Of a DNA stretch of 64,000 nucleotides, positions 1 through 64,000 are shown in pieces. The notes below the pieces were generated by a model that worked only from the letters and a program-made list of their open reading frames with translations, was not told the origin of the DNA and did not search any database. A program made the translations under genes and the position numbers. How positions within the stretch are numbered: the stretch's first letter is position 1; each line of letters begins with the position of its first letter. The DNA is from Cytophagales bacterium (lineage in GTDB: Bacteria > Bacteroidota > Bacteroidia > Cytophagales > 172606-1): positions 108,733 to 172,732 of the forward strand of contig JAUJMU010000013.1 of assembly GCA_030446715.1 (NCBI GenBank), written 5' to 3'.

Positions 1-19
1 TCTATAACAGCTCGTTTCC

Positions 20-250
20 TCAGCTACTATGACCTCTGCTGACTTCCTGATAGTAAACTCTCAGCATCTCCCCGGGTAAGACACTTATCCTTCCGTTGAT
101 GACTGCCACATCTGCCAAGTAGCGTTTGTTGGTTGCGGGCTTTACAAAGGTGTGCTTGCTCACCCACCCTACCTGGCCTCTTATGTGGTTTCTGTTCGTC
201 AGCTCCAACGTTTGCAGTCCGGCTTCCTTCAGACCTGCCCTTACAGACAA
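20..250 (-). CDS. small hypothetical protein, doubtful
   Basis: An open frame of 76 codons. I recognise no family. The composition is mixed and basic, with no signal peptide and no membrane segment. It lies just outside the first attC-like site, so it could be a cassette gene, a fragment or a chance frame. No neighbour overlaps it convincingly. Confidence is low because length is the only support. Confidence 0.22.
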   Translation of the reverse strand: MSVRAGLKEAGLQTLELTNRNHIRGQVGWVSKHTFVKPATNKRYLADVAVINGRISVLPGEMLRVYYQEVSRGHSS

Positions 251-340
251 CGCCCTTGCCGCTTGCTAATGGGCTTCACCAACTGGCCCATAAGGGACTT
301 GCACCCTCTGGATAATTCTCATATATTCCTTCCGGAATAT

Positions 341-444
341 CGTGCCATGCCGGGCACACACCACACCCGCCGATAACCGGGCCGCTCCACCGCAATGCCA
401 ACACGTGAGGCCACGGTGTGCGGGTGGTCTTGATACGTTAGGCG
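341..444 (+). repeat. attC-like site A (degenerate)
   Basis: The segment ends in GTTAGGCG, which fits the integron consensus GTTRRRY, and the next gene starts about 57 bases later. It contains GTGAGGCCACG, a block shared in variant form with the sites near 1361, 3940 and 4670. CCACACCCGC (361-370) and GTGTGCGGGTGG (416-427) can pair. The outer left core is degenerate. That it is an attC site is inferred from comparison with sites C, D and E. Confidence 0.4.
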
Positions 445-500
445 AGAGCAAAAAAGAACAACGGAAAAGGCGTAACTTGTCCTGAAAAAAAGAGAAATCA

Positions 501-1301
501 TTGGCTCACGATTACGACAAGATCCTCAAGGAGAACATTGCCTCTTTGCTGCTACCGCTGACAGAGAAGTACTTGGGCATCAGGATCAAAGACAGCCGGG
601 AACTGAAAGACAAACTGCAAACCACGATAGAAAAGGAACCTGACTTTATTCGTATTGTCAGGACGGAAACCGACGAGGAATTCATTCTCCACATCGAGTT
701 TCAGGCCCAGGATGAAGAAGGGATGGTTTACCGGTTGCAGGAATACTACGGACTACTGCGCAGAAAACATCAGTTGCCGGTAAAGCAGTTTGTTATCTAT
801 TTAGGGCAGAAACCCTCGAAGATGCAAACCCAGTTGGTACCAGAGGAGGTGTTTACCGGCTTCAGCTTAAAAAGTTTGCGAGACTATTCCTACGAGAGTC
901 TATTGGACTCACAAATCCCCGAGGAAATCATCTTAGCGGTTCTCAGCGATTTTAAAAAGCAAAGACCAGTAGAAGTTATCCGGCAGATACTAAGCCGACT
1001 GCAAGGAATCGGAACGGATGAAATTACGTTACGTAAGTACATCCGGCAACTCTCCGTGCTGGCCCGGTTACGGAATCTGACCAAAGAAACGCATAAACAA
1101 ATACAGGATATGGGACTTACTTATAACATCACTGAAGACTACCTCTACCAGGAAGGTTTAACTAAAGGCAAAGAAGAAGAGAAAAGAGGTCTAATTGCCA
1201 AAATGCTTAAAGATAAAACACTAAGCATTGAAAAAATAGCCGAGTTTGCCGATGTAAGCGTGGATTACGTCAAACAAATAGAAAAAGGATTGAAAAAGTA
1301 A
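501..1301 (+). CDS. Rpn-type PD-(D/E)XK nuclease / putative transposase-like protein
   Basis: A 266-residue protein of the Rpn/YhgA-like family, whose characterised members act as DNA endonucleases that promote recombination. The nuclease core is visible at residues 60-85: beta strand FILHIEFQ with Glu66 and Gln68 of the E-x-Q motif, then the helix with M..R..EYY. The C-terminus (about 215-266) is charged and helical, with an HTH-like IEKIAEFADVSVDYV segment. Such proteins in Bacteroidota are usually 250-310 residues, so this one is full length. The chosen start is TTG, because no ATG precedes the conserved region in frame. The gene is bracketed by attC-like sites A and B, so it is probably cassette cargo. 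The family call is good; the target and biological role are unknown. Confidence 0.75.
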   Translation: MAHDYDKILKENIASLLLPLTEKYLGIRIKDSRELKDKLQTTIEKEPDFIRIVRTETDEEFILHIEFQAQDEEGMVYRLQEYYGLLRRKHQLPVKQFVIYLGQKPSKMQTQLVPEEVFTGFSLKSLRDYSYESLLDSQIPEEIILAVLSDFKKQRPVEVIRQILSRLQGIGTDEITLRKYIRQLSVLARLRNLTKETHKQIQDMGLTYNITEDYLYQEGLTKGKEEEKRGLIAKMLKDKTLSIEKIAEFADVSVDYVKQIEKGLKK

Positions 1302-1310
1302 GAAGCCCTC

Positions 1311-1400
1311 GCCTGACACCAAACCCAACGCCCAGCGGCCCGCCTCACCGCAATGCTAAACATAAGGGCACGCCGTCGTGGGTTTTCGCTCCGTTGCCTG
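1311..1400 (+). repeat. attC-like site B (degenerate)
   Basis: It follows the stop codon of the Rpn-type gene by about 10 bases. It begins GCCTGAC, close to the inverse of the GTTAGGC that opens the same cassette at 437. It shares CCGCAATGC and a variant AAGGGCACGCCG block with site A, and ends at CCGTTGCCT (1391-1399), which is not a good GTTRRRY core. Identification is by comparison with the other sites. Confidence 0.35.
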
Positions 1401-1415
1401 CAAGCGAAGAAAAAA

Positions 1416-1601
1416 ATGAATAACAACCAAAACAGTTTGATGGAGGATGTCGAGCCAAGGCTAAATCTGGTGCAAATCTATATTGTACTCCTGATCCCCT
1501 ATCTCGCTTTATTCCTAGCTCAATTGTATAGCTATAACTTTGAAAAAATTATCTTCTCCTTAAAAGCAGCCCTGGTATTTGATCTGTATATACTGAGATG
1601 A
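1416..1601 (+). CDS. small hypothetical membrane protein, doubtful
   Basis: Starting at the internal ATG, the frame gives about 62 residues with one or two hydrophobic stretches (VQIYIVLLIPYLALFLAQLY near residues 20-39). No family is recognised. It sits between an attC-like site and the IS630 transposase and could be the truncated start of a cassette gene whose rest was displaced. The longer frame from 1353 begins inside the repeat and is unlikely. Confidence 0.28.
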   Translation: MNNNQNSLMEDVEPRLNLVQIYIVLLIPYLALFLAQLYSYNFEKIIFSLKAALVFDLYILR

Positions 1602-1651
1602 AAGAGGTTTTGGGTTAAACTCAAGATAGGCAAAAAGGGTATAAGTTAGGG

Positions 1652-2667
1652 ATGCGACTGGACAAAGAAGAACGGGTAAAGATTGAGCAGCTACGGCGTC
1701 AGACGCGGGACAAGAAGCAGCATGTTCGTTTGTCGGTGCTGGTCATGCTCGATGAGGGATATACCCATGAAGTGATCGCAGTAAGCCAGGGAATTGATTC
1801 CGATACAGTGGGCAACTACAAGCGAAAGTATCTTCAGCAAGGACTCGATGGGTACCTAAAGGACAATTACGTGGCTTACCAGGGAGAACTCAGCTTGGAG
1901 CAACTCCGGGCGGTGGACCAAAAAAGTGCAGGAAGGCTTGTATGCAACGGCAAGAGTGGTGGGAGACTGGATATGTGGAGAATTTAAGGTAGACTACTCA
2001 GACTCGGCAGTAAGAGCAATTCTAACCAAACTCGACTTTGTCCACAAGCAAGTAACACCCGTGCCAGCTAAAGCTGATGAGCAAAAGCAGCTCGGGTTTG
2101 TAGCCCAGTTTGAGCAGGTGATTAAAGAGTTGCCGCAAGACACGGTGGTCTATTTCACCGACGCTACCCATCCTACTCACAATACCCAAAAGAGCAAAGC
2201 CTGGATCAAAAAAAGGACAGGAAAAGCATATTGCGGCCAACTCAGGCAGGAAAAGGGTCAATCTCAACGGGGCCGTTAATGCGTTAGATCCTTGTGAGGC
2301 AGTAGTAGTGGAAGCCCAAACGGTCAATGCCCAAAGCACTATTACCCTCTATGAAAAACTGCTGGAGAACAACCCGGGCAAAAAGCTGGTATTGATTTGT
2401 GATAATGCGCGCTACTACCGCAGCCAACTCCTACAGCAGTGGCTGGAAGGGCAGCCTTTGATTCAGCAGTGGTTTCTGCCCACTTACTCACCCAACCTCA
2501 ATATCATCGAAAGGCTGTGGCGGTTCATGAAAAAACAGGCCATCGGCCTTTCATTCCATCCCACTTACCAAGCATTTAAATCGAGTATCCTCCACTTCTT
2601 CGAGCATCTGGACCAGTACGAGTATGAACTCAAACGTCTACTCACCCTCAAGTTTCAAATCACTTGA
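1652..2667 (+). pseudogene. IS630-family transposase, two single-base frameshifts
   Basis: Three consecutive frames together give one complete IS630-type transposase of about 338 residues. An N-terminal helix-turn-helix (DKKQHVRLSVLVMLDEGYTH) is followed by a DDE domain: TDATHP (first Asp), ICDNARYYRS (second Asp) and NLNIIERLW (Glu). The first break is in an A6 run at 1920-1925, the second in an A7 run at 2210-2216. Removing one A from each restores a continuous protein. This fits a dead gene, A-run slippage expression or a sequencing error. I could not define convincing terminal inverted repeats. The insertion separates the cassette remnants on its two sides. Confidence 0.85.
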
Positions 2668-2751
2668 TTCCCCTCTCTCTAATTCTACTTGAAAGAGGGC
2701 CGTTCTGTGTACCTATAAAATCCGGAAAACCACTCTGAGAAGAGTATATTC

Positions 2752-3117
2752 TTGGGCTCAGTAGTATTTTACTTAACAAGACAAAAGCTTACGGGCAATA
2801 AGATTGTGGTTACTTACCCCTACAACCCGTTCAGAAAGAGTATTGAAGTGAAAATAGCTGATATTGAAACCGGGAAGCTTGCCGTTTTCAGAGATGTAGC
2901 CCGTATAATAGTATGGTGTAAGACAGCATCACCGGGAAAGTTGGTAAAAAAAGTAATTCCTATCCGGACTTACCAAAAAGACCTGCTAGATTTTATTGCT
3001 TCCTTACAGGACAGGGGCTTAACTCTGGAAGGGGATATAGCCAAGTCATACTATGATCAAATAGAAGCGGCAAGAAACAAAGCAGATAGTAAAAACCTGA
3101 AAAACAGCAGCAGGTAA
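2752..3117 (+). CDS. hypothetical protein, probably 5'-truncated
   Basis: About 121 codons from a TTG; there is no ATG near the start, and the frame begins directly after the IS630 region, so the 5' part was probably lost. The sequence alternates short beta-type stretches (KIVVTYPYNPFRKSIEVKIA) and ends in a lysine-rich helical tail. It somewhat resembles small PH-like or membrane-anchored Bacteroidota proteins, but I cannot name a family. It is followed by attC-like site C. Confidence 0.4.
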   Translation: MGSVVFYLTRQKLTGNKIVVTYPYNPFRKSIEVKIADIETGKLAVFRDVARIIVWCKTASPGKLVKKVIPIRTYQKDLLDFIASLQDRGLTLEGDIAKSYYDQIEAARNKADSKNLKNSSR

Positions 3118-3157
3118 CATCAGCTTCAGCCGGCTACTGGCCCTGCCAGAACGCATA

Positions 3158-3204
3158 GCCCAACCGCAACAGGCACAGCAGCGGGAAGCCCTGATGCGTT
3201 GGGC
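3158..3204 (+). repeat. attC-like site C (short hairpin)
   Basis: GCCCAAC (3158-3164) and GTTGGGC (3198-3204) form a perfect 7-bp outer pair. Inside, GCAACAGG and CCTGATGC pair with one mismatch, giving an imperfect stem of about 17 bp around a 15-base loop. This matches the R''-L''/L'-R' plan of integron attC sites but is short for one. The next cassette starts with TTGGGCGTCATT. Confidence 0.5.
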
Positions 3205-3227
3205 GTCATTAGAATTAAATTGCACTT

Positions 3228-3878
3228 ATGGAAATCAACCATAGACAACAGGATAAATTTTCGGCAGAAGAATCCTCGCTTTGGATTAACCAAGTTGACG
3301 GTTCAAAACGCAACATAGATTTTGTGGAAATTGAGAAAGCCCTAAAAGACTTTTGTTTTATTCGGCACGAACTTTCCAACTACAGCTATTTGTATGCAAG
3401 CCAATTATCTTTTGACATACACTTAAACTTACCCTATTGGGAGTATTTATTTATAAATGGACAGATAAACAAATCTGAAAAAGACGAACTTGAAGAAGGG
3501 GCATTATTAACCATTTACTTGCTATTCAAAGAAATCTACGAAGCCGAAGGGTGGTGTTACATATACAAGCACAGTCTTTTTGACATCATCTACCAATCCA
3601 TAGCATTATACAAACCTGACAATGTGATGAAGCAAGAGATGCTTGAGAAGATTAGGTTTTCTCAGCAACACTACGCTAATGAGCAGTTGAGTGAGCAAAG
3701 TCCGGTACCACCCGATCCGGAAAGTGAACGATTAATTCAAATCTTGCAGCAGAATGACGAATGGGTTCATTTTCAATTTGTGGAGAAGTACTACATAAAC
3801 AAAGCAAATTCATTTGGGCCAGCCAGACAAAACACAAAAGCTTTTATTGATCAACTTAAAAACAGTGGAAGAAAGTAA
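3228..3878 (+). CDS. hypothetical cassette protein
   Basis: A 216-residue soluble protein with no signal peptide or membrane segment. It is rich in Glu, Tyr and Ile and predicted mainly helical (for example SEKDELEEGALLTIYLLFKE near residues 84-103). No family is recognised. The ATG at 3228 is the only reasonable start. The gene lies alone between two attC-like sites, with 23 bases before it and 7 after, as expected for a single-gene integron cassette. It is more AT-rich than the core genes downstream, consistent with acquisition. Confidence 0.65.
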   Translation: MEINHRQQDKFSAEESSLWINQVDGSKRNIDFVEIEKALKDFCFIRHELSNYSYLYASQLSFDIHLNLPYWEYLFINGQINKSEKDELEEGALLTIYLLFKEIYEAEGWCYIYKHSLFDIIYQSIALYKPDNVMKQEMLEKIRFSQQHYANEQLSEQSPVPPDPESERLIQILQQNDEWVHFQFVEKYYINKANSFGPARQNTKAFIDQLKNSGRK

Positions 3879-3885
3879 AAAACGA

Positions 3886-3978
3886 ACGCCCAACACCAAG
3901 CAAGCCGATCAGCACGCCGCCGAAGCGCAGGGCTGATGCGTGAGGCCATGCCGCCGTGTGCCTGTGTCCGTTGGGCGT
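3886..3978 (+). repeat. attC-like site D (best example)
   Basis: ACGCCCAAC (3886-3894) and GTTGGGCGT (3970-3978) form a perfect 9-bp inverted repeat at the ends of a 93-bp element. ATCAGC and GCTGAT can pair inside. The inner block GTGAGGCCATGCCGCCG recurs at site E. The 7-bp core GTTGGGC fits GTTRRRY. Size, core and position directly after a stop codon match a typical attC site. Confidence 0.6.
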
Positions 3979-4007
3979 CATTGAATTAAAATTGAATAAT
4001 TGAATTT

Positions 4008-4586
4008 ATGAAGTACTTTTTCATTTGTACAGTTGCCATTTTATTTTCCTCAACCAGTTATGGACAAACCGATAGTTCATCAACTCTCCCAAACCGGTGG
4101 TTGCATTTGCATGTAGCTAATGGGGTAAACTTTATTCGCAATGAAGCTTTGCAGAATAGTTACGCAACGAAAGCTAATTATTTTTGGGGCCTAGGCGTAC
4201 GTATTGGTAATCCTCAAAAGCCAAAAGTATTTGTTAGTGTAGACTATAACTTTTCCAACTACCGACTCACCACTGAAGTAAACCGAGTCAGGCAGGATAG
4301 TCTGTTGAGATTAAACCAGTTGATTCCTGGTCTTTCGGTTGAACTGCTAAAATTGAAAAATGGTGCAATACGCACCAAAGCCGGCTATATCTTTGCCTTT
4401 CTCAAGGATGATATAAACAAATTAGACAAAGCTTCACCAGGTTTCAAGCTTGGTTTAAGTATAGAAAACAAGCTGTTCCAAAGTCAAGCTGTCCATTTTG
4501 ATTTAGATTATGACTTGATGAAAGCTAAGAATAATGCGTTTGGGGATTATGATGTATGGAAACTAAGCTTCGGGTTTTATTTATGA
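4008..4586 (+). CDS. secreted outer-membrane beta-barrel-like protein
   Basis: A 192-residue protein with a clear signal peptide (MKYFFICTVAILFSSTSYGQ). The mature part alternates polar and hydrophobic residues in strands of about ten, such as YFWGLGVRIG and KVFVSVDYNFSNY. It ends in an aromatic strand KLSFGFYL, as in small outer-membrane barrels. No exact family is recognised; it resembles the broad Bacteroidota outer membrane beta-barrel group. It lies between attC-like sites D and E and is low in GC, so it is probably cassette cargo. A surface role is inferred only from the fold pattern. Confidence 0.6.
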   Translation: MKYFFICTVAILFSSTSYGQTDSSSTLPNRWLHLHVANGVNFIRNEALQNSYATKANYFWGLGVRIGNPQKPKVFVSVDYNFSNYRLTTEVNRVRQDSLLRLNQLIPGLSVELLKLKNGAIRTKAGYIFAFLKDDINKLDKASPGFKLGLSIENKLFQSQAVHFDLDYDLMKAKNNAFGDYDVWKLSFGFYL

Positions 4587-4612
4587 TGAAAGATTAAAGA
4601 AAGAAAAAACGA

Positions 4613-4701
4613 ACGCCCAACACCAGCCAAGCCGGTCAGCACGCCGCCAAAACACGCATTTCCCACTCATGAGGCGATGCCGCCGGGTGGCCATGTTCCG
4701 C
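4613..4701 (+). repeat. attC-like site E, right core lost
   Basis: It begins ACGCCCAAC and shares GCCGGTCAGCACGCCGCC and ATGAGGCGATGCCGCCG with site D. Similarity stops after ...TCCG (4700): site D continues TTGGGCGT and site E continues CCCCTGGC. The break falls at G^TT, the crossover point used by integron integrases. It may mark the end of the array. Confidence 0.5.
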
Positions 4702-4731
4702 CCCTGGCATAGAAAGAAATACAGCTCCTTG

Positions 4732-4763
4732 CGATAGCGCGAATCACAGCTTCGTGCTTTTTA
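4732..4763 (+). repeat. REP-like palindromic repeat, copy 1
   Basis: This segment, starting CGATAGCGCGAA and ending AGCTTCGTGCTTTTTA, is a variant of the hairpin repeat present twice near 18.4-18.5 kb. The arms GCGCGAA and TTCGTGC can pair. It lies downstream of the last attC-like site. Confidence 0.5.
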
Positions 4764-4847
4764 TTTTCGAACCTCCGGTTTGCTTTTCAGATTTCATCCC
4801 TCAGCAGAAATGGAGTCCGTATCCTTACCTGAAAAGTAAACGGATCA

Positions 4848-4887
4848 AAACCAGACAGGCAAGGAAATTTCCTTGCCTGTCTGGTTT
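4848..4887. terminator. 40-bp perfect palindrome, probable terminator of the S46 peptidase gene
   Basis: The two 20-base arms, AAACCAGACAGGCAAGGAAA and its exact complement, meet without any loop. On the minus strand it lies 21 bases past the peptidase stop codon. The flanking A/T tracts fit an intrinsic terminator. A loopless perfect arm of this length is unusual. Confidence 0.75.
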
Positions 4888-4908
4888 ATTGGCTGAGGTC
4901 CGGCCCGT

Positions 4909-7137
4909 TTATTTTTTAATTTTGCGGGGTTTTCTGTCCGGTTTACTGGCAGGAGCCGCGGGGGTGCCGGCGCCGGCCGGTTGCCGGATTTCCATGCCCG
5001 GTGCATTTTCGAGTTCGGTTACAATGCGTTCTGCTTTGTAAATGTACCGCAGCGCTGCCACCATGCCGCCGGCGTGTACCGATACCGTCCGGTTTTTGAT
5101 AGGTTCGTAAATAAAGGCACCCGGCAGGCTTTCAATGTTGCCGTCAAAGATCAGCCCGACGGCCTGACCCTGCCTGTTGATCATCGGGCTGCCCGAGTTG
5201 CCGCCGATGATGTCGTTGGTGGAAACAAAATTGAAAGGTGCCTTCAGCAACTCCATCGGCGGATTCATCCATTTCTCCGGCAGATTCCACGGATACTGAC
5301 CGTTGAATGAATAATGCCGGTCGTACATACCGAAGAAGGTGGTTTTGGGCGGCGCCACGGTGCCGTTGTATTCGTAGCCTTTCACCACGCCGTCGCTGAT
5401 GCGGAGGGAAAAAGTAGCGTCCGGCGGTATGCTGGTGCCGTAAATGTCGTACAGCAACCGCCCCAGCCGGGCCCGGAGAGCCGTCAGTTTGGTATTTACC
5501 TCACCGAAATTGGACGTAGCCGCCTGAAAACGCGGCACGGATTGCTGGGCCAGTTTCAGCAGCGGGTCATTGGCGGCAGAAATACCAGTCGCCCCTTTCT
5601 CTACCAGATTCTGCCGGAAAGCCGGATCGTACACTTTGGTGTTGCTGATGATTGATTTAGCCGCCTCCCCGGGCGTGCGTCCCTGCAGGGCAGCTTTCAC
5701 GTACGGATCATCCGGCCCGAGGAAGGTCTGAGCGGCTTCAAGGTGCGCTGCCAGTTGGAACTCCTCCAGTTGCATGGATTCTGGCTTTGGCGCAGTGAGG
5801 ATGGTTTTCCGCAGCTGGTCGGCCTGGCTGGTGGTATTGCCGGATTGGGCACCCGCATTGGCACCCGCCTGACCGGCGTAAAGCGTCATGGCCTGAGCCA
5901 CCGAAAAACCAGCCGGCGTAAAGCTTGGCTGAAACACCAGATTCTCCGCTGCGTATTTGCGGCGCGTGGTATTGAGCTGGTCAATCTGCTGCCATATGTT
6001 TTCGTCGGCCTGCGTTTTGGGATTCTTGCGCACGGCTTCGCGGAAGCTTTTCTCGAAGTCCCGCCGCCTGGCCATCAGGTACGGATCGTTGAGTCCTTCC
6101 AGCCGGCCCAGATAGGCTTTGTGGGAGTTTTCGAGGCTGAATATGTCGTTGAGCACGCTGTCGCTTTTGGCGGTCTGGTTGTAAGCCTGCAGCGCCTGCG
6201 ACCTGCCGCGGAACAGGTTCAGCAGCACGGGAATGTACGAATCGCGGAGGTACTCCAGATCCGATACGGTAAACTGCCGCTGGGTGCTGCCGGGGTTACC
6301 CACCACAAATACGGGTTCTCCTTCTTTGGCTCCTTCGGGGTTGAATTTGAAGTAATACTGCGTTTTGAGGGGCTGACCGCTGTCGTCGTACACCCGGAAA
6401 AAAGAGCAGTCGAGGGCATAGCGGGGATAGGTAAAGTTATCGGGGTCCCCGCCGAAAAAGCCCAGTTGCAGTTCGGGCATCATCACCAGCCGCACGTCGT
6501 TGTACCGCCTGAAGCCGTAGAGCGAATATTTACCCCCATTGTAGAAGGTAACTGTCTGCAACTGCAGGCCCTCCCAGCCGGCCTTGGTCCCGTATTCAGT
6601 CTTGACTTTGGTAAAAGCTTGTTCCCGCAGGGCTACCTGTTCGGATTCTGATTTGCTGCTGCCCATTGCCTGCCGCACCTGGTCGGTGATGTCGGCAATC
6701 TGCACGAGCTGATCTACGTAGAGGCCGGGCACTTTCCGTTCATCGGCGGGAGTAGGGGCGTAAAATCCGGTGTTGTTGAGGTCTTCACCCGCCTTCTGCA
6801 CGGCCGTCCCCGATTCGCGGGCACAGTGGTGGTTGGTCATCACCAGGCCGTCGGGAGACACGAAAGAGGCCGAGCAGTAGCTGGCAAAGCGCAGGGCTGA
6901 CTTCTGGACCTTCTCAAACCATTCTTCCGAAGGCCGGAAGTTGTAGGTTTTGGCAAAATGCTCCGCCGGCGGGTTGTCGAAGGTCCACATTTTGCCGTTG
7001 TCAAACTTGCCGGCCTGTACAGTATCCGGATTTACTTTGGCAGTCTGGGCGTGTAAAGGATTGGCAGTGAGCAATGCCAGCAGCAGGCCAAAAGGCAGCA
7101 GGCGGCTATTCTCCTTCCGGAATCGGTACGTCAGCAT
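4909..7137 (-). CDS. S46 family peptidase (DPP7/DPP11-like dipeptidyl-peptidase)
   Basis: A 742-residue exported serine peptidase of family S46, which removes dipeptides from peptides in the periplasm and is typical of Bacteroidota. It has a signal peptide (residues about 1-31, ending NPLHAQ). The chymotrypsin-like double barrel shows the catalytic His in TNHHC (101-105) and the catalytic Ser650 in GGNSGSP (645-651), followed by GLIFDGN. Length matches DPP7 and DPP11 (about 700-750). The tail after about 710 is Pro/Ala/Lys-rich. The residue that sets P1 specificity cannot be assigned by eye, so DPP7 versus DPP11 is open. The gene stands alone and ends in the palindromic terminator at 4848-4887. 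Confidence 0.93.
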   Translation of the reverse strand: MLTYRFRKENSRLLPFGLLLALLTANPLHAQTAKVNPDTVQAGKFDNGKMWTFDNPPAEHFAKTYNFRPSEEWFEKVQKSALRFASYCSASFVSPDGLVMTNHHCARESGTAVQKAGEDLNNTGFYAPTPADERKVPGLYVDQLVQIADITDQVRQAMGSSKSESEQVALREQAFTKVKTEYGTKAGWEGLQLQTVTFYNGGKYSLYGFRRYNDVRLVMMPELQLGFFGGDPDNFTYPRYALDCSFFRVYDDSGQPLKTQYYFKFNPEGAKEGEPVFVVGNPGSTQRQFTVSDLEYLRDSYIPVLLNLFRGRSQALQAYNQTAKSDSVLNDIFSLENSHKAYLGRLEGLNDPYLMARRRDFEKSFREAVRKNPKTQADENIWQQIDQLNTTRRKYAAENLVFQPSFTPAGFSVAQAMTLYAGQAGANAGAQSGNTTSQADQLRKTILTAPKPESMQLEEFQLAAHLEAAQTFLGPDDPYVKAALQGRTPGEAAKSIISNTKVYDPAFRQNLVEKGATGISAANDPLLKLAQQSVPRFQAATSNFGEVNTKLTALRARLGRLLYDIYGTSIPPDATFSLRISDGVVKGYEYNGTVAPPKTTFFGMYDRHYSFNGQYPWNLPEKWMNPPMELLKAPFNFVSTNDIIGGNSGSPMINRQGQAVGLIFDGNIESLPGAFIYEPIKNRTVSVHAGGMVAALRYIYKAERIVTELENAPGMEIRQPAGAGTPAAPASKPDRKPRKIKK

Positions 7138-7277
7138 GACGAAAATCAGGTTTTGATTGGTTTAGAAAGAATGAGGCGAAATTAGGAAGAAAATAGGATC
7201 AGTCGCCTGAGAAGAAATGAATGAACAACCTGACTGACTACTCTCCTGACGGGGTCGGATGGCTGACCGCAGGATTT

Positions 7278-8472
7278 TCATCCCTCCGCCGCTACGGTTT
7301 CAATGGCCAGTGCGGGGCTTCGCAGGTGCGCATCGCCCACGCGGAGGTCGTAGCGGTAGTCGTAATTACCGTCGTAGCGGGCCACGTCGGTGCTGGTGCC
7401 GCCCATGTCTAAAGTCAGCATTTTTGTAATGCCGGATAGCCGCGCCACGGTGGCAGCGCCGACTACACCACCGGCCGGTCCGCTCAGCAAGCTGTCTTTC
7501 GGCGCAAAAAGCGAAGCACCCACCAAACCGCCGGCACTGGTCATGACGCAGAATGCACTTTGCGGCGGCAGCTTTTCCCAAACCGCTCCAAGGTAAGCCT
7601 GCATCACCGGCGCGAGACAGGCATTGACAACCGCGGTCTGCGCCCGGAGCAGCAGTTTTATGGCCGGCATCAGTTCCGAAGAAAGGGATACCGAAAGAAT
7701 ACCTTCCCGGTGCAGCTTCTCTTTCAGCTGCACCTCATGAACCGGATTCCGGTAGCTATGCAGCAGCGCCACCGCCCACACCTCAATGCCGGTGTCTTTT
7801 ACCGCCTCCGCAATTCTTTCCAACTCAACCCCGGTAAGCGGCGTCAGCACCCCGCCGGCGGCATCCAGTCTTTCCGTCCACTTCAAGTACCTGGCTGCAG
7901 AGCAGGAGCGGTTTACGGACGTGCAGAGCAAACAGATCAGGACGTTGCTGGGTACCTGTTTCGGGCAAACCGGCAAAGCCTTTTGTGATCAGCAGGCCCA
8001 CCCGGGCTCCTTTGCGTTCGAGCAGGGCATTGGTCCCTTTGGTGGATCCCAGCCGCATTTGCAGCGGTGGAAGCGACGCATGCAGGGGCGTACCGGTTAC
8101 CAGCCGGGCTGCCAGGACGGGGGCTTCCTCACAGGCCGTAATTTCAGAATCAGTTCCACCCGAAAGGCCCTCCGGCAGGGGCTGGTTTACAGCAATGGTA
8201 TTGCGGTCCGGATCGTATCCGGTAATGGTGAAAGCAGCATCGGCTACCGGCAGGAAGCGGAGGGTATAGCCGGTGAAAAGGTTCGGTACCTTTCCCGGGA
8301 GGGGAATAATTTGCATGGTTTGGGCACCGGTCACTGCCCCCACTTGTCCGCGCAGGGTGCCCGAACTGAGCACTTTGGCCCGGTGCATCTGTCCGTCGGG
8401 AGATTGGGCCACGCAGTCGGTGAAGGTGCCACCGGTATCTACGCCTGTTTTCCAGGGTTTCTTTTCCGTCAC
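7278..8472 (-). pseudogene. hydantoinase/5-oxoprolinase, frameshifted and 3'-truncated
   Basis: The first frame (8472 down to about 7900) starts with WKTGVDTGGTFTDCV, the phosphate-binding start of the hydantoinase/oxoprolinase N-terminal domain, and contains STKGTNALLERKG. The next frame (about 7890 to 7278) continues with the HyuA domain: SGPAGGVVGAA, LTLDMGGTSTDVA and the end ALAIETVAA. A frameshift near 7880-7900 joins them. The protein stops at about residue 400, where the family continues with a glycine-rich segment and, in full 5-oxoprolinases of about 1,200 residues, a HyuB half. This is a decayed remnant, with no function expected. It lies between the S46 peptidase and the phosphopantetheinyl transferase. 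Confidence 0.85.
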
Positions 8473-8587
8473 GCTAAAAATGGTTTGCCGCCAGCCGGCA
8501 ATATAACAAGACGGGAGATGTCAGCCATAAGCTGTAAGACCTCCGGCCCGGTCAGCGGATTGGGCAATTGTTTCCTTCTTTCCGTAT

Positions 8588-9235
8588 TTACAATACATCC
8601 GGCAGGTAGCGTTGGATCACTGGCTTTTCCTCAAGGGGGATGGAGGTGCATACCGCGGCGCAGTATCCTGATTCGGGTATAAATTCAGAAAGATGCCATT
8701 CTTGACTGTTTCCGGGAAGAAACAGCCTGTCCGCCAGAACATTGATTTTTTCTAGTGGCAACGAAACACCCCGCCCGTCAGCTTTGATTACGCTTTCCTT
8801 CCGCGTCCAGAACCGAAGGAAGGTTTCCGGTGGTCCGGCTTGAATCTGCGCCCATTCCTCCGGAATAAAAAAAATATGCATCCCGGCCTGATCGAAACCA
8901 GTAATTTTTTCGGCGTCAACGCCCACCGGACCGGTGCGGGAGGCGGCGCAGATCACCAGATCGGCGGAGTGGGAAATGCTGAAAAAAGGGGTACCCTCAA
9001 AATGAGGCTTGCCGTATTGGTTCTTCTGCAACCTGGTCAGCATCCCCGCCGGATATCCCCAGTCAAGCAGCAATTCCTGCAGCATCAGCCGGCCCAACGC
9101 TGTTCCGTACTGCCGGTGCGGAGGCTTTATGGATAGAATCTGCTCCCGGACGGCTTCCGGCAACTTTCGCAGGATAGCTTCAAGCGTAACTTTTTCCCCG
9201 GATTCGCGGAGGCTGGCAACCAGAATGAGAAGCAT
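8588..9235 (-). CDS. 4'-phosphopantetheinyl transferase, Sfp type
   Basis: This enzyme moves the phosphopantetheine arm of CoA to a serine of acyl or peptidyl carrier proteins. The frame from the internal ATG (MLLILVAS) gives about 215 residues, the usual Sfp-type length. A 26-residue extension from 9313 is possible but basic and unlikely. Motifs in order: GKPHF, FSISHS, VGVDAEKI (Mg-binding Asp and Glu) and FWTRKESVIKADGRG (the W-KE-x-x-x-K signature). It has no carrier-protein or synthase genes beside it, so the partner is unknown. Downstream is the hydantoinase remnant. Confidence 0.9.
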   Translation of the reverse strand: MLLILVASLRESGEKVTLEAILRKLPEAVREQILSIKPPHRQYGTALGRLMLQELLLDWGYPAGMLTRLQKNQYGKPHFEGTPFFSISHSADLVICAASRTGPVGVDAEKITGFDQAGMHIFFIPEEWAQIQAGPPETFLRFWTRKESVIKADGRGVSLPLEKINVLADRLFLPGNSQEWHLSEFIPESGYCAAVCTSIPLEEKPVIQRYLPDVL

Positions 9236-9374
9236 AGGCAACGGAAAACGCAATATCCGCGGCAGTTTACCTAATTTTTGCTTCCGGTAACGGGTCAGGC
9301 GGGTGTAGGACAAGTTTTCAAAGACAGTGATTATTTAGCTTCGCTGAGAATAGTTCTCGCAAATGATCACAGAT

Positions 9375-9456
9375 GGAGCAAACATTGCCGCAGCCGTGGC
9401 CTTTAGCTTAGACTTGCGCCTGGGTGGCCCGGTTGACGGTCAAAGCGGTGTTGGGC
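9375..9456 (-). repeat. possible degenerate attC-like site F
   Basis: Read on the minus strand it begins GCCCAACACC, as in sites D and E, and later contains TAAAGGCCACGGCTGCGGC, resembling their inner block. The opposite core would be GTTTGCT, which does not fit GTTRRRY. This may be a decayed member of the same repeat family. Support is weak. Confidence 0.28.
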
Positions 9457-9652
9457 ACTGGGTTTTATCTGGTTGATCTAAGGCTGTAAACGATTTACCT
9501 CTTGTTCAATATCGGTAATTTTTGCCAAAATCTCATTAGGTACCCATAAGGGATTTTTAATGCCATCGGCATTTTTGCTTCTGGCTCCCAGGTGAAATAG
9601 CCTCATCAACAGAGTGAAGTAAGGTGGGGTGGTCCCTTTTTGCCGGACAGTT

Positions 9653-9862
9653 TTATTGCAAGTTAAGGGAATGATTCTGGTAATAAAGTTTCTCAAAGTT
9701 GAGCGGGCTTTTATTGCCCAAAGATGAGTGCCTTCGGATAGGGTTGTAATACATTTCAATGAAGTCAGATATTTCGGTTCGGGCGTCTTCCAAACTCAGG
9801 AACGCTCCCCCTTCCAGTAATTCTGCTTTGAAGCGGGAGAAGAACGATTGACTTCGTCGAAC
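9653..9862 (-). pseudogene. IS3-family transposase OrfB, C-terminal remnant
   Basis: On the minus strand one frame reads SFFSRFKAELLEGG, then DFIEMYYNPIRRHSSLGNKS and PLNFEKLYYQ before a TAA stop. This is the classic end of the IS3-family integrase core, with the final catalytic Glu lying just upstream of this region. Only about 70 residues remain. Upstream sequence (9862-9952) no longer aligns cleanly, and the copy is interrupted by the adjacent IS630 element. The region 9314-9652 otherwise holds only the weak site F. Confidence 0.75.
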
Positions 9863-9952
9863 TTCGTTTCGGCAAAAAGTTATCCACTACCCATTCGTCC
9901 TGTTTCCCTGCTATCAAACCGACCTGCTCATTGTAACTTGTACTAGTGCTTA

Positions 9953-11087
9953 CAGAGGGCGTCACAACTTAATGGAAAAAGTCGTAAAACAGGCTTGCAG
10001 AAGTACAAAAGGCAAAAACCATGAAAAGAATATCAATAGACGAACCAGCGCGATTAGATCGGTTTGTAAAATCGTTTAGGCGCTAGCCACAGTGAAGACT
10101 TCAAAGGGTTGGTGCTCAAGTTGGTGGAGTCGGGTCAGAGCCCGGAAAGTGTATCTCAATCAAGTGGGGTAAGCCTGAGTACGCTTTATGATTGGGTAAA
10201 GGACTGGAACGAAAAAAAGAGACTGGCTTAGAAAACCATCAGGGGCAAGGCGGGGGCTCAAAAGCCCGGTTGACCAAAGAGCAGAAACAGGAATTAAAGC
10301 AGACGCTGGAGAAAAAGGATTGGTGGAGTGTGGGCTAGGTGCGTAAACTGGTGAAAGCCGACTATGGAGTGAGCTATGGCAAAAGGCAGATGCAGCGCAT
10401 TCCAAGACAAGTGGGCCTGTATTGTTACAAGCCCCAGCCTGGAGACTATCGCCAGCCCGACAAGGCCGGTGAAAAGCTCAAAGAACGCTTAAGAGCTGTC
10501 GCCGATGCATCAGGACTCAAAGGCAAGGACCTTGACCAGCTTTGTATCGGTTTTGCCGATGAAAGCTCTCTTCAACTGCATTCAAATTCTGCCCGGCTCT
10601 GGTCCACAAGGAAAGGGATGGTCAAAAAGGTCAACACGGACAAAAAGAGACGCAACAGTTTTGGTTTCTATGCTTTGAAGGGCCAAAGCATCATATCAGG
10701 CATTGGCAAAGGCAACCAGGAGACGATGGTTAAAATGCTCACTTTAATCCGGGAGGCACAAACCATCATCGTGATTTGGGACAACCACCCGGCCCATCTG
10801 ACTCCCCGGGTAGAACAGACGGCTAAAGACTTACAGATCGTACTGGTCAACTTGCCCCTTATTCGCCTGACCTCAACCCGATTGAGAGAATCTGGAAACA
10901 GATTAAAAAAACAATCGCTGAAGCTGGCACTGTTGAGGGTCTCAAACAACTCGAACACCTGATTCAATCGGCTTTTAAAGACTGCGCAGAAAAGCTCTCT
11001 TTCGCCAGGTCCTGGATCAATAACATCTGGAATACCGTCTTTGAGAATAATCCTATTCCCTTTTCCGACAAGTTGTGACGCCCTCTA
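9953..11087 (+). mobile_element. IS630-family insertion sequence, decayed (1,135 bp)
   Basis: The ends are inverted: AGAGGGCGTCACAACTT at the left (9954-9970) and its complement at the right (11070-11086). The element is flanked by TA on both sides (9951-9952 and 11088-11089), the target used by IS630 elements. It contains a broken transposase gene. A 352-bp deleted relative with the same ends is at 39260-39611. Confidence 0.85.
10021..11078 (+). pseudogene. IS630 transposase, multiple lesions
   Basis: The gene starts ATGAAAAGAATATC and should end just inside the right repeat at FSDKL-stop. Lesions seen: a premature TAG after FVKSFRR and loss of frame near 10080; a frame change in the A run near 10215; CAG to TAG near 10335 (WWSVG-stop-VRKLVK); and a missing C near 10857 that breaks LPPYSPDLNPIERIW. 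The DDE residues are recognisable: GFADESS, IVIWDNHPAH and the frameshifted DLNPIERIW. The element is therefore no longer autonomous. Confidence 0.85.
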
Positions 11088-11214
11088 TAGTTGTCCGTTA
11101 TTTGGGTAAAGGGAATCAATCCGTCAGCGTGTTGTGGCTTACGGTATACAATAATATAGTTGCCGGTACTTGATTTTCAGTTGTCAAATTTCAATTGTCA
11201 ATCCGACCCAGCTG

Positions 11215-11745
11215 ATGATTTACTATAACCCGGAAAAATGGTTTTCGCTGATCTTCCAGTTTCACCGGAGTGATACTTTCCGGATTCTGCTGCCGGCTAT
11301 GCTGGCAGCAGGGGTCTATACCGCTGGTATTACTTATCCCGGGCTGGAAGTATGGCAGTGGAAGTCGGGCACTACCGCCGTACATTCATTGCTGGGGGTT
11401 GTGCCTGGCCTGCTGCTGGTGTTCCGCACCAACACGGCCTGCGAACGGATCAAGAACACGCCCATCCCGTACTCCTGCAGCATTTTTATGAAGAAGTTTA
11501 TCTTCATTTTCACCATGTCCATGCCGATGGGTTTTATTACCACCTTTGCCTGCCGGAAGATCCCCGTGGTGATGTTTGTGTTCTACGTACTGGTGAGCCT
11601 TGAGCTGATCGCCGAAGAAATCGAAGACCCCTTCGGCAAGGACGCCAACGACCTGCCCATGGACGAAATCGCCGCCCGCATCCGGCTGAACGTGCGGGAG
11701 CTGATGCTGCAAAAAGAACCGGAAGCGGTGGCAAACGTTTTCTGA
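11215..11745 (+). CDS. bestrophin-like channel protein with internal in-frame deletion
   Basis: The start (MIYYNPEKWFSLIFQF) and end (ANDLPMDEIAARI) are those of the bacterial bestrophin/UPF0187 family of membrane anion or cation channels. Family members have about 280-310 residues; this one has 176. FRTNTA, which normally precedes DRWWEGR and a long helical stretch, is joined directly to CERIKNTPIPYS, which normally comes about 110-130 residues later. The reading frame is preserved. First and last helices and the pore-lining KNTPIPYS segment remain, but much of the middle is gone, so a working channel is doubtful. The ATG at 11215 is preferred over a start at 11170 because the family begins there. 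Confidence 0.8.
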   Translation: MIYYNPEKWFSLIFQFHRSDTFRILLPAMLAAGVYTAGITYPGLEVWQWKSGTTAVHSLLGVVPGLLLVFRTNTACERIKNTPIPYSCSIFMKKFIFIFTMSMPMGFITTFACRKIPVVMFVFYVLVSLELIAEEIEDPFGKDANDLPMDEIAARIRLNVRELMLQKEPEAVANVF

Positions 11746-11746
11746 T

Positions 11747-11892
11747 TGTCTGAATCAGGATTTACAGGATGAAAGGATCAGAGGATTACAGGGAGGCCAT
11801 CCGGTGATTCTGTAATTCTATAATCCTGTAATCCTGTAAGTCCTGCGAATCCCGATTCAGACAGCCTGATCCAGACAATCCTGATTCAGACA
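11747..11892. repeat. 146-bp palindromic element with 16-bp inverted ends
   Basis: It starts TGTCTGAATCAGGATT and ends with the exact complement AATCCTGATTCAGACA. Inside are several GGATTACAGG-type and CCTGTAATCC-type blocks that can also pair. It fills the gap between two convergent genes and overlaps the last codons of the NUDIX gene. It may act as a bidirectional terminator. Related partial copies lie near 19622-19665 and 56729-56755. Confidence 0.7.
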
Positions 11893-12515
11893 CCGCCCAC
11901 TACCTCCAGCAGTTCGCTGATGATCATGGCCGTGGCACCCCATACGGTGTGGCCCTGCAGGTCGTAGTAGGGTGCCTCGATGGTGATGTTATCCCGCACG
12001 ATGATTTCCTTGCTGCCGATCCGGGTAATGTCCTGCAGCTGGGTCAGCGGCACTTCCAGCAGGGCGTCCACCTCGTAGGGGTCTGCCCTGAAGTCGGGAC
12101 GACGGTGGGCGGCTCCTACCACCGGGTATACCATAAAGTTGCTGGCATACACAAACAGGGGCGTCAGCTGGCCCAGCACGTCTACGTCCGACGGCCGTAC
12201 GCCTACTTCTTCCCAGGCTTCGCGCAGGGCCGTAGCTGTGATGCTGGTATCCGTTTCGTCCACGCGGCCACCCGGGAAAGCCACCTGACCGCTGTGTACG
12301 CCCGGGTACACCGGCCGGCGGATCAGCGGCAGGTGAATGATGCCTTCGCGGGGGTAAAACAGAATCAGTACGGCCCCGGTGCGGGTGGTAGCGTCCGGCG
12401 CCGGCCGGATGCCGGTCCGGGAACGCGCGGCCGCGGCCATCTTCAGCTGGGCCCGTTCGCCGGGCAGCGTTCCCCGCAGCCTTTCGCGGATATGGTCAAA
12501 ATCCAGTTCGTGCAT
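11886..12515 (-). CDS. NUDIX hydrolase, CoA pyrophosphatase type (NudL/YeaB-like)
   Basis: A 209-residue protein expected to hydrolyse CoA and related CoA derivatives to phosphopantetheine and 3',5'-ADP. The Nudix box spans about residues 82-105 (GGRVDETD then LREAWEEVGV). It is preceded by the CoA-type signature HSGQVAFPGG and by LIRRP, as in NudL/NUDT7. The ATG at 12515 is taken as start because the longer frame uses TTG two codons earlier. The last codons lie inside the palindromic element at 11747-11892. It is divergent from gyrB. Confidence 0.9.
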   Translation of the reverse strand: MHELDFDHIRERLRGTLPGERAQLKMAAAARSRTGIRPAPDATTRTGAVLILFYPREGIIHLPLIRRPVYPGVHSGQVAFPGGRVDETDTSITATALREAWEEVGVRPSDVDVLGQLTPLFVYASNFMVYPVVGAAHRRPDFRADPYEVDALLEVPLTQLQDITRIGSKEIIVRDNITIEAPYYDLQGHTVWGATAMIISELLEVVGGV

Positions 12516-12591
12516 AACCAAAAGTAATCAGTGGTAAGTTGTCAGTGTTAAGTCAGCCGTGAAGTTACTTTATGGAAAATGTTAATTGTAA

Positions 12592-16020
<3,429 letters not shown>

Positions 16021-16050
16021 GTGAATGATTCAGACCAAAAGCTGAAAGCG

Positions 16051-16081
16051 AAAAAGGAGCCGTTGCTTTCGGCTCCTTTTT
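16051..16081 (+). terminator. intrinsic terminator of gyrB
   Basis: AAAAAGGAGCCG, loop TTGCTTT, CGGCTCCTTTTT: a 12-bp stem ending in a T run, 31 bases past the gyrB stop. It lies within the upstream extension of the ppk1 frame, which argues for the ppk1 start at 16120. Confidence 0.85.
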
Positions 16082-16119
16082 CGTTTATACTGCGACCATT
16101 TTTAAAATTACGCAACCGT

Positions 16120-18225
16120 ATGTTACTCAAAGAGCGCGTCTCCAACGTCATAGATCAGAGTGATTACATCAGCCGCGACCTGAGCTGGCTCAAGTTCAAC
16201 TGGCGGGTACTGGATCAGGCCAAAGACACCGACCGCACCATCTTCGAACGGCTGAAGTTTCTGGCCATCACGGCTTCCAATCTGGACGAATTTTTCATGA
16301 TCCGGGTGGGCAGCCTTTACAATTACATTGACTACGGCAAGGAACGGATTGATTATTCGGGTCTGCGCGAAACCCCCTTCCGCCGTACCCTGCTCAACAC
16401 GGCCCATCAGTTTTACAAGGAACAGTACGACGAGTACAAAATGCACCTGCAGCCGCTCTTCCGGCTCAACAATTTTCACATTGCCACGCTGAGTGAACTG
16501 GATAAGGAAGAGAATGCCGACGCGGTGGCCTATTTCATGCGCACCATCTTTCCGATGCTGACGCCGATGGTATTTGACGGGTATCATACCTTCCCGATCC
16601 TGATGAACAAGCTGCTCATCTTCGGTGTGGTGACCCGCACCCACGAGGACCAGAAAGAGGCCCAGCGGCTTTCCTTCGTGCAGATTCCCCAGAACCTGCC
16701 CCGTTTCTACGAACTGTACCGCGCCGATCAGCTGGTGTTTGTGCCCATCGAGGAAATCATCCGGTCGGAGATTCACAAGCTGTACCGCAACGTGGACATC
16801 GAATCGGTGAACCTCTTCCGGATCACCCGCAACGGCGATTTTACCCTCGAAGAAAGCGATGACATTGAAGCCGATTTCATTGACGAAATCAAGCAGAAGC
16901 TGAAAACCCGCCGGACCGGCCGCGTGGTCCGGATTGAGGTGGAGCCCGGTGCCTCGTACTGGATGATGAAAACCCTCAAAGGCCGCTGGGAACTGGACGA
17001 CGAAAACGTGTTCGTGGCCGAGCGGATGCTGGACTTTACCGGCCTGCACCAGATTGTGGGCCACAAGGAGTTCCGGGACCACATTCCGCCGATACCCCCG
17101 CCGGTGCCGCCAGTCGGGCTGAGCGAGAAGAAGGATTACGAAAACCTGTTTGAAACGCTCAAAAAGCGCGACTTGCTGCTGCACCACCCTTACAACAGCA
17201 TGGAACCCGTGGTGCACATGCTGGAGCAGGCCGCCGAAGACCCCAACGTGCTGGCGATCAAGATTACCATCTACCGCCTTGCAAAAAAGTCGCGGATTAC
17301 CGAAGCCCTGCTCAAAGCGGCCGAAAACGGCAAGCACGTATCGGTACTGTTTGAAGTAAAGGCCCGGTTCGACGAGGAGAACAATATCCGGGAGGCGCAG
17401 CGGCTCCAGAAGGCAGGCTGCTTTGTGATTTACGGCATCAGCCGTTACAAGACGCACACCAAGCTGCTGCTTATCGTACGCAAGGACGGGGACCGGGTGA
17501 CCCGGTACGTGCATCTTTCCAGCGGCAACTACAACGAAGACACCTCGCGGTTTTACACCGACATCGGCCTGCTGACCACCAACGAGGTCTATGCCCAGGA
17601 TATTTCGGAGTTTTTCAATGTAATCACCGGCCATTCGCTGCCGAACAGCTACTGCAACCTGATCACGGCACCCCGCGACATGCGCAACCAGCTGGTAGAG
17701 TTGATCCGCAACGAAGCCGCCAATGCCCAGGCCGGCAAGCCCAGCGGCATCGTGATCAAGATCAATTCGCTGGAAGACAAAACCGCCATTGATGAACTGT
17801 ACAAAGCCTCTCAGATGGGGGTGGCCGTGAAGCTGATCGTGCGGGGCATCTGCTGCCTGCGCCCGGGCCGGCCCGGCCTGAGCGAAAATGTGACCGTACG
17901 GTCCCTCGTGGGCGATTTTCTGGAACATACCCGCATTTACTACTTCCACAACGCCGGTGACCCGAAGGTGTACGGCGGCAGCGCCGATGTGATGGTCCGC
18001 AGCTTTGAGCGGCGCATTGAGTCGCTGTTCCTGCTCATGTCGCCGGAGATCCGGCAGCAGGCGATTCTGATTCTGGACTACAATCTGCGCGACAACGTGA
18101 ATGCCTACGAAATGCAGGAAAACGGCGACTATTACCGTTGCCAGATGACTTCTGAGCCCTTTGACGTTCACCAGGAATTTTTTCAAGATACCTCCACTGA
18201 GGCGGAAGGGGCAAAACTGTTTTAG
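16120..18225 (+). CDS. ppk1: polyphosphate kinase 1
   Basis: PPK1 reversibly builds polyphosphate from ATP. Starting at the ATG at 16120 the protein has 701 residues, the family norm. It opens with YISRDLSWLKFNWRVL and has FFMIRVGSL in the N-terminal domain. The two phospholipase-D-like catalytic domains follow, with the autophosphorylated His in SRYKTHTKLLLI, SSGNYNEDTSRFYTD, and RGICCLRPGRPGLSENV. The frame is open back to a GTG at 16021, but those 33 codons overlap the gyrB terminator and are not conserved. A terminator follows at 18265. Confidence 0.95.
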   Translation: MLLKERVSNVIDQSDYISRDLSWLKFNWRVLDQAKDTDRTIFERLKFLAITASNLDEFFMIRVGSLYNYIDYGKERIDYSGLRETPFRRTLLNTAHQFYKEQYDEYKMHLQPLFRLNNFHIATLSELDKEENADAVAYFMRTIFPMLTPMVFDGYHTFPILMNKLLIFGVVTRTHEDQKEAQRLSFVQIPQNLPRFYELYRADQLVFVPIEEIIRSEIHKLYRNVDIESVNLFRITRNGDFTLEESDDIEADFIDEIKQKLKTRRTGRVVRIEVEPGASYWMMKTLKGRWELDDENVFVAERMLDFTGLHQIVGHKEFRDHIPPIPPPVPPVGLSEKKDYENLFETLKKRDLLLHHPYNSMEPVVHMLEQAAEDPNVLAIKITIYRLAKKSRITEALLKAAENGKHVSVLFEVKARFDEENNIREAQRLQKAGCFVIYGISRYKTHTKLLLIVRKDGDRVTRYVHLSSGNYNEDTSRFYTDIGLLTTNEVYAQDISEFFNVITGHSLPNSYCNLITAPRDMRNQLVELIRNEAANAQAGKPSGIVIKINSLEDKTAIDELYKASQMGVAVKLIVRGICCLRPGRPGLSENVTVRSLVGDFLEHTRIYYFHNAGDPKVYGGSADVMVRSFERRIESLFLLMSPEIRQQAILILDYNLRDNVNAYEMQENGDYYRCQMTSEPFDVHQEFFQDTSTEAEGAKLF

Positions 18226-18264
18226 GGAGAGGTAAGACGGGAGACGTCAGATTTCAGACAGGAG

Positions 18265-18302
18265 CCGGTGGATTTTCTTTTTGGGAATCTGCCGGTTTTT
18301 TT
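18265..18302 (+). terminator. intrinsic terminator of ppk1
   Basis: CCGGTGGATT (18265-18274) pairs, with two wobble pairs, with AATCTGCCGG (18286-18295), followed by seven T. It is about 40 bases past the ppk1 stop. Confidence 0.7.
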
Positions 18303-18349
18303 GCTGGTGGGGTTTGATAGATGTAAGTGCGAGGCTTGAAGTAGCTGGG

Positions 18350-18631
18350 TCCAGGCGGACGCCTGAACCAGTGGTGATTCACAGACGCCGATAGCGCGAA
18401 GCTCTGCTTCGTGCTTTTCAGTACCGCCTCCGGCGGCAATAACACATAACCGCAGCAGAAGCCTTTTTCCGAAAACCAGCCGAACCATCACTTCACAAAC
18501 CAGAGGTTTGCAGATCCGAAGCACGAAGCAGAGCTTCGCGCTATCGGAGTGAAGACGCCAGCGTAAAAACCCGCACATGCTTTGCGCAAAGGACGTTTTT
18601 ACCGCTGGTTCAGGCGTCCCGCCCGGACCTT
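18350..18631. repeat. nested inverted repeats including REP-like copies 2 and 3
   Basis: The outer arms GGACGCCTGAACCAGTGG (18358-18375) and GCTGGTTCAGGCGTCC (18604-18619) are inverted. Inside, the REP-like hairpin GATAGCGCGAAGCTCTGCTT (18390 onward) recurs inverted at 18518-18547; each copy can itself fold through GCGCGAAGC and GCTTCGTGC. A third copy lies at 4732. No gene is seen between 18226 and 18679. Confidence 0.7.
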
Positions 18632-18679
18632 CCTCTCCCAAGCGTCCCGCTTACATTTTACATATTCAGCTAAACCATG

Positions 18680-19336
18680 TTAATCCCGCAGCCGGTACAC
18701 CAACCCCAACCGGAGTAATAACATCCGTTCATTGAACCAGATCGGGCGGGTAACTGGCCGGGGAGAGGTGATGGGGCCGGTTTCGTCGTAAAAGAAAGCC
18801 GGACCAATGCCGGCCCCTGCATCCAGATGCCACCGCATGTGCAGCACCGGCCGGATACCGGCCCCAACGGCATTTTCAAAAATGGTGTAGGACCCGGTGC
18901 GTTGAAAATCCCGGTAGCCATGCAGGGAGAAGCTGCTCTGCAACTGGTAAAACAGATAGGGAGCCAGCCAGCTTTCCTTCTTCTTCAGCCGGTACTGGTA
19001 GCCAATTGTAAAGCTGAGCCGGCTCCTGAATGAGCCGGCCCTCGACGAGGCAGGCCCGACGGAGTAATCGGGCGGCCGGAAAGCAAAACCGTTGAAGCGG
19101 CTGCTCTTGTTGCGGATCGTAGTGCCCAGATGGTATTTGATGCCTCCCGTCAGGGCGTGGCGGCCAAAGTAGTGGGTATACTCAAGGGAAAGGTTTTGAC
19201 CGATGTGGGCAAAGTTGTACTGCAATCCGATCTGCCCCGGGTTTATCCGCTTTGCCCCAAGAGCTTTTTCCTGTGCTCTGCCCGTCATCAGGCAGAGCTG
19301 AAAAAGAAGTGCTGCGGATACGCAAGCTTTGCCCAT
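18680..19336 (-). CDS. secreted outer-membrane beta-barrel-like protein
   Basis: From the ATG at 19336 the protein has about 218 residues with a signal peptide (MGKACVSAALLFQLCLMTGRAQ). The upstream 13 codons of the longer frame would spoil the signal and are left out. The mature part is made of alternating strands (LSLEYTHYFG, LSFTIGYQYRL, WLAPYLFYQLQSSFSLHG) with a final LLLRLGLVYRL strand, as in small outer-membrane barrels. No exact family is recognised. It stands alone; an outer-membrane location is inferred. Confidence 0.65.
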   Translation of the reverse strand: MGKACVSAALLFQLCLMTGRAQEKALGAKRINPGQIGLQYNFAHIGQNLSLEYTHYFGRHALTGGIKYHLGTTIRNKSSRFNGFAFRPPDYSVGPASSRAGSFRSRLSFTIGYQYRLKKKESWLAPYLFYQLQSSFSLHGYRDFQRTGSYTIFENAVGAGIRPVLHMRWHLDAGAGIGPAFFYDETGPITSPRPVTRPIWFNERMLLLRLGLVYRLRD

Positions 19337-19450
19337 ATGTGCATGATACGGTAAAGCAGGGCTGCGGGCAAACAATCAGAAAGAATTCTGCTAACCATCA
19401 CCAGCCGGGGAATAAGGCCGGCACTGGGGAAAAGTTTACCGCCGGGCTAA

Positions 19451-19526
19451 TGCTGCGTAACCTTGAATTTTGGATATTGAATTCAAAATGAAAGGTGCCG
19501 TATGTTGATTGATACACGGTTTTTGG
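19451..19526 (+). repeat. dispersed ~75-bp repeat, copy 1
   Basis: The segment TGCTGCGTAACCTTGAATTT...GGTGCCGTATGTTGATTGAT aligns, with scattered differences, to 46985-47067. Both contain a GAATT-rich part followed by GGTGCCGT. Neither copy codes for protein. The gap 19376-19797 otherwise holds only this and the partial repeat at 19622. Confidence 0.55.
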
Positions 19527-19621
19527 TTTATATTATTCGGATAATCCGTCTATAATGATTAAGGTTACCAGGAACTAGGTCAGAAGCAGATGACCGTACC
19601 GGGCAAAGTGAGTCTCACCCT

Positions 19622-19665
19622 ACGCAGATAATCCTGAAAATCCAGTAAATCCTGATTCAGACAAC
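19622..19665 (+). repeat. partial copy of the TGTCTGAATCAGGATT repeat family
   Basis: AATCCTGAAAATCCAGTAAA followed by TCCTGATTCAGACAA matches the right half of the 146-bp element at 11747-11892. It is a half element with no inverted partner nearby. Confidence 0.5.
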
Positions 19666-19797
19666 CGGTCCCTTTGCCCGGCTGCTTTGTCTGAAATCCG
19701 CTGGCAATTGCGGGTGAACAGCCGCGGAACGATGCGCATTGTTGGCAGTAGTTTGTAATTTTGGGCCACCAATGTCGCTACTCACCTGATCCGCCAC

Positions 19798-20451
19798 ATG
19801 CTCCACACACTCTCTTTCCTGAGAAAACTAAATGAAAACAACAACCGCGACTGGTTCGAAGCAAACCGCGACCAGTACGAACAGTGCCGGGCTGATTTTC
19901 TGAAGTTTTCGCAGGATCTGCTGAAAGAAATCACGCTTTTTGAACCCCGGCTACAGCATCTGGAGGCCAGGGACTGCATGTTCCGTCTTTACCGGGATGT
20001 GCGGTTTTCCAAAGATAAAAGTCCCTACAAAAACCATTTCGGCGCTTATTTTGCCCCCGGCGGCCGCAAAAGCACCAGAGCTGGTTACTATTTTCACCTT
20101 GAGCCCGGCAATAAATCCATGCTGGCGGGAGGGATGTACGCCCCGCCGGCCGAAGACCTGAAAAAGATCCGGCAGGAAATCGACTACAACGGTGCCAGAC
20201 TCCGGAGCATTCTGGCCGAACCCGGATTTGCCAGGTACTACGGCGGCTTGTCCGGCGAAACCCTCAAAACTACACCCAAAGGCTATCCGGCCGATCACCC
20301 GGATATCCACCTGATCCGGCATAAGAATTTTACGGCCGTACACCTCCTTGACGACAAGAATATAGGCCGGGTCAAACTGCTTCCGACCGCGGTTACCATT
20401 TTCCGGGCCCTTAAACCGCTCAACGATTTCCTGAATTCGGCAATAGAGTAG
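19798..20451 (+). CDS. DUF2461 / TIGR02453 family protein
   Basis: A 217-residue cytoplasmic protein of the DUF2461 family, widely conserved but without a firmly known reaction. Family hallmarks are visible: the N-terminal NNRDWFEANRDQYE, the central FRLYRDVRFSKDKSPYKNHF (about residues 62-80), GYYFHLEPG and GGMYAPP. Length fits the family. The start ATG at 19798 places the conserved LxFLxxLxxNNxRdWF motif directly at the N-terminus. It is convergent with recX, with a shared terminator between them. Confidence 0.9.
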   Translation: MLHTLSFLRKLNENNNRDWFEANRDQYEQCRADFLKFSQDLLKEITLFEPRLQHLEARDCMFRLYRDVRFSKDKSPYKNHFGAYFAPGGRKSTRAGYYFHLEPGNKSMLAGGMYAPPAEDLKKIRQEIDYNGARLRSILAEPGFARYYGGLSGETLKTTPKGYPADHPDIHLIRHKNFTAVHLLDDKNIGRVKLLPTAVTIFRALKPLNDFLNSAIE

Positions 20452-20530
20452 GGGGAGTCTCCCAAATGATACTTTACTGCGTTCAACTCAGGCTGCCGTT
20501 CAGCCCTTCAGAGGGCGAACTGTGCAACGG

Positions 20531-20557
20531 GAAAGGATGGCTGCGGGCCATCCTTTC
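20531..20557. terminator. bidirectional terminator between convergent genes
   Basis: GAAAGGATGGC and GCCATCCTTTC pair perfectly around TGCGG. It lies between the DUF2461 gene and recX, about 80 bases past the former and 31 past the latter. Confidence 0.75.
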
Positions 20558-20588
20558 TGTTTTCTGGCCAACCATCAGGCAGTCCGTT

Positions 20589-21062
20589 CTACTCTTCCAG
20601 CCCGTTTACCGCGTCCCAGGCAAGGTCCTGTTCGTAGCCCTTGCTCAGCAGGTAGCGGATCAGTTTCTGCCTGCGCAGCATGGGCTCCGATTCACGTTCC
20701 TGTGCATTTTTCTTTTCCGTCAGGTCGCGGAGGGTCTGTTCGTAGTCGTCGGGATCAATTTCCTCCATGCCCTTCCGGATTACTTCTGCCGAAAGGCCGT
20801 GCATCTTCAACTCCGCCCTTATTTTGATGCGGCCCCACTTTTTCATCCGGAACTTGCCGCCGGCAAAGGCTTTGGCAAAACGCTCCTCGTTCAGAAAGTT
20901 ATCTTTGGTAAGTTTTTCCAGAATCCGCTCGGCCTCGTCGTCATCTTCAATTCCGAAAGAATGCAGCTTTTCCCGCACCTCTTTCCGGGAACGCTCCTGG
21001 TAGGCGCAGTAACTCATGGCTTTGGCCATTGCATCCTGCGGAGAATAACTTTTAGTGGACAT
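20589..21062 (-). CDS. recX: regulatory protein RecX
   Basis: RecX modulates RecA filaments. From the ATG at 21062 the protein has 157 residues, normal for the family. The triple-helix repeats are visible: AMSYCAYQERSRKEVREKL, the typical ERILEKLTKDNFLNEERFAKAF stretch, KWGRIKIRAELKMHG, and a C-terminal RQKLIRYLLSKGYEQDLAW. The longer frame to 21173 runs into repetitive DNA and is rejected. recA is not in the window. It is divergent from tamB across a repeat-rich spacer. Confidence 0.92.
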   Translation of the reverse strand: MSTKSYSPQDAMAKAMSYCAYQERSRKEVREKLHSFGIEDDDEAERILEKLTKDNFLNEERFAKAFAGGKFRMKKWGRIKIRAELKMHGLSAEVIRKGMEEIDPDDYEQTLRDLTEKKNAQERESEPMLRRQKLIRYLLSKGYEQDLAWDAVNGLEE

Positions 21063-21237
21063 AGGGACAAATATCAGATAACAAATATCATATAGCCGTA
21101 AGGCTGAATTGTTGAATTGCTGAATTGTCGGAGGACCGGGAAATGACCGTGTAGCCTGACAACAATGCAACAATTAAACAATGCAGCTGAACAATGCAGC
21201 CATTCAACCATACAGCCATATACCCATTCAGCCATCT

Positions 21238-21269
21238 GCTATTTGCTATTTGTTATTTGTTATTTGCTA
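21238..21269 (+). repeat. heptamer-like tandem repeat upstream of tamB
   Basis: Tandem units TATTTGC/TATTTGT repeat about four to five times. The preceding 100 bases hold other short near-repeats (AACAATGCAGC and variants, and AATTGTTGAATTGCTGAATT). Function unknown. Confidence 0.6.
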
Positions 21270-21342
21270 TCCGGCACCGGGGAACAACCAATTGCCATGT
21301 ACTTTCCGTATACAAAGCCGGAATCGTTTAATTTTTTTTCCC

Positions 21343-24300
21343 TTGAGCAATAAAGTAACACGCATACTCATCAAAACCGGCAAAATAGTGGGCTATGTCC
21401 TGCTGGGCATTATCGGCCTGTTTGCCGTTGTCTGGCTGCTGATCCAGCAACCGCGGATCCAGACCGCCATCACTCAGAAAGTCACTCAGAATCTTTCCGA
21501 AAAGCTGGGAACCACTTTTCGCATTGAAGGAGTAGACATAGATTTCTTCAAAACCATCGTGCTGGAAGGCATTTACGTAGAGGACCAGCGGAAGGATACC
21601 CTCCTGTACGCCAAAAAGCTACGTGTAAACATCGGCGTGCTCTCCCTTGCGGGCAAAACCATTACGGCAAACCTGATCGGTCTGGAGGGTGCCCGGGTGA
21701 ATATTTATAAGGCCAGGGGTGACACGACCTTCAATTACGAATTCATTCCGGCAGCTTTTGCCTCCACCGACACCACCCGGCAGGATACCACCTCAGCCGG
21801 CTGGGGTTTCGACCTGCTGGAAGTGAACCTGAACGATACCCGCCTCTCTTTCCGCGATGAAGTAGAGGGCAGTGACCTGCGGATGGCCCTCAGGGAACTG
21901 GACCTCGACCTCGAAACCCTGGGGCTGGAGGAACAATATCCCAAAATAAACAAACTGACCATCGACGGGCTGCGCACGGCCTTTGCCCAGTCGCAGGCCG
22001 AATCGGATACGCTGGTAGCGGCGGCCGCCGAAACCGCCAAGCTCGATACCCTTGCCAATACCGCCCGGAGGGCAGTCGCTGATTCCCTTGACCAGCCTTA
22101 CAACCAGCCGGAAGATTCCGTGGAAACGCCGTTCAACGACAGCGGCTGGCGGCTGGCCCTCAGCCAACTCAACATCCGCAACACCGACATCAGATACGAC
22201 GTGGGCAACGGCAAGCCGGTGGAACAGGGCATGGACTTTGAACACCTCAACGTGCAGAACCTGCTGCTGGAAATCTCTGATGTAGCCGTAGACGACAATG
22301 ATTTTGCGCTGAACGTCAATAATTTCGCCTTCAAAGAACGGAGCGGGTTTGTGCTCGAACAACTGGCAATGGAGTTTGAAGCCGATCTGCCGCGGGCTAC
22401 CCTCCGCCTGGAGGAATTCCGTACGCCCAATTCTGTACTCGACGATGGCATTACCATCCGCATTCCCTCTATTGTGCAAACCGGTCAGCTGGTGCAGCAG
22501 CTGGAGCTGACTGCGCGTTTCCGGGAAGATCATCTTTCTGCCAAAGATGCTGCCTACCTCACTACTGCCCTGGAAGCTTACCCGGGGTTGCAAAACCGCA
22601 ACCTATACCTCGACGGAGAAATGAGCGTACGGGAAGGCACCGCCCGCATGGACAACCTGACGGCTAAATTTGACGATGACAATTACCTTACCCTCAATGC
22701 CGTAGTCCGGGATCTGACCAACCTGAACGAAACCTACGCCGATATCAGTGTGGTGCCGCTGCGCACCAGCACCGGGTTTATCAACAGCATTTTGCCGGCC
22801 GGTACCCTGCCACCGGAATTTGCCCGGGCAGGGGAAATCAATATGCGGGCCGATGTGCAGGGCTACCTTCGCGACCTCACCGGCAAACTGAACCTGCAAA
22901 CCTCCGCCGGCCAGATCCGGGCTGACTTCACAGCCGGCACCGACACTTCTTTCCAGCGGCAGACCTTCGACGGACGCTTGAACATTGACAAGGTAGAACT
23001 GGACAAATTTCTGGGTGCCTCCAGCGGCCTTGGCGACCTGACGCTTACCGCCGACCTGCGCGGCAGCCGCAACGGCAGCACTATTACGGTGCCGCAAGCC
23101 AGCGTAAACCTGCAAAGGATGCAGTACGGCGGCTACACCTACCGCGACATCCGGATGCGGGGCAGCTACGTGAATCAACTGGCCAAAGCCGTGGTGAATG
23201 CCAATGACCCCAACCTGCAGGCCACCATTGAAGGCGCAGCAAACCTGGCCCCGGCCAAACCGGTATTTTCGGTAAACGCCGATCTGAAAGAAGTAGACCT
23301 GTGGAGCCTGAAACTGTACGCGGATACCATTACCCTGAGCGGCCAGGTGCAGGCAAACCTTACCGGCACCGATCCTGATGCCATCGTAGGCCGGGTAGCC
23401 GTTGAAGATTTTAAGGCAAGAAAGCCCCGCAAGACCTACGAACTCGATTCGATGGTGCTTTCTCTCGACAAGCGGGGTCCCGTCCGGATGATCAATATTG
23501 GCTCCAGTATTCTCAATCTGTTTGCGGAGGGAGAATTCACGCTGGCCGGCTTACCGGTGGCTATGGACCTGCTGGTTAAAAAATATTTTACCACGTATCC
23601 GGCTGAACCGGCGCAGCTGAAAAAGGAGGAGACGATCTGGTTTGATCTGCGGATCAATCCCTACCCGCAGATACTGGAAGCTTTTGTGCCGGGGCTCAAA
23701 ATTCACGAACCCATTACCGTCAAAGGGCATTTTGCCAGCGACAGCAGCAAGCTGACCATGCGGCTGGAGGTTCCCCAGGCGGGAGTGGGCGCGCAGGGCG
23801 TGACCAACCTGGTTATCCATGCCAACACCACCGAAGATCACCTCAATATCAATGCTGCCGCCGCCCAGATTCAAATAAGCGACAGCAGCTCTGTTCCGTC
23901 ACCCTCCATCAATGCCAGCATTGCTGAAGATGACCTCCGGTTCGGGCTCCGGCTGGCCTCCGACGAAGCGGATACCCGCCTGCGGCTCAACGGCCGTTTT
24001 CAGGTGAAGAAGGATACTTTTATGATCAGCTTCCTGCCCTCTGAATTTTTCCTGAAAAAACAGGAATGGACGCTGACCGAAAACAGCCAGCTGGTGTACG
24101 CTCCGGAGTACGTACGCATCAACGACCTCACCCTCAGACGCGGGAATCAGCGCATTGCCATTGACGGTTCCAGTGCCTCTGCGCTGAGTATGTACCTGGA
24201 CAGTATCAGCATAGCCGACATCTTCGCCATACTTCCTGCCATGGGCTACACCGCTGACGGTACCCTCCACGGACAGGCTCAGGTAGAGAATATGTTTGCC

Positions 24301-26307
24301 ACACCTGCCCTGCAGGCCGATATCGGGGTAGATTCATTCAAGGTAAATCAGAACACGGTCGGCAATATTCAGTTGCTTGCCGACCGGCAGGCCAGCGGTT
24401 GGGTTGCCCTCAATGCAACCGTGCTCGGCACCGGAAACGATATCCGGGCCGAAGGACGGTATCATCCAACCCAGGAAACGGACAACCTGAGTCTCGATGT
24501 GGTCATTGCTCAGCTCAAACTGGGTCAGTTTGAACCCTTTGTGAAGGAGTACGCCAGCGTGCAGGGCAATCTGAATGCCGATGTTCAGGTGCGTGGCTCT
24601 GCTTCGGACCCCAACGTAAATGGTCAGATCACTTTTGCCGGCCCGACAACGGTAATACCCAAAATGCTGGGTGCGCCCCTGACGCTCACCAACCAGACCA
24701 TCCGGTTCGGCAATCAGGCGGTGAATTTCGATCAGTTTACCCTCACCGATGCCAGAAAACGGGCAGCCGTGCTGAACGGAACGGTAAACTACGCTGATCT
24801 GGATAAAATTGCTTTCGACCTTACTTTCCGGACCGACGGATTCCAGTTCCTGAATTCTTCCTACGGTGCTTCAGAGTCGTTTTACGGAACGGCAAATCTG
24901 GCCGCCGATCTGCGCATCAACGGGCCGCTGGATGCCTTACGGGTGGGGGGACGGCTCAACACCCTGGAGGAAACGGAACTGTACCTGCTGACTTACGACG
25001 CGGGTGGCGCAGAAGTCAGCCAGGCTGATTATGTAACATTCGTGGACAAGGACGTTCCGCCCGAAGTACTGGAACAGCAGCAGGAGGAAGCCGAAAATGA
25101 ACCTGCCGGCGTCGGTGGCTTTGCCCTCAACGCCCGCGTATCGGTTACTTCGGATGCAGTGCTCAACATTCTGCTCGATCCGCTGACCAACGACCGGATA
25201 CGGGCCGCGGGTGCCGGTGATTTTGACGTACGCATGACTCCGCAGGGCGATCTGACCGTGTTCGGGGTGTATACCATCGAAGAAGGTGCATACCACATGA
25301 ACCTGTTCAACGCCATCAAGAAGCAGTTCAACGTGCGGGAGGGGGGAACCATTACCCTCAACGGACCGCCGGAAGACGCTCAGCTTGACCTCACCGCCGT
25401 ATATGAACTGGAAACTTCAGTGGCCGAACTGCTGGATGACAACAGCGATAATGGTGAGCTGCGGGCCGCCCAGCAGCGGGTACCCGTAGGAGTACTGATC
25501 AACATCAAAGGCAATACCGAGCAGCTGCATATCGGTTTTGACATTGAAGTGGAGCAGGAGGGAACCGCCCTGACGGACAGCCGGCTGGAGGCCCGCCTCG
25601 CCCAGATCCGGCAGAACGAAACCGAGCTGAACAAGCAGGTTTTCGGGCTGATTGCCTTTAACCGGTTTATGCCTCAGCAAGGCTTCGGTGGCGGCGGTTC
25701 AGGCGGCGGGGGCACAATAGGAGCCGTTACCGAAAACATCGACAAGAGTCTGAGTGCTCTCCTCTCCCAGCAGCTCGATAACCTCGGGCAGGATTACCTT
25801 GGCGTGGAGATCAGCGTGGATGTGGAGTCACAGCGCGGCCCGGGCGGGGAAACCGGCGATCCGTTCGGGGACCGCAACCTCGGCGTAAATCTGTCCAAAA
25901 GCCTGTTCAACGACCGCATCAGCGTGACCGTCGGCAGCAGTTTTGCCACCGGTAATTCCGGCAGTACCCAAACCGGCGGCCAGAACATAATCGGTGATTT
26001 TACGGTAGCCTACCGGATTACGCCCAATGGCAGCATGACCATGCGCTTCTTCCGCCGCAGCGAAGTAAACCAGATGAGCACCGGGGCTACCACTGACCGC
26101 ATCGGGGCGTCGCTGGCCCACAGCAAAAGTTTCGATTCCCTGCGGGAACTGTTTACCAGCCGCAGCCGCAGACGAAAGCCGCTGGAAGAAAAAGGCGTGA
26201 CTGACGACGTAAATGCCGAGGACCGGGAGGCCGAAGAGGAACGCGAGAGCCAGCAAGAGGACCGGTCCGGCAACAAGCAGGAGCCGGCCGAGCGGCGGCA
26301 GAAATAA
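21343..26307 (+). CDS. tamB: translocation/assembly module TamB-like (DUF490)
   Basis: A very large envelope protein of about 1,654 residues from a TTG at 21343. It has an N-terminal transmembrane anchor (GYVLLGIIGLFAVVWLLI) followed by RIQTAITQKVTQNLSEKLGT, the typical AsmA/TamB opening. A long run of beta-strand repeats follows, with the DUF490/TamB C-terminal domain (about 1,150-1,600: GGAEVSQ, AYHMNLFNAIKKQFNVREGG, SLFNDRISVTVGSSF). TamB proteins bridge the inner and outer membranes and move phospholipid or help outer-membrane assembly. The upstream ATG at 21181 lies in repeats and is rejected. The C-terminus is highly charged (DREAEEERES). No tamA/bamA neighbour is in view. Confidence 0.88.
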   Translation: MSNKVTRILIKTGKIVGYVLLGIIGLFAVVWLLIQQPRIQTAITQKVTQNLSEKLGTTFRIEGVDIDFFKTIVLEGIYVEDQRKDTLLYAKKLRVNIGVLSLAGKTITANLIGLEGARVNIYKARGDTTFNYEFIPAAFASTDTTRQDTTSAGWGFDLLEVNLNDTRLSFRDEVEGSDLRMALRELDLDLETLGLEEQYPKINKLTIDGLRTAFAQSQAESDTLVAAAAETAKLDTLANTARRAVADSLDQPYNQPEDSVETPFNDSGWRLALSQLNIRNTDIRYDVGNGKPVEQGMDFEHLNVQNLLLEISDVAVDDNDFALNVNNFAFKERSGFVLEQLAMEFEADLPRATLRLEEFRTPNSVLDDGITIRIPSIVQTGQLVQQLELTARFREDHLSAKDAAYLTTALEAYPGLQNRNLYLDGEMSVREGTARMDNLTAKFDDDNYLTLNAVVRDLTNLNETYADISVVPLRTSTGFINSILPAGTLPPEFARAGEINMRADVQGYLRDLTGKLNLQTSAGQIRADFTAGTDTSFQRQTFDGRLNIDKVELDKFLGASSGLGDLTLTADLRGSRNGSTITVPQASVNLQRMQYGGYTYRDIRMRGSYVNQLAKAVVNANDPNLQATIEGAANLAPAKPVFSVNADLKEVDLWSLKLYADTITLSGQVQANLTGTDPDAIVGRVAVEDFKARKPRKTYELDSMVLSLDKRGPVRMINIGSSILNLFAEGEFTLAGLPVAMDLLVKKYFTTYPAEPAQLKKEETIWFDLRINPYPQILEAFVPGLKIHEPITVKGHFASDSSKLTMRLEVPQAGVGAQGVTNLVIHANTTEDHLNINAAAAQIQISDSSSVPSPSINASIAEDDLRFGLRLASDEADTRLRLNGRFQVKKDTFMISFLPSEFFLKKQEWTLTENSQLVYAPEYVRINDLTLRRGNQRIAIDGSSASALSMYLDSISIADIFAILPAMGYTADGTLHGQAQVENMFATPALQADIGVDSFKVNQNTVGNIQLLADRQASGWVALNATVLGTGNDIRAEGRYHPTQETDNLSLDVVIAQLKLGQFEPFVKEYASVQGNLNADVQVRGSASDPNVNGQITFAGPTTVIPKMLGAPLTLTNQTIRFGNQAVNFDQFTLTDARKRAAVLNGTVNYADLDKIAFDLTFRTDGFQFLNSSYGASESFYGTANLAADLRINGPLDALRVGGRLNTLEETELYLLTYDAGGAEVSQADYVTFVDKDVPPEVLEQQQEEAENEPAGVGGFALNARVSVTSDAVLNILLDPLTNDRIRAAGAGDFDVRMTPQGDLTVFGVYTIEEGAYHMNLFNAIKKQFNVREGGTITLNGPPEDAQLDLTAVYELETSVAELLDDNSDNGELRAAQQRVPVGVLINIKGNTEQLHIGFDIEVEQEGTALTDSRLEARLAQIRQNETELNKQVFGLIAFNRFMPQQGFGGGGSGGGGTIGAVTENIDKSLSALLSQQLDNLGQDYLGVEISVDVESQRGPGGETGDPFGDRNLGVNLSKSLFNDRISVTVGSSFATGNSGSTQTGGQNIIGDFTVAYRITPNGSMTMRFFRRSEVNQMSTGATTDRIGASLAHSKSFDSLRELFTSRSRRRKPLEEKGVTDDVNAEDREAEEERESQQEDRSGNKQEPAERRQK

Positions 26308-26320
26308 CCAGGTATTACCT

Positions 26321-27046
26321 ATGTTAGTGAACCATACTCCCGGAGGCTGGGAGATTATCCATCAGCGGGCTCATGGCGTGCTGGCCGTGCAGATGGCTTC
26401 CCACTGGAAAGCTGCCGACAGGCCGCTCCGGTGGCTGGAAACCCTGCTTGCCATTGCCGAGCACGACGACGCTCAGGATGACTGGCAGGGCCACAACCAC
26501 CTGAACGAAAACGGCACCCCGATGAACTTCGACCAGCAGGCCTTTTCGTTCACGCAGATGAAGCGCATTGCGGAACTGTCACAGCACAAAAGCCGCTGGG
26601 TTGCGCTGCTCATCTCAAAGCACCTCACCTTTCTCTACGAACCGCTGCGGGAAATTCACCCGGACCTTCCCGGTTTTCTGGATGAACAGCTGGTCCACCA
26701 GGAGCAGTGGATGAAGGAACTGAAGGTGAAGAAAACCGAAGTGCAGTACGCCTACGACCTGATGCAGTGGTGCGACCAGTTTTCACTCATTCTGGCCAGT
26801 GATGATCTGCCGGCCGGCGAAAGGTTTCTGGAGATCAGCAAAGGCCCCGACAGGAAGGTGTACCAGGTGCGGCAGTTAAAGGACAGCTCCGTGCAGGTGC
26901 AGCCCTGGCCGTTTGAAGAACCATCTTTTGAAGTAACCCTCGAAACGAGGGTGATCCGGCAGCTGCAGTTCAGCCGGGACGAAGAACTGCTGGCGGCAAT
27001 CAAGGAAGCCGGAGTAACGGAAAAGGTCTGGCGGCTGGTGAAGTAA
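26321..27046 (+). CDS. DUF3891 family protein
   Basis: A 241-residue cytoplasmic protein beginning MLVNHTPGGWEIIHQRAHG, the standard opening of DUF3891. The family motif IAEHDDAQDDWQGHNHL (about 45-61) and a conserved QLVHQEQWMKEL helix are present; the clustered His/Asp residues recall HD-type metal hydrolases but a reaction is not established. It starts 13 bases after tamB and could be cotranscribed with it. The 36-codon extension from 26213 overlaps tamB in another frame and is rejected. Confidence 0.85.
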   Translation: MLVNHTPGGWEIIHQRAHGVLAVQMASHWKAADRPLRWLETLLAIAEHDDAQDDWQGHNHLNENGTPMNFDQQAFSFTQMKRIAELSQHKSRWVALLISKHLTFLYEPLREIHPDLPGFLDEQLVHQEQWMKELKVKKTEVQYAYDLMQWCDQFSLILASDDLPAGERFLEISKGPDRKVYQVRQLKDSSVQVQPWPFEEPSFEVTLETRVIRQLQFSRDEELLAAIKEAGVTEKVWRLVK

Positions 27047-27225
27047 TTTGTCCCGGGTGCCCACCCACAAAAACTTCCGGAACTTTTGCGGTTTCTCCCC
27101 TTGCAGAGCCTGGCAAAAGCCGCTATTCCCCTGATAAAAAGTACATAAGGTATGGGGTCAGGTTGTGTCAAACGGCCAGGCGCCTCCGTTTGCGAATTGC
27201 CCGCACTTGTGCGTAACTTGCGGGT

Positions 27226-28011
27226 ATGGTAAGTATCAAGACCAACACGAGACGCGACCTGCTGATTCACCTCGGCATTATCTTCTGCCTGTCTGCCATC
27301 ATTCTGTTATCCTTCTTTTTCGTTTACCTGCCCTGGCGCACCAACCACGGAGAGAGCATTACCGTGCCCGAGCTGAAGGGAATGAAAGTGGACGAACTGA
27401 ACGCTTTTCTGGAGGAGCACGACCTGCGCTACGAAGTACAGGATTCGGATTACGTATCCAATATGCCGCCACTATCTGTAAAGGAGCAGTACCCCAAAGC
27501 CGGTTCCCGGGTAAAGGAAGGCCGTAAGATTTACGTGACCGTGATTGCCCGCAACCCGCCGATGGTGCCCATGCCCAACCTGGTTGACATGTCATACCGG
27601 AGTGCGCAGACCACCCTGCAAAGCTTCGGTCTGGAGGCTTCTGACCCGGTATACAAACCCAACCTTTGCATGAACTGCGTGCTGGCCCAGCAACTGAACG
27701 GCCAGGTTATCCCGCCGGGTACCCGCATTCCGAAGGGAACAAAAATTACGGTAGTCGTGGGCAACGGTGCCGGCAATGATGATTTCAAAATGCCTGATTA
27801 CGTAGGAATGCCGCTTGGAGAGGCCAAAGCCGCCATTCTGGGGCAGAACCTCGAACTTGGCTCTGTGATTTTTGATGCCGCCAGCGAAAAAACGCCCGGC
27901 ACCGTGATCCGGCAGAATCCGCCGGCGGTTGAAGGCAACAGGATCCGGCAGGGCGAACTGGTGGATCTCTGGGTAGCGGGTCCGGCTCCTGCGGATTCCG
28001 GTAATCAGTAG
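27226..28011 (+). CDS. PASTA-domain membrane protein
   Basis: A 261-residue protein with an N-terminal transmembrane helix (LLIHLGIIFCLSAIILLSFF, about 12-34) and three extracytoplasmic PASTA domains, roughly residues 45-110, 112-182 and 187-255. Each shows the P-[DN]-L/Y-V/K-G/D-M start (VPELKGMKVDEL, MPNLVDMSYRSA, MPDYVGMPLGEA) and a later PKAG/PPGT/PPAV turn. PASTA domains bind peptidoglycan fragments or related ligands in other proteins. There is no kinase or transpeptidase domain, as usual for Bacteroidota stand-alone versions. A terminator follows at 28086. Confidence 0.92.
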   Translation: MVSIKTNTRRDLLIHLGIIFCLSAIILLSFFFVYLPWRTNHGESITVPELKGMKVDELNAFLEEHDLRYEVQDSDYVSNMPPLSVKEQYPKAGSRVKEGRKIYVTVIARNPPMVPMPNLVDMSYRSAQTTLQSFGLEASDPVYKPNLCMNCVLAQQLNGQVIPPGTRIPKGTKITVVVGNGAGNDDFKMPDYVGMPLGEAKAAILGQNLELGSVIFDAASEKTPGTVIRQNPPAVEGNRIRQGELVDLWVAGPAPADSGNQ

Positions 28012-28085
28012 AAAATGGGGTGGCTGAAGACCATTTTCCGGACGGAATAAAACCTGGCTTCATTCGTTATCTGCAGTAACAGATC

Positions 28086-28113
28086 AGCGTAAGGTCAAGT
28101 CCTTACGCTTTTT
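28086..28113 (+). terminator. intrinsic terminator of the PASTA gene
   Basis: AGCGTAAGG and CCTTACGCT pair around TCAAGT, followed by a T-rich stretch. It overlaps the first possible start of the next frame (28112), which supports its start at 28136. Confidence 0.75.
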
Positions 28114-28135
28114 GCTTGCCTTTTACCCGATCCCC

Positions 28136-29992
28136 ATGTTTGTCAGACATTTTTTCCTCACTGCCTTTTTTTCGCTGCTGACGCTGACCGGCGCTATTGC
28201 CCAGTTGCAGCGGCATCCCCTTACCCGGACAGCAGGCACAGGAGGGGAAAGAGACATCCGTTCCGGCCGCACGACCAGCACGCCCCTGCGGCTGCCCTTT
28301 TTCGATGACTTCTCTACCTACTCCGGCCGGCCCGACGATCTGCTCTGGGTCAACGGCGGCGTGCTGATCAACAACCAGTTTGCACTTAACCCACCCTCCC
28401 GGGGCGTAGCTACTTTTGACGGTCTCCGGGCCAACGGAAAACCCTATAACCTGGACCCGGCCATTGTCCAGAGCCCCGTGGACACGCTGACCACCCGGCC
28501 CATTGATCTGGCGGGCCTGACCACCGGCAACAACGTGGTGCTGAGTTTCTTCTGGCAGGCTGGCGGCCTCGGCGAAATGCCCGACCCGACTGATTCCCTG
28601 CTGCTGCAGTTTAAAAACGGTGCCGGCAACTGGCGAACGGTCCGTTCGTTTGGGGCTACTGCCCGGGGGGTACAAGAATTCAGATACGAAGCTCTGGCCC
28701 TGACTCCGGCCGACTTTCATGCTGCTTTTCAGTTCCGCTTCCTTGCCTTTGGCCGTCCGGCGGGCATGTACGACATATGGAACGTTGACTACGTGTACCT
28801 GGGGCAGGGGCGCACCCTCAACCAGCAGTCGGTGCGCGACCTGACCGTGAGCCGGCAGCCAAAATCCGTACTACGCAGGTACACGGCCATGCCCTGGGAA
28901 CAGTTCAACGCCAATCCGGCGCTGGAGACTGCCACCGTTGATTCTACAGTGGTGAATAACCTGGAGAACAATTTCAACTTCTTTGAATACCGCTACACGA
29001 TTACCGATCTTACCTCCGGAAGGGAGTTATATGCTTTCCGGCCGTCGGTAGCTGAGCAGATTTCGGCCAACCAGAAGAAACCGGTCGGCGTGCCCATTGC
29101 GGGTTCCCCGATTCCCGTCGCGGCCGGCCCCCGCGTGCTGCAGTCACGGTTTGCCATCGAAACTCCGGCTACGCCTGTTATTCCGGGCGTTGATCTGCGG
29201 CGGAATGACACCGTTTCCACGACTACAGTACTCAATGATTACTACGCCTACGACGACGGCACGGCTGAATACGCCCTTGGCATCGGGCAGCGGCAGGGCC
29301 GGGTCGCCGTCCGGTACGTACTCAATCAGCCTGCCCAGCTGACGGCGGTAAAGTTGTTTATTACCCCGCTGGAGAGGGATCTGGTGGGGCAGACGTTCGT
29401 GCTGAGTGTCTGGAAAAGGCTGGACAACCTGCGGGAGTCAACACTGTACCAGCGAAGCGTACCCATCACCTACTCCGATTCGCTTAATAAGTTCATTACT
29501 TTATTCATACAGGATGCCCGCAACGCGACCAGCAGCATCAGCGTAACCGATACTTTCTATGTAGGCTGGCAGCAAACTTCCAACGACCTGCTCACCGTCG
29601 GCCTCGACGTGAACACCGACTCGCGGAACCAGATCTTTTACAACATCACCGGCATTGACTGGCAGGCCAACCGCGAACTGGTGGGCAGTCTGATGATCCG
29701 TCCTGTTTTTGGCAATATTACCACCTCGGCTGAGCCCCAAATGCCCGCGCCGGTAAGTGAATCGGCGTATCGCCTGTTTCCCAATCCGGCTACCGGTCCG
29801 GTGTCATGGACCATACCCGGCGTCAACTCCGTGCAGGTGTTTGACCTGCCGGGCAGGGAAGTGAGGGCGGCCCGGTACCAGCCGGACGCCACGCCCACGC
29901 TTGACCTGTCGGGTCTGCCCGATGGCATTTACGTACTGCACCTGCATACCGGCCGCAAGAGTTTTGTGCGTAAGGTAGTCCTCAGGCGTTAG
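28136..29992 (+). CDS. secreted protein with T9SS C-terminal sorting domain
   Basis: From the ATG at 28136 the protein has about 618 residues with a signal peptide (MFVRHFFLTAFFSLLTLTGAIAQ). The body is rich in beta strands with no enzyme motif I recognise; FFDDFSTYSGRPD and WQAGGLGEMPDPTDSLLLQF resemble carbohydrate-binding/jelly-roll modules in Bacteroidota surface proteins. The last about 75 residues form a type A sorting domain: YRLFPNPATGPVSW, VFDLPGREV and LSGLPDGIYVLHL, ending VRKVVLRR. It should be exported by the type IX system to the cell surface. Function is unknown. Confidence 0.85.
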   Translation: MFVRHFFLTAFFSLLTLTGAIAQLQRHPLTRTAGTGGERDIRSGRTTSTPLRLPFFDDFSTYSGRPDDLLWVNGGVLINNQFALNPPSRGVATFDGLRANGKPYNLDPAIVQSPVDTLTTRPIDLAGLTTGNNVVLSFFWQAGGLGEMPDPTDSLLLQFKNGAGNWRTVRSFGATARGVQEFRYEALALTPADFHAAFQFRFLAFGRPAGMYDIWNVDYVYLGQGRTLNQQSVRDLTVSRQPKSVLRRYTAMPWEQFNANPALETATVDSTVVNNLENNFNFFEYRYTITDLTSGRELYAFRPSVAEQISANQKKPVGVPIAGSPIPVAAGPRVLQSRFAIETPATPVIPGVDLRRNDTVSTTTVLNDYYAYDDGTAEYALGIGQRQGRVAVRYVLNQPAQLTAVKLFITPLERDLVGQTFVLSVWKRLDNLRESTLYQRSVPITYSDSLNKFITLFIQDARNATSSISVTDTFYVGWQQTSNDLLTVGLDVNTDSRNQIFYNITGIDWQANRELVGSLMIRPVFGNITTSAEPQMPAPVSESAYRLFPNPATGPVSWTIPGVNSVQVFDLPGREVRAARYQPDATPTLDLSGLPDGIYVLHLHTGRKSFVRKVVLRR

Positions 29993-30032
29993 TTTCGGGT
30001 GTTGCAGGGGGCTGGGCGCCCCGCCTGATTCT

Positions 30033-30695
30033 TCAGCGGACCAGGCTCAGTACCTTTCCATCTTTCATTTCTACCTTGCGGTCGGCCATGTTGGCGAGTT
30101 CTTCGTTGTGGGTGACGATCACGAAGGTCTGTCCGAGCTGGTCGCGCAGCTGGAAAAACAGGTGATGCAGTTCCTGGGCGTTGCGGGAGTCGAGGTTGCC
30201 GCTGGGTTCGTCGGCAAACACTACCAGCGGATTGTTGATCAGGGCGCGGGCTACGGCGGTGCGCTGCTGCTCGCCGCCCGACATTTTGGAAGGAGGGTGA
30301 TGGAGGCGGTCCTTCAGACCAAGCATTGACAGCAGTTCCACTGCCCGGGCTTCGGTCTTCTTCGGGTCATTCTTACCCAGATACCCGGGAATGCATACAT
30401 TTTCGAGGGCCGTAAACTCAGGCAGCAGGTTGTGAAACTGGAAAATAAACCCCAAAAACCGGTTGCGGAACTCGGCAAGCGTGTTTTTCCGGAGGGATGC
30501 CACATTGTGGCCGTTGATGACAACGGAGCCGGCGTCGGGCTTGTCCAGCGTACCAAGTATATGGAGCAGCGTACTTTTGCCGGCACCCGATGCGCCTACA
30601 ATCGAAACAATTTCATTTTTCTGGATAGTCAGGTCTATGCCTTTCAGGACCTGCAGCGGACCGTAGGTTTTTGTAACCCCTTTTACTTCAATCAT
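30033..30695 (-). CDS. ABC transporter ATP-binding protein, LolD/MacB-like
   Basis: A 220-residue nucleotide-binding subunit. Walker A is GASGAGKST (34-42), the Q-loop is in [16 protein letters not shown], the signature is MSGGEQQR (138-145), Walker B is LVVFADEP (157-164), and the switch His is in [10 protein letters not shown]. The [10 protein letters not shown] and GNLDS wording matches LolD, which powers release of lipoproteins from the inner membrane in Proteobacteria; in Bacteroidota such subunits serve MacB/FtsX-type permeases. No permease gene is adjacent, so the partner is unknown. Confidence 0.9.
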
Positions 30696-30899
30696 CAGAT
30701 GTGCGTATGTGCTGTAAATTGACTAAAAATAGTCGTTCGGGCAACTTCTGTCCGATCTGAAGAGAGGATGGTCCGGCGGCTGAAAGCCGGAGGCGGCTGA
30801 GGCGTTTTTATTTCACTGTAGCTTGCTGACTTTCAGCACCTGCGTTGTTACCTTCATTTCCGGAAAAATGACCAACCTGAAACCTGACCCATTCCGGCC

Positions 30900-31109
30900 A
30901 TGAAAAGACTCACCTCTTACCTGACACGCCTCTGCCCTTTCTTTGTACTCTGTTGCGCAACGGTTTGTTTCCTGCCGGCGCAGGATGGCGGCGGGGCTTT
31001 TTACCAGATGAAGCCAGCCACCACCTTTACCCTTACCACCTACAGCCCCGAAGACAAAGTGCTGACCCCGGCCACGCACGTATTGGGCACAATAAGATAC
31101 ATTATATGA
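30900..31109 (+). pseudogene. signal-peptide fragment of a lost secreted protein
   Basis: Sixty-nine codons start with a good signal peptide (MKRLTSYLTRLCPFFVLCCATVCFLPAQ) and then a short beta-like segment (MKPATTFTLTTYSPEDKV) that stops abruptly in AT-rich DNA. The size and abrupt end suggest the 5' remnant of a larger exported protein. It could also be a genuine small secreted protein. Confidence 0.4.
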
Positions 31110-31242
31110 ACAGATATTCACCTGGTTATGAGTATAAACCCAGCTTTGAACAAATGGTTGGGTTTGGACCACTCACTACCTGCCTACCCTTCCACCGGTT
31201 TTTTTAGCCCTACTGCCCTAACTAAGTAAGAGAACAATTATA

Positions 31243-31332
31243 AATTATGAATTCTAAATTTTGAATGGACATGATAACACACTGTATGCGAGAGGTTTTA
31301 ATTTAAAATTCAGAATTCAAAATCTATAGTTT
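31243..31332. repeat. AT-rich inverted repeat
   Basis: TATGAATTCTAAATTTTGAA and the later TTAAAATTCAGAATTCAAAA (from 31304) are partly inverted relative to each other. The block lies downstream of the minus-strand gene at 31349. Similar GAATTCAAAA words occur at 19476 and 45018. A transcription-end or mobile origin is possible. Confidence 0.35.
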
Positions 31333-31348
31333 AATTCTGGTCGGGTAC

Positions 31349-32725
31349 TTATTTATCAAACTCCTCGTCGTATACCAGCTGCCCGGATGCATCCGACAGC
31401 CTGACAAAGTCCACGGAGCCCCGGTCGGTAAAGGTGCAGGTAATGCCCTTGAGCTTGCCTACCGGCTGCGTGTAGGAAACCCGGTACACCGGTTTGTGAT
31501 CAAAAAATACTGTTACCCGCCGGTTGACAGATTGGATCCGGACGGTGTGCCAATCGGCAATGGGTTGGGCAAAGGCGGATAGGTCATAGTACTTTCCGCG
31601 CCGGTTAACTTCCCCGAAGAGCTGATTCATCCACGCATTGCAACCCGGATTGGTAAAGACAGTACGGATAGACCGTTTCTCCCCGATCAGACTGAGCGTG
31701 GCCACGTAGCAACGAATGCTCCTTTCGGAGGCGTGGGAACGGAAGCGGACCTCGAATTGCATATTGTCTCCGTCCACCCCGAAATCCCGGAAGTTGTGGA
31801 GATTACTGTAAAAAATGCGGTTGGTATCCACCTCACCCTCCTGAATTTGCTGCAAGGAGGCCTGTAGGACACCACCCCGCATGCTGATACCCTCACCCTC
31901 CTTGCCAATAGGCCGTAAGCCCTGATCCGAGTGGGTACTCCCTTCCCACCCCCGGCTTAGCACGTGTACGTGCATCCGCGAAAGTACCTTTCCGCCGGCA
32001 ACCAGTTTTACCTCGTGCCAGTCGGGAGTAAGGTAGGTATGGGTGAATACCTTTTGCTCTTTTGGTAAATAAAATTTGTCCTTTTGCCCTAAGTGAATAA
32101 AAACGCTGTCAGCCGGTAAGCGGGTAATATCATAATGGAAAGTTGCCGTAAAGGGGGCGTATCCTTTGGTGTGATGTCCTTTAAAAACAAAATCACCCGC
32201 ATGGGCGATCTTTGGGACCTCCGGAACTGCTTTTTTTTCGCTGGTAAGCAGGTACCCGGCTACTAGCAGTAGTCCAAGGCTTACCCCCAGAAAGGCAAAC
32301 CAGCCCCGCGTTGAGCCGGCGCCAGCGGCTTTTCCGGAATGACCATTACCGGGCGGTGAAGTTTGCGGTTGGGTTAAGCTGCTTTCCGGAACGGTACTTC
32401 CGGCCGTAGTCAATTTAGCCGGAATGCCGGCGGGAACGGACCGGGGAAGGATGGATTGCTGCTTAAAATCAATCCAGTTCTGGTAACCCAGAAAAATAGC
32501 AAGGGCATCCCTGGTCGCCGTTTGGGGATTATAGGTGTGATACGTTTTGATTTTTCCAAATACCCGTTTCAAGGTATCGGGACTGATGTAAATGCGGGAA
32601 ACACGGCTAACCTGTTCGCTTAAGGCATTAAAATCCTTATTGGTCCAGGTTTTATGCTTGCCCCATTGCAGTTTTTCTTCAACCTGCTGAATGCATTTTT
32701 GTAGATAAAAAGACTCGTCCGTCAT
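31349..32725 (-). CDS. predicted transmembrane regulator: HTH-like, TM, periplasmic PKD/LamG-like
   Basis: A 458-residue protein. Residues 1-90 form a soluble helical domain (ISPDTLKRVFGKIKTYHTYN, ALAIFLGYQNWIDF) found in many Bacteroidota proteins and resembling an Xre-type helix-turn-helix. A Pro/Ser-rich linker leads to one transmembrane helix (about 141-160). The outside part has a PKD-like strand domain (about 172-262) and a C-terminal beta-sandwich resembling LamG/concanavalin-type modules (about 290-455). It is a paralogue of the next gene and is transcribed in the same direction, 57 bases downstream. A role as a one-component glycan-sensing regulator is inference from the layout. Confidence 0.65.
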   Translation of the reverse strand: MTDESFYLQKCIQQVEEKLQWGKHKTWTNKDFNALSEQVSRVSRIYISPDTLKRVFGKIKTYHTYNPQTATRDALAIFLGYQNWIDFKQQSILPRSVPAGIPAKLTTAGSTVPESSLTQPQTSPPGNGHSGKAAGAGSTRGWFAFLGVSLGLLLVAGYLLTSEKKAVPEVPKIAHAGDFVFKGHHTKGYAPFTATFHYDITRLPADSVFIHLGQKDKFYLPKEQKVFTHTYLTPDWHEVKLVAGGKVLSRMHVHVLSRGWEGSTHSDQGLRPIGKEGEGISMRGGVLQASLQQIQEGEVDTNRIFYSNLHNFRDFGVDGDNMQFEVRFRSHASERSIRCYVATLSLIGEKRSIRTVFTNPGCNAWMNQLFGEVNRRGKYYDLSAFAQPIADWHTVRIQSVNRRVTVFFDHKPVYRVSYTQPVGKLKGITCTFTDRGSVDFVRLSDASGQLVYDEEFDK

Positions 32726-32782
32726 AACATTCCGCTCATCAGGTTGCCGTTTTGGTCACCCGCCCGGCTGAACCGGCAAAAA

Positions 32783-34186
32783 TCAATCGTCAAAATCCTC
32801 CCCGTATACCAGGTTTCGCTGCTTATCGTACAGCCGGACGTAATCTACTGCCCCGCACCCTTTAAACGTATAGATAATGCCTTTTACCCGGCCAATCGCC
32901 CGCTGGTACGGGATCCGGTAAACGGGCCGGTTATCCAGCACAATTCCGGCCGTTTTATTGTTGACTTCCAGGCGCAGCGGTTTCCAGTCGGCAAAGTCCC
33001 CGGCGAAAGCCGATAAATCGTGGAAGGTACCCTCTATCTCTACCTCACTGCACTGCAGCAATACCTCGCTTTGGCAGCCGGGACTCACAAAATGCAGCGA
33101 AATTGTTCCCGTTTCTCCCAGTACCTGGATGATGGCATCGTTGCACCAGGCTCCCTCCAGCTTAGTACTGTTGCGAATGCGCGTCTCCAGTACCAACGCA
33201 TCGCCGGACAGGTCAAAATCTTTCACCTGGCGAAACGAAATCCAACTCGTTTTCCGGGGTAACTTTCGTTGCTCCAATTCCCGGGGGGCAACGTACAAGA
33301 GTCCCGGAGACTTTCTAAGTACGCCGGGAGGCAGCAGGTGCATGTCCCCGAGCCGGAAAATGTTTTCGTGATTCCGGATGAATATCCGGTTCGAAGTGTT
33401 GCCCGGTTCTCTGGCAAAAATAATCCCGTCCCAGCCGTTACTTTGTACGTGGATGTTCTTAGTCTGTTGAGGCTGCCCGTTGACCAGCACCCGCATCCGG
33501 TACAAGTTGGGCAGCAGGTAAGTGTTCGAGAGAAAATGCTTTTCCTGGTCCAGCGGTTCCAGATTATGATTGCCGAAATCAACGGCTACGCTATCGGAAG
33601 CCGAACCCGTAATAGCGTACTGAAGCTGGACATTCATGGGCGCCAACCCAACCGTGTCTTTTGTCTGAATGTAAACAGCGGGGCTTTTGGCGGGCTTCCG
33701 GACAAAGGAAAGATACAGCACAAGGATGCCGGCAACGGCGCCGAACGCAATTAGCGGGTATGCCCACTGACCGGCGGCCTTCTTTACGGGCATTTTTGCG
33801 GTGACCGGTACCGTCCTGTCCACTGAGGCGGGAGTATTTGCACGCGTGAATGGTGTTTGCGGGATTGGTTCCGGACTGGGTTCCACCGGGACAGGTTTTG
33901 CCGGTAAGCCCCCCGGATAAGCAGTCACGAAATTATCCCAGTTCCGGTAACCCAGATACCTGGCCAGAGCATTCCTGGTATCCAGTTGAGGGGTATAATT
34001 CCGGTAGGTTTTTACCCGGCCGAAAATCCGTTTTAAGGTCTGCACGCTGATCAATACCTGGGAAGCAGCGTAAACCGCACTGCTCAAAGCTTTGAAATCT
34101 GCCTGCGACCAGGATTGACTTTTTCCCCGGTTCAGCTTCTCCTCAATCAATGCAGTGCATTGGTGAATAAAGTAAAATTCATCCAT
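32783..34186 (-). CDS. predicted transmembrane regulator, paralogue of the previous gene
   Basis: A 467-residue protein with the same order: N-terminal helical domain (ISVQTLKRIFGRVKTYRNYT, RNALARYLGYRNWDNF, residues 1-88), Pro-rich linker, one transmembrane helix (about 141-162), PKD-like domain (ALQYAITGSASDSVAVDFG region, about 185-260), and a LamG-like sandwich to the end, which closes IIYTFKGCGAVDYVRLYD. It is divergent from the secreted beta-helix gene at 34465, across a 278-base spacer that contains no other gene. This geometry fits local regulation, but nothing in the sequence proves it. Confidence 0.65.
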   Translation of the reverse strand: MDEFYFIHQCTALIEEKLNRGKSQSWSQADFKALSSAVYAASQVLISVQTLKRIFGRVKTYRNYTPQLDTRNALARYLGYRNWDNFVTAYPGGLPAKPVPVEPSPEPIPQTPFTRANTPASVDRTVPVTAKMPVKKAAGQWAYPLIAFGAVAGILVLYLSFVRKPAKSPAVYIQTKDTVGLAPMNVQLQYAITGSASDSVAVDFGNHNLEPLDQEKHFLSNTYLLPNLYRMRVLVNGQPQQTKNIHVQSNGWDGIIFAREPGNTSNRIFIRNHENIFRLGDMHLLPPGVLRKSPGLLYVAPRELEQRKLPRKTSWISFRQVKDFDLSGDALVLETRIRNSTKLEGAWCNDAIIQVLGETGTISLHFVSPGCQSEVLLQCSEVEIEGTFHDLSAFAGDFADWKPLRLEVNNKTAGIVLDNRPVYRIPYQRAIGRVKGIIYTFKGCGAVDYVRLYDKQRNLVYGEDFDD

Positions 34187-34464
34187 GCGTACGTGGGCTG
34201 ATTTCTCTCACAAGTATACGCTTACTTTAGAACGGAATCAAGAACGAATTGCATCAAACATCCCCTTCATTAGTCTTGCCGTTTGCCTGAGTTCGTGTTT
34301 GAAATGATACGCGCATTCACCTGGAAGTGGCTTTTATGGCAGTTTTTAAGGCTTTTGCGGGTTGTTCGCTCCTGTTCAATTCTGCCTAACCCTTTGCTTT
34401 GATTTTCTCTGGCAGTTCTGCCGGGTTAACAATAATTTTGACTTGTACTTTTATTTGAAGAAAT

Positions 34465-37127
34465 ATGAATTTTAAAACCACTACTCCTCCTCATTTCTAC
34501 TTGCAAAAGCATATTCCCGTCTGGGTATTGCTACTTGTTCTTTTAGGCCAGACTACTGGCTTCTGCGCCGACCCGCCCCTGCCCCAGGTAGCTACTGCCG
34601 TGACTATTTCTGAAACGGTAGCCGAAACTTATTACGTAAGTCCCGCCGGTGACGATGCGAACCAGGCACTGCCCAATTGCCCTTTAAAACTTTTGCCAAA
34701 GGCGTAAGTACTGCCGTAGCCCGGAAGAATGCGAATGTTTCCGTGAAGCTGGTGCTGAAAGACGGCACGTACCGTGAACGGGCAACAATTGCCAGAATCG
34801 GCGCCGGCACCAGTGACGATGCCGAGGCTGCGCTGATTATTCAGGCGGAAAATGCCGGCAAAGCCATTGTAAGTGGCTCTGACATCTGGGGAGGCTGGAC
34901 GCCGGAAGGCGCCAACTGGGTACATAACTGGCCCCATAACTGGGGTTCCGGCCCGCAGCCTGGCGGCCCCGCACTGGGCCCGGTAGCACTACGCCGGGAA
35001 ATGATTTTTGTCAAAAACCAGCTCTACCGGCAGGTGTTGAAGCTGGAAGAGATGGGTCCGGGTAAATTTTACGTAGACGAGACCGCTGATAAAGCCTATG
35101 TGCAGCCGCTGGAAGGCGTGAATATGGCTTCTGATACGGTAGAAGTAGGCATTCGGGTATCGACGCTGAGTATTATCGGACGGAAGAATATCGCAGTGAA
35201 AGGGTTGGTTTTGCAACATGCCAGTACGCCCCTGGGCCCGTCCAACTATGCGACCCTGGAACTCCTGCAGGACTGCAAGAATATCCTGATCGAAGACGTG
35301 GATATGATCTGGAATAACCGGGGCGGCATGTACACGCACAACATTATCAAGGGACATGAAAATGTGACCCTCCGCCGGGTACGGATGAACCACAACGGCC
35401 ACCAGGGTATGCAGTTCCAGAAAACCCGCAATATTCTGGCCGAGGACTGCGAAACCTCTTACAATAGCTGGCGGCACTACTGGGCCAATACCATCAGCGG
35501 CTGGTACCAGGGCGGATTTAAGTTTATGAATACCCGTACTTCCACTTTTATCCGGCACAAAGCCGTGGAAAACTACGGCACGGGCATGTGGTGGGACATC
35601 GATAACAAAGATATCACAGCCCGGGACTGTTACATGGATGGCAACTACTGCCGGGGTATGTTTATTGAATACAATCAGGGGCCATCCCTGGTTAAAAACT
35701 GCACGATTATCAACACCAAAAAGTCTCCCATCATCGCTGACCGGAACCAGGGCGGGCTTAACTTCTCCTGCACCAAAGATGTGACTGTGGAAGGCTGTAC
35801 GATCAAAAACAATATCCTCGGGCAATTGCACGTGTGGTACGGTGCCCGCCGCGGTGATGGCCGGGATTACGAAACCGGTCAGACGATTGGTGCCTGGGAT
35901 GTGGCCAATTTCAAGTTCCGCGATAACGTGATTGAATGCGGCAATGACCCCACCCAAACGATTGTTGACCTGCCCAACTGGAGCTACCTGCTCAACAGCT
36001 GGGATTCGGATTCAGCCACTTACCGGCATTCGTCCCGGTTCAATGCCTTCTTTATCTACCAGAATGCCAGTTACACCTTCCAAGGCTGGCAGCAACTGAT
36101 CAACGGGGATACCCATTCTACCTTTAACCAGTACGCCGTTCCGACCAATCTTACCGTTACGTCGGTAGCCAAAAGAGCGGCTTCAATCAGCTGGACGGAC
36201 AACGCCGACAACGAAACCGGGTACGTAATCGAACGGGCTACCGGCAGCGGGATGAGTTTTACGGTGCTGGATACCGTTGCCGCCGGGGTGACTGCCTACC
36301 AGAGTTTCTCTTTGCAGCCCGGCACTGCCTACGCTTTCCGGGTACGGGGCCTCAATACCGGCAACAATTCCTATAGCAATACCGCTACCGTTACTACCTT
36401 GCCCCTGGGCACGGGTCTACGGGCCGACTACCGCGACAAGTGGGGCGGTCATGTGAGCCGGACCGATAGCAGTATCCATTTTAACTGGGGCGAAGGTGCT
36501 CCGGCCCCGGGCATTGGCACGGATCACTTTACCGTCGCGTGGTCCGGGCAAATTGATGCTGATTACCCGGAGAATTACACATTCTATACTACTACCGATG
36601 ATGGGGTAAGACTCTGGGTTGATGGCAAACTCTTGATTGACAACTGGCAGGAAAACCACAAAGGGAAAGAAAACCAGGGAACCATCTTCCTGCAGGCTGG
36701 TCAGAAATACGATATCCGGATGGAGTATTATGAACACGCCGCTTTTGCGCAAGCCAGTCTGTATTGGTCTTCCCCAAGTGTAGCCAGGCAGGTAGTTCCT
36801 GGAGAAAACCTCTATCCGGCCGTAGTTGAAGGCAGCATTGTACATGAACCCGCCAATAAAAATACGGCTAATACCTATTCGGTAGACGTGTTTCCCAATC
36901 CGGCTGCAGAGCAAGTTACTTTCCGCTTTTCGGAAAACACTACGGCTAAAGTAGAAGTGACCCTGACCCATGCCTACGCTAACCAGGCATTCAAGTTCAC
37001 TAATCATCTACGGGTAAAAGACAATACCCTGACCATTCCCTTAAGTACTATTCCTGACGGTATTTACCAGATCAGCTTCACCCTCAACGGAAAGCAGATC
37101 AGCCATAAAGTAATTATTCAACACTAG
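34465..37127 (+). pseudogene. secreted beta-helix/Fn3/PA14/T9SS protein, single-base frameshift
   Basis: The first frame (from 34465) gives a signal peptide and the start of the mature protein (AETYYVSPAGDDANQ). The second frame, from about 34670, gives the remaining 816 residues. Adding one G at 34665-34666 restores NQGTAQLPFKTFAKG, which aligns with the paralogue at 37255. Domains in the long part: right-handed parallel beta-helix (about 20-470, with RNILAEDCETSYNSWRHYWA), fibronectin type III (about 485-570), PA14 (about 575-710, YTFYTTTDDGVRLWVDGKLL) and T9SS sorting domain (about 735-816, VDVFPNPAAEQ). A polysaccharide-binding or lyase role is plausible. A terminator follows at 37137. 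Confidence 0.85.
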
Positions 37128-37136
37128 AAGTCCGGC

Positions 37137-37171
37137 AAAAGCTGGCAGATTATACTCCTGCCAGCTTTTTT
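37137..37171 (+). terminator. intrinsic terminator after the first beta-helix gene
   Basis: AAAAGCTGGCAG and CTGCCAGCTTTTTT pair around ATTATACTC, with the T run included, 10 bases past the stop codon. Confidence 0.85.
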
Positions 37172-37254
37172 CTAATCCTCGCGGAATAAAACTATTTAAA
37201 CATCTAATGTAATTCTATTTCTTTTTTATTCTTAACCCTTTAATAATTACCGCT

Positions 37255-39249
37255 ATGCGTACTTACGTACCCTTTTTAGACAAACAATCTTTACCCCTCT
37301 TCTCCAAAAGACTCCTTGTGATGATCCTGTTATCGGGCTTTACGCAAGCTGTAGCCCAGCCTCCTACGCCGGCCCGGGCTACCGGCGCTAATGTTTCCCG
37401 CACGGTTTCGGAAACCTATTACGTAGGCACCAATGGCACCAGCACCAACCCGGGTACCTATGCCTCTCCCTTTAATGTAGATGCCGGGATTGCCAAAGGC
37501 ATTGCCAGAAAAAATGCCGGAGTAAGCGTAAAAATTGTCTTTAAAAACGGAACCTACACAGACAATATCGCTGTTCCTTCACCCGCTGGCGGCGTAGCCA
37601 ATGACAATGCAGCTTCACTCATTATTGTTGCTGAAACCATTGGAGGCGCCGTTATATCCGGAGCCGACCGTTGGACTGGCTGGGTGCAGGAAGGAAGTAA
37701 CTGGACCCACAACTGGCCCTATGACTGGGGTTTTGCTCCACAACCGGGTGGTCCGGCATTAGGCCCGGTAGCACTGCGCAGAGAAATGATTTTCGTAAAT
37801 GATGTATTGTATCGCCAGGTACTGAGTCTGCAAGAAATGGGTCCGGGTAAGTTCTACGTCAATGAGGATACTGATAAAGTGTACCTGCAAGGAGCTTCCG
37901 GAGTAAGCATAACTTCAGCACAAGTGGAAGTGAGCGTGCGTTCTGGTTTGGTGACTATCTCCGGAAGAAGAAACGTGGTAGTCAAAGGCTTTATCATTGA
38001 GCGGGCCAATACATCTCTGAATGGCGCAGGGGGAGGCATGGAATTGCTCCAGGATTGTAAAAACATCGCTATTGAGGATAATGTAATCCGGTGGAACAAC
38101 CGAACCGGACTCTTTGTGCATCAAAAAGTGAGCAGCCACGAAAACATCAGCATCACCCGCACCCGGCTGAATAACAACGGACATCAAGGTATGCAAATAC
38201 AGGCTACCCGGAACATACTTGTTACCGATAGTGAAACCTCCTACAATAGCTGGCGGCATAAGTGGGCCGAAACCATCAGTGGCTGGTTCCAGGGCGGTTT
38301 CAAATTCATGCATACCCGCACGTCTACGTTTCTTAATCATAAGGCGATTGATAATCACGGTACCGGCATGTGGTGGGATATCGACAACACAGATATCACC
38401 GTTGAAAACGGATATATGGACGGAAACTACTGCCGGGGTCTGTTTGTGGAATATAGTCAGGGACCGTCCTTAATTAAAAACTCTACCATTATTAACACCA
38501 GGCAATCCGACATAGTAAACGACCACCTTGAAGGTGGCCTCAATATTTCCGTTACGCGTAATGTGACCATTACCGGCTGTACCATCAAAAATAACGTGAT
38601 TGGACAAGTGCATGTCTGGTATGGCGCACGACGAAGTGATAATGAGAATTATGAAACCGGTGGCCCTATCCAAAATGGTTGGGATGTATCTGATATTTAC
38701 TTGAGAAATAATGACATAGAAGTAGTTAGTGCTGGTCAGCATGTGATTAATATTCCTAACTGGGATTATCTGCTCAGCAGCTGGAACAGCGATTACATTA
38801 CCTATAAACACTCCTGGAGAAACGATGCATTCTATGTGTACAATCCTTCTACACAAACTGGCACGAACTATACCTTTAGTGGCTGGAAGACGTTGATCCG
38901 CAATGCATCCGGGGTTCAGGCCAGAGAAGCCAACTCCACCTTTAACGGCAGCAGTGCCCGGGTAGCCTTTGATCAGGCTAAAAGCAGTGAGTCATCCCAG
39001 AACATTTCCGTTTTCCCTAACCCGGCCCGGGAGCAGTTCACCGTCCGGGTACCGGCTGGTTTGCAGGGAGCTGTTACCCTAAGCCTGGTCAATACCCATT
39101 CCCGGGAGGTGATCCGGCTGGGAACTACCACTCTGGCGGGCAGCGAAACCATTCCCGTACAGGTAAGCCATCTACCCGCTGGGATGTACTTATTACACCT
39201 TTCGGATGGAAAAAAGCAAATAACGGAGAAGGTTGTCATTGGCCGCTGA
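37255..39249 (+). CDS. secreted parallel beta-helix protein with T9SS sorting domain
   Basis: A 664-residue paralogue of the previous gene, intact. It has an N-terminal export signal (about 1-36, ending AVAQ), a shared opening SETYYVGTNGTSTNPGTY, and a long right-handed beta-helix (about 60-550) with the same WRHKWAETISGWFQGGFKFM and GTGMWWDIDN motifs. It ends in a T9SS type A domain (ISVFPNPAREQFTV, LPAGMYLLHL). It lacks the Fn3 and PA14 modules of its neighbour. This fold is common in pectate and alginate lyases, but no catalytic residues can be assigned. The 127-base gap before it is AT-rich and could hold its own promoter. Confidence 0.85.
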   Translation: MRTYVPFLDKQSLPLFSKRLLVMILLSGFTQAVAQPPTPARATGANVSRTVSETYYVGTNGTSTNPGTYASPFNVDAGIAKGIARKNAGVSVKIVFKNGTYTDNIAVPSPAGGVANDNAASLIIVAETIGGAVISGADRWTGWVQEGSNWTHNWPYDWGFAPQPGGPALGPVALRREMIFVNDVLYRQVLSLQEMGPGKFYVNEDTDKVYLQGASGVSITSAQVEVSVRSGLVTISGRRNVVVKGFIIERANTSLNGAGGGMELLQDCKNIAIEDNVIRWNNRTGLFVHQKVSSHENISITRTRLNNNGHQGMQIQATRNILVTDSETSYNSWRHKWAETISGWFQGGFKFMHTRTSTFLNHKAIDNHGTGMWWDIDNTDITVENGYMDGNYCRGLFVEYSQGPSLIKNSTIINTRQSDIVNDHLEGGLNISVTRNVTITGCTIKNNVIGQVHVWYGARRSDNENYETGGPIQNGWDVSDIYLRNNDIEVVSAGQHVINIPNWDYLLSSWNSDYITYKHSWRNDAFYVYNPSTQTGTNYTFSGWKTLIRNASGVQAREANSTFNGSSARVAFDQAKSSESSQNISVFPNPAREQFTVRVPAGLQGAVTLSLVNTHSREVIRLGTTTLAGSETIPVQVSHLPAGMYLLHLSDGKKQITEKVVIGR

Positions 39250-39259
39250 TTGTTGATTA

Positions 39260-39611
39260 TAGAGGGCGTCACAACTTGTCGGAAAAGAGATAGGATTATT
39301 CTCAAAGACTTGATTCCAGATGTTATCAATCCAGGATTTGGTGAAAGAGCGCTTTTTGGAGCAGGCTTTAAAAGTGGATTGGATTAGAGATTCGAGTTGA
39401 GTAAGGTCTTCAATGATAGCGGCCCGGCTAATTGCTCTCTTAATTTGTTTCCAGATTCTTTCGATCGGGTTAAGGTCAGGCGAGTAAGGGGGCAGATTGA
39501 CTAAGACAATCTGTAATTCTCTTGCTGTTTGTTCCACCAGGGGAGTTAGTACCTTTTGTACTTCTGCAAGCCTATTTTACCACTTTTTCCAACAAGTTGT
39601 GACGCCCTCTA
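39260..39611 (-). mobile_element. 352-bp internally deleted IS630 derivative
   Basis: Both ends (TAGAGGGCGTCACAACTTGT and its near-complement CAAGTTGTGACGCCCTCTA) match the full element at 9953-11087, and TA flanks both sides. Only the first about 60 bases of the element and the C-terminal third of the transposase remain (VNLPPYSPDLNPIERIWKQI). With both ends intact it could be moved by a transposase supplied in trans. It lies at the 3' end of the beta-helix gene. Confidence 0.88.
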
Positions 39612-39654
39612 TAAAAACCAGCAACTCCTTAGCCTCCCGCTCAGGTGCAAAAAG

Positions 39655-41121
39655 CTAAAGGGCATTTTCCAGCTTGAACACATAGGCGAACCGGCCCGGC
39701 AGGGCATTGGGCGAAAGTACCGGAGGGATAAGGGTAAGGGCACCCGCTTTCTGATTTACCTTCACCGGCTTATCGGTACCCAGCATACTTACTTTCAGGT
39801 TTGCCTTTGCCGGGAGCTGAGGGATGGTGACCGGCAGATCGGGCCAGCGGGTGCTGATCACGTACAGGGTGCTGCCTTTGGTGGTATAGTATACCTTGCC
39901 ATTGGGATTGACCACGCCCACTTTTTCCTCTTTCCCGGCCGCAGCAGCGGCAGCAGCGGCTTTTGGTGCTCCCGCCCATGGCCTGGTGCTATAAATGGCT
40001 TCTCCGTTCACGTTCAGCCAGTTGCCCATGTCGAGCAGCCGCTCCTGCATGATCACGGGAATGGTGCCGTCGGCCGCCGGACCAACGTTGAGCAGAAAAT
40101 TACCCCCCCGGCCTACGCGGTCAATCAGCAGGTGTACCAGTTGTTCAGAAGTTTTGTAATCTTCCAGATTTTCGGCCCGGTTGAAGCCGTAGGAGCCGCC
40201 AATGCCCTGATTCTCTTCCCAGGGATGGCCGGTACCTACTTTCTCGTCGTCGCTGCCGTATTCGCTGGTGTGGTAGTCGCCGTGCTTCTGGTGGGCATCC
40301 TTGCCCCAGCGGTCATTGACCACCACTTCCTCCTTGTTGGGCGCATTGTTGTAGAGCCACGCCAGGAAGGCCGGGCTTTGCCAGTAGTCGGAGGTCTCGT
40401 CCCAGGCCCCGTCGGAGAAAATCACGGCCGGCTGGTAACTGGTCACCAGTTCCTTTAACTGAGGCACGATGTGGCCGCTCACGTACTGATCGGCCGGAAT
40501 GCGGTATTTCTGCACCACTTCTTTTGGCAGATAGGGCTTCTCCTCGCGCGAAGGCGTGGGCGTTTCCCATTCCAGAATGGAAAAGTACAGCCCCATCTTA
40601 AGCCCTTCGGCCCGGACGGCGCGGGTAATGTCGCCTACCAGATCCCGCCTGGGGCCGGTGGCTACGCTGTTCCAGCCGTTGTTGTACGGACTCCTGGTAG
40701 GCCAGAGGGTAAAACCATCATGGTGCTTCGAGGTCAGGACTACGTAGCGGGCACCGGCATTTTTGAAAAGCTTCGCCCATTCCTGCGGATTGAACAATTC
40801 GGCCCGGAACATGGGCGCAAAGTCGCGGTAGGCAAAGTTTTTTCCGTAGGTATTGTCGTGAAACTCTTTTCCCTTGCCGGGTTTGTGCATTACGTCGGGG
40901 TAATACCACTCGGCATAGGAGGCATACCGTTTTTTGGCAACCGGCCGGTAGGCAGGTACCGAATAAACGCCCCAGTGAATGAAGATTCCGAATTTAGCCT
41001 CCGCAAACCAGGCGGGTACCGGCCGTTTGTCCAGCGATTCCCAGTTGGGCTGGTAAGGCTGGGCCATTGCTAAGGGAAAGATCAGGAAACCAAGCGCGGT
41101 CAGGAGAAGGGTTTTGTTCAT
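39655..41121 (-). CDS. alpha-L-fucosidase, glycoside hydrolase family 29
   Basis: A 488-residue exported enzyme expected to remove terminal alpha-L-fucose. The signal peptide is at residues 1-21 (PLAMAQ). The (beta/alpha)8 barrel shows KFGIFIHWGVYSVPAY (43-58), VVLTSKHHDGFTLW (127-140) and LVGDITRAVRAEGLKMGLYFS. The probable nucleophile is Asp237 in VIFSDGAWDE. A conserved GRGGNFLLNVGP follows. The C-terminal beta domain includes an Ala-rich linker (APKAAAAAAAAG). The neighbouring beta-helix proteins and putative sensors suggest glycan use, but no SusC/SusD pair is present. Confidence 0.92.
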   Translation of the reverse strand: MNKTLLLTALGFLIFPLAMAQPYQPNWESLDKRPVPAWFAEAKFGIFIHWGVYSVPAYRPVAKKRYASYAEWYYPDVMHKPGKGKEFHDNTYGKNFAYRDFAPMFRAELFNPQEWAKLFKNAGARYVVLTSKHHDGFTLWPTRSPYNNGWNSVATGPRRDLVGDITRAVRAEGLKMGLYFSILEWETPTPSREEKPYLPKEVVQKYRIPADQYVSGHIVPQLKELVTSYQPAVIFSDGAWDETSDYWQSPAFLAWLYNNAPNKEEVVVNDRWGKDAHQKHGDYHTSEYGSDDEKVGTGHPWEENQGIGGSYGFNRAENLEDYKTSEQLVHLLIDRVGRGGNFLLNVGPAADGTIPVIMQERLLDMGNWLNVNGEAIYSTRPWAGAPKAAAAAAAAGKEEKVGVVNPNGKVYYTTKGSTLYVISTRWPDLPVTIPQLPAKANLKVSMLGTDKPVKVNQKAGALTLIPPVLSPNALPGRFAYVFKLENAL

Positions 41122-41230
41122 GGAGGCAAGAGTTTAGGTAATCTCTTTTCAACCCTAAGATTAAACAGAAATGCGAAATATGTCAATGGCGGGAGTGGGT
41201 AAGAATTTTACGGGGGCCTTGCCTGAAAAA

Positions 41231-41264
41231 ACAAAGGCGCAAGGGTAAAACCTTGCGCCTTTGT
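41231..41264. terminator. terminator of the SDR gene
   Basis: ACAAAGGCGCAAGG and CCTTGCGCCTTTGT pair perfectly around GTAAAA. It lies 44 bases past the minus-strand SDR stop codon and upstream of the fucosidase gene. Confidence 0.8.
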
Positions 41265-41308
41265 TTCCGGCCTCCTTCGGGAGGCGTGTTGCTGAGCTTG
41301 CGACAAAA

Positions 41309-42172
41309 TCAGGTGTTCACCGTCGAGCCGCCGTTGGGGTGCAGGACCTGGCCCGTAAAGTAAGAGGCATCTTCACAGGCAAGGAAGACAAAACTGGGTG
41401 CTACTTCGGAAGGCTGACCAACCCGGCCCATGGTTGTATCCTGACCAAATTTAGCCACCTTTTCTTCGGGGAACGTGGACGGTATCAGCGGCGTCCAGAT
41501 CGGGCCGGGAGCCACGGCATTGACGCGGATCTTCCTCTCGGCCAGGTTCTGCGCCAGCGAACGGGTAAAAGTCGTGATGGCCCCTTTCGTGGCCGAGTAA
41601 TCCAGCAGTTCCTTGCTGCCCCGGTAAGAGGTAATAGACGTCGTATTGATGATGTTGTCGCCTTCCTTCATGTGCGGCAGGGCTGCCTGCACAAAATAAA
41701 ACTGAGCAAAAATATTGGTCCGGAAGGTACTGTCGAGTTGCTCGGGTGAAATTTCCTCCGGACTCTCCTTCGGGTGCTGCTCGGCGGCGTTGTTGACCAG
41801 AATGTTCAGTTTGCCGAGTTCCCGGACGGTCCGTTCTACGGCATCCTGGCAGTTCTTCACCTCCCGGATGTCGGTCCGGATCAGGACACAGCGCCGCCCC
41901 TCGGCTTCCACCATCCGTTTGGTATCTTCCGCGTCCTGGTCTTCCGACTTGTACAAAATTGCCACATCCGCCCCTTCCCGGGCAAAATGCACGGCTACCG
42001 ACCGGCCGATGCCGCTGTCGCCGCCGGTGATGAGGGCTACTTTCCCTTTCAGTTTATCGCTGCCCTTGTATCCTTCCCGGATCACCTCGGGCTTTGGGGT
42101 CATCTGGTTTTCAAATCCCGGTTCGTCCTGTTGCTGGGCCGGGAGGCTGGTTGGTTTGCTTTCCTGAGACAT
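41309..42172 (-). CDS. SDR family oxidoreductase (YghA-like)
   Basis: A 287-residue short-chain dehydrogenase with an N-terminal extension (about 1-40), as in the YghA and general stress 39 group. The Rossmann motif is ITGGDSGIGRS (48-58). NNAA follows, the catalytic Ser is in NTTSITSYRGS, and the Tyr/Lys pair is in DYSATKGA. The end GQVLHPNGGSTVNT is typical. Substrate is unknown; related enzymes reduce aldehydes or ketones with NAD(P)H and are often stress-induced. It stands alone, with a terminator downstream at 41231. Confidence 0.92.
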   Translation of the reverse strand: MSQESKPTSLPAQQQDEPGFENQMTPKPEVIREGYKGSDKLKGKVALITGGDSGIGRSVAVHFAREGADVAILYKSEDQDAEDTKRMVEAEGRRCVLIRTDIREVKNCQDAVERTVRELGKLNILVNNAAEQHPKESPEEISPEQLDSTFRTNIFAQFYFVQAALPHMKEGDNIINTTSITSYRGSKELLDYSATKGAITTFTRSLAQNLAERKIRVNAVAPGPIWTPLIPSTFPEEKVAKFGQDTTMGRVGQPSEVAPSFVFLACEDASYFTGQVLHPNGGSTVNT

Positions 42173-42387
42173 GGTTGATTGATGGTTTTGTTCCCCTAAC
42201 CATACGCAGGAGCGGGCAGTGAGTTAGGGAGTAGTGAAGTTTTTGTTTGAAAGCAGACTTACTCCTTACCAATAGCCATCACCTGGCAGCAACCGGCAAT
42301 CTTAATTTTGCTTCAGATGAAAATAACATCCGGAAAGTCAGGTCTATCACTGAAATTACGCTTTTCTGTTTAAGCCTATGCCCACTC

Positions 42388-42479
42388 CCGCAAGGTTGCA
42401 CCTTGCGGTACATGAGCAGGTATCGTTTGGTTTGATCCGGACCATGCCCGGCAGTAAACCGCAAGGTTGCACCTTGCGG
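42388..42479. repeat. two copies of a CCGCAAGG-TTGCA-CCTTGCGG hairpin
   Basis: Exact 21-base hairpins occur at 42388-42408 and 42459-42479, 50 bases apart. They look like a REP-type palindromic unit in a gap (42173-42622) with no gene. Confidence 0.7.
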
Positions 42480-42622
42480 GAGCAGAAGCGGATGGCAGCA
42501 AGCAGTTGCGTAAGTGACGGGCCGGGAGGCCCTGCCAATCCTCGTCACCCGGCTGGAGCCGGGCGACTGCGGGGGGTTAGGATCTGGCAGGATCTTCCTC
42601 AGTCCTTCTACCCTTCAATCAT

Positions 42623-44962
42623 TCAGAATTCCCCGCCATCTTCCGCCAGAATCACATCCCTGAACTTCTGATAAAGGAAGGAAATAACCAGCAACAGCAC
42701 GCCAAGGCCCACGAAAGCAATGATTTTGCCCAGGGTCGGGATGTCGCCCAGGTCGAACAGGAAGAGCTTGCCCAGCGTTACGGCGAACAGTGTGATGCCC
42801 AGCACCCGCAGCACCCGGCGTTTCCGCCAGATGCCCCACATGATCAGCCCGAGTGCGTACACACCCCACAATACACTGAAGCCGAGTTTTTGGGCCAGCT
42901 CTTTGCGGTCAGGCAGCATCCCCGGGGCCAGTTTGAGGAAAAGCTGGACCAGTTCGGCACTCAGCAGGGCAATGACGAAGAGGTGGATCACCGCCGGATA
43001 CCATTTCCAGAGAGAGCCCGGCCGGAGTGTACGCAACTGCCTCACCAGCAGCGCCCCGACGGCCACGCAGGAGCCGACGCCCACATACGCGGGGTAACGG
43101 ATGTATACGTAGGCAAAGGTGCTTTCCGGCTGATCCTGCCGGAGGGCGTTCCAGAGCAGATCGGCATCCGTGAGCCCGGCAGTCAGCCACCAGAGAAGTA
43201 CGATAATACTTAAAATTACCAGTGCCCCAAACTGATAACGGTTGCCGCGCAGGAACAGGGCAAGACCACCCAGCGCGGCCACGTAAAAGCCCGTAAAGGT
43301 CAGGAGCCACAGCTGCTTCAGCATCCGCAGGGATCCGGCCGTGGCGCGTAAAGGAGAATCAAAGGGCAGGTTGTCAAAACGGGGGGCCAGCCGGCTGATC
43401 CGGTGCCCGAAAAGGTGATCCAGTTCCCAGGCAAACGCGCCGTAAAGAATTGCCGCACTTACGACGGGCAGCACATATTGCCAGACCGGAGCCAGGGGAT
43501 CTTTTCCTGCCGCATCCCCGGAAGCAGTCCGCCGCGCCTGCCGGATGATAAACACCTGCGTCAGCACCACCCAGATGGATGCCGCCCAGTGCCGGTTCAG
43601 CAGAAAAGGAACGGCTGTGGGGTAATCACGGTACACCGACCAGCCGGCCAGCAGGTTTACAACCGAAAGCGTAAGAACAGCCAGGGCGGAGTAGCCGCAG
43701 GTCGCTTTGCCCATCCGCTGCCCGGTCAGAAACAGCACCGCCGCTTGGGCCGCCCAGAGCCAGGTAACCGTGTTGCCGTCAGACTGCACCGGCACGGCAA
43801 TGGTCAGGAAGGCAATGGCCAGCAGCAAGGCAAGGAAAAACAGCCCCGTGCGGCCTTTCTGGTGCCAGGCAAATCCCGCCACACCACCGTGTACGGCCGC
43901 AACGGCAAGGGTGAAAAGCCCCAGCCCTGTACCCTGTGCGGAATTTTGCAGCGCAGCGTAGCCCAGCAGGTAAAAAATAAAGGCGTTGCCCACCAGCAAA
44001 GAACCTTTTCCAGACGAAATTATTTTTTCCGGCCAATGCGCAAAGCCGGATATGGCGTAGAAAAGGAGAAAAAAGAGCGTCCCAAAACCCAGGGCAACGG
44101 GCAGGTGCACGGCAGGCTGATAAGAGAAAAAGTACCAGAGCCCGAAGGTAAGCCACGTAACAATAAAGGCCGCCACGTTCATGGCGGGCCAGTGCCTGCG
44201 GTAGGCCAGCACCCCAACGCCGGCATTGATGATAGCCATGTAGGCAAACAGCACCGCCACATTGCCGCCCTTCTGGCTGAGCAGCAGCGGAACCGCGTAG
44301 GCCCCTACCAGGCCGTACACACCGATAATCTGCTGATTGAACTCCGTGGCGGCATAAATGGTAAAGCCCGTGACGGCCAGCATGATCCCGAAAGCGGCAA
44401 GGTGCGGCAGCAGGGCGTAAAAGTCGTAAGCAAAGTAGGTGGTAAAATACAGGGTAGAAACCCCGCCGCTGAGCAGTACGGCACCGTAGGCCCGGTACTC
44501 TTTTTTCAGCCACCAGGCAAGGCCGGTAAGGGCAATGCCTGCCGCGTACCCGAGTCCGATGCGGGCTACCGGACCAAGGAGATTGTTTTCAAAGGCGTAG
44601 TTCAGGAAAATGCCGACACCCAGCACCAGAATCAGAATCCCGATCTTGTTGATCAGGTTGCCGCCGATGTACTGCTCCATGCTCTGTCGTGGCGGAGCAG
44701 CCGGTTTTGGTGATGGTGCGGCTACCGGTGGCGGGGCGGAAAAATGGTCGGGTTGGGCATTGACCGGCGTAGCAGTATTTTCTGCAACACGCGTAACCGG
44801 CTGCGACAACGAAACCTCTGCGGCTGTACCGGCAGCCTGAAGTTGCCGGATTTGCTGCCGGAGCCGGTCAATCTGTCCCTGCTGGCTGACCACTGACCGG
44901 CTCAGTTCGTCGAGCTGAGCCAGCAGGGCATTCAGCAAGGCCTCTTTTTGTTCGGCTTCCAT
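42623..44962 (-). CDS. DUF2339 multi-pass membrane protein
   Basis: A 779-residue protein with a coiled-coil-like N-terminus (SRSVVSQQGQIDRLRQQIRQ, about 20-45) and a Pro/Ala linker (about 65-95). The DUF2339 block follows, starting SMEQYIGGNLINKIGILILVLG. About 20 or more hydrophobic helices fill the rest. DUF2339 proteins are common in Bacteroidota inner membranes; their role is not established. The last residues lie close to the palindrome-rich gap. No operon partner is evident. Confidence 0.9.
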   Translation of the reverse strand: MEAEQKEALLNALLAQLDELSRSVVSQQGQIDRLRQQIRQLQAAGTAAEVSLSQPVTRVAENTATPVNAQPDHFSAPPPVAAPSPKPAAPPRQSMEQYIGGNLINKIGILILVLGVGIFLNYAFENNLLGPVARIGLGYAAGIALTGLAWWLKKEYRAYGAVLLSGGVSTLYFTTYFAYDFYALLPHLAAFGIMLAVTGFTIYAATEFNQQIIGVYGLVGAYAVPLLLSQKGGNVAVLFAYMAIINAGVGVLAYRRHWPAMNVAAFIVTWLTFGLWYFFSYQPAVHLPVALGFGTLFFLLFYAISGFAHWPEKIISSGKGSLLVGNAFIFYLLGYAALQNSAQGTGLGLFTLAVAAVHGGVAGFAWHQKGRTGLFFLALLLAIAFLTIAVPVQSDGNTVTWLWAAQAAVLFLTGQRMGKATCGYSALAVLTLSVVNLLAGWSVYRDYPTAVPFLLNRHWAASIWVVLTQVFIIRQARRTASGDAAGKDPLAPVWQYVLPVVSAAILYGAFAWELDHLFGHRISRLAPRFDNLPFDSPLRATAGSLRMLKQLWLLTFTGFYVAALGGLALFLRGNRYQFGALVILSIIVLLWWLTAGLTDADLLWNALRQDQPESTFAYVYIRYPAYVGVGSCVAVGALLVRQLRTLRPGSLWKWYPAVIHLFVIALLSAELVQLFLKLAPGMLPDRKELAQKLGFSVLWGVYALGLIMWGIWRKRRVLRVLGITLFAVTLGKLFLFDLGDIPTLGKIIAFVGLGVLLLVISFLYQKFRDVILAEDGGEF

Positions 44963-45046
44963 GATCGGGTGAAAGGTTCGGGAGTTTCCGCAGACAGTAT
45001 GTGATCATACCCATTCAGAATTCAGAATTCAAAATTGTTTTCTTCC

Positions 45047-45775
45047 TTAACTCATCTGCATGAATTTCTCCAGATCTTTCAGATTGATCAGCCCTTCGTA
45101 GTAGGCTTTGCCGAACATAACGCCGTATACGCCGATTTCCGCCAGTTTTTCGATATCGGCTACGGAACGCACCCCGCCGCTGGCCAATAGCTGAATATCG
45201 GGATATTTTGCCAGAATCTGTTTGTACAAAGGAAAGGCCGGACCCTGCAACTGACCATCAAGATTGACGTCGGTGCATTTCACGTACTTGATGCCCCGTT
45301 CGTAGTAATAGTCAATCAGCTCCATGAGGTCAATGCCGGTGTTGCGCTGCCAGCCTCCGGTGATGATTTTTCCGTCTTTGGTGTCGGCGGCAAGCACAAT
45401 CCGTTCCCGGCCGTAACTGATCAGCCAGGAGGCAAAAAAGGCTCTTTCGGTGGCGGCTACGCTGGCGGATGTAACAAATTTCGCCCCGCATTCAAAGGCC
45501 GTCCGTATGTCGGAGTCCGTCTGGATACCCCCGGCAAAATCAATGTGCAGATCGGTGTAGGCGGTAATCATCTGCAGGATTTCGTAATTGACCACCTTGC
45601 CTTTTCTGGCGCCGTCCAGATCAATCAGGTGTACCCGCTCAATCCCGTGGTCAGCGAAGGTCTGGGCTACATCCAGCGGACTGTCGCCGTACTCGATGGG
45701 ATGTTCAAAATCTCCCGGTGGTACTTTTACGCATTTACCGTTGAAAATGGAAATGGAGGGTATAATCTGTATCAT
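45047..45775 (-). CDS. HisA-like (beta/alpha)8 isomerase
   Basis: From the ATG at 45775 (MIQIIPSISIFNGKC) the protein has about 242 residues. It follows the HisA pattern: VHLIDLDGARKGKVVN, IDFAGGIQTDSDI, LAADTKDGKIITGGWQ, YVKCTDVNLDGQLQGP and ASGGVRSVADIEKL...GVMFGKAYYEG with the phosphate-binding GG/FG turns. HisA converts ProFAR to PRFAR in histidine synthesis. The usual first catalytic Asp in the PAID motif is Ser here (PSIS), while the second Asp (ADTKDG) is kept. It stands outside any his operon. It may be the organism's HisA variant or a paralogue with altered chemistry. Confidence 0.75.
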   Translation of the reverse strand: MIQIIPSISIFNGKCVKVPPGDFEHPIEYGDSPLDVAQTFADHGIERVHLIDLDGARKGKVVNYEILQMITAYTDLHIDFAGGIQTDSDIRTAFECGAKFVTSASVAATERAFFASWLISYGRERIVLAADTKDGKIITGGWQRNTGIDLMELIDYYYERGIKYVKCTDVNLDGQLQGPAFPLYKQILAKYPDIQLLASGGVRSVADIEKLAEIGVYGVMFGKAYYEGLINLKDLEKFMQMS

Positions 45776-45916
45776 GCAGGCCTGGAAATTAAGTCGTAAT
45801 GGGGTTTTAAAATACAAATTTATCCTTCAATATAAAAGGTGGGGTTATTAGATTACCGGGGAAGTGCAAATTTTTAGAAGGAAGGGAATATTCGGGCGCA
45901 TTTCCGCTTTTCCCGC

Positions 45917-46982
45917 TCAACTCACTTCCCCGCGGAGAGAGGCGGTAAGCTGGTGGCGGGTTTCGGATCCGGACAGGGCCTTTCCCAGTACGTACATCAT
46001 TTTGGTGACTGCCGCCTCGGTGGTAATGTCGGAGCCGTTCAGGATGCCGATGTCGGCCAGCTGCCGGCTGGTTTCGTAGCGACCCTGCACCACTTTGCCA
46101 CCGTTGCACTGGGAAACGTTCAGGACAAAAATTCCCCGTTCGACCGCCTTTTTCAGGCTGTCGGTAAACCAGCCGGCGGTAGGCGCATTGCCCGAGCCGT
46201 AGGTTTCAAGGATCAATCCCCGCAGGCCCGGCATCTGCACCGTGCTGTCTGCCACCAGCCGGGTAATGCCCGGAAACAGCTTCAGAATGGCAACGCGGCT
46301 GTCGAGGCTGGTGGTTACTTCCAGCGGAAAAACCTTCTGGTAAGGCAAAATCAGCGAATGGTTGTAGTCAATGGTAACGCCGGCCTCGGCCAGCATCGGG
46401 TAGTTTTCGGAGTGAAAGGCATCAAAATGGGTGCTTTCCACCTTTTTGGCCCGGTTGCCGCGCAGCAGCAGCCCGTGGAAGTAGATGCAAACCTCCGGCA
46501 CGACCGGCTTGCCGGTATCGCTTTTGGCCGAAGCAATTTCAAGGGCCGTCATCAGATTCTCGCGGGCATCCGTCCGCACGGTGCCAAGGGGCAGCTGGGA
46601 GCCGGTGAAAATGACCGGCTTGTTGAGATTTTCGAGCAGAAAACTCAGGGCAGAGGCACTGTAGGCCATGGTATCCGTGCCGTGCAGAATCACAAAACCG
46701 TCGTACCGGTCATAACTCTCGCGGATCAGGTGCGCCCACTGCAGCCAGTGGCCGGGGGTGACGTTGGACGAGTCAATGGGCTTGTCGAGGGCAATTACGG
46801 TCAGCTGAAAGCCAAAACGGTTCAGCTCCGGCAGCCGCTCCCCCCATCTGCCCGAAATCAAACGGCACCAGATGCCGGCCAGTAGGGTCGTACACCATGC
46901 CAAGCGTACCTCCGGTATACAGCATCAGCACCGAAGTGCCCGCCTGTCCGGCAACCGTAGGAATGGAAATGGTGGTATACAT
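45917..46982 (-). pseudogene. type I L-asparaginase, frameshift in a G run
   Basis: L-asparaginase of the AnsA type hydrolyses asparagine to aspartate. The N-terminal frame (46982 to about 46845) has LMLYTGGTLGMVYDP. The second frame continues ERLPELNRFGF, then ILHGTDTMAYSASALSFLLE and VIFTGSQLPLG, and ends normally (about 330 residues combined). The two join at a run of six C on the plus strand (46840-46845). One base fewer restores a continuous enzyme. The active-site motifs are intact, so the lesion may be recent, phase-variable or a sequencing error. Confidence 0.85.
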
Positions 46983-46984
46983 AG

Positions 46985-47067
46985 TGCTGCGTAAACTTAA
47001 ATTCCAGATTTTGAATTATAAATTTTAAATGGATGGTGCCGTGGATTGACTGATATATGGCCTTTGG
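46985..47067 (+). repeat. dispersed ~80-bp repeat, copy 2
   Basis: It aligns to 19451-19526: both start TGCTGCGTAA, pass through a GAATT/AAATTTT-rich part and share GGTGCCGT...TTGA.TGATA. It lies upstream of the asparaginase gene. Non-coding. Confidence 0.55.
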
Positions 47068-47133
47068 CTTTTAAGTAGTTATTGGTTAGTAGTTGTTCGG
47101 TTGTTGACCACTCTTTTTCCCGCTTCTGACTCC

Positions 47134-47913
47134 TCACTCCTCACTTCTCACTCCTGAACCAAACAGCTTCAGCGCATTTTCGGTGGTGATACGGTCCACT
47201 TCGGCAAGGGAAGTTTGCTTCAGGTCGGCCACCCGCTGGGCAATCAGGGAAGGTAAGCGGGTTGGTTGCGCCTGCCCCGGTGCGGCACCGGCGCAAGATA
47301 GGGACTGTCGGTTTCCAGCAGGAGGTGTTCCAGACCAATGTGGGGCAGTACCTGGTCCAGACCGCCATTCCTGAAAGTGGCAACGCCGCCGATGCCGAGC
47401 GAGAAAGCCGGAATCAATCACCTGCCGGGCGTCGGCGAGGTTGCCGGTAAAGCAATGGAAGACGCCGGTCAGGCCGCCGGTGCCAGTCTCTCTCAGCAAG
47501 GTCACGGTTTCGGCGAAAGAATTGCGGCAATGAATGATGATGGGCAACCGGTACTTTTTCGCCCAGCCGACCTGAATCCGGAATGCCTCCTCCTGCTGCG
47601 TCTTAAACTCGACCGACCAGTAGTAGTCCAGACCGATTTCGCCCACTGCGGCAAACCGCCGTTTCTGCAGCCAGCTTTCCACGGCTGCCAGTTCGGTTTC
47701 GTAGTCCGCATTCACATAGCAGGGATGAAGGCCCATGGTGGCGTAGCACTGGCCGGGGTACTTCTCTTCGAGGGCCAGCATTCCTTCCACCGAAGTCCGG
47801 TCAATGTTGGGCATGAAGATCTTGCGGACACCACTGCCAAAGCATTTCTCCAGCATGGCATCCCGGTCGGCACTGAACTCTTCGGCATAAATATGGGCGT
47901 GGCTGTCAATCAT
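47134..47913 (-). pseudogene. tatD: TatD-family metal-dependent hydrolase with two compensating indels
   Basis: TatD proteins are TIM-barrel nucleases with DNase activity. From the ATG at 47913 the protein opens MIDSHAHIYAEEF (first metal site), then GLHPCY, VGEIGLDYYW, IIIHCRNSFAET and VFHCFTGN. An extra base near 47397-47404 shifts the frame. The correct continuation ([34 protein letters not shown]) is visible in another frame. A missing base near 47248 returns it to frame for IAQRVADLKQT and the end. As read, about 50 residues, including the metal-binding Asp of ETDSP, are scrambled. This is either a dead gene or two assembly errors. Confidence 0.85.
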
Positions 47914-48071
47914 GAGGGGTAGCGGGTGTTGGGTACAAGGGCTGGCAAACTTACCGGTAACTCCCGTATCAACCTCCATTCGTAATTCGTAATCAAGTAA
48001 CCGTGCAAAAGTATAGGGTACAGCAATTCTCGGTTTGGCAATGGAAGGTAGAACAGGGGTAAATCTGCTCC

Positions 48072-48266
48072 ATGAGCAAGATAGCAAGATCAGCAGATAC
48101 CTCACTAAGTTTTGATAGCCTGTACGCAGAGTTGCACAAGGGTTTTGGTGAGTTGGAAGATCACCGGCGCAGTAACAGGAGTCACTCTTTGCAGGAGATT
48201 GTTTCAGAAGCAGGTTGCCAATATGTATCAGGTCCAACTCGGATAAGACAAACCGGGAATTGCTGA
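48072..48266 (+). pseudogene. possible transposase N-terminal fragment
   Basis: A 64-codon frame contains FGELEDHRRSNRSHSLQEI, which resembles the start of ISAs1-type transposases (F-x-E-L-x-D-x-R...L-x-E-I). It ends just before the IS4-type remnant at 48271. No further transposase sequence is seen, so at most an N-terminal piece remains. Confidence 0.4.
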
Positions 48267-48270
48267 TCAT

Positions 48271-48940
48271 ACTCTACCCGGCTATTGTTGTTGGTTGATA
48301 ACGAGTGGCTTGAATAATTATCCATCGCAGTAGAGCTTTGACTCTGTTGATCATCCATCCGGGCATGAGTTGCTCAGAGCGGAATACTTCCCGGATGGTG
48401 TCAATGCCTTTGCGGCAAAAGCTGTTGGACTTATAGCCGTGGTTCCTGGTTTTGATCTTTTGCACTTTCCGGTGAATATAGATACCCATACTGATACAGA
48501 TACTGTAAGCCAAGCTCACCATTGCCACCAGCTTTTTAAGCTTGGAGAAGTCTTTCAGATGAGTCTTTTCCAGATCGAAGCCCCGCTCTTTGAAGGCTTG
48601 AAAACAGGGTAATACGGCCACAAATCCGTAATCCAGGTCTGCTTCCCGAAAGAAGTCCTGTATCCTGACCTCATTGGAAGTAAGCTTAGCACTGCCGTTG
48701 AGGTGATGGGCTACCTCACAAAATTGTACATTCCTGCTTTTAATCAAGCCTACTATGAACTGGCAGATGAACTTTCTTCGGGCCAGGTTCTTTACCATTG
48801 GGACTTTTCCCAGTACTCTTGTAATTTGCTCAACGAGGCTTTGCTTCATGGGAAGTATCGGTTTTGGCGTTTGATCACCTCAAGACTCGGCCTTCCCTTC
48901 TTTTTTACCTCGTCTTCACCCATTTTTAGTTGGGTAGAGT
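48271..48940 (-). mobile_element. IS4-type insertion sequence remnant, internally deleted (~670 bp)
   Basis: ACTCTACCC (48271-48279) and GGGTAGAGT (48932-48940) are inverted ends. The element holds a 191-codon frame on the minus strand. Full IS4-type elements of this kind are about 1.3 kb. The frame lacks the DDE centre. Confidence 0.7.
48274..48849 (-). pseudogene. IS4-family transposase with central in-frame deletion
   Basis: The N-terminal part (MKQSLVEQITRVLGKVP, SRNVQFCEVAHHL, RIQDFFREADLDY) matches a common Bacteroidota IS4-type transposase. It is joined at about residue 80 to the C-terminal part (GFDLEKTHLKDFSKLKKLVA, IHRKVQKIKTRNHGYKSNSF, GIDTIREVF). The middle, which would carry the catalytic Asp residues, is missing, but the frame remains open. 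It cannot be an active transposase. Confidence 0.8.
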
Positions 48941-48973
48941 AAATTCATCATTAACTTCGTTACCCCTCTACAC

Positions 48974-49058
48974 TTCCATTAGAGTTTAAAGTGATTATTT
49001 GCGTAAACTATCAATATTTGATAATTTACGCAAATAATCACTTTAAACTCTAATGGAA
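48974..49058. promoter_or_regulatory. 85-bp palindrome upstream of the AbiE operon, probable operator
   Basis: Two 41-base arms (48974-49014 and 49018-49058), each starting TTCCATTAGAGTTTAAAGTG as read from outside, pair with a single mismatch (49008/49024) around a 3-base centre. The right arm ends immediately before the ATG at 49060. AbiEi antitoxins are known to repress their own promoter through inverted repeats, so an operator is the most likely role. Confidence 0.7.
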
Positions 49059-49059
49059 T

Positions 49060-49860
49060 ATGTCGCTGGCAGAATGGATAAATCAATGTTTATCGCGGGG
49101 GAAAAGTGCCTTTTCGTCAAAAGAGGTTAGAAAAGCCTTTCCTGCTGATTCCGAAGCAGCACTCACACTCAAATTAACCAGGCTAACAAGGAAAGGCAAA
49201 ATCTTGTCCGTTCACCAGGGCTACTATATAATTATCAGCCCGCAGTATGCCGCTAAAGGTATATTACCACCAGTTCTTTTTATCGACGGATTAATGAGAT
49301 TTCTGGAAAGGCCCTATTATGTAGGCTTACTCAATGCGGCTGCCTTTTATGGAGCCGCTCATCAACAACCACAGGAGTATTACGTCTTTACGAATGAGCC
49401 AGCGTTACGTGCTGCCCGGAAAAAAAATATTAAAATCAATTACGTCAGCAAAAAAAAAATTCCAGCACAGCTGCTGGAAAAAAGAAAAACGGAAACCGGT
49501 TATCTGACCGTATCATCGCCTGAACTAACTGCAGCTGATTTATTGCAGTTTGATAAAAGAATCGGGGGGCTCAACCGCGCGGCTACGGTGCTCTATGAGT
49601 TAGCCGAAGCCATCAGGCCGGAAAAGTTAAATGAAGATTTTTTAAGGCAGATACCCGTTGCTACCATACAACGTTTAGGCTATCTGTTGGAAAAAGTGGT
49701 ACAACAGCCCGAACTAGCGGGCCACTTACTGGAGCAAAGCCGAAAAGCAACCATGCGTTTTTTTCGCATCCCGCTCAGATCCTCGTATCCCACCAAAGGA
49801 TTTTCAACGGATGAAAAGTGGAAGGTAGTAATCAATACCCAAATCGAGATAGACCAATGA
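49060..49860 (+). CDS. abiEi: type IV toxin-antitoxin AbiEi family antitoxin
   Basis: A 266-residue protein of the AbiEi group. The N-terminal winged-helix part (residues 1-70: SLAEWINQCLSRGKSAFSSK, LTRLTRKGKILSVHQGYYII) binds DNA, and the C-terminal antitoxin domain contains YVGLLNAAAFYGAAHQQPQEYYVFT (about 89-113) and LTVSSPELTAADLLQF. Known AbiEi proteins neutralise AbiEii and repress the operon. Length is normal for the larger AbiEi type. The stop codon overlaps the next start (ATGA). The large palindrome directly upstream supports autoregulation. Base composition is lower in GC than the core genes. Confidence 0.9.
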   Translation: MSLAEWINQCLSRGKSAFSSKEVRKAFPADSEAALTLKLTRLTRKGKILSVHQGYYIIISPQYAAKGILPPVLFIDGLMRFLERPYYVGLLNAAAFYGAAHQQPQEYYVFTNEPALRAARKKNIKINYVSKKKIPAQLLEKRKTETGYLTVSSPELTAADLLQFDKRIGGLNRAATVLYELAEAIRPEKLNEDFLRQIPVATIQRLGYLLEKVVQQPELAGHLLEQSRKATMRFFRIPLRSSYPTKGFSTDEKWKVVINTQIEIDQ

Positions 49861-50645
49861 TTCCACAAGCCGCTATCACTGAATGGAGCAATCACGTACC
49901 CTGGCAAACCAATGAGCAGGTAGAGCAGGACCTGGTTATTTGCCGGGCTTTGGTTGAGATTTTTAATGACCCCTATTTAGCCGGTCACCTCGCTTTCCGG
50001 GGAGGAACTGCCCTGCATAAATTATATCTGCAACCCCAGCTCAGGTATTCAGAGGACCTGGATTTCGTCCAAATCAAGGCCGAACCGATTGGGGAAGTAC
50101 TCAATCATCTTCGGGTGGCACTTGCCTTTTTAGGAAAACCTAAAGTTGATGTGGGCGAGTCAATGGCCACCATGAAGTTTAAGTTCGATTCGGAAATGCC
50201 ACCTGCCGTTCCGCTACGGTTGAAAATTGAAACTAATTGTCGGGAACACTTTGCCCACCTGGGTTGGCAGCAAATGCCATTTACAGTTGAGTCAAGTTGG
50301 TATACGGGCGCTTGCCAACTGACAACTTATGCGATTGAGGAACTGCTGGGCACTAAAATCAGAGCCTTGTACCAACGGAAAAAGGGCCGGGATTTATATG
50401 ACCTCTACCACGCCCTGACCAGACTTGGCATGGATACGGATGCGGTAATAGCCTGCTATAAGCGATACATGGAATTTAGCGTGGGCAGTGCACCTACCCA
50501 AAAAGAATTCATCCTGAATATAAAGGATAAAACGCAGGATGCTTATTTCATCGGTGATATTGCCGGACTGATCCGTCCAACGGAAAGTTACAATCAAGCA
50601 GAAGCATTCGAACTCATTAAAAGGAACTTGATAGAAAAGATGTAA
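49857..50645 (+). CDS. abiEii: AbiEii/AbiGii family nucleotidyltransferase toxin
   Basis: A 262-residue protein of the DNA polymerase beta-like nucleotidyltransferase superfamily. The signature is LAFRGGTALHKLYL followed by RYSEDLDFV (about 44-71), giving the G-G-[ST] and D-x-D metal site. KGRDLYDLYH later matches the family RD-x-x-D motif. AbiEii toxins transfer nucleotides to cellular targets (tRNA in studied cases) and stop growth during phage infection. The ATG overlaps the abiEi stop by four bases, indicating translational coupling. All key residues are present. Confidence 0.9.
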   Translation: MIPQAAITEWSNHVPWQTNEQVEQDLVICRALVEIFNDPYLAGHLAFRGGTALHKLYLQPQLRYSEDLDFVQIKAEPIGEVLNHLRVALAFLGKPKVDVGESMATMKFKFDSEMPPAVPLRLKIETNCREHFAHLGWQQMPFTVESSWYTGACQLTTYAIEELLGTKIRALYQRKKGRDLYDLYHALTRLGMDTDAVIACYKRYMEFSVGSAPTQKEFILNIKDKTQDAYFIGDIAGLIRPTESYNQAEAFELIKRNLIEKM

Positions 50646-50715
50646 TGAGGTTATTACCTTCGTTAATCCACGACCCGTTTAGGTTAGTTAGAGATAACCT
50701 GAACACACGATGAAC

Positions 50716-50916
50716 TTAGCACTGGTAACGATCTCTGATATGATCATTATAGTAATTACCCTTTGATCCAGCCTCCAGTAGTCCCGAGTAGATATGATAA
50801 GGCACCCGACAAAAATCGTAAGTATCGCCTTGCTGAAACGTAATTTTCAGGCGCTGCCGCTCTGCGTCATAGCCAACCGCACAGATGGCACTTGAACGAA
50901 CTCGAATCATTTCCAT
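50716..50916 (-). CDS. KTSC domain-containing protein
   Basis: From the ATG at 50916 the protein has about 66 residues. It follows the KTSC domain: VRSSAICAVGYDAERQRL, FQQGDTYDFCRVP, YSGLLEAGSKGNYYNDHIRD. KTSC domains are small, found alone or fused to lysyl-tRNA synthetases, and thought to bind nucleic acid; no reaction is known. A longer frame to 50982 would use TTG. It sits between the AbiE and Wadjet operons, but co-function is not shown. Confidence 0.8.
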   Translation of the reverse strand: MEMIRVRSSAICAVGYDAERQRLKITFQQGDTYDFCRVPYHIYSGLLEAGSKGNYYNDHIRDRYQC

Positions 50917-51079
50917 TGAGGTAACAATAAATTTACAATTTGGATCCAATGCAACGACCGTCCAAGCTTGATTATCCTTCAACTCTAATTCAGTTTGACG
51001 TCATACACTAATCCATAATCATGTGAAGCCCTGCCAGAAGACCTGAGACTTCTGGGCAAAACCTGCGCAGCTATGAGTT

Positions 51080-52246
51080 TTAGGGTAATATTGAATACAA
51101 AACTTGATTTACGTACGCCTGTGGCAACTTTTCCTGCTCTAATCTATTCTTGTTATCTAAAGTTTTTAAGTATTTGTAAACATGTGCTTCCTCTGCGGTT
51201 AAAAAACTAAGCGTGTCGAGTTTACTACGCGGGCCGTTCACGGCAAATTCGTTATAATTATCAAAAGTGTGCCTATCCATCATGATACTTCTTGTCTTCG
51301 GGTAGTAACTTCGTAGTTGGTGCAATATTTGGAAACCATGCACATCAAGATCTCCCCAATAAAAAATGTTTTTATCGGTTAGCCACCTGGCATTTTTCAA
51401 GTAACTGACGTTAAATCCTCCGCCACTCCAAAGAGACAAAGTAGAAAGCAAAGGAGGCAGCGTTAGGAAATTCATTTTATTTTCCGCTATCAATACATTT
51501 TCTGCAGGAAAGCTCGTTTGCTCAAAATCCGAAAGAGGTACACAAACGTCCTTTAGTCTGTCATCCAACAATCCAGCTTGATCCAAAAACATGATGCGGA
51601 TTAATGGTTCATCGTATTTCAGAAAATAACGTTCTGCAAAACGCTTTTGACCTGCATTCCGGATATGATCTGGGATTAAAAAGTCCAGGAGTGACTGTAT
51701 CAGCGCAACATTTTCTTCGATAAACTTGGTATGAACTTCAATGGGCAACTGGCGAATGTACAAGTTGGGACGGGGGGTGTTAATAAAGTACTTACACACT
51801 TTAAGAACATCAACCCAATCAATTATAGGCTCTGTCAACCAGAGGCAGTTATGAAATGCCCAATTTCTTAATGAAGGGATGGTATGTACAATTTGCTCAT
51901 AGTGCAATAAAAATAGTTTCCAGTCCTTTTTTTTTCCCGTGAAAGCCACGTAATCCTCTACTGTTTCGAATACGACCGAATCCGGTAACTCGTGACTACC
52001 CGTGCGCCGGAAATTCCGGTCGGCGGTTTTTACCAGATAGCCACTCCCCGTTTGGTTTTTAGAATGGCGGAAAAGCGCTTCGATTTCCTGCTGCAATGCC
52101 TCAAAACGACTCGTTACCTGCCCGGACTGTACTTTGCCAACTCTATCAATGGATTTAGGGAAGAAAGAATCGCCTGTGATGTAGCTCTGCAGGAACGGTT
52201 TCCACCATTTGAGGGCCTGCTTTCTTATCTCCCCGGGGCTTATCAA
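51080..52246 (-). CDS. jetD: Wadjet system protein JetD (DUF3322/DUF2220, Toprim-like nuclease)
   Basis: A 388-residue protein. The N-terminal arm (DUF3322, about 1-180) is followed by a DUF2220 Toprim-like domain with the metal-binding YWGDLDVHGFQILHQLR (about 299-315). In characterised Wadjet systems JetD is the nuclease that cuts small circular plasmids sensed by the SMC complex. Length fits type I JetD. Its start, a TTG, overlaps the jetC stop (TTGA), indicating a coupled operon. It is the last gene of the operon. Confidence 0.9.
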   Translation of the reverse strand: MISPGEIRKQALKWWKPFLQSYITGDSFFPKSIDRVGKVQSGQVTSRFEALQQEIEALFRHSKNQTGSGYLVKTADRNFRRTGSHELPDSVVFETVEDYVAFTGKKKDWKLFLLHYEQIVHTIPSLRNWAFHNCLWLTEPIIDWVDVLKVCKYFINTPRPNLYIRQLPIEVHTKFIEENVALIQSLLDFLIPDHIRNAGQKRFAERYFLKYDEPLIRIMFLDQAGLLDDRLKDVCVPLSDFEQTSFPAENVLIAENKMNFLTLPPLLSTLSLWSGGGFNVSYLKNARWLTDKNIFYWGDLDVHGFQILHQLRSYYPKTRSIMMDRHTFDNYNEFAVNGPRSKLDTLSFLTAEEAHVYKYLKTLDNKNRLEQEKLPQAYVNQVLYSILP

Positions 52247-55200
52247 GGTAATTCGGCGTTTTGGAATACACTGTTATGCTTCATCTTCTCGGACTCATAC
52301 GCTTCTTTGGTAAAACTGCTGACCTGCGAATTGTTTCCTTCGCGGTTGCTCACAAAATGAAAAGAGTTTACGTGCCCTTCAATGACGTGGATTTTTTGTA
52401 AGGGCGTTACAATAAGCAGTTGCAAATTTAATTTTTTGAATAGTTCCAGCCCGTAACGGGTGCTTTCATCACTCCCGCGTCCAAAAGCCTCATCAATGGC
52501 CACGAAACGGAAGCTCCGGCTCTTGCTTTCACCGAACTGCAAACCAAACTGGTACGCAAGGGCACTGGCAAGAATAGTATAGGCCAGCTTTTCTTTCTGC
52601 CCGCCACTTTTACCCCCGGAACCTTCGTAAAATTCCTTCTCGGAATCATCGGCCCGATAACGTTCACTGGCATTAAATTCAAACCATTGCCTTACGTCCG
52701 TAACGGTACTCGTCCAGTCTTTGTCACTACTGTCCATACTGGCAAAACGGTCGAGGATACGTTTCACCTGCTCATATTTTTCTTCGGTGTACAATTCGGC
52801 GTTGCTGCTAAAAGAATGAATGTAACATTTCTTCAGTTCTTCCCGGAACAGGCGAACGTCCTTGTTGGTGGTTGCATCCATCAAAATGGTGATGCAGGTA
52901 TCCTGGGCGGCGTTATAAACAATCTCGGCGAGATGCTGATTGATGGTACGTATTTTTTGTTTGATGTCTTTTTCATGTTTTTCCAACTGGCTGTCAAACA
53001 CAGCAATACTATTAATGGTATTCCGGTTCAATTCTTCTTTAAAGCGTTCCTCGTGGCGCTTCAGATCTTCTGATACCAGCTTTTCAAATTTCTTCATATA
53101 CTCGGCTCTCGCCTCAATACTTTCCGCGATTTCGCTGTACTCAGCCCGTGAATGCTCTTTGATCTCCCGCATTTTTCTTTCTATGGAAGAGCGGATGCCC
53201 ATTTGCCTGCCCCGAAGTCTTTTCAGTTCACCGGAGTCTCCCTGAAACTGCTTTCTGAATTCCTCCTGCCGGTTATCTATATTTTTGAGTGTAATACTTT
53301 TTTCAGTCAGTTTCTCTTCAATCACAGGAAACCATCTTTCCTGCTGATGCTGATTTGTCTGTTCCGTTTGTCGCCTGGTACTGTCGGTTTGCTCGTGCAA
53401 GTGCTGGATGCTATTTTTCAGCCCCCCCACTTTTTCCGTAGCCTGGGTTTCTTTCGCTTTGGTCTGAGCGATCATTTTCTCAGTTTCGATCTTGCTTTTC
53501 TCCAGCAAGGCAAGCACGTCGTTGTTGGTGAGCAATTCGTTACGATCTTGTTCCAACTGGTATATCTTTTCTACGTGGTACTGCCAGTTGAGGCGCGTAT
53601 AGTCTTTCTGGCTTAATAAAACCGCCAACTGTTGTTTTAACGCCTCGTTTTTTCTTTGTTGATCTTCAAGGGTAGCCTGCTTACCCGCCAGCTGTTTTAC
53701 TGCTGCTTCCAGCTTACTGAGCGAAGATTCTAGCGTTCTTATTTTTTCCGTATTACTCCAGCCCAGCACGTAGTTCCGGCGGTCATCCAGCCTTTGCCGG
53801 TCATCTTTCGTGTGCCGGATTCGTCCGCTCTTGATCAGTCCCTGCCGGGTAATGCCGTATGGTACGTGTTGCAGGCCGGTTATATCCGTGCCGATGTAGT
53901 CCCCGAAACTGCGGTGGAGGTACGTTTCGAGCCATTCATAAAAAGGCGTATCTGGTTTAATATCTACCTTACAGATAATGCTGTCACTGTCCGGTTGTTT
54001 AGTGGTGCGTCCATTCGCAGCCAGGTCCGCTTCCAGGTAAGTTAATTTTATACCCCGTCCATCGGCTCCCCTTAATGGGTTATCGTTGACGTATTGGCTG
54101 ACACTGCGGTAGTGAATTTTAGGCACCAGCAGGCTGATACCGGTATCCCGCAATAGTTTTTCGATCGCACCTTCCCATTCCTTTTCGCTGTCATTGACGC
54201 GTAGCAACTCACCCGCGAAGGGAAGTTCTTGTTCATGGATGCGCAGATCAGCACAAAGCTGAACGCGAAAGCCGATTAGCCAGGCAGGTATCTGAGTTTT
54301 ACGCGCTTTTAATGACTGTAGCTCCCGTTGTTCCGTCTGGTATTCCGTCTCCTGTCGGCGCAACTCACTTACTACGTTATCCCTTTCATCCCTGAGTTCA
54401 CTTTCGCGCGAGGTACATTGTTCATTGAGCCGGTTTGCCCGCTGAATGTTTGCCTGAAAATCTTTTTCTTCATGGATGTTTTTAAGACCACACTGCGCGG
54501 CCAGCCGTTGGTAATCATCAAAATCCTTTTGTTTGTCTTTTTTGTCCTGCTCGTGACGTTTGATTTCTTCTCCTATTTGTTCGATGCGTTTGCCGCCGTT
54601 GCCCGCAATATCCTGTAGGATTGCCTGTCTTTTATCCTCCAGGCTGTCTACCTCTTTAGCCAACCGTTGCTGCTGGTGGATTTCCTGCGCTAACTCTGCT
54701 TGTGCATTGGCAATGGCTTTTTCCAGCAACAGCAGTTTCTTTTGGGCGAACCAAACCGGCATGGCTTCCAGCATCGCTTCTATGTCTTCAATTTCCTTTA
54801 TTACGTTCCCGTATTCTACACAAGCCTCTATCAACGGTTTTAACATCTGGTGTTGTTCGCGGGCGTGCACTACAGCGGTATGGGCGGTCTTGAGGTCGTC
54901 AAACCGTTTGAGCAGGGCAGATATCTGATCCTTTACATCGGTTTGTTCCAGCATCTGTTCCCGCACAAAATCAGTCAGGCTGCTTACCGATTTCATGGAT
55001 ACCGTCTGGTAAAACAGGTCAATGGCTTTATCGCTGTTCATACCAAAAAGCCTGCGGAAATGTTCACTATATTGGGTGAAGTTATCGTTGAACAATTGGA
55101 TGCCTTCGGTACGGCGCAATCGCTTGCGCAAATCATGGATGTCTGTAAAACCGCTGAAATGCTCTTTAATGGTAAGGGCTTGGGTACCGATTACCAACAA

Positions 55201-55647
55201 TTTTTCTACTTTTCCCTCGTTTCCAATCCAGAAAAGCTGTGCCAGACACACTTGTTCCCCATAACCTTCGTTGTAAAAATTACCAATAATTACGGTATAG
55301 GTATTATCGTCTGGCCGGAGGTAGACTTTTCTGGCTACTTTGGTGATTTCTTCCTTCTCTTTTTTGTATTCTCCTTTCACGTAGCTCAGCAGATTACGTT
55401 CTTTCCCCTCTGCCCCGGCCGCTTTATTGAACACAATCTTGTTGTGCGGTACCAAAAGACAGGTGAGCGCATCTACCAGCGTAGATTTACCCGAACCAAT
55501 ATCCCCGGTAAGCAATGTATTATGGCCATCAAGTTGTATTTGCCAGCGAACCTTGTTAAAGGTGCCCCAATTGAACACCTCCAGATATTGCAGGCGAAAG
55601 CCTGCTTGAGGCGTATTTTCTGTGAACGGGGGTATCAGTTCTTCCAT
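52243..55647 (-). CDS. jetC: Wadjet system SMC-like ATPase JetC
   Basis: A 1,134-residue SMC/MukB-like ATPase. Walker A is GDIGSGKST (48-56). Two long coiled coils (about 300-480 and 650-950) flank a hinge-like region. The C-terminal ABC signature is SGGKSGGQKEK, and Walker B is FVAIDEAFGRG. In Wadjet, JetC with JetA and JetB forms a condensin-like complex that extrudes DNA loops and exposes small circular DNA to JetD. Length is typical. It follows jetB by 12 bases. All ATPase motifs are intact. Confidence 0.93.
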   Translation of the reverse strand: MEELIPPFTENTPQAGFRLQYLEVFNWGTFNKVRWQIQLDGHNTLLTGDIGSGKSTLVDALTCLLVPHNKIVFNKAAGAEGKERNLLSYVKGEYKKEKEEITKVARKVYLRPDDNTYTVIIGNFYNEGYGEQVCLAQLFWIGNEGKVEKLLVIGTQALTIKEHFSGFTDIHDLRKRLRRTEGIQLFNDNFTQYSEHFRRLFGMNSDKAIDLFYQTVSMKSVSSLTDFVREQMLEQTDVKDQISALLKRFDDLKTAHTAVVHAREQHQMLKPLIEACVEYGNVIKEIEDIEAMLEAMPVWFAQKKLLLLEKAIANAQAELAQEIHQQQRLAKEVDSLEDKRQAILQDIAGNGGKRIEQIGEEIKRHEQDKKDKQKDFDDYQRLAAQCGLKNIHEEKDFQANIQRANRLNEQCTSRESELRDERDNVVSELRRQETEYQTEQRELQSLKARKTQIPAWLIGFRVQLCADLRIHEQELPFAGELLRVNDSEKEWEGAIEKLLRDTGISLLVPKIHYRSVSQYVNDNPLRGADGRGIKLTYLEADLAANGRTTKQPDSDSIICKVDIKPDTPFYEWLETYLHRSFGDYIGTDITGLQHVPYGITRQGLIKSGRIRHTKDDRQRLDDRRNYVLGWSNTEKIRTLESSLSKLEAAVKQLAGKQATLEDQQRKNEALKQQLAVLLSQKDYTRLNWQYHVEKIYQLEQDRNELLTNNDVLALLEKSKIETEKMIAQTKAKETQATEKVGGLKNSIQHLHEQTDSTRRQTEQTNQHQQERWFPVIEEKLTEKSITLKNIDNRQEEFRKQFQGDSGELKRLRGRQMGIRSSIERKMREIKEHSRAEYSEIAESIEARAEYMKKFEKLVSEDLKRHEERFKEELNRNTINSIAVFDSQLEKHEKDIKQKIRTINQHLAEIVYNAAQDTCITILMDATTNKDVRLFREELKKCYIHSFSSNAELYTEEKYEQVKRILDRFASMDSSDKDWTSTVTDVRQWFEFNASERYRADDSEKEFYEGSGGKSGGQKEKLAYTILASALAYQFGLQFGESKSRSFRFVAIDEAFGRGSDESTRYGLELFKKLNLQLLIVTPLQKIHVIEGHVNSFHFVSNREGNNSQVSSFTKEAYESEKMKHNSVFQNAELP

Positions 55648-55659
55648 GTACAGTTCCCT

Positions 55660-56229
55660 TTATTCAGTTACTTGCTTTTCAGAGGCATAAGCTTGCAACT
55701 TTTTTAATGCCTCATCAACCACGTCTGCATTTACAAAACCTTTGATGATCCGGTGTAGCTCATAGTTTCTTTGATTGTCTTCCAGTTTTCGCAGAAAGCC
55801 TATTTCAATCACCTTACTGATGGTGGCAACAATCTTTTCCTGTTGTTTCGCCTCATCTGGTGCTTTAGGTAAAAAGACCTTTGCCCGATTAATGATCTCC
55901 TGTTCACTGATAATGGAACGCACTGCCCCGCCCTGGGCATCCTGCTCCAGCAGATACTTTCTTAAAAGAAGAGACAACAAAGAAGTAAAGAAGTTGAGTT
56001 GCCTTTTTTCAACCAGTTTTGGAAGCGCGGTCTCCTCGGCTTCCCATTCTTTTTGGTATAGATAGGCAAAGCCTTCGCTTTTGTTGAGGTATAATTGGAG
56101 GCCTACAGGCAAAAAATATTTTTTTACGTCTGGCTCATAGCGTAAAAGATTCTCCCATGTCTCTTTCTGATAATCATACACGATACCTTTCAGCAAGGCA
56201 ATCAGACTTAAAGAATATTCGCGATTCAT
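55660..56229 (-). CDS. jetB: Wadjet system protein JetB (DUF4194)
   Basis: A 189-residue protein of the DUF4194/MukE-like kleisin-associated type. It has FFLPVGLQLYLNKSEGFAYL, LLSLLLRKYLLEQDAQGG and LRKLEDNQRNYELHRIIKGF, typical of winged-helix JetB proteins. It is the accessory subunit that holds the JetA-JetC ring together. Length (about 190-230 in the family) is normal. It lies three bases after jetA and 12 before jetC. Confidence 0.88.
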   Translation of the reverse strand: MNREYSLSLIALLKGIVYDYQKETWENLLRYEPDVKKYFLPVGLQLYLNKSEGFAYLYQKEWEAEETALPKLVEKRQLNFFTSLLSLLLRKYLLEQDAQGGAVRSIISEQEIINRAKVFLPKAPDEAKQQEKIVATISKVIEIGFLRKLEDNQRNYELHRIIKGFVNADVVDEALKKLQAYASEKQVTE

Positions 56230-56232
56230 AAT

Positions 56233-56727
56233 TTACCGGTTAAAAATGATCAGGGGTGACCGCAGACGATACCTTTTCCCGCTGTCTCTATCTTCCACCC
56301 GTATTTCCTCCTTTTCGTCATGGTTCACGTAATGCTTATCACTGGTGGTGGCTATCTGGATGTAACCCAATACTTCAGCTACCCCCTTAGTCGGTTTGTA
56401 TTGGTTTAACACTTCCGATAACGCGGCTTGGGATTTACTCCGCAACAGGGTTCTGACATTATTTCGTAACGCTTCAATATCTACATAAAATTGTTCAAAC
56501 AATAGGTAGGTATCAGCCTCCGATTTGCCATCTACTATTTCCGTTTTTTCGAAGGCTACTTTTACGGGTGGCCTGAAAAGCGGCCTTTCCATAATTAATG
56601 CTGGTTTAAAGAGCCCCGTAATCTCTTCCATGTCACCGGCGGGCAAGTTCAGCCGAAAAACGCCTCCATAATTGAGGATGTTTTTTTCTTCGTTCCGGGC
56701 CGCAATCAGAATGGAAATTTTGGGCAT
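56233..56727 (-). pseudogene. jetA: Wadjet JetA (DUF3375), 5'-truncated and fused to a foreign start
   Basis: JetA is the kleisin-like subunit of Wadjet, normally about 470-500 residues. Here only the C-terminal about 145 residues are present (LFEQFYVDIEALRNNVRTLL, LNQYKPTKGVAEVLGYIQIA, SGKRYRLRSPLIIF). The first about 17 residues (MPKISILIAARNEEKNI) are not JetA-like but look like the N-terminus of a family 2 glycosyltransferase. The junction lies near 56675. The operon therefore lacks most of jetA, and a functional complex is unlikely unless another copy exists. The sequence upstream is a rearranged mosaic. Confidence 0.85.
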
Positions 56728-56740
56728 TATCAGTCTGGAT

Positions 56741-57990
56741 CTGGATTTTCAGGATTGCCGGAATTGCCGGATTACCTGTTGATGGATTGACTTATTCAGG
56801 GATTTCAGGGGAAAATATCTGTGCCTCTGCGGTCCGTGTAAAACATTTACACTTAAAGCTTCATGAACTGGTATTCTTTTCCGGCAAAATATTCCATGAA
56901 ACGGGGAAGCACGTACTGAAGATCACTAAGTTTTGATCTGTAGAAGATTCGTGCGGATAAGCCGGGAATTTGAGGCTGTCGATTATAAGACTTTTATCTG
57001 TCTAAACGGGCAACTGATAACGCAACAACTACTTAGCCGTTTGAATGGGAACGGGCCGTCGCCTTTATTGTGAAACGTGCTGGCCGAGCCGGCGCAGGGC
57101 AAGGCAGACATTTCCCGGGTGAAAGGGTCTGGTCAAAGTCGCCGCTGGAGCAGGTCTGGGAGCGAAATAAAAGCCAGCACGCTCGCCGCTGAACGCCTGC
57201 CGGAATAATCAGCTGGTAATCTTTGCGCAGGGTGTGTAGCCGCCCGTGGCTGGCGGGTCATGCCGCGGATTTTCCGTGCGCATGGGGCCGGAACAGCCGG
57301 GGCGGCTCGTTCCGATGCGTTGCTGGCAAAGACCCAATCAGTATTATGGATATAGTCAGCGAAGCCCGTGATTTCCAGCCGGGTTCAGGTGAAACTGCGG
57401 CTTGTCGGTTATAAGTGTGATTGTCACCGGCGGGCCTACCGTATGGCGCAATCAGAATGGAAATTTTGGGCATTATCAGTCTGGGATTTTCAGGTCGGAC
57501 CGGATTCCTGAACACTTCCGGGTGCTTGCCGATGTTGTCCCCGACACAGAAAAAGCCGTTTTCCGTCGCCTTTATTGTGTTGTGCAGACATTTCCCGGGT
57601 GAAAGGGTCTGGTCAAAGTCGCCGCTGAGCACATCCCACATAATCAGCTGGTAACTTCCAGAACCCAGCCGGGGCGGCTCTCGATGCGTGCCTGCTCGGG
57701 AATGGGCCCATCGTCGTTATAAGGTGAGGTGCAGCATTTTCTCACCGCTGTGCCGGTGCCACACTCGGTTATACTTCCGGGTGCTTGCCGATGTTGCGAC
57801 ACAGAAAAAGGTAGCTTCTCCCGTAGCCGGGTACTTCCAAACCCACTCGGTTACCTCGGGAATGGGCCCATCGTCGAAGGTGAGGTGCAGCATACCGCTG
57901 TGCCGGTGCCACAGGTTATACGGAAAAGAAGGGATTCTTGTGCCAGTACATATTATAACTGAAAATTGAAAACGGGGTGTCCTGATCCGG
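56741..57990 (-). pseudogene. scrambled polysaccharide deacetylase remnant (duplicated mosaic)
   Basis: The minus strand carries pieces of a NodB-type polysaccharide deacetylase out of order and repeated: LHLTFDDGPIPEVTEWV, ATFFCV, GDNIGKHPEVF, MWDVLSGDFDQTLSPGKC and the end QYVLPRFMEYFAGKEYQF (about 56863-56925). The MPKISILIA start also recurs at 57447-57484. Exact direct repeats include 57104-57147 with 57584-57627 (44 bp), 56701-56738 with 57447-57484 (38 bp), 57514-57537 with 57773-57796, 57696-57716 with 57856-57876, and 57721-57737 with 57877-57893. No intact gene is present in this 1.2-kb stretch. Confidence 0.8.
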
Positions 57991-58100
57991 GCATTTCCTG
58001 CCCGGCCCATTAACTCAATAACCCAATAACTTGCAAAGGCAGAAAGTTATGGGTATTTTCAAATTTTACCATTTTCCGCAAAAATACACTTCAGGTACTT

Positions 58101-59540
58101 ATGGCGTCCTCCTCTCCTGTTCAAGGTACTCTTGTGCGTTCACTTGGCCTTTTCTCGGCCTTTCTGCTGATTGTCAGTTCCATCATCGGGTCGGGTGTGT
58201 TCAAAAAGGTGGCTCCGATGGCGGCCGAACCGCAGTCGCCGGGGTTGGTGCTGCTGTGCTGGGGGCTGGCCGGCCTGATTACGCTCTGCGGTGCACTGAG
58301 CAATGCCGAGGTAGCCGGTATGATTGCCGACTCCGGCGGCCAGTACGTTTATTTCCGGAAAATGTACGGCCCTCTGTTTGCTTACCTCTACGGCTGGTCG
58401 TGCTTCGCAGTGATTCAGTCGTCGGCGGCGGCCTCCATAGCTTATGTCTTTTCCCAATCTTTCAATTCGTTGATTCACTTACCAGTCTTGCCGCCCGGGG
58501 TGACCCGCCTGAACATTGCCGGTATTTTTTATCCTTTTGATAACATAGGTGTAAAGCTGCTTGCCATCGGGCTGATCTGGACCCTTACGGCCGTCAACTA
58601 CCGGGGTGTGCGGTACGGCGGTGGTCTCAGCAACCTGGTTACCGTGGCGGTGGTGATCTGTATCTTTTCAGTAGTGCTGCTGGGGCTTTCAATCGGCGGT
58701 GGCGGATTGGATAATATTCAAACACCGGCGGAGGGTTACGTTTCCCGGTCGTGGGCCGGCACAGGACTGATCGGTTCCATTTTCGGCGCATTACTCAGCG
58801 CCTTCTGGGCTTACGAGGGCTGGAACAGCCTGAGCTTTATCGGTGGTGAGATCAAGTCACCGAACCGCAACATTCCGCTGGCCCTGATCTTCGGCGTACT
58901 TTTCGTAATGACCGTGTATCTGCTGGTCAACTTCACCTATTTATATGTACTGCCGATTGATCAGCTCATCAGTGCCCACGAATCTAAAAACACCATTGCG
59001 GCGGTGGCCGTGATCCGCAGTTTTCTGGGTGATGGCGGGGTCCTGTTTATTTCGGTGCTGATTCTGGTGGCAACATTCGGCTGCACCAATACTACCCTGC
59101 TGATGGCTTCCCGGATTTACTACGCCATGGCCCGCAACGGCCTTTTCTTCCGCACGGCTGCCTGGTGCCACCCTGCCTACAATACGCCTTCCAACGCCCT
59201 GGTGCTACAGGCAGGCTGGGCTTCAGTACTGATCCTGTCGGGCAGCTTCGATCAGCTGACTGATATGCTCATTTTTGCCTCCTTTATTTATTACGGCTCC
59301 ACGGCCTTCGGGGTATTTGTGCTGCGGCGGAAAATGCCTGATGCTCCCCGCCCCTACCGGGTGATCGGATACCCGGTAGTACCCGCCCTGTTTGTACTTT
59401 TTTGCGCTTCTCTGGTCGTAATTACGCTGTACACCCGTCCCCGCGAAGCATTCATGGGCCTGGCCCTGATTCTGGCCGGGTTACCTTTCTACTTTTACTG
59501 GAACCGGAAAAACAACATAAATAAAGAAGTAACAGCATAG
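58101..59540 (+). CDS. amino acid permease (APC superfamily)
   Basis: A 479-residue inner-membrane transporter with about twelve hydrophobic helices. The first helix motif IVSSIIGSGVFKKVAPMA (about 24-41) carries the G-S-G substrate-binding signature of APC transporters. Later come GGQYVYFRKMYGPLFAYLYGW and AFWAYEGWNSLSFIGGEIKSPNRNIP, which match the LAT-type subfamily of amino-acid exchangers. Length is normal. Substrate cannot be predicted. It lies just downstream of the scrambled region and is itself intact. Confidence 0.92.
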   Translation: MASSSPVQGTLVRSLGLFSAFLLIVSSIIGSGVFKKVAPMAAEPQSPGLVLLCWGLAGLITLCGALSNAEVAGMIADSGGQYVYFRKMYGPLFAYLYGWSCFAVIQSSAAASIAYVFSQSFNSLIHLPVLPPGVTRLNIAGIFYPFDNIGVKLLAIGLIWTLTAVNYRGVRYGGGLSNLVTVAVVICIFSVVLLGLSIGGGGLDNIQTPAEGYVSRSWAGTGLIGSIFGALLSAFWAYEGWNSLSFIGGEIKSPNRNIPLALIFGVLFVMTVYLLVNFTYLYVLPIDQLISAHESKNTIAAVAVIRSFLGDGGVLFISVLILVATFGCTNTTLLMASRIYYAMARNGLFFRTAAWCHPAYNTPSNALVLQAGWASVLILSGSFDQLTDMLIFASFIYYGSTAFGVFVLRRKMPDAPRPYRVIGYPVVPALFVLFCASLVVITLYTRPREAFMGLALILAGLPFYFYWNRKNNINKEVTA

Positions 59541-59714
59541 AAACCAGTATATTATTCCACCCCAACTGCCAGCTATGAAATAATATTCCTTTTATATCTC
59601 CTGATATATCTCCTGAAAATGTACTTTTTGCATTCTTTTTGCATGGCTACCCCTGAAAGATTAACGGTAATTTTAAGGTAGTCAATTTTTCCGCAGTTCT
59701 CCTACGAGCCAGCC

Positions 59715-60716
59715 ATGCTAAAAAGAATTCTGTTTCCGTTTTTTCCAATTTTGCTGCTGATCACTTTCTATCAGTTTCAGACCCAGCCCCCTTCAGCTTA
59801 CCGCCTTGGCGCCTTCAGTCTGCCGGATGTCTTTGCTTCTTCTGATCTTACGCAGGACACTACCTACTTGCCGCAGGTTGAGATCATTCAGCACGATTCT
59901 TCCGTAAGTCCGGAAACACACGATTACCTGGTGAAAGGAATCAACTACATGTACAAGTTTTACATCACCAGATTTGATTACTCCTTTCCCAGAGACCTTA
60001 CCGTTAAAATCAGGGTTTTCAAGAACATTGACGACTACAAAGCTTATACCTCCCGGGTAGCCTCCAGTCCGGTTTCTTCGCACATCGGATTGTACATTCA
60101 CCGCCTGCAGGAAATAGTTGTCTGGCAGGGTGCCGACACGTCCCGCTTCACCAAAACCGTTTTTCACGAAACCAGTCACCTGCTTCTGCGCAACCAGACC
60201 CATTACTGCCCCCGCTGGCTGAACGAAGGGTTATCGGAATATTTTGAGGAACTTGATCTTTCGGGTGATGTGCCGATGGTGCATTCCCAGCCGGTGAAGG
60301 ATAAGCGGATGAAAACCCGCCTGCCGGAGGGAGGAGTACCTGCCCTGCAGAACTACCTGACGCAGTCTAACCGCGAATGGTCATCCCACGACAACAAATC
60401 TGATGCGCCCCGGACGGTGGCCTGGTCGCTGGTGTACTACCTGATGGACACCCAAAAGGGCCAGCGGATGGTGAAGGATCTTCTCGACCACTACCGTCAC
60501 CAGCCGCTTGACCCGACTCAGTCGGTGGAGGTAATGAATACCCTCGCCGGAATAGACTCCTTTGCCACCGTACAGTCCGGAACAGCGGTCGCTTTTGAAG
60601 GCAGCTGGCGTCAGTGGATTACGGAAGAAAGACTGGATCAGCCAATTGTGGCCCGGTCGCTGCAGAAAAATCACACCAGTGGCATCCGCAGGTGGCTGGC
60701 CATGAAGTGGGAATAA
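59715..60716 (+). CDS. gluzincin-like (HExxH) secreted or membrane protein
   Basis: A 333-residue protein with an N-terminal hydrophobic segment (LFPFFPILLLITFYQF, about 6-21) that is probably a signal or anchor. The metallopeptidase motif is VFHETSHLLLRN (His151, Glu152, His155), followed by WLNEGLSEYFEE (Glu171), the pattern of the gluzincin peptidase-MA-like (DUF1570-type) group. A zinc peptidase in the envelope is the most likely function, unproven. Its length and motif spacing fit that group. It stands between the permease and asd. Confidence 0.82.
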   Translation: MLKRILFPFFPILLLITFYQFQTQPPSAYRLGAFSLPDVFASSDLTQDTTYLPQVEIIQHDSSVSPETHDYLVKGINYMYKFYITRFDYSFPRDLTVKIRVFKNIDDYKAYTSRVASSPVSSHIGLYIHRLQEIVVWQGADTSRFTKTVFHETSHLLLRNQTHYCPRWLNEGLSEYFEELDLSGDVPMVHSQPVKDKRMKTRLPEGGVPALQNYLTQSNREWSSHDNKSDAPRTVAWSLVYYLMDTQKGQRMVKDLLDHYRHQPLDPTQSVEVMNTLAGIDSFATVQSGTAVAFEGSWRQWITEERLDQPIVARSLQKNHTSGIRRWLAMKWE

Positions 60717-60787
60717 TGGAGTGAGATGCAGGCAGGGAAGCTTTTCTCCTTTTCGCCCGGGATCCTGACCTGATTCCCCGTTCAGTT

Positions 60788-61810
60788 TTACACCTCAGCT
60801 TTTTCTGGCTCGGCAACGTGACTTAACAAATTATGAGCCATCAGGTACTCGGCAATCTGAACGGCGTTGGTGGCCGCGCCTTTGCGGAGATTGTCCGCTA
60901 CCACCCACATATTAAGCGTATTTGGCTGAGACTCGTCGCGGCGGAGGCGACCCACAAATACCTCATCGCGGCCGTGGGCATGGATCGGCATCGGGTAGTT
61001 GAAGGTTTTTACGTCGTCCTGCACCACCACTCCGGGGGCGGTTTCCAGCAGCCGGCGCACTTCGTCCAGCTCAAAATCCTGCTCAAACTCTACGTTGATG
61101 GATTCGGAGTGGCCACCCATTACGGGAATCCGGACGGTGGTGGCCGTTACGCGGATGCTGTCGTCGCCCATGATCTTTTTGGTTTCCTTTACCATTTTCA
61201 TTTCCTCTCTGGTGTACCCGTTGTCGAGGAATACGTCAATGTGCGGCAGTACATTAAGATCAATTTTGTGCGGGTACACGCGGGTGCCTTCCTCGCCGTT
61301 CCGTTCGCTCATGAGCTGGTCAACGGCTTTCTTGCCCGTGCCGGTCACGGACTGGTAGGTGGAGACTACGACCCGAAGCACTTTATACTGTTGATGAAGA
61401 GGCTGCAGCGCCACCACCATCTGAATGGTGGAACAATTGGGATTGGCAATGATTTTATCATCGGCCGTAAGTACGTGGGCGTTTACCTCCGGTACCACCA
61501 GTTTTTTGCCGGGGTCCATGCGCCACGCCGATGAATTGTCAATGACTGTGGTGCCTGCTTCCGCAAACCTGGGTGCCCATTCCAGCGAAGTGGAGCCGCC
61601 CGCCGAAAAGATGGCAATAGCCGGACGCAGGGCAATGGCTTCCTCCATGCTCCGGACCTTAAATGCTTTACCCTTGAAGGTAATTTCCTTGCCTACTGAT
61701 TTTTCGGAGGCAACGGGAATCAGCTCGGTAACGGGAAAGTTTCTTTCCGCCAGCACTTTGAGCATTTCGCCACCTACAAGCCCGGTGGCCCCTACAACAG
61801 CTACTATCAT
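60788..61810 (-). CDS. asd: aspartate-semialdehyde dehydrogenase
   Basis: A 340-residue cytoplasmic enzyme that reduces aspartyl phosphate to aspartate semialdehyde with NADPH, feeding lysine, threonine, methionine and diaminopimelate synthesis. The Rossmann start is VGATGLVGGEMLKVL (6-20), the catalytic Cys126 is in NPNCSTIQ, and GHSES carries the conserved His. The end MWVVADNLRKGAATNAVQIA is diagnostic. Length is normal. It is divergent from the lamin-tail gene across a 173-base AT-rich spacer. Confidence 0.95.
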   Translation of the reverse strand: MIVAVVGATGLVGGEMLKVLAERNFPVTELIPVASEKSVGKEITFKGKAFKVRSMEEAIALRPAIAIFSAGGSTSLEWAPRFAEAGTTVIDNSSAWRMDPGKKLVVPEVNAHVLTADDKIIANPNCSTIQMVVALQPLHQQYKVLRVVVSTYQSVTGTGKKAVDQLMSERNGEEGTRVYPHKIDLNVLPHIDVFLDNGYTREEMKMVKETKKIMGDDSIRVTATTVRIPVMGGHSESINVEFEQDFELDEVRRLLETAPGVVVQDDVKTFNYPMPIHAHGRDEVFVGRLRRDESQPNTLNMWVVADNLRKGAATNAVQIAEYLMAHNLLSHVAEPEKAEV

Positions 61811-61983
61811 CGTTTTTTGGAATTATTTAATTATTTATGGATGAATGATTAAAAAGACTTACAAAGCTTATTTGGTTCCCGCTTTCCCCGTGCCAGTTGA
61901 AATTATCTGATCTTTTCCGGCAAATGTATGAAAGGGAGGAAATTAACGCCGTAAAATAATAAATACCGGCTCTATTTTAGTGC

Positions 61984-64000
61984 ATGAAGTGGTTTTATTT
62001 GTGGCTGGCTGCCCTTTTCTTGTCCCTCCCCGCCTCTGCTCAGCTTCTGGACGATTTTTCGGATGGTGATTTTACCGCAAGCCCGGTCTGGCAGGGCGAC
62101 GCAGCGCATTTTACCGTTAATGCGGCAAGACAACTGCAAAGCAACGGGCCAAACGCCACGTCAGTCATTTACCTTTCCACCCCCAACACCCAGTGCAGCG
62201 GCACGGAATGGCAGTTTTCGGTCAGCCTCAACTTCGCCCCTTCCAACGCCAGCCACGTCCGGATTTACCTGATCAGTGATCAGGCCAACCTGAAGGGAAA
62301 CCTGAATGGTTACTACATCCGGGTCGGGGAAGACGGCACTGCCGACGGGGTGGACCTGTTCCGGCAAAGCGGCAGCACGCACACCAAAATCATTGACGGA
62401 ATTGCGGGCCGGGCCGCTATCAATCCGAACCTGGGGATAAAGGTGATCCGCGACGCGGCTGGCAACTGGCAGCTTTTCTCCGACAATAGCGGAGGCACCA
62501 GCTTTGCACCGGAAGGCAGTGTTGCCGATGCTACTTTTACATCCACGGCTTTTTCCGGGGTTTCCTGCACCTTTACCGCCACCCGCCGGCAAGGCTTCTT
62601 TTTCGATAACCTGGTGGTGCGCGACGCCCCCATTTCCCTGATTGGTGCCTCGCCCGAAGGTCCGGAGCAGGTGAGAGTCTTCTTCAGCACCCAGCCCGAG
62701 CCCAACTCGGCTACCCGGATTATCAGTTACTCTTTCGACAATGGTGCTGCGGTCCGATCCGTGGCCGTTGATCCGGCTGATCCGTCCCAGGTACTATTGA
62801 CTCTGAACGTCCCGTTGCCGGATGGCGATTATACCCTGTCTGTTTCGGGTGTGCAGGACAGAAACGGCAGTGCTGTTCCGGCGGGGAGCCTTGCAACGTT
62901 CAGTTACGCGATGCCCATCAGTCCGCGGGACATTGTAATCAACGAATTAATGGCCGATGAGTCACCGCGGGTGGACTTGCCACCCGCAGAGTTTGTGGAA
63001 CTGTTTAACCCCTCGGGTCGGACAATTAACCTGAAAGGCTGCTCCCTTTCCGACCCCGGCACTTCCGTTTTCCTGCCCGAGTTTTTCCTGCCGGCGGGTG
63101 GTTACCTGATCCTGTGCCGGGAAGCTGCTCTGGCGGAGTTTCGTCCGTACGGTCCTGCCATTGGCCTGAGCAGCTGGCCTTCCCTTAATAATTCCGGCGA
63201 CCTGATCAGCCTCAGAAGTCCGTCCGGTATCCTTATTGATCAGGTAAACTATACGGATAAGTGGTATGGGGATACCCGTAAAGCCGAAGGAGGCTGGACG
63301 CTGGAGCAGATCAATCCCTTTACGGCCTGCCCGAACTTTACCAACTGGAAGGCATCGGAGGATCCGGCCGGGGGCACGCCGGGCCAGGTAAATTCGGTTT
63401 TCAGCAATGCTCCGGATCGTGCGCCGCCGCAGGTTACGGAGGCAAAGGCCACTGACAGCCAAACCATTGAAATATACTTCAGCGAACCCATGGACAGCGT
63501 CCTGCTGAAGCGGGGCACCTACCAGATCGCAGGAATCAATATCAGGGAAATTCAGCCGGTGAGTCCCGGCTACACGTCCGTAAGGTTGCTTCCGGGAACG
63601 GCTCTGACCGCAGGAACCCTCTATATGCTGACATTGGATGGCCTCGCCGACTGCGCCGGAAATGGCCTTGTCAGTATTACCCTGAAAGTGGGAACCGGTG
63701 CTGAACCTCAATACCACGGACTGATTCTTACGGAGATTATGGCAGATGAAGACCCGCCGGTGGGTTTGCCCAAGGCCGAATATCTGGAACTTTACAATCC
63801 GACCGGAAAAGTGATTTCCCTGAAGGGCCTGACTTTCACCGATGCCGCCAGCACGGCCAACTTTCCGGATGAAGTCATTTTTCCGGGAGAATACACCTTG
63901 CTTTGCGCCTCTCCGTCCGTCCCTTTGCTTAAGCCTTTCGGCCGGACGATCTCCCTGACGGGTTTTTCCCTCAACAACACCGGCGAACCGCTGACCCTCC
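61984..64000 (+). CDS. secreted lamin-tail-domain protein (3' end outside window)
   Basis: The frame is open from the ATG at 61984 to the end of the window (at least 672 residues). A signal peptide opens the protein (MKWFYLWLAALFLSLPASAQ). A first beta domain (about 20-220) precedes an Ig-like segment (PISLIGASPEGPEQVRVFF). At least two lamin-tail domains follow: IVINELMADESPRVDLPPAE from about residue 318 and LILTEIMADEDPPVGLPKAE from about residue 580. In Bacteroidota such proteins are usually surface-exposed and end in a T9SS domain, which would lie beyond this window. Function is unknown. Confidence 0.85.
   Translation, partial: MKWFYLWLAALFLSLPASAQLLDDFSDGDFTASPVWQGDAAHFTVNAARQLQSNGPNATSVIYLSTPNTQCSGTEWQFSVSLNFAPSNASHVRIYLISDQANLKGNLNGYYIRVGEDGTADGVDLFRQSGSTHTKIIDGIAGRAAINPNLGIKVIRDAAGNWQLFSDNSGGTSFAPEGSVADATFTSTAFSGVSCTFTATRRQGFFFDNLVVRDAPISLIGASPEGPEQVRVFFSTQPEPNSATRIISYSFDNGAAVRSVAVDPADPSQVLLTLNVPLPDGDYTLSVSGVQDRNGSAVPAGSLATFSYAMPISPRDIVINELMADESPRVDLPPAEFVELFNPSGRTINLKGCSLSDPGTSVFLPEFFLPAGGYLILCREAALAEFRPYGPAIGLSSWPSLNNSGDLISLRSPSGILIDQVNYTDKWYGDTRKAEGGWTLEQINPFTACPNFTNWKASEDPAGGTPGQVNSVFSNAPDRAPPQVTEAKATDSQTIEIYFSEPMDSVLLKRGTYQIAGINIREIQPVSPGYTSVRLLPGTALTAGTLYMLTLDGLADCAGNGLVSITLKVGTGAEPQYHGLILTEIMADEDPPVGLPKAEYLELYNPTGKVISLKGLTFTDAASTANFPDEVIFPGEYTLLCASPSVPLLKPFGRTISLTGFSLNNTGEPLTL

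Follow-up and report, generated by a model that had tools for sequence, protein, structure and literature searches.

The operon at positions 51080 to 56727 of the 64-kb stretch of DNA analysed here (the window) is a real type I Wadjet system with an unreliable upstream border. At this border, the end of jetA is joined in frame to the beginning of a GT2 glycosyltransferase gene, and the sequence beyond is scrambled. We infer, with a probability of roughly 0.55, that this arrangement was caused by a fault of assembly or consensus at the border of a small defence island, in which case the true jetA may differ from the one written here. The genes of the operon and the sequence joined to them are as follows.

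51080 to 52246, minus strand: jetD, nuclease subunit, intact; DUF3322 and JetD_C (PF11795, PF09983), PADLOC JetD1 E 1.4e-138
52243 to 55647, minus strand: jetC, SMC-like ATPase, intact, 1134 aa; AAA_29 and SbcC_Walker_B, JetC1 1274 bits
55660 to 56229, minus strand: jetB, KITE subunit, intact; DUF4194 (MukE-like) PF13835 E 1.3e-32, JetB1 E 4e-59
56233 to 56625, minus strand: jetA 3' remnant, the last ~129 codons, open and not unusually diverged; Pfam, PADLOC and relatives
56626 to 56727, minus strand: ~34-36 codons from the 5' end of a GT2 glycosyltransferase gene, continuing in frame into the jetA remnant

The reading frames of jetB, jetC and jetD are open and overlap or are closely packed on the minus strand; jetD starts with TTG and overlaps the jetC stop by 4 bp. 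For each protein, the best PADLOC model, in all cases type I, was covered nearly end to end, the JetC1 match spanning JetC residues 8-1125, and Pfam detected both nucleotide-binding ends of JetC (AAA_29 at 19-79 and SbcC_Walker_B at 981-1071). These observations agree with the preliminary description of the locus, made from the letters alone, in which the three genes were intact and tightly spaced. Thus, JetB, JetC and JetD of a type I system were found, whereas a complete JetA (DUF3375, the kleisin) was not. According to a review (PMC10586767), JetABC is thought to extrude DNA loops and thereby to activate the JetD nuclease on small circular DNA, anti-plasmid activity in B. subtilis needs all four subunits, and dimerisation of the kleisin N-terminus links two Wadjet motors. 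Because the operon as written would lack the kleisin N-terminus, through which the two SMC motors are linked, it should be inactive.

The open reading frame at 56233-56727 (minus strand, 164 aa) is a chimera of ~36 N-terminal GT2 residues and the C-terminal ~129 residues of JetA. Its matches covered only positions 350-474 of the 474 in the DUF3375 profile of Pfam and 355-478 of the 480 in PADLOC JetA1. The JetA portion (~129-130 residues) aligns with residues ~345-474 of intact relatives and ends 3 bp upstream of jetB. The truncation of JetA to its C-terminus had been recognized earlier, but with a remnant of about 145 residues, a figure that alignment with intact JetA reduces to ~129-130; the proposed GT2 N-terminus ahead of it was borne out, although homologue alignment gives it about 36 residues rather than 17. 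The GT2-like part extends through '...RLNLPAGDMEE'. In it, five codons (YGGVF) replace the C[LM]..[LIV] found in every one of the 20 distinct GT2 sequences whose alignment includes the start (the query from a relative, G006, and L193-L211; of two further rows in this alignment, L192 is G006 again and the L040 match starts later). Since the +1 frame of the same bases reads MEAFFG, near the CLEA of several GT2 homologues, we infer two compensating small indels at this site. Another jetA in the genome had been suggested as something to look for; a DUF3375 family search of the organism's own assembly (6.43 Mb, 25 contigs, 98.15% complete) yielded neither a second match nor the missing N-terminus.

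Directly upstream of the JetA homology lies the scrambled patch, composed of pieces of a polysaccharide deacetylase (PDA) gene and of the GT2 start.

56631 to 57951, minus strand: scrambled patch in which two partial copies of PDA and the GT2 start, both forward and collinear, are interleaved
57555 to 57656, minus strand: PDA residues ~135-168, directly followed by PDA ~57-72 (57507-57554), a backward jump
56981 to 57035, minus strand: copy of a short repeat family among PDA pieces, with indels relative to the six longest other copies in the genome
56856 to 56924, minus strand: 3' end of the PDA gene (DLQYVLPRFMEYFAGKEYQFMKL, stop)

The patch is not a gene. It contains 12 exact repeat pairs of unequal length (11-44 bp), whose order is identical in both copies and which are interleaved as A1-5, B1-3, A6-9, B4-5, A10-12 and B6-12. 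When neighbouring repeats were merged, six blocks remained, for which the chance of a perfect order is, as a rough guide, 1 in 720. Repeat pairs of at least 12 bp numbered 11 in one 1.5-kb step, whereas the window as a whole, including the patch, averages 0.43 per step; the repeat density is far from chance. In translation, the patch runs through PDA ~1-70, returns to 19-39, jumps ahead to 135-168, returns to 57-72 and enters the GT2 start, then goes back into PDA, eventually to the PDA stop near 56856, and again through GT2 into JetA. The end of the last repeat, at 56631, is followed by homology to JetA from ~56625. Because the patch reaches within ~6 bp of this homology, the truncation of jetA and the scrambling probably represent one event with a shared cause.

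No inverted pieces were found in the patch, the longest inverted match within it being 10 bp. PDA matches scoring at least 38 occurred on the coding strand only, whereas the opposite strand reached at most 34 (maxima of six shuffles, 33-38), and its scores against PDA, GT2 and JetA were no better than those of shuffles. Candidate pieces of the GT2 body in the patch (e.g., DKPQFHL, 57386-57412), sought with a profile built from the query plus 21 homologues (the locus of the query itself among them), scored at best 37.3; 25 shuffles did not exceed 33.9, but an unrelated nearby stretch scored 37.9, and the candidates were rejected. The patch also shares 15 bp with the sequence ahead of TatD, a match that fell within the shuffle range and was discarded. 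Searches of the organism's own genome for an intact donor copy elsewhere, by DNA for PDA and GT2 and also by protein for GT2, found none.

On the other side of the operon, the neighbouring genes suggest where the island is located.

50716 to 50982, minus strand: KTSC-domain protein, between Wadjet and AbiE; Pfam
49818 to 50645, plus strand: AbiEii, same island; Pfam and PADLOC
49060 to 49860, plus strand: AbiEi, same island; Pfam and PADLOC
48274 to 48849, minus strand: IS4-family transposase remnant; NCBIfam 47.5 bits (cut-off 152), profile positions 241-325 of 340
47134 to 47913, minus strand: frameshifted TatD DNase gene; adjacent to GT2 in two relatives
45917 to about 46980, same strand as TatD (minus): asparaginase gene, frameshifted

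The island, which comprises Wadjet, the KTSC gene, AbiE (both genes open reading frames) and the IS4-like remnant (no match in Pfam), is flanked by the GT2 start and TatD. Two relatives, G006 (locus L045) and G001 (locus L040), have PDA, GT2, TatD and asparaginase uninterrupted on one strand, though GT2 of G001 is itself frameshifted. The window shares with them the PDA pieces, the GT2 start, TatD and asparaginase in the same order and strand, but PDA is shuffled, the GT2 body is absent and an island of ~8.3 kb (48.3-56.6 kb) is found instead. As TatD and asparaginase lie downstream, PDA pieces and the GT2 start upstream and the island between them, this small defence island, judged by gene order, stands where the body of GT2 would be. 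The order PDA-GT2 is not found in all relatives, since PDA and GT2 are apart in a further genome, G004. GT2 matches at E 1e-60 or better were present in 75 of the 148 genomes of the order; the organism's own genome had none at this threshold, its best match showing 25% identity. With regard to tRNA-linked insertion, no tRNA was found within the window.

The preliminary description had offered a decaying insertion into a GT2 gene as one explanation. The location at a GT2 locus holds, as judged by the corresponding site of the two relatives; decay received no support. The jetA remnant has no stop codon, and its divergence relative to JetB and JetD is that of intact operons. JetA identity minus JetD identity averaged -1.3 points in 10 window pairs and -1.0 in other pairs at similar distance, and JetA minus JetB averaged -10.3 in window pairs versus -13.2 in the comparison pairs (of 45 other pairs, the 30 whose JetD identity is 48-70%). 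Excess divergence of the remnant, hinted at with five close relatives, vanished over these 30 pairs. Because the remnant lacks a stop and is not excessively diverged, jetA was probably intact until recently, or is still so in the living cell.

The explanation that we favour is as follows. A normal type I Wadjet operon and AbiE are located on a small island where two relatives have PDA-GT2-TatD. The upstream border of the island would have been corrupted in assembly, such that sequence of the PDA-GT2 locus was written twice in interleaved form and GT2 became attached to jetA at a point in its middle. The real genome may therefore carry a complete jetA, part of which was dropped when the two were joined. 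Consensus or gap-filling faults may give local, forward-only duplication and interleaving like that of the patch. In support of such a fault, twelve exact repeats follow the same order in both interleaved copies, nothing longer than 10 bp is inverted, and the patch stops ~6 bp short of the first JetA residue. Given this patch at the junction, the chimeric reading frame is most likely a product of assembly or consensus, and recovery of a full jetA upon reassembly is a live possibility. The undecayed state of the remnant and the frameshifts in TatD and asparaginase beside the island are consistent with such a fault. The open frames of jetB, jetC, jetD and the AbiE genes can be counted on either side; they support the fault and also speak against it. 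Defence-system surveys, or proposals of minimal variants, that draw on single assemblies would record a truncated or fused JetA here. With the scrambled neighbour, the truncation should not be taken at face value, and we regard the locus chiefly as a caution.

Several observations do not fit an assembly fault easily. The repeats are exact and unequal in length, unlike the single-base noise of raw long reads, and the missing jetA N-terminus did not turn up elsewhere in the assembly. Two rough measures did not show the assembly to be generally bad: in 12 genes compared with a complete relative (few genes), 0 frameshifts were seen in 10.9 kb, and frame switches counted by codon usage were only ~2x as frequent as in G004 (89 in 839 kb versus 19 in 400 kb). 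The latter count is not clean, as it takes in shadow coding and failed to register the frameshifts in TatD and asparaginase. We also scanned 100 further stretches of the organism's own genome (1.99 Mb including overlaps, ~30% of the genome) for collinear repeats that form chains of changing offset. A score of 10 was obtained for the patch, of 5 or less for 99 of these stretches and of 13 for one, with no second scrambled patch outside the latter. The high-scoring stretch, on contig C4 (about 222.9-224.6 kb), proved to be a CRISPR array with 19 exact 29-bp repeats. Its score does not make it a second patch, as simulated perfect arrays (five each with 19 and 20 repeats) scored 12-13. The array is irregular, however. 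Natural CRISPR arrays have a near-constant period, and here the first seven spacings are 63-72 bp and the last are 66, 123 and 66 bp, whereas those between range from 58 to 249 bp, and broken repeat copies occur in 6 of the 18 intervals between exact repeats. CRISPR arrays can degenerate naturally. The broken repeats in an array that is near-regular at its ends may nevertheless point to an assembly fault, and its irregularity may be the same kind of damage as the patch.

The principal alternative, which we regard as possible but less probable than an assembly fault, is that the patch is real DNA. A recent burst of template switching in the forward direction, or of illegitimate joining, at the edge of the island would have copied and rearranged pieces of PDA and GT2. 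The body of GT2 and the first ~345 codons of jetA would have been lost with it, leaving a freshly inactivated operon that would decay later. In the assembly the island adjoins the GT2 start with no intact orthologue of GT2, the undecayed remnant fits a recent event equally well, and a patch that is the only one of its kind in ~30% of the genome is what a single event should leave. Large spontaneous deletions that remove a Wadjet operon have been documented (PMC12287153). On the other hand, the broken CRISPR repeats and the frameshifts in TatD and asparaginase suggest local assembly faults. Template switching normally also yields inversions and disordered jumps, and all-forward, collinear pieces that alternate between two advancing positions would be an odd product of it. 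A more specific version, in which the patch is a genuine scar of repeated forward switching between two advancing positions and a single event both shuffled two genes and removed the front of the Wadjet operon, appears unlikely; under it, the broken CRISPR array could be a second product of the same process. If real, the patch would be an unusual example of bacterial chromosome shuffling at an island border.

The preliminary description had also considered that a minimal JetA suffices, in which case the C-terminal domain of the short protein would by itself close the JetC head, with no need for the other parts. In its favour, the remnant is conserved, has an open frame that ends 3 bp before jetB, and could be translated from the GT2 start codon. 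To compare it with relatives, we scanned for JetC with one genome per species and obtained 13 loci in Chitinophagaceae and other Bacteroidota (60-76% JetC identity, best segment). In three of them the contig ends inside jetA; in all ten with uncut upstream DNA jetA is full length (474-500 codons), and a conserved short JetA occurs in none. It is also absent from two genomes of the same genus, G001 and G002, which have a more distant Wadjet (40% JetB identity; JetA 35-43% identical to that of Pelobium manganitolerans). In G002, JetA is full length, a single frame covering residues 15 to 474; in G001, end-to-end coverage (residues 15 to 465) is divided between two frames. Together with the need for four subunits in B. 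subtilis and the linking of two motors by the kleisin N-terminus (PMC10586767), and with the single DUF3375 match in the assembly, these data make a working minimal JetA very improbable. Least probable of all is the supply of JetA in trans from another full genomic copy, for which the gene would have to be missing from an assembly estimated to be 98.15% complete, as the whole-assembly DUF3375 search points to one place only.

The Bacteroidota type I operons of Pelobium manganitolerans (L067), a Niabella MAG (L063) and Dyadobacter sp. 3J3 (L070) resemble that of the window in their A-B-C-D order, short gaps and overlap of the JetC stop with the JetD start, with identities of ~74-76% for JetC, 74-75% for JetB and 67% for JetD. 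They differ in jetA, which has 474 codons in these organisms, whereas the window keeps the last ~129, fused to the GT2 start. Since JetA of G001 (an assembly of 210 contigs, 75% complete) is split between frames and its jetB has an internal stop, damage to Wadjet genes, as read from assembled sequences, is not unique to the window. In Dyadobacter sp. 3J3, jetC was read as two open reading frames.

The TatD and asparaginase genes next to the island (Wadjet, KTSC, AbiE and the IS4-like remnant) are each frameshifted; the asparaginase frameshift coincides with six consecutive G. Within the island, an inverted repeat immediately precedes the AbiEi start codon and is adjoined by the IS4-like transposase remnant.

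45917-46980, asparaginase, frameshifted
47134-47913, TatD, frameshifted
48974-49058, 41-bp inverted repeat, arms 98% complementary and 3 nt apart

The same-genus genome G001 has, at its locus L040, the PDA-GT2-TatD arrangement without the island. Its GT2 gene is frameshifted and is separated from TatD by a short tandem repeat whose translation is IVELLNC. A different and more distant Wadjet is present at another locus of this genome, L043, where two frames are needed to read jetA and jetB contains an internal TAA.

L040:7253-8287, GT2 gene, frameshifted
L043:9023-10394, Wadjet

A ~55-bp repeat (TAAGTAGTTGTTGGTTATCAGTTG...CTTATAATC) is dispersed through the source genome, with one copy in the scrambled patch upstream of the Wadjet operon, and a 31-bp portion of it was also found in G001.

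56981-57035, window copy
C7:419448, C11:63699, C11:41201, C10:87763, C19:150530 and C4:67493, further copies (contigs of the source genome)

Contig C4 also carries a CRISPR array with 19 exact copies of the repeat core CTTTCAATACCATCAGGTGCGATTAAAAC. Spacers, counted between neighbouring exact copies, are 29 to 43 nt. Both ends of the array are near-regular; broken repeats lie inside 6 of the 18 intervals that separate exact copies.

L156:13927-15605 (C4, ~222.9-224.6 kb), CRISPR array
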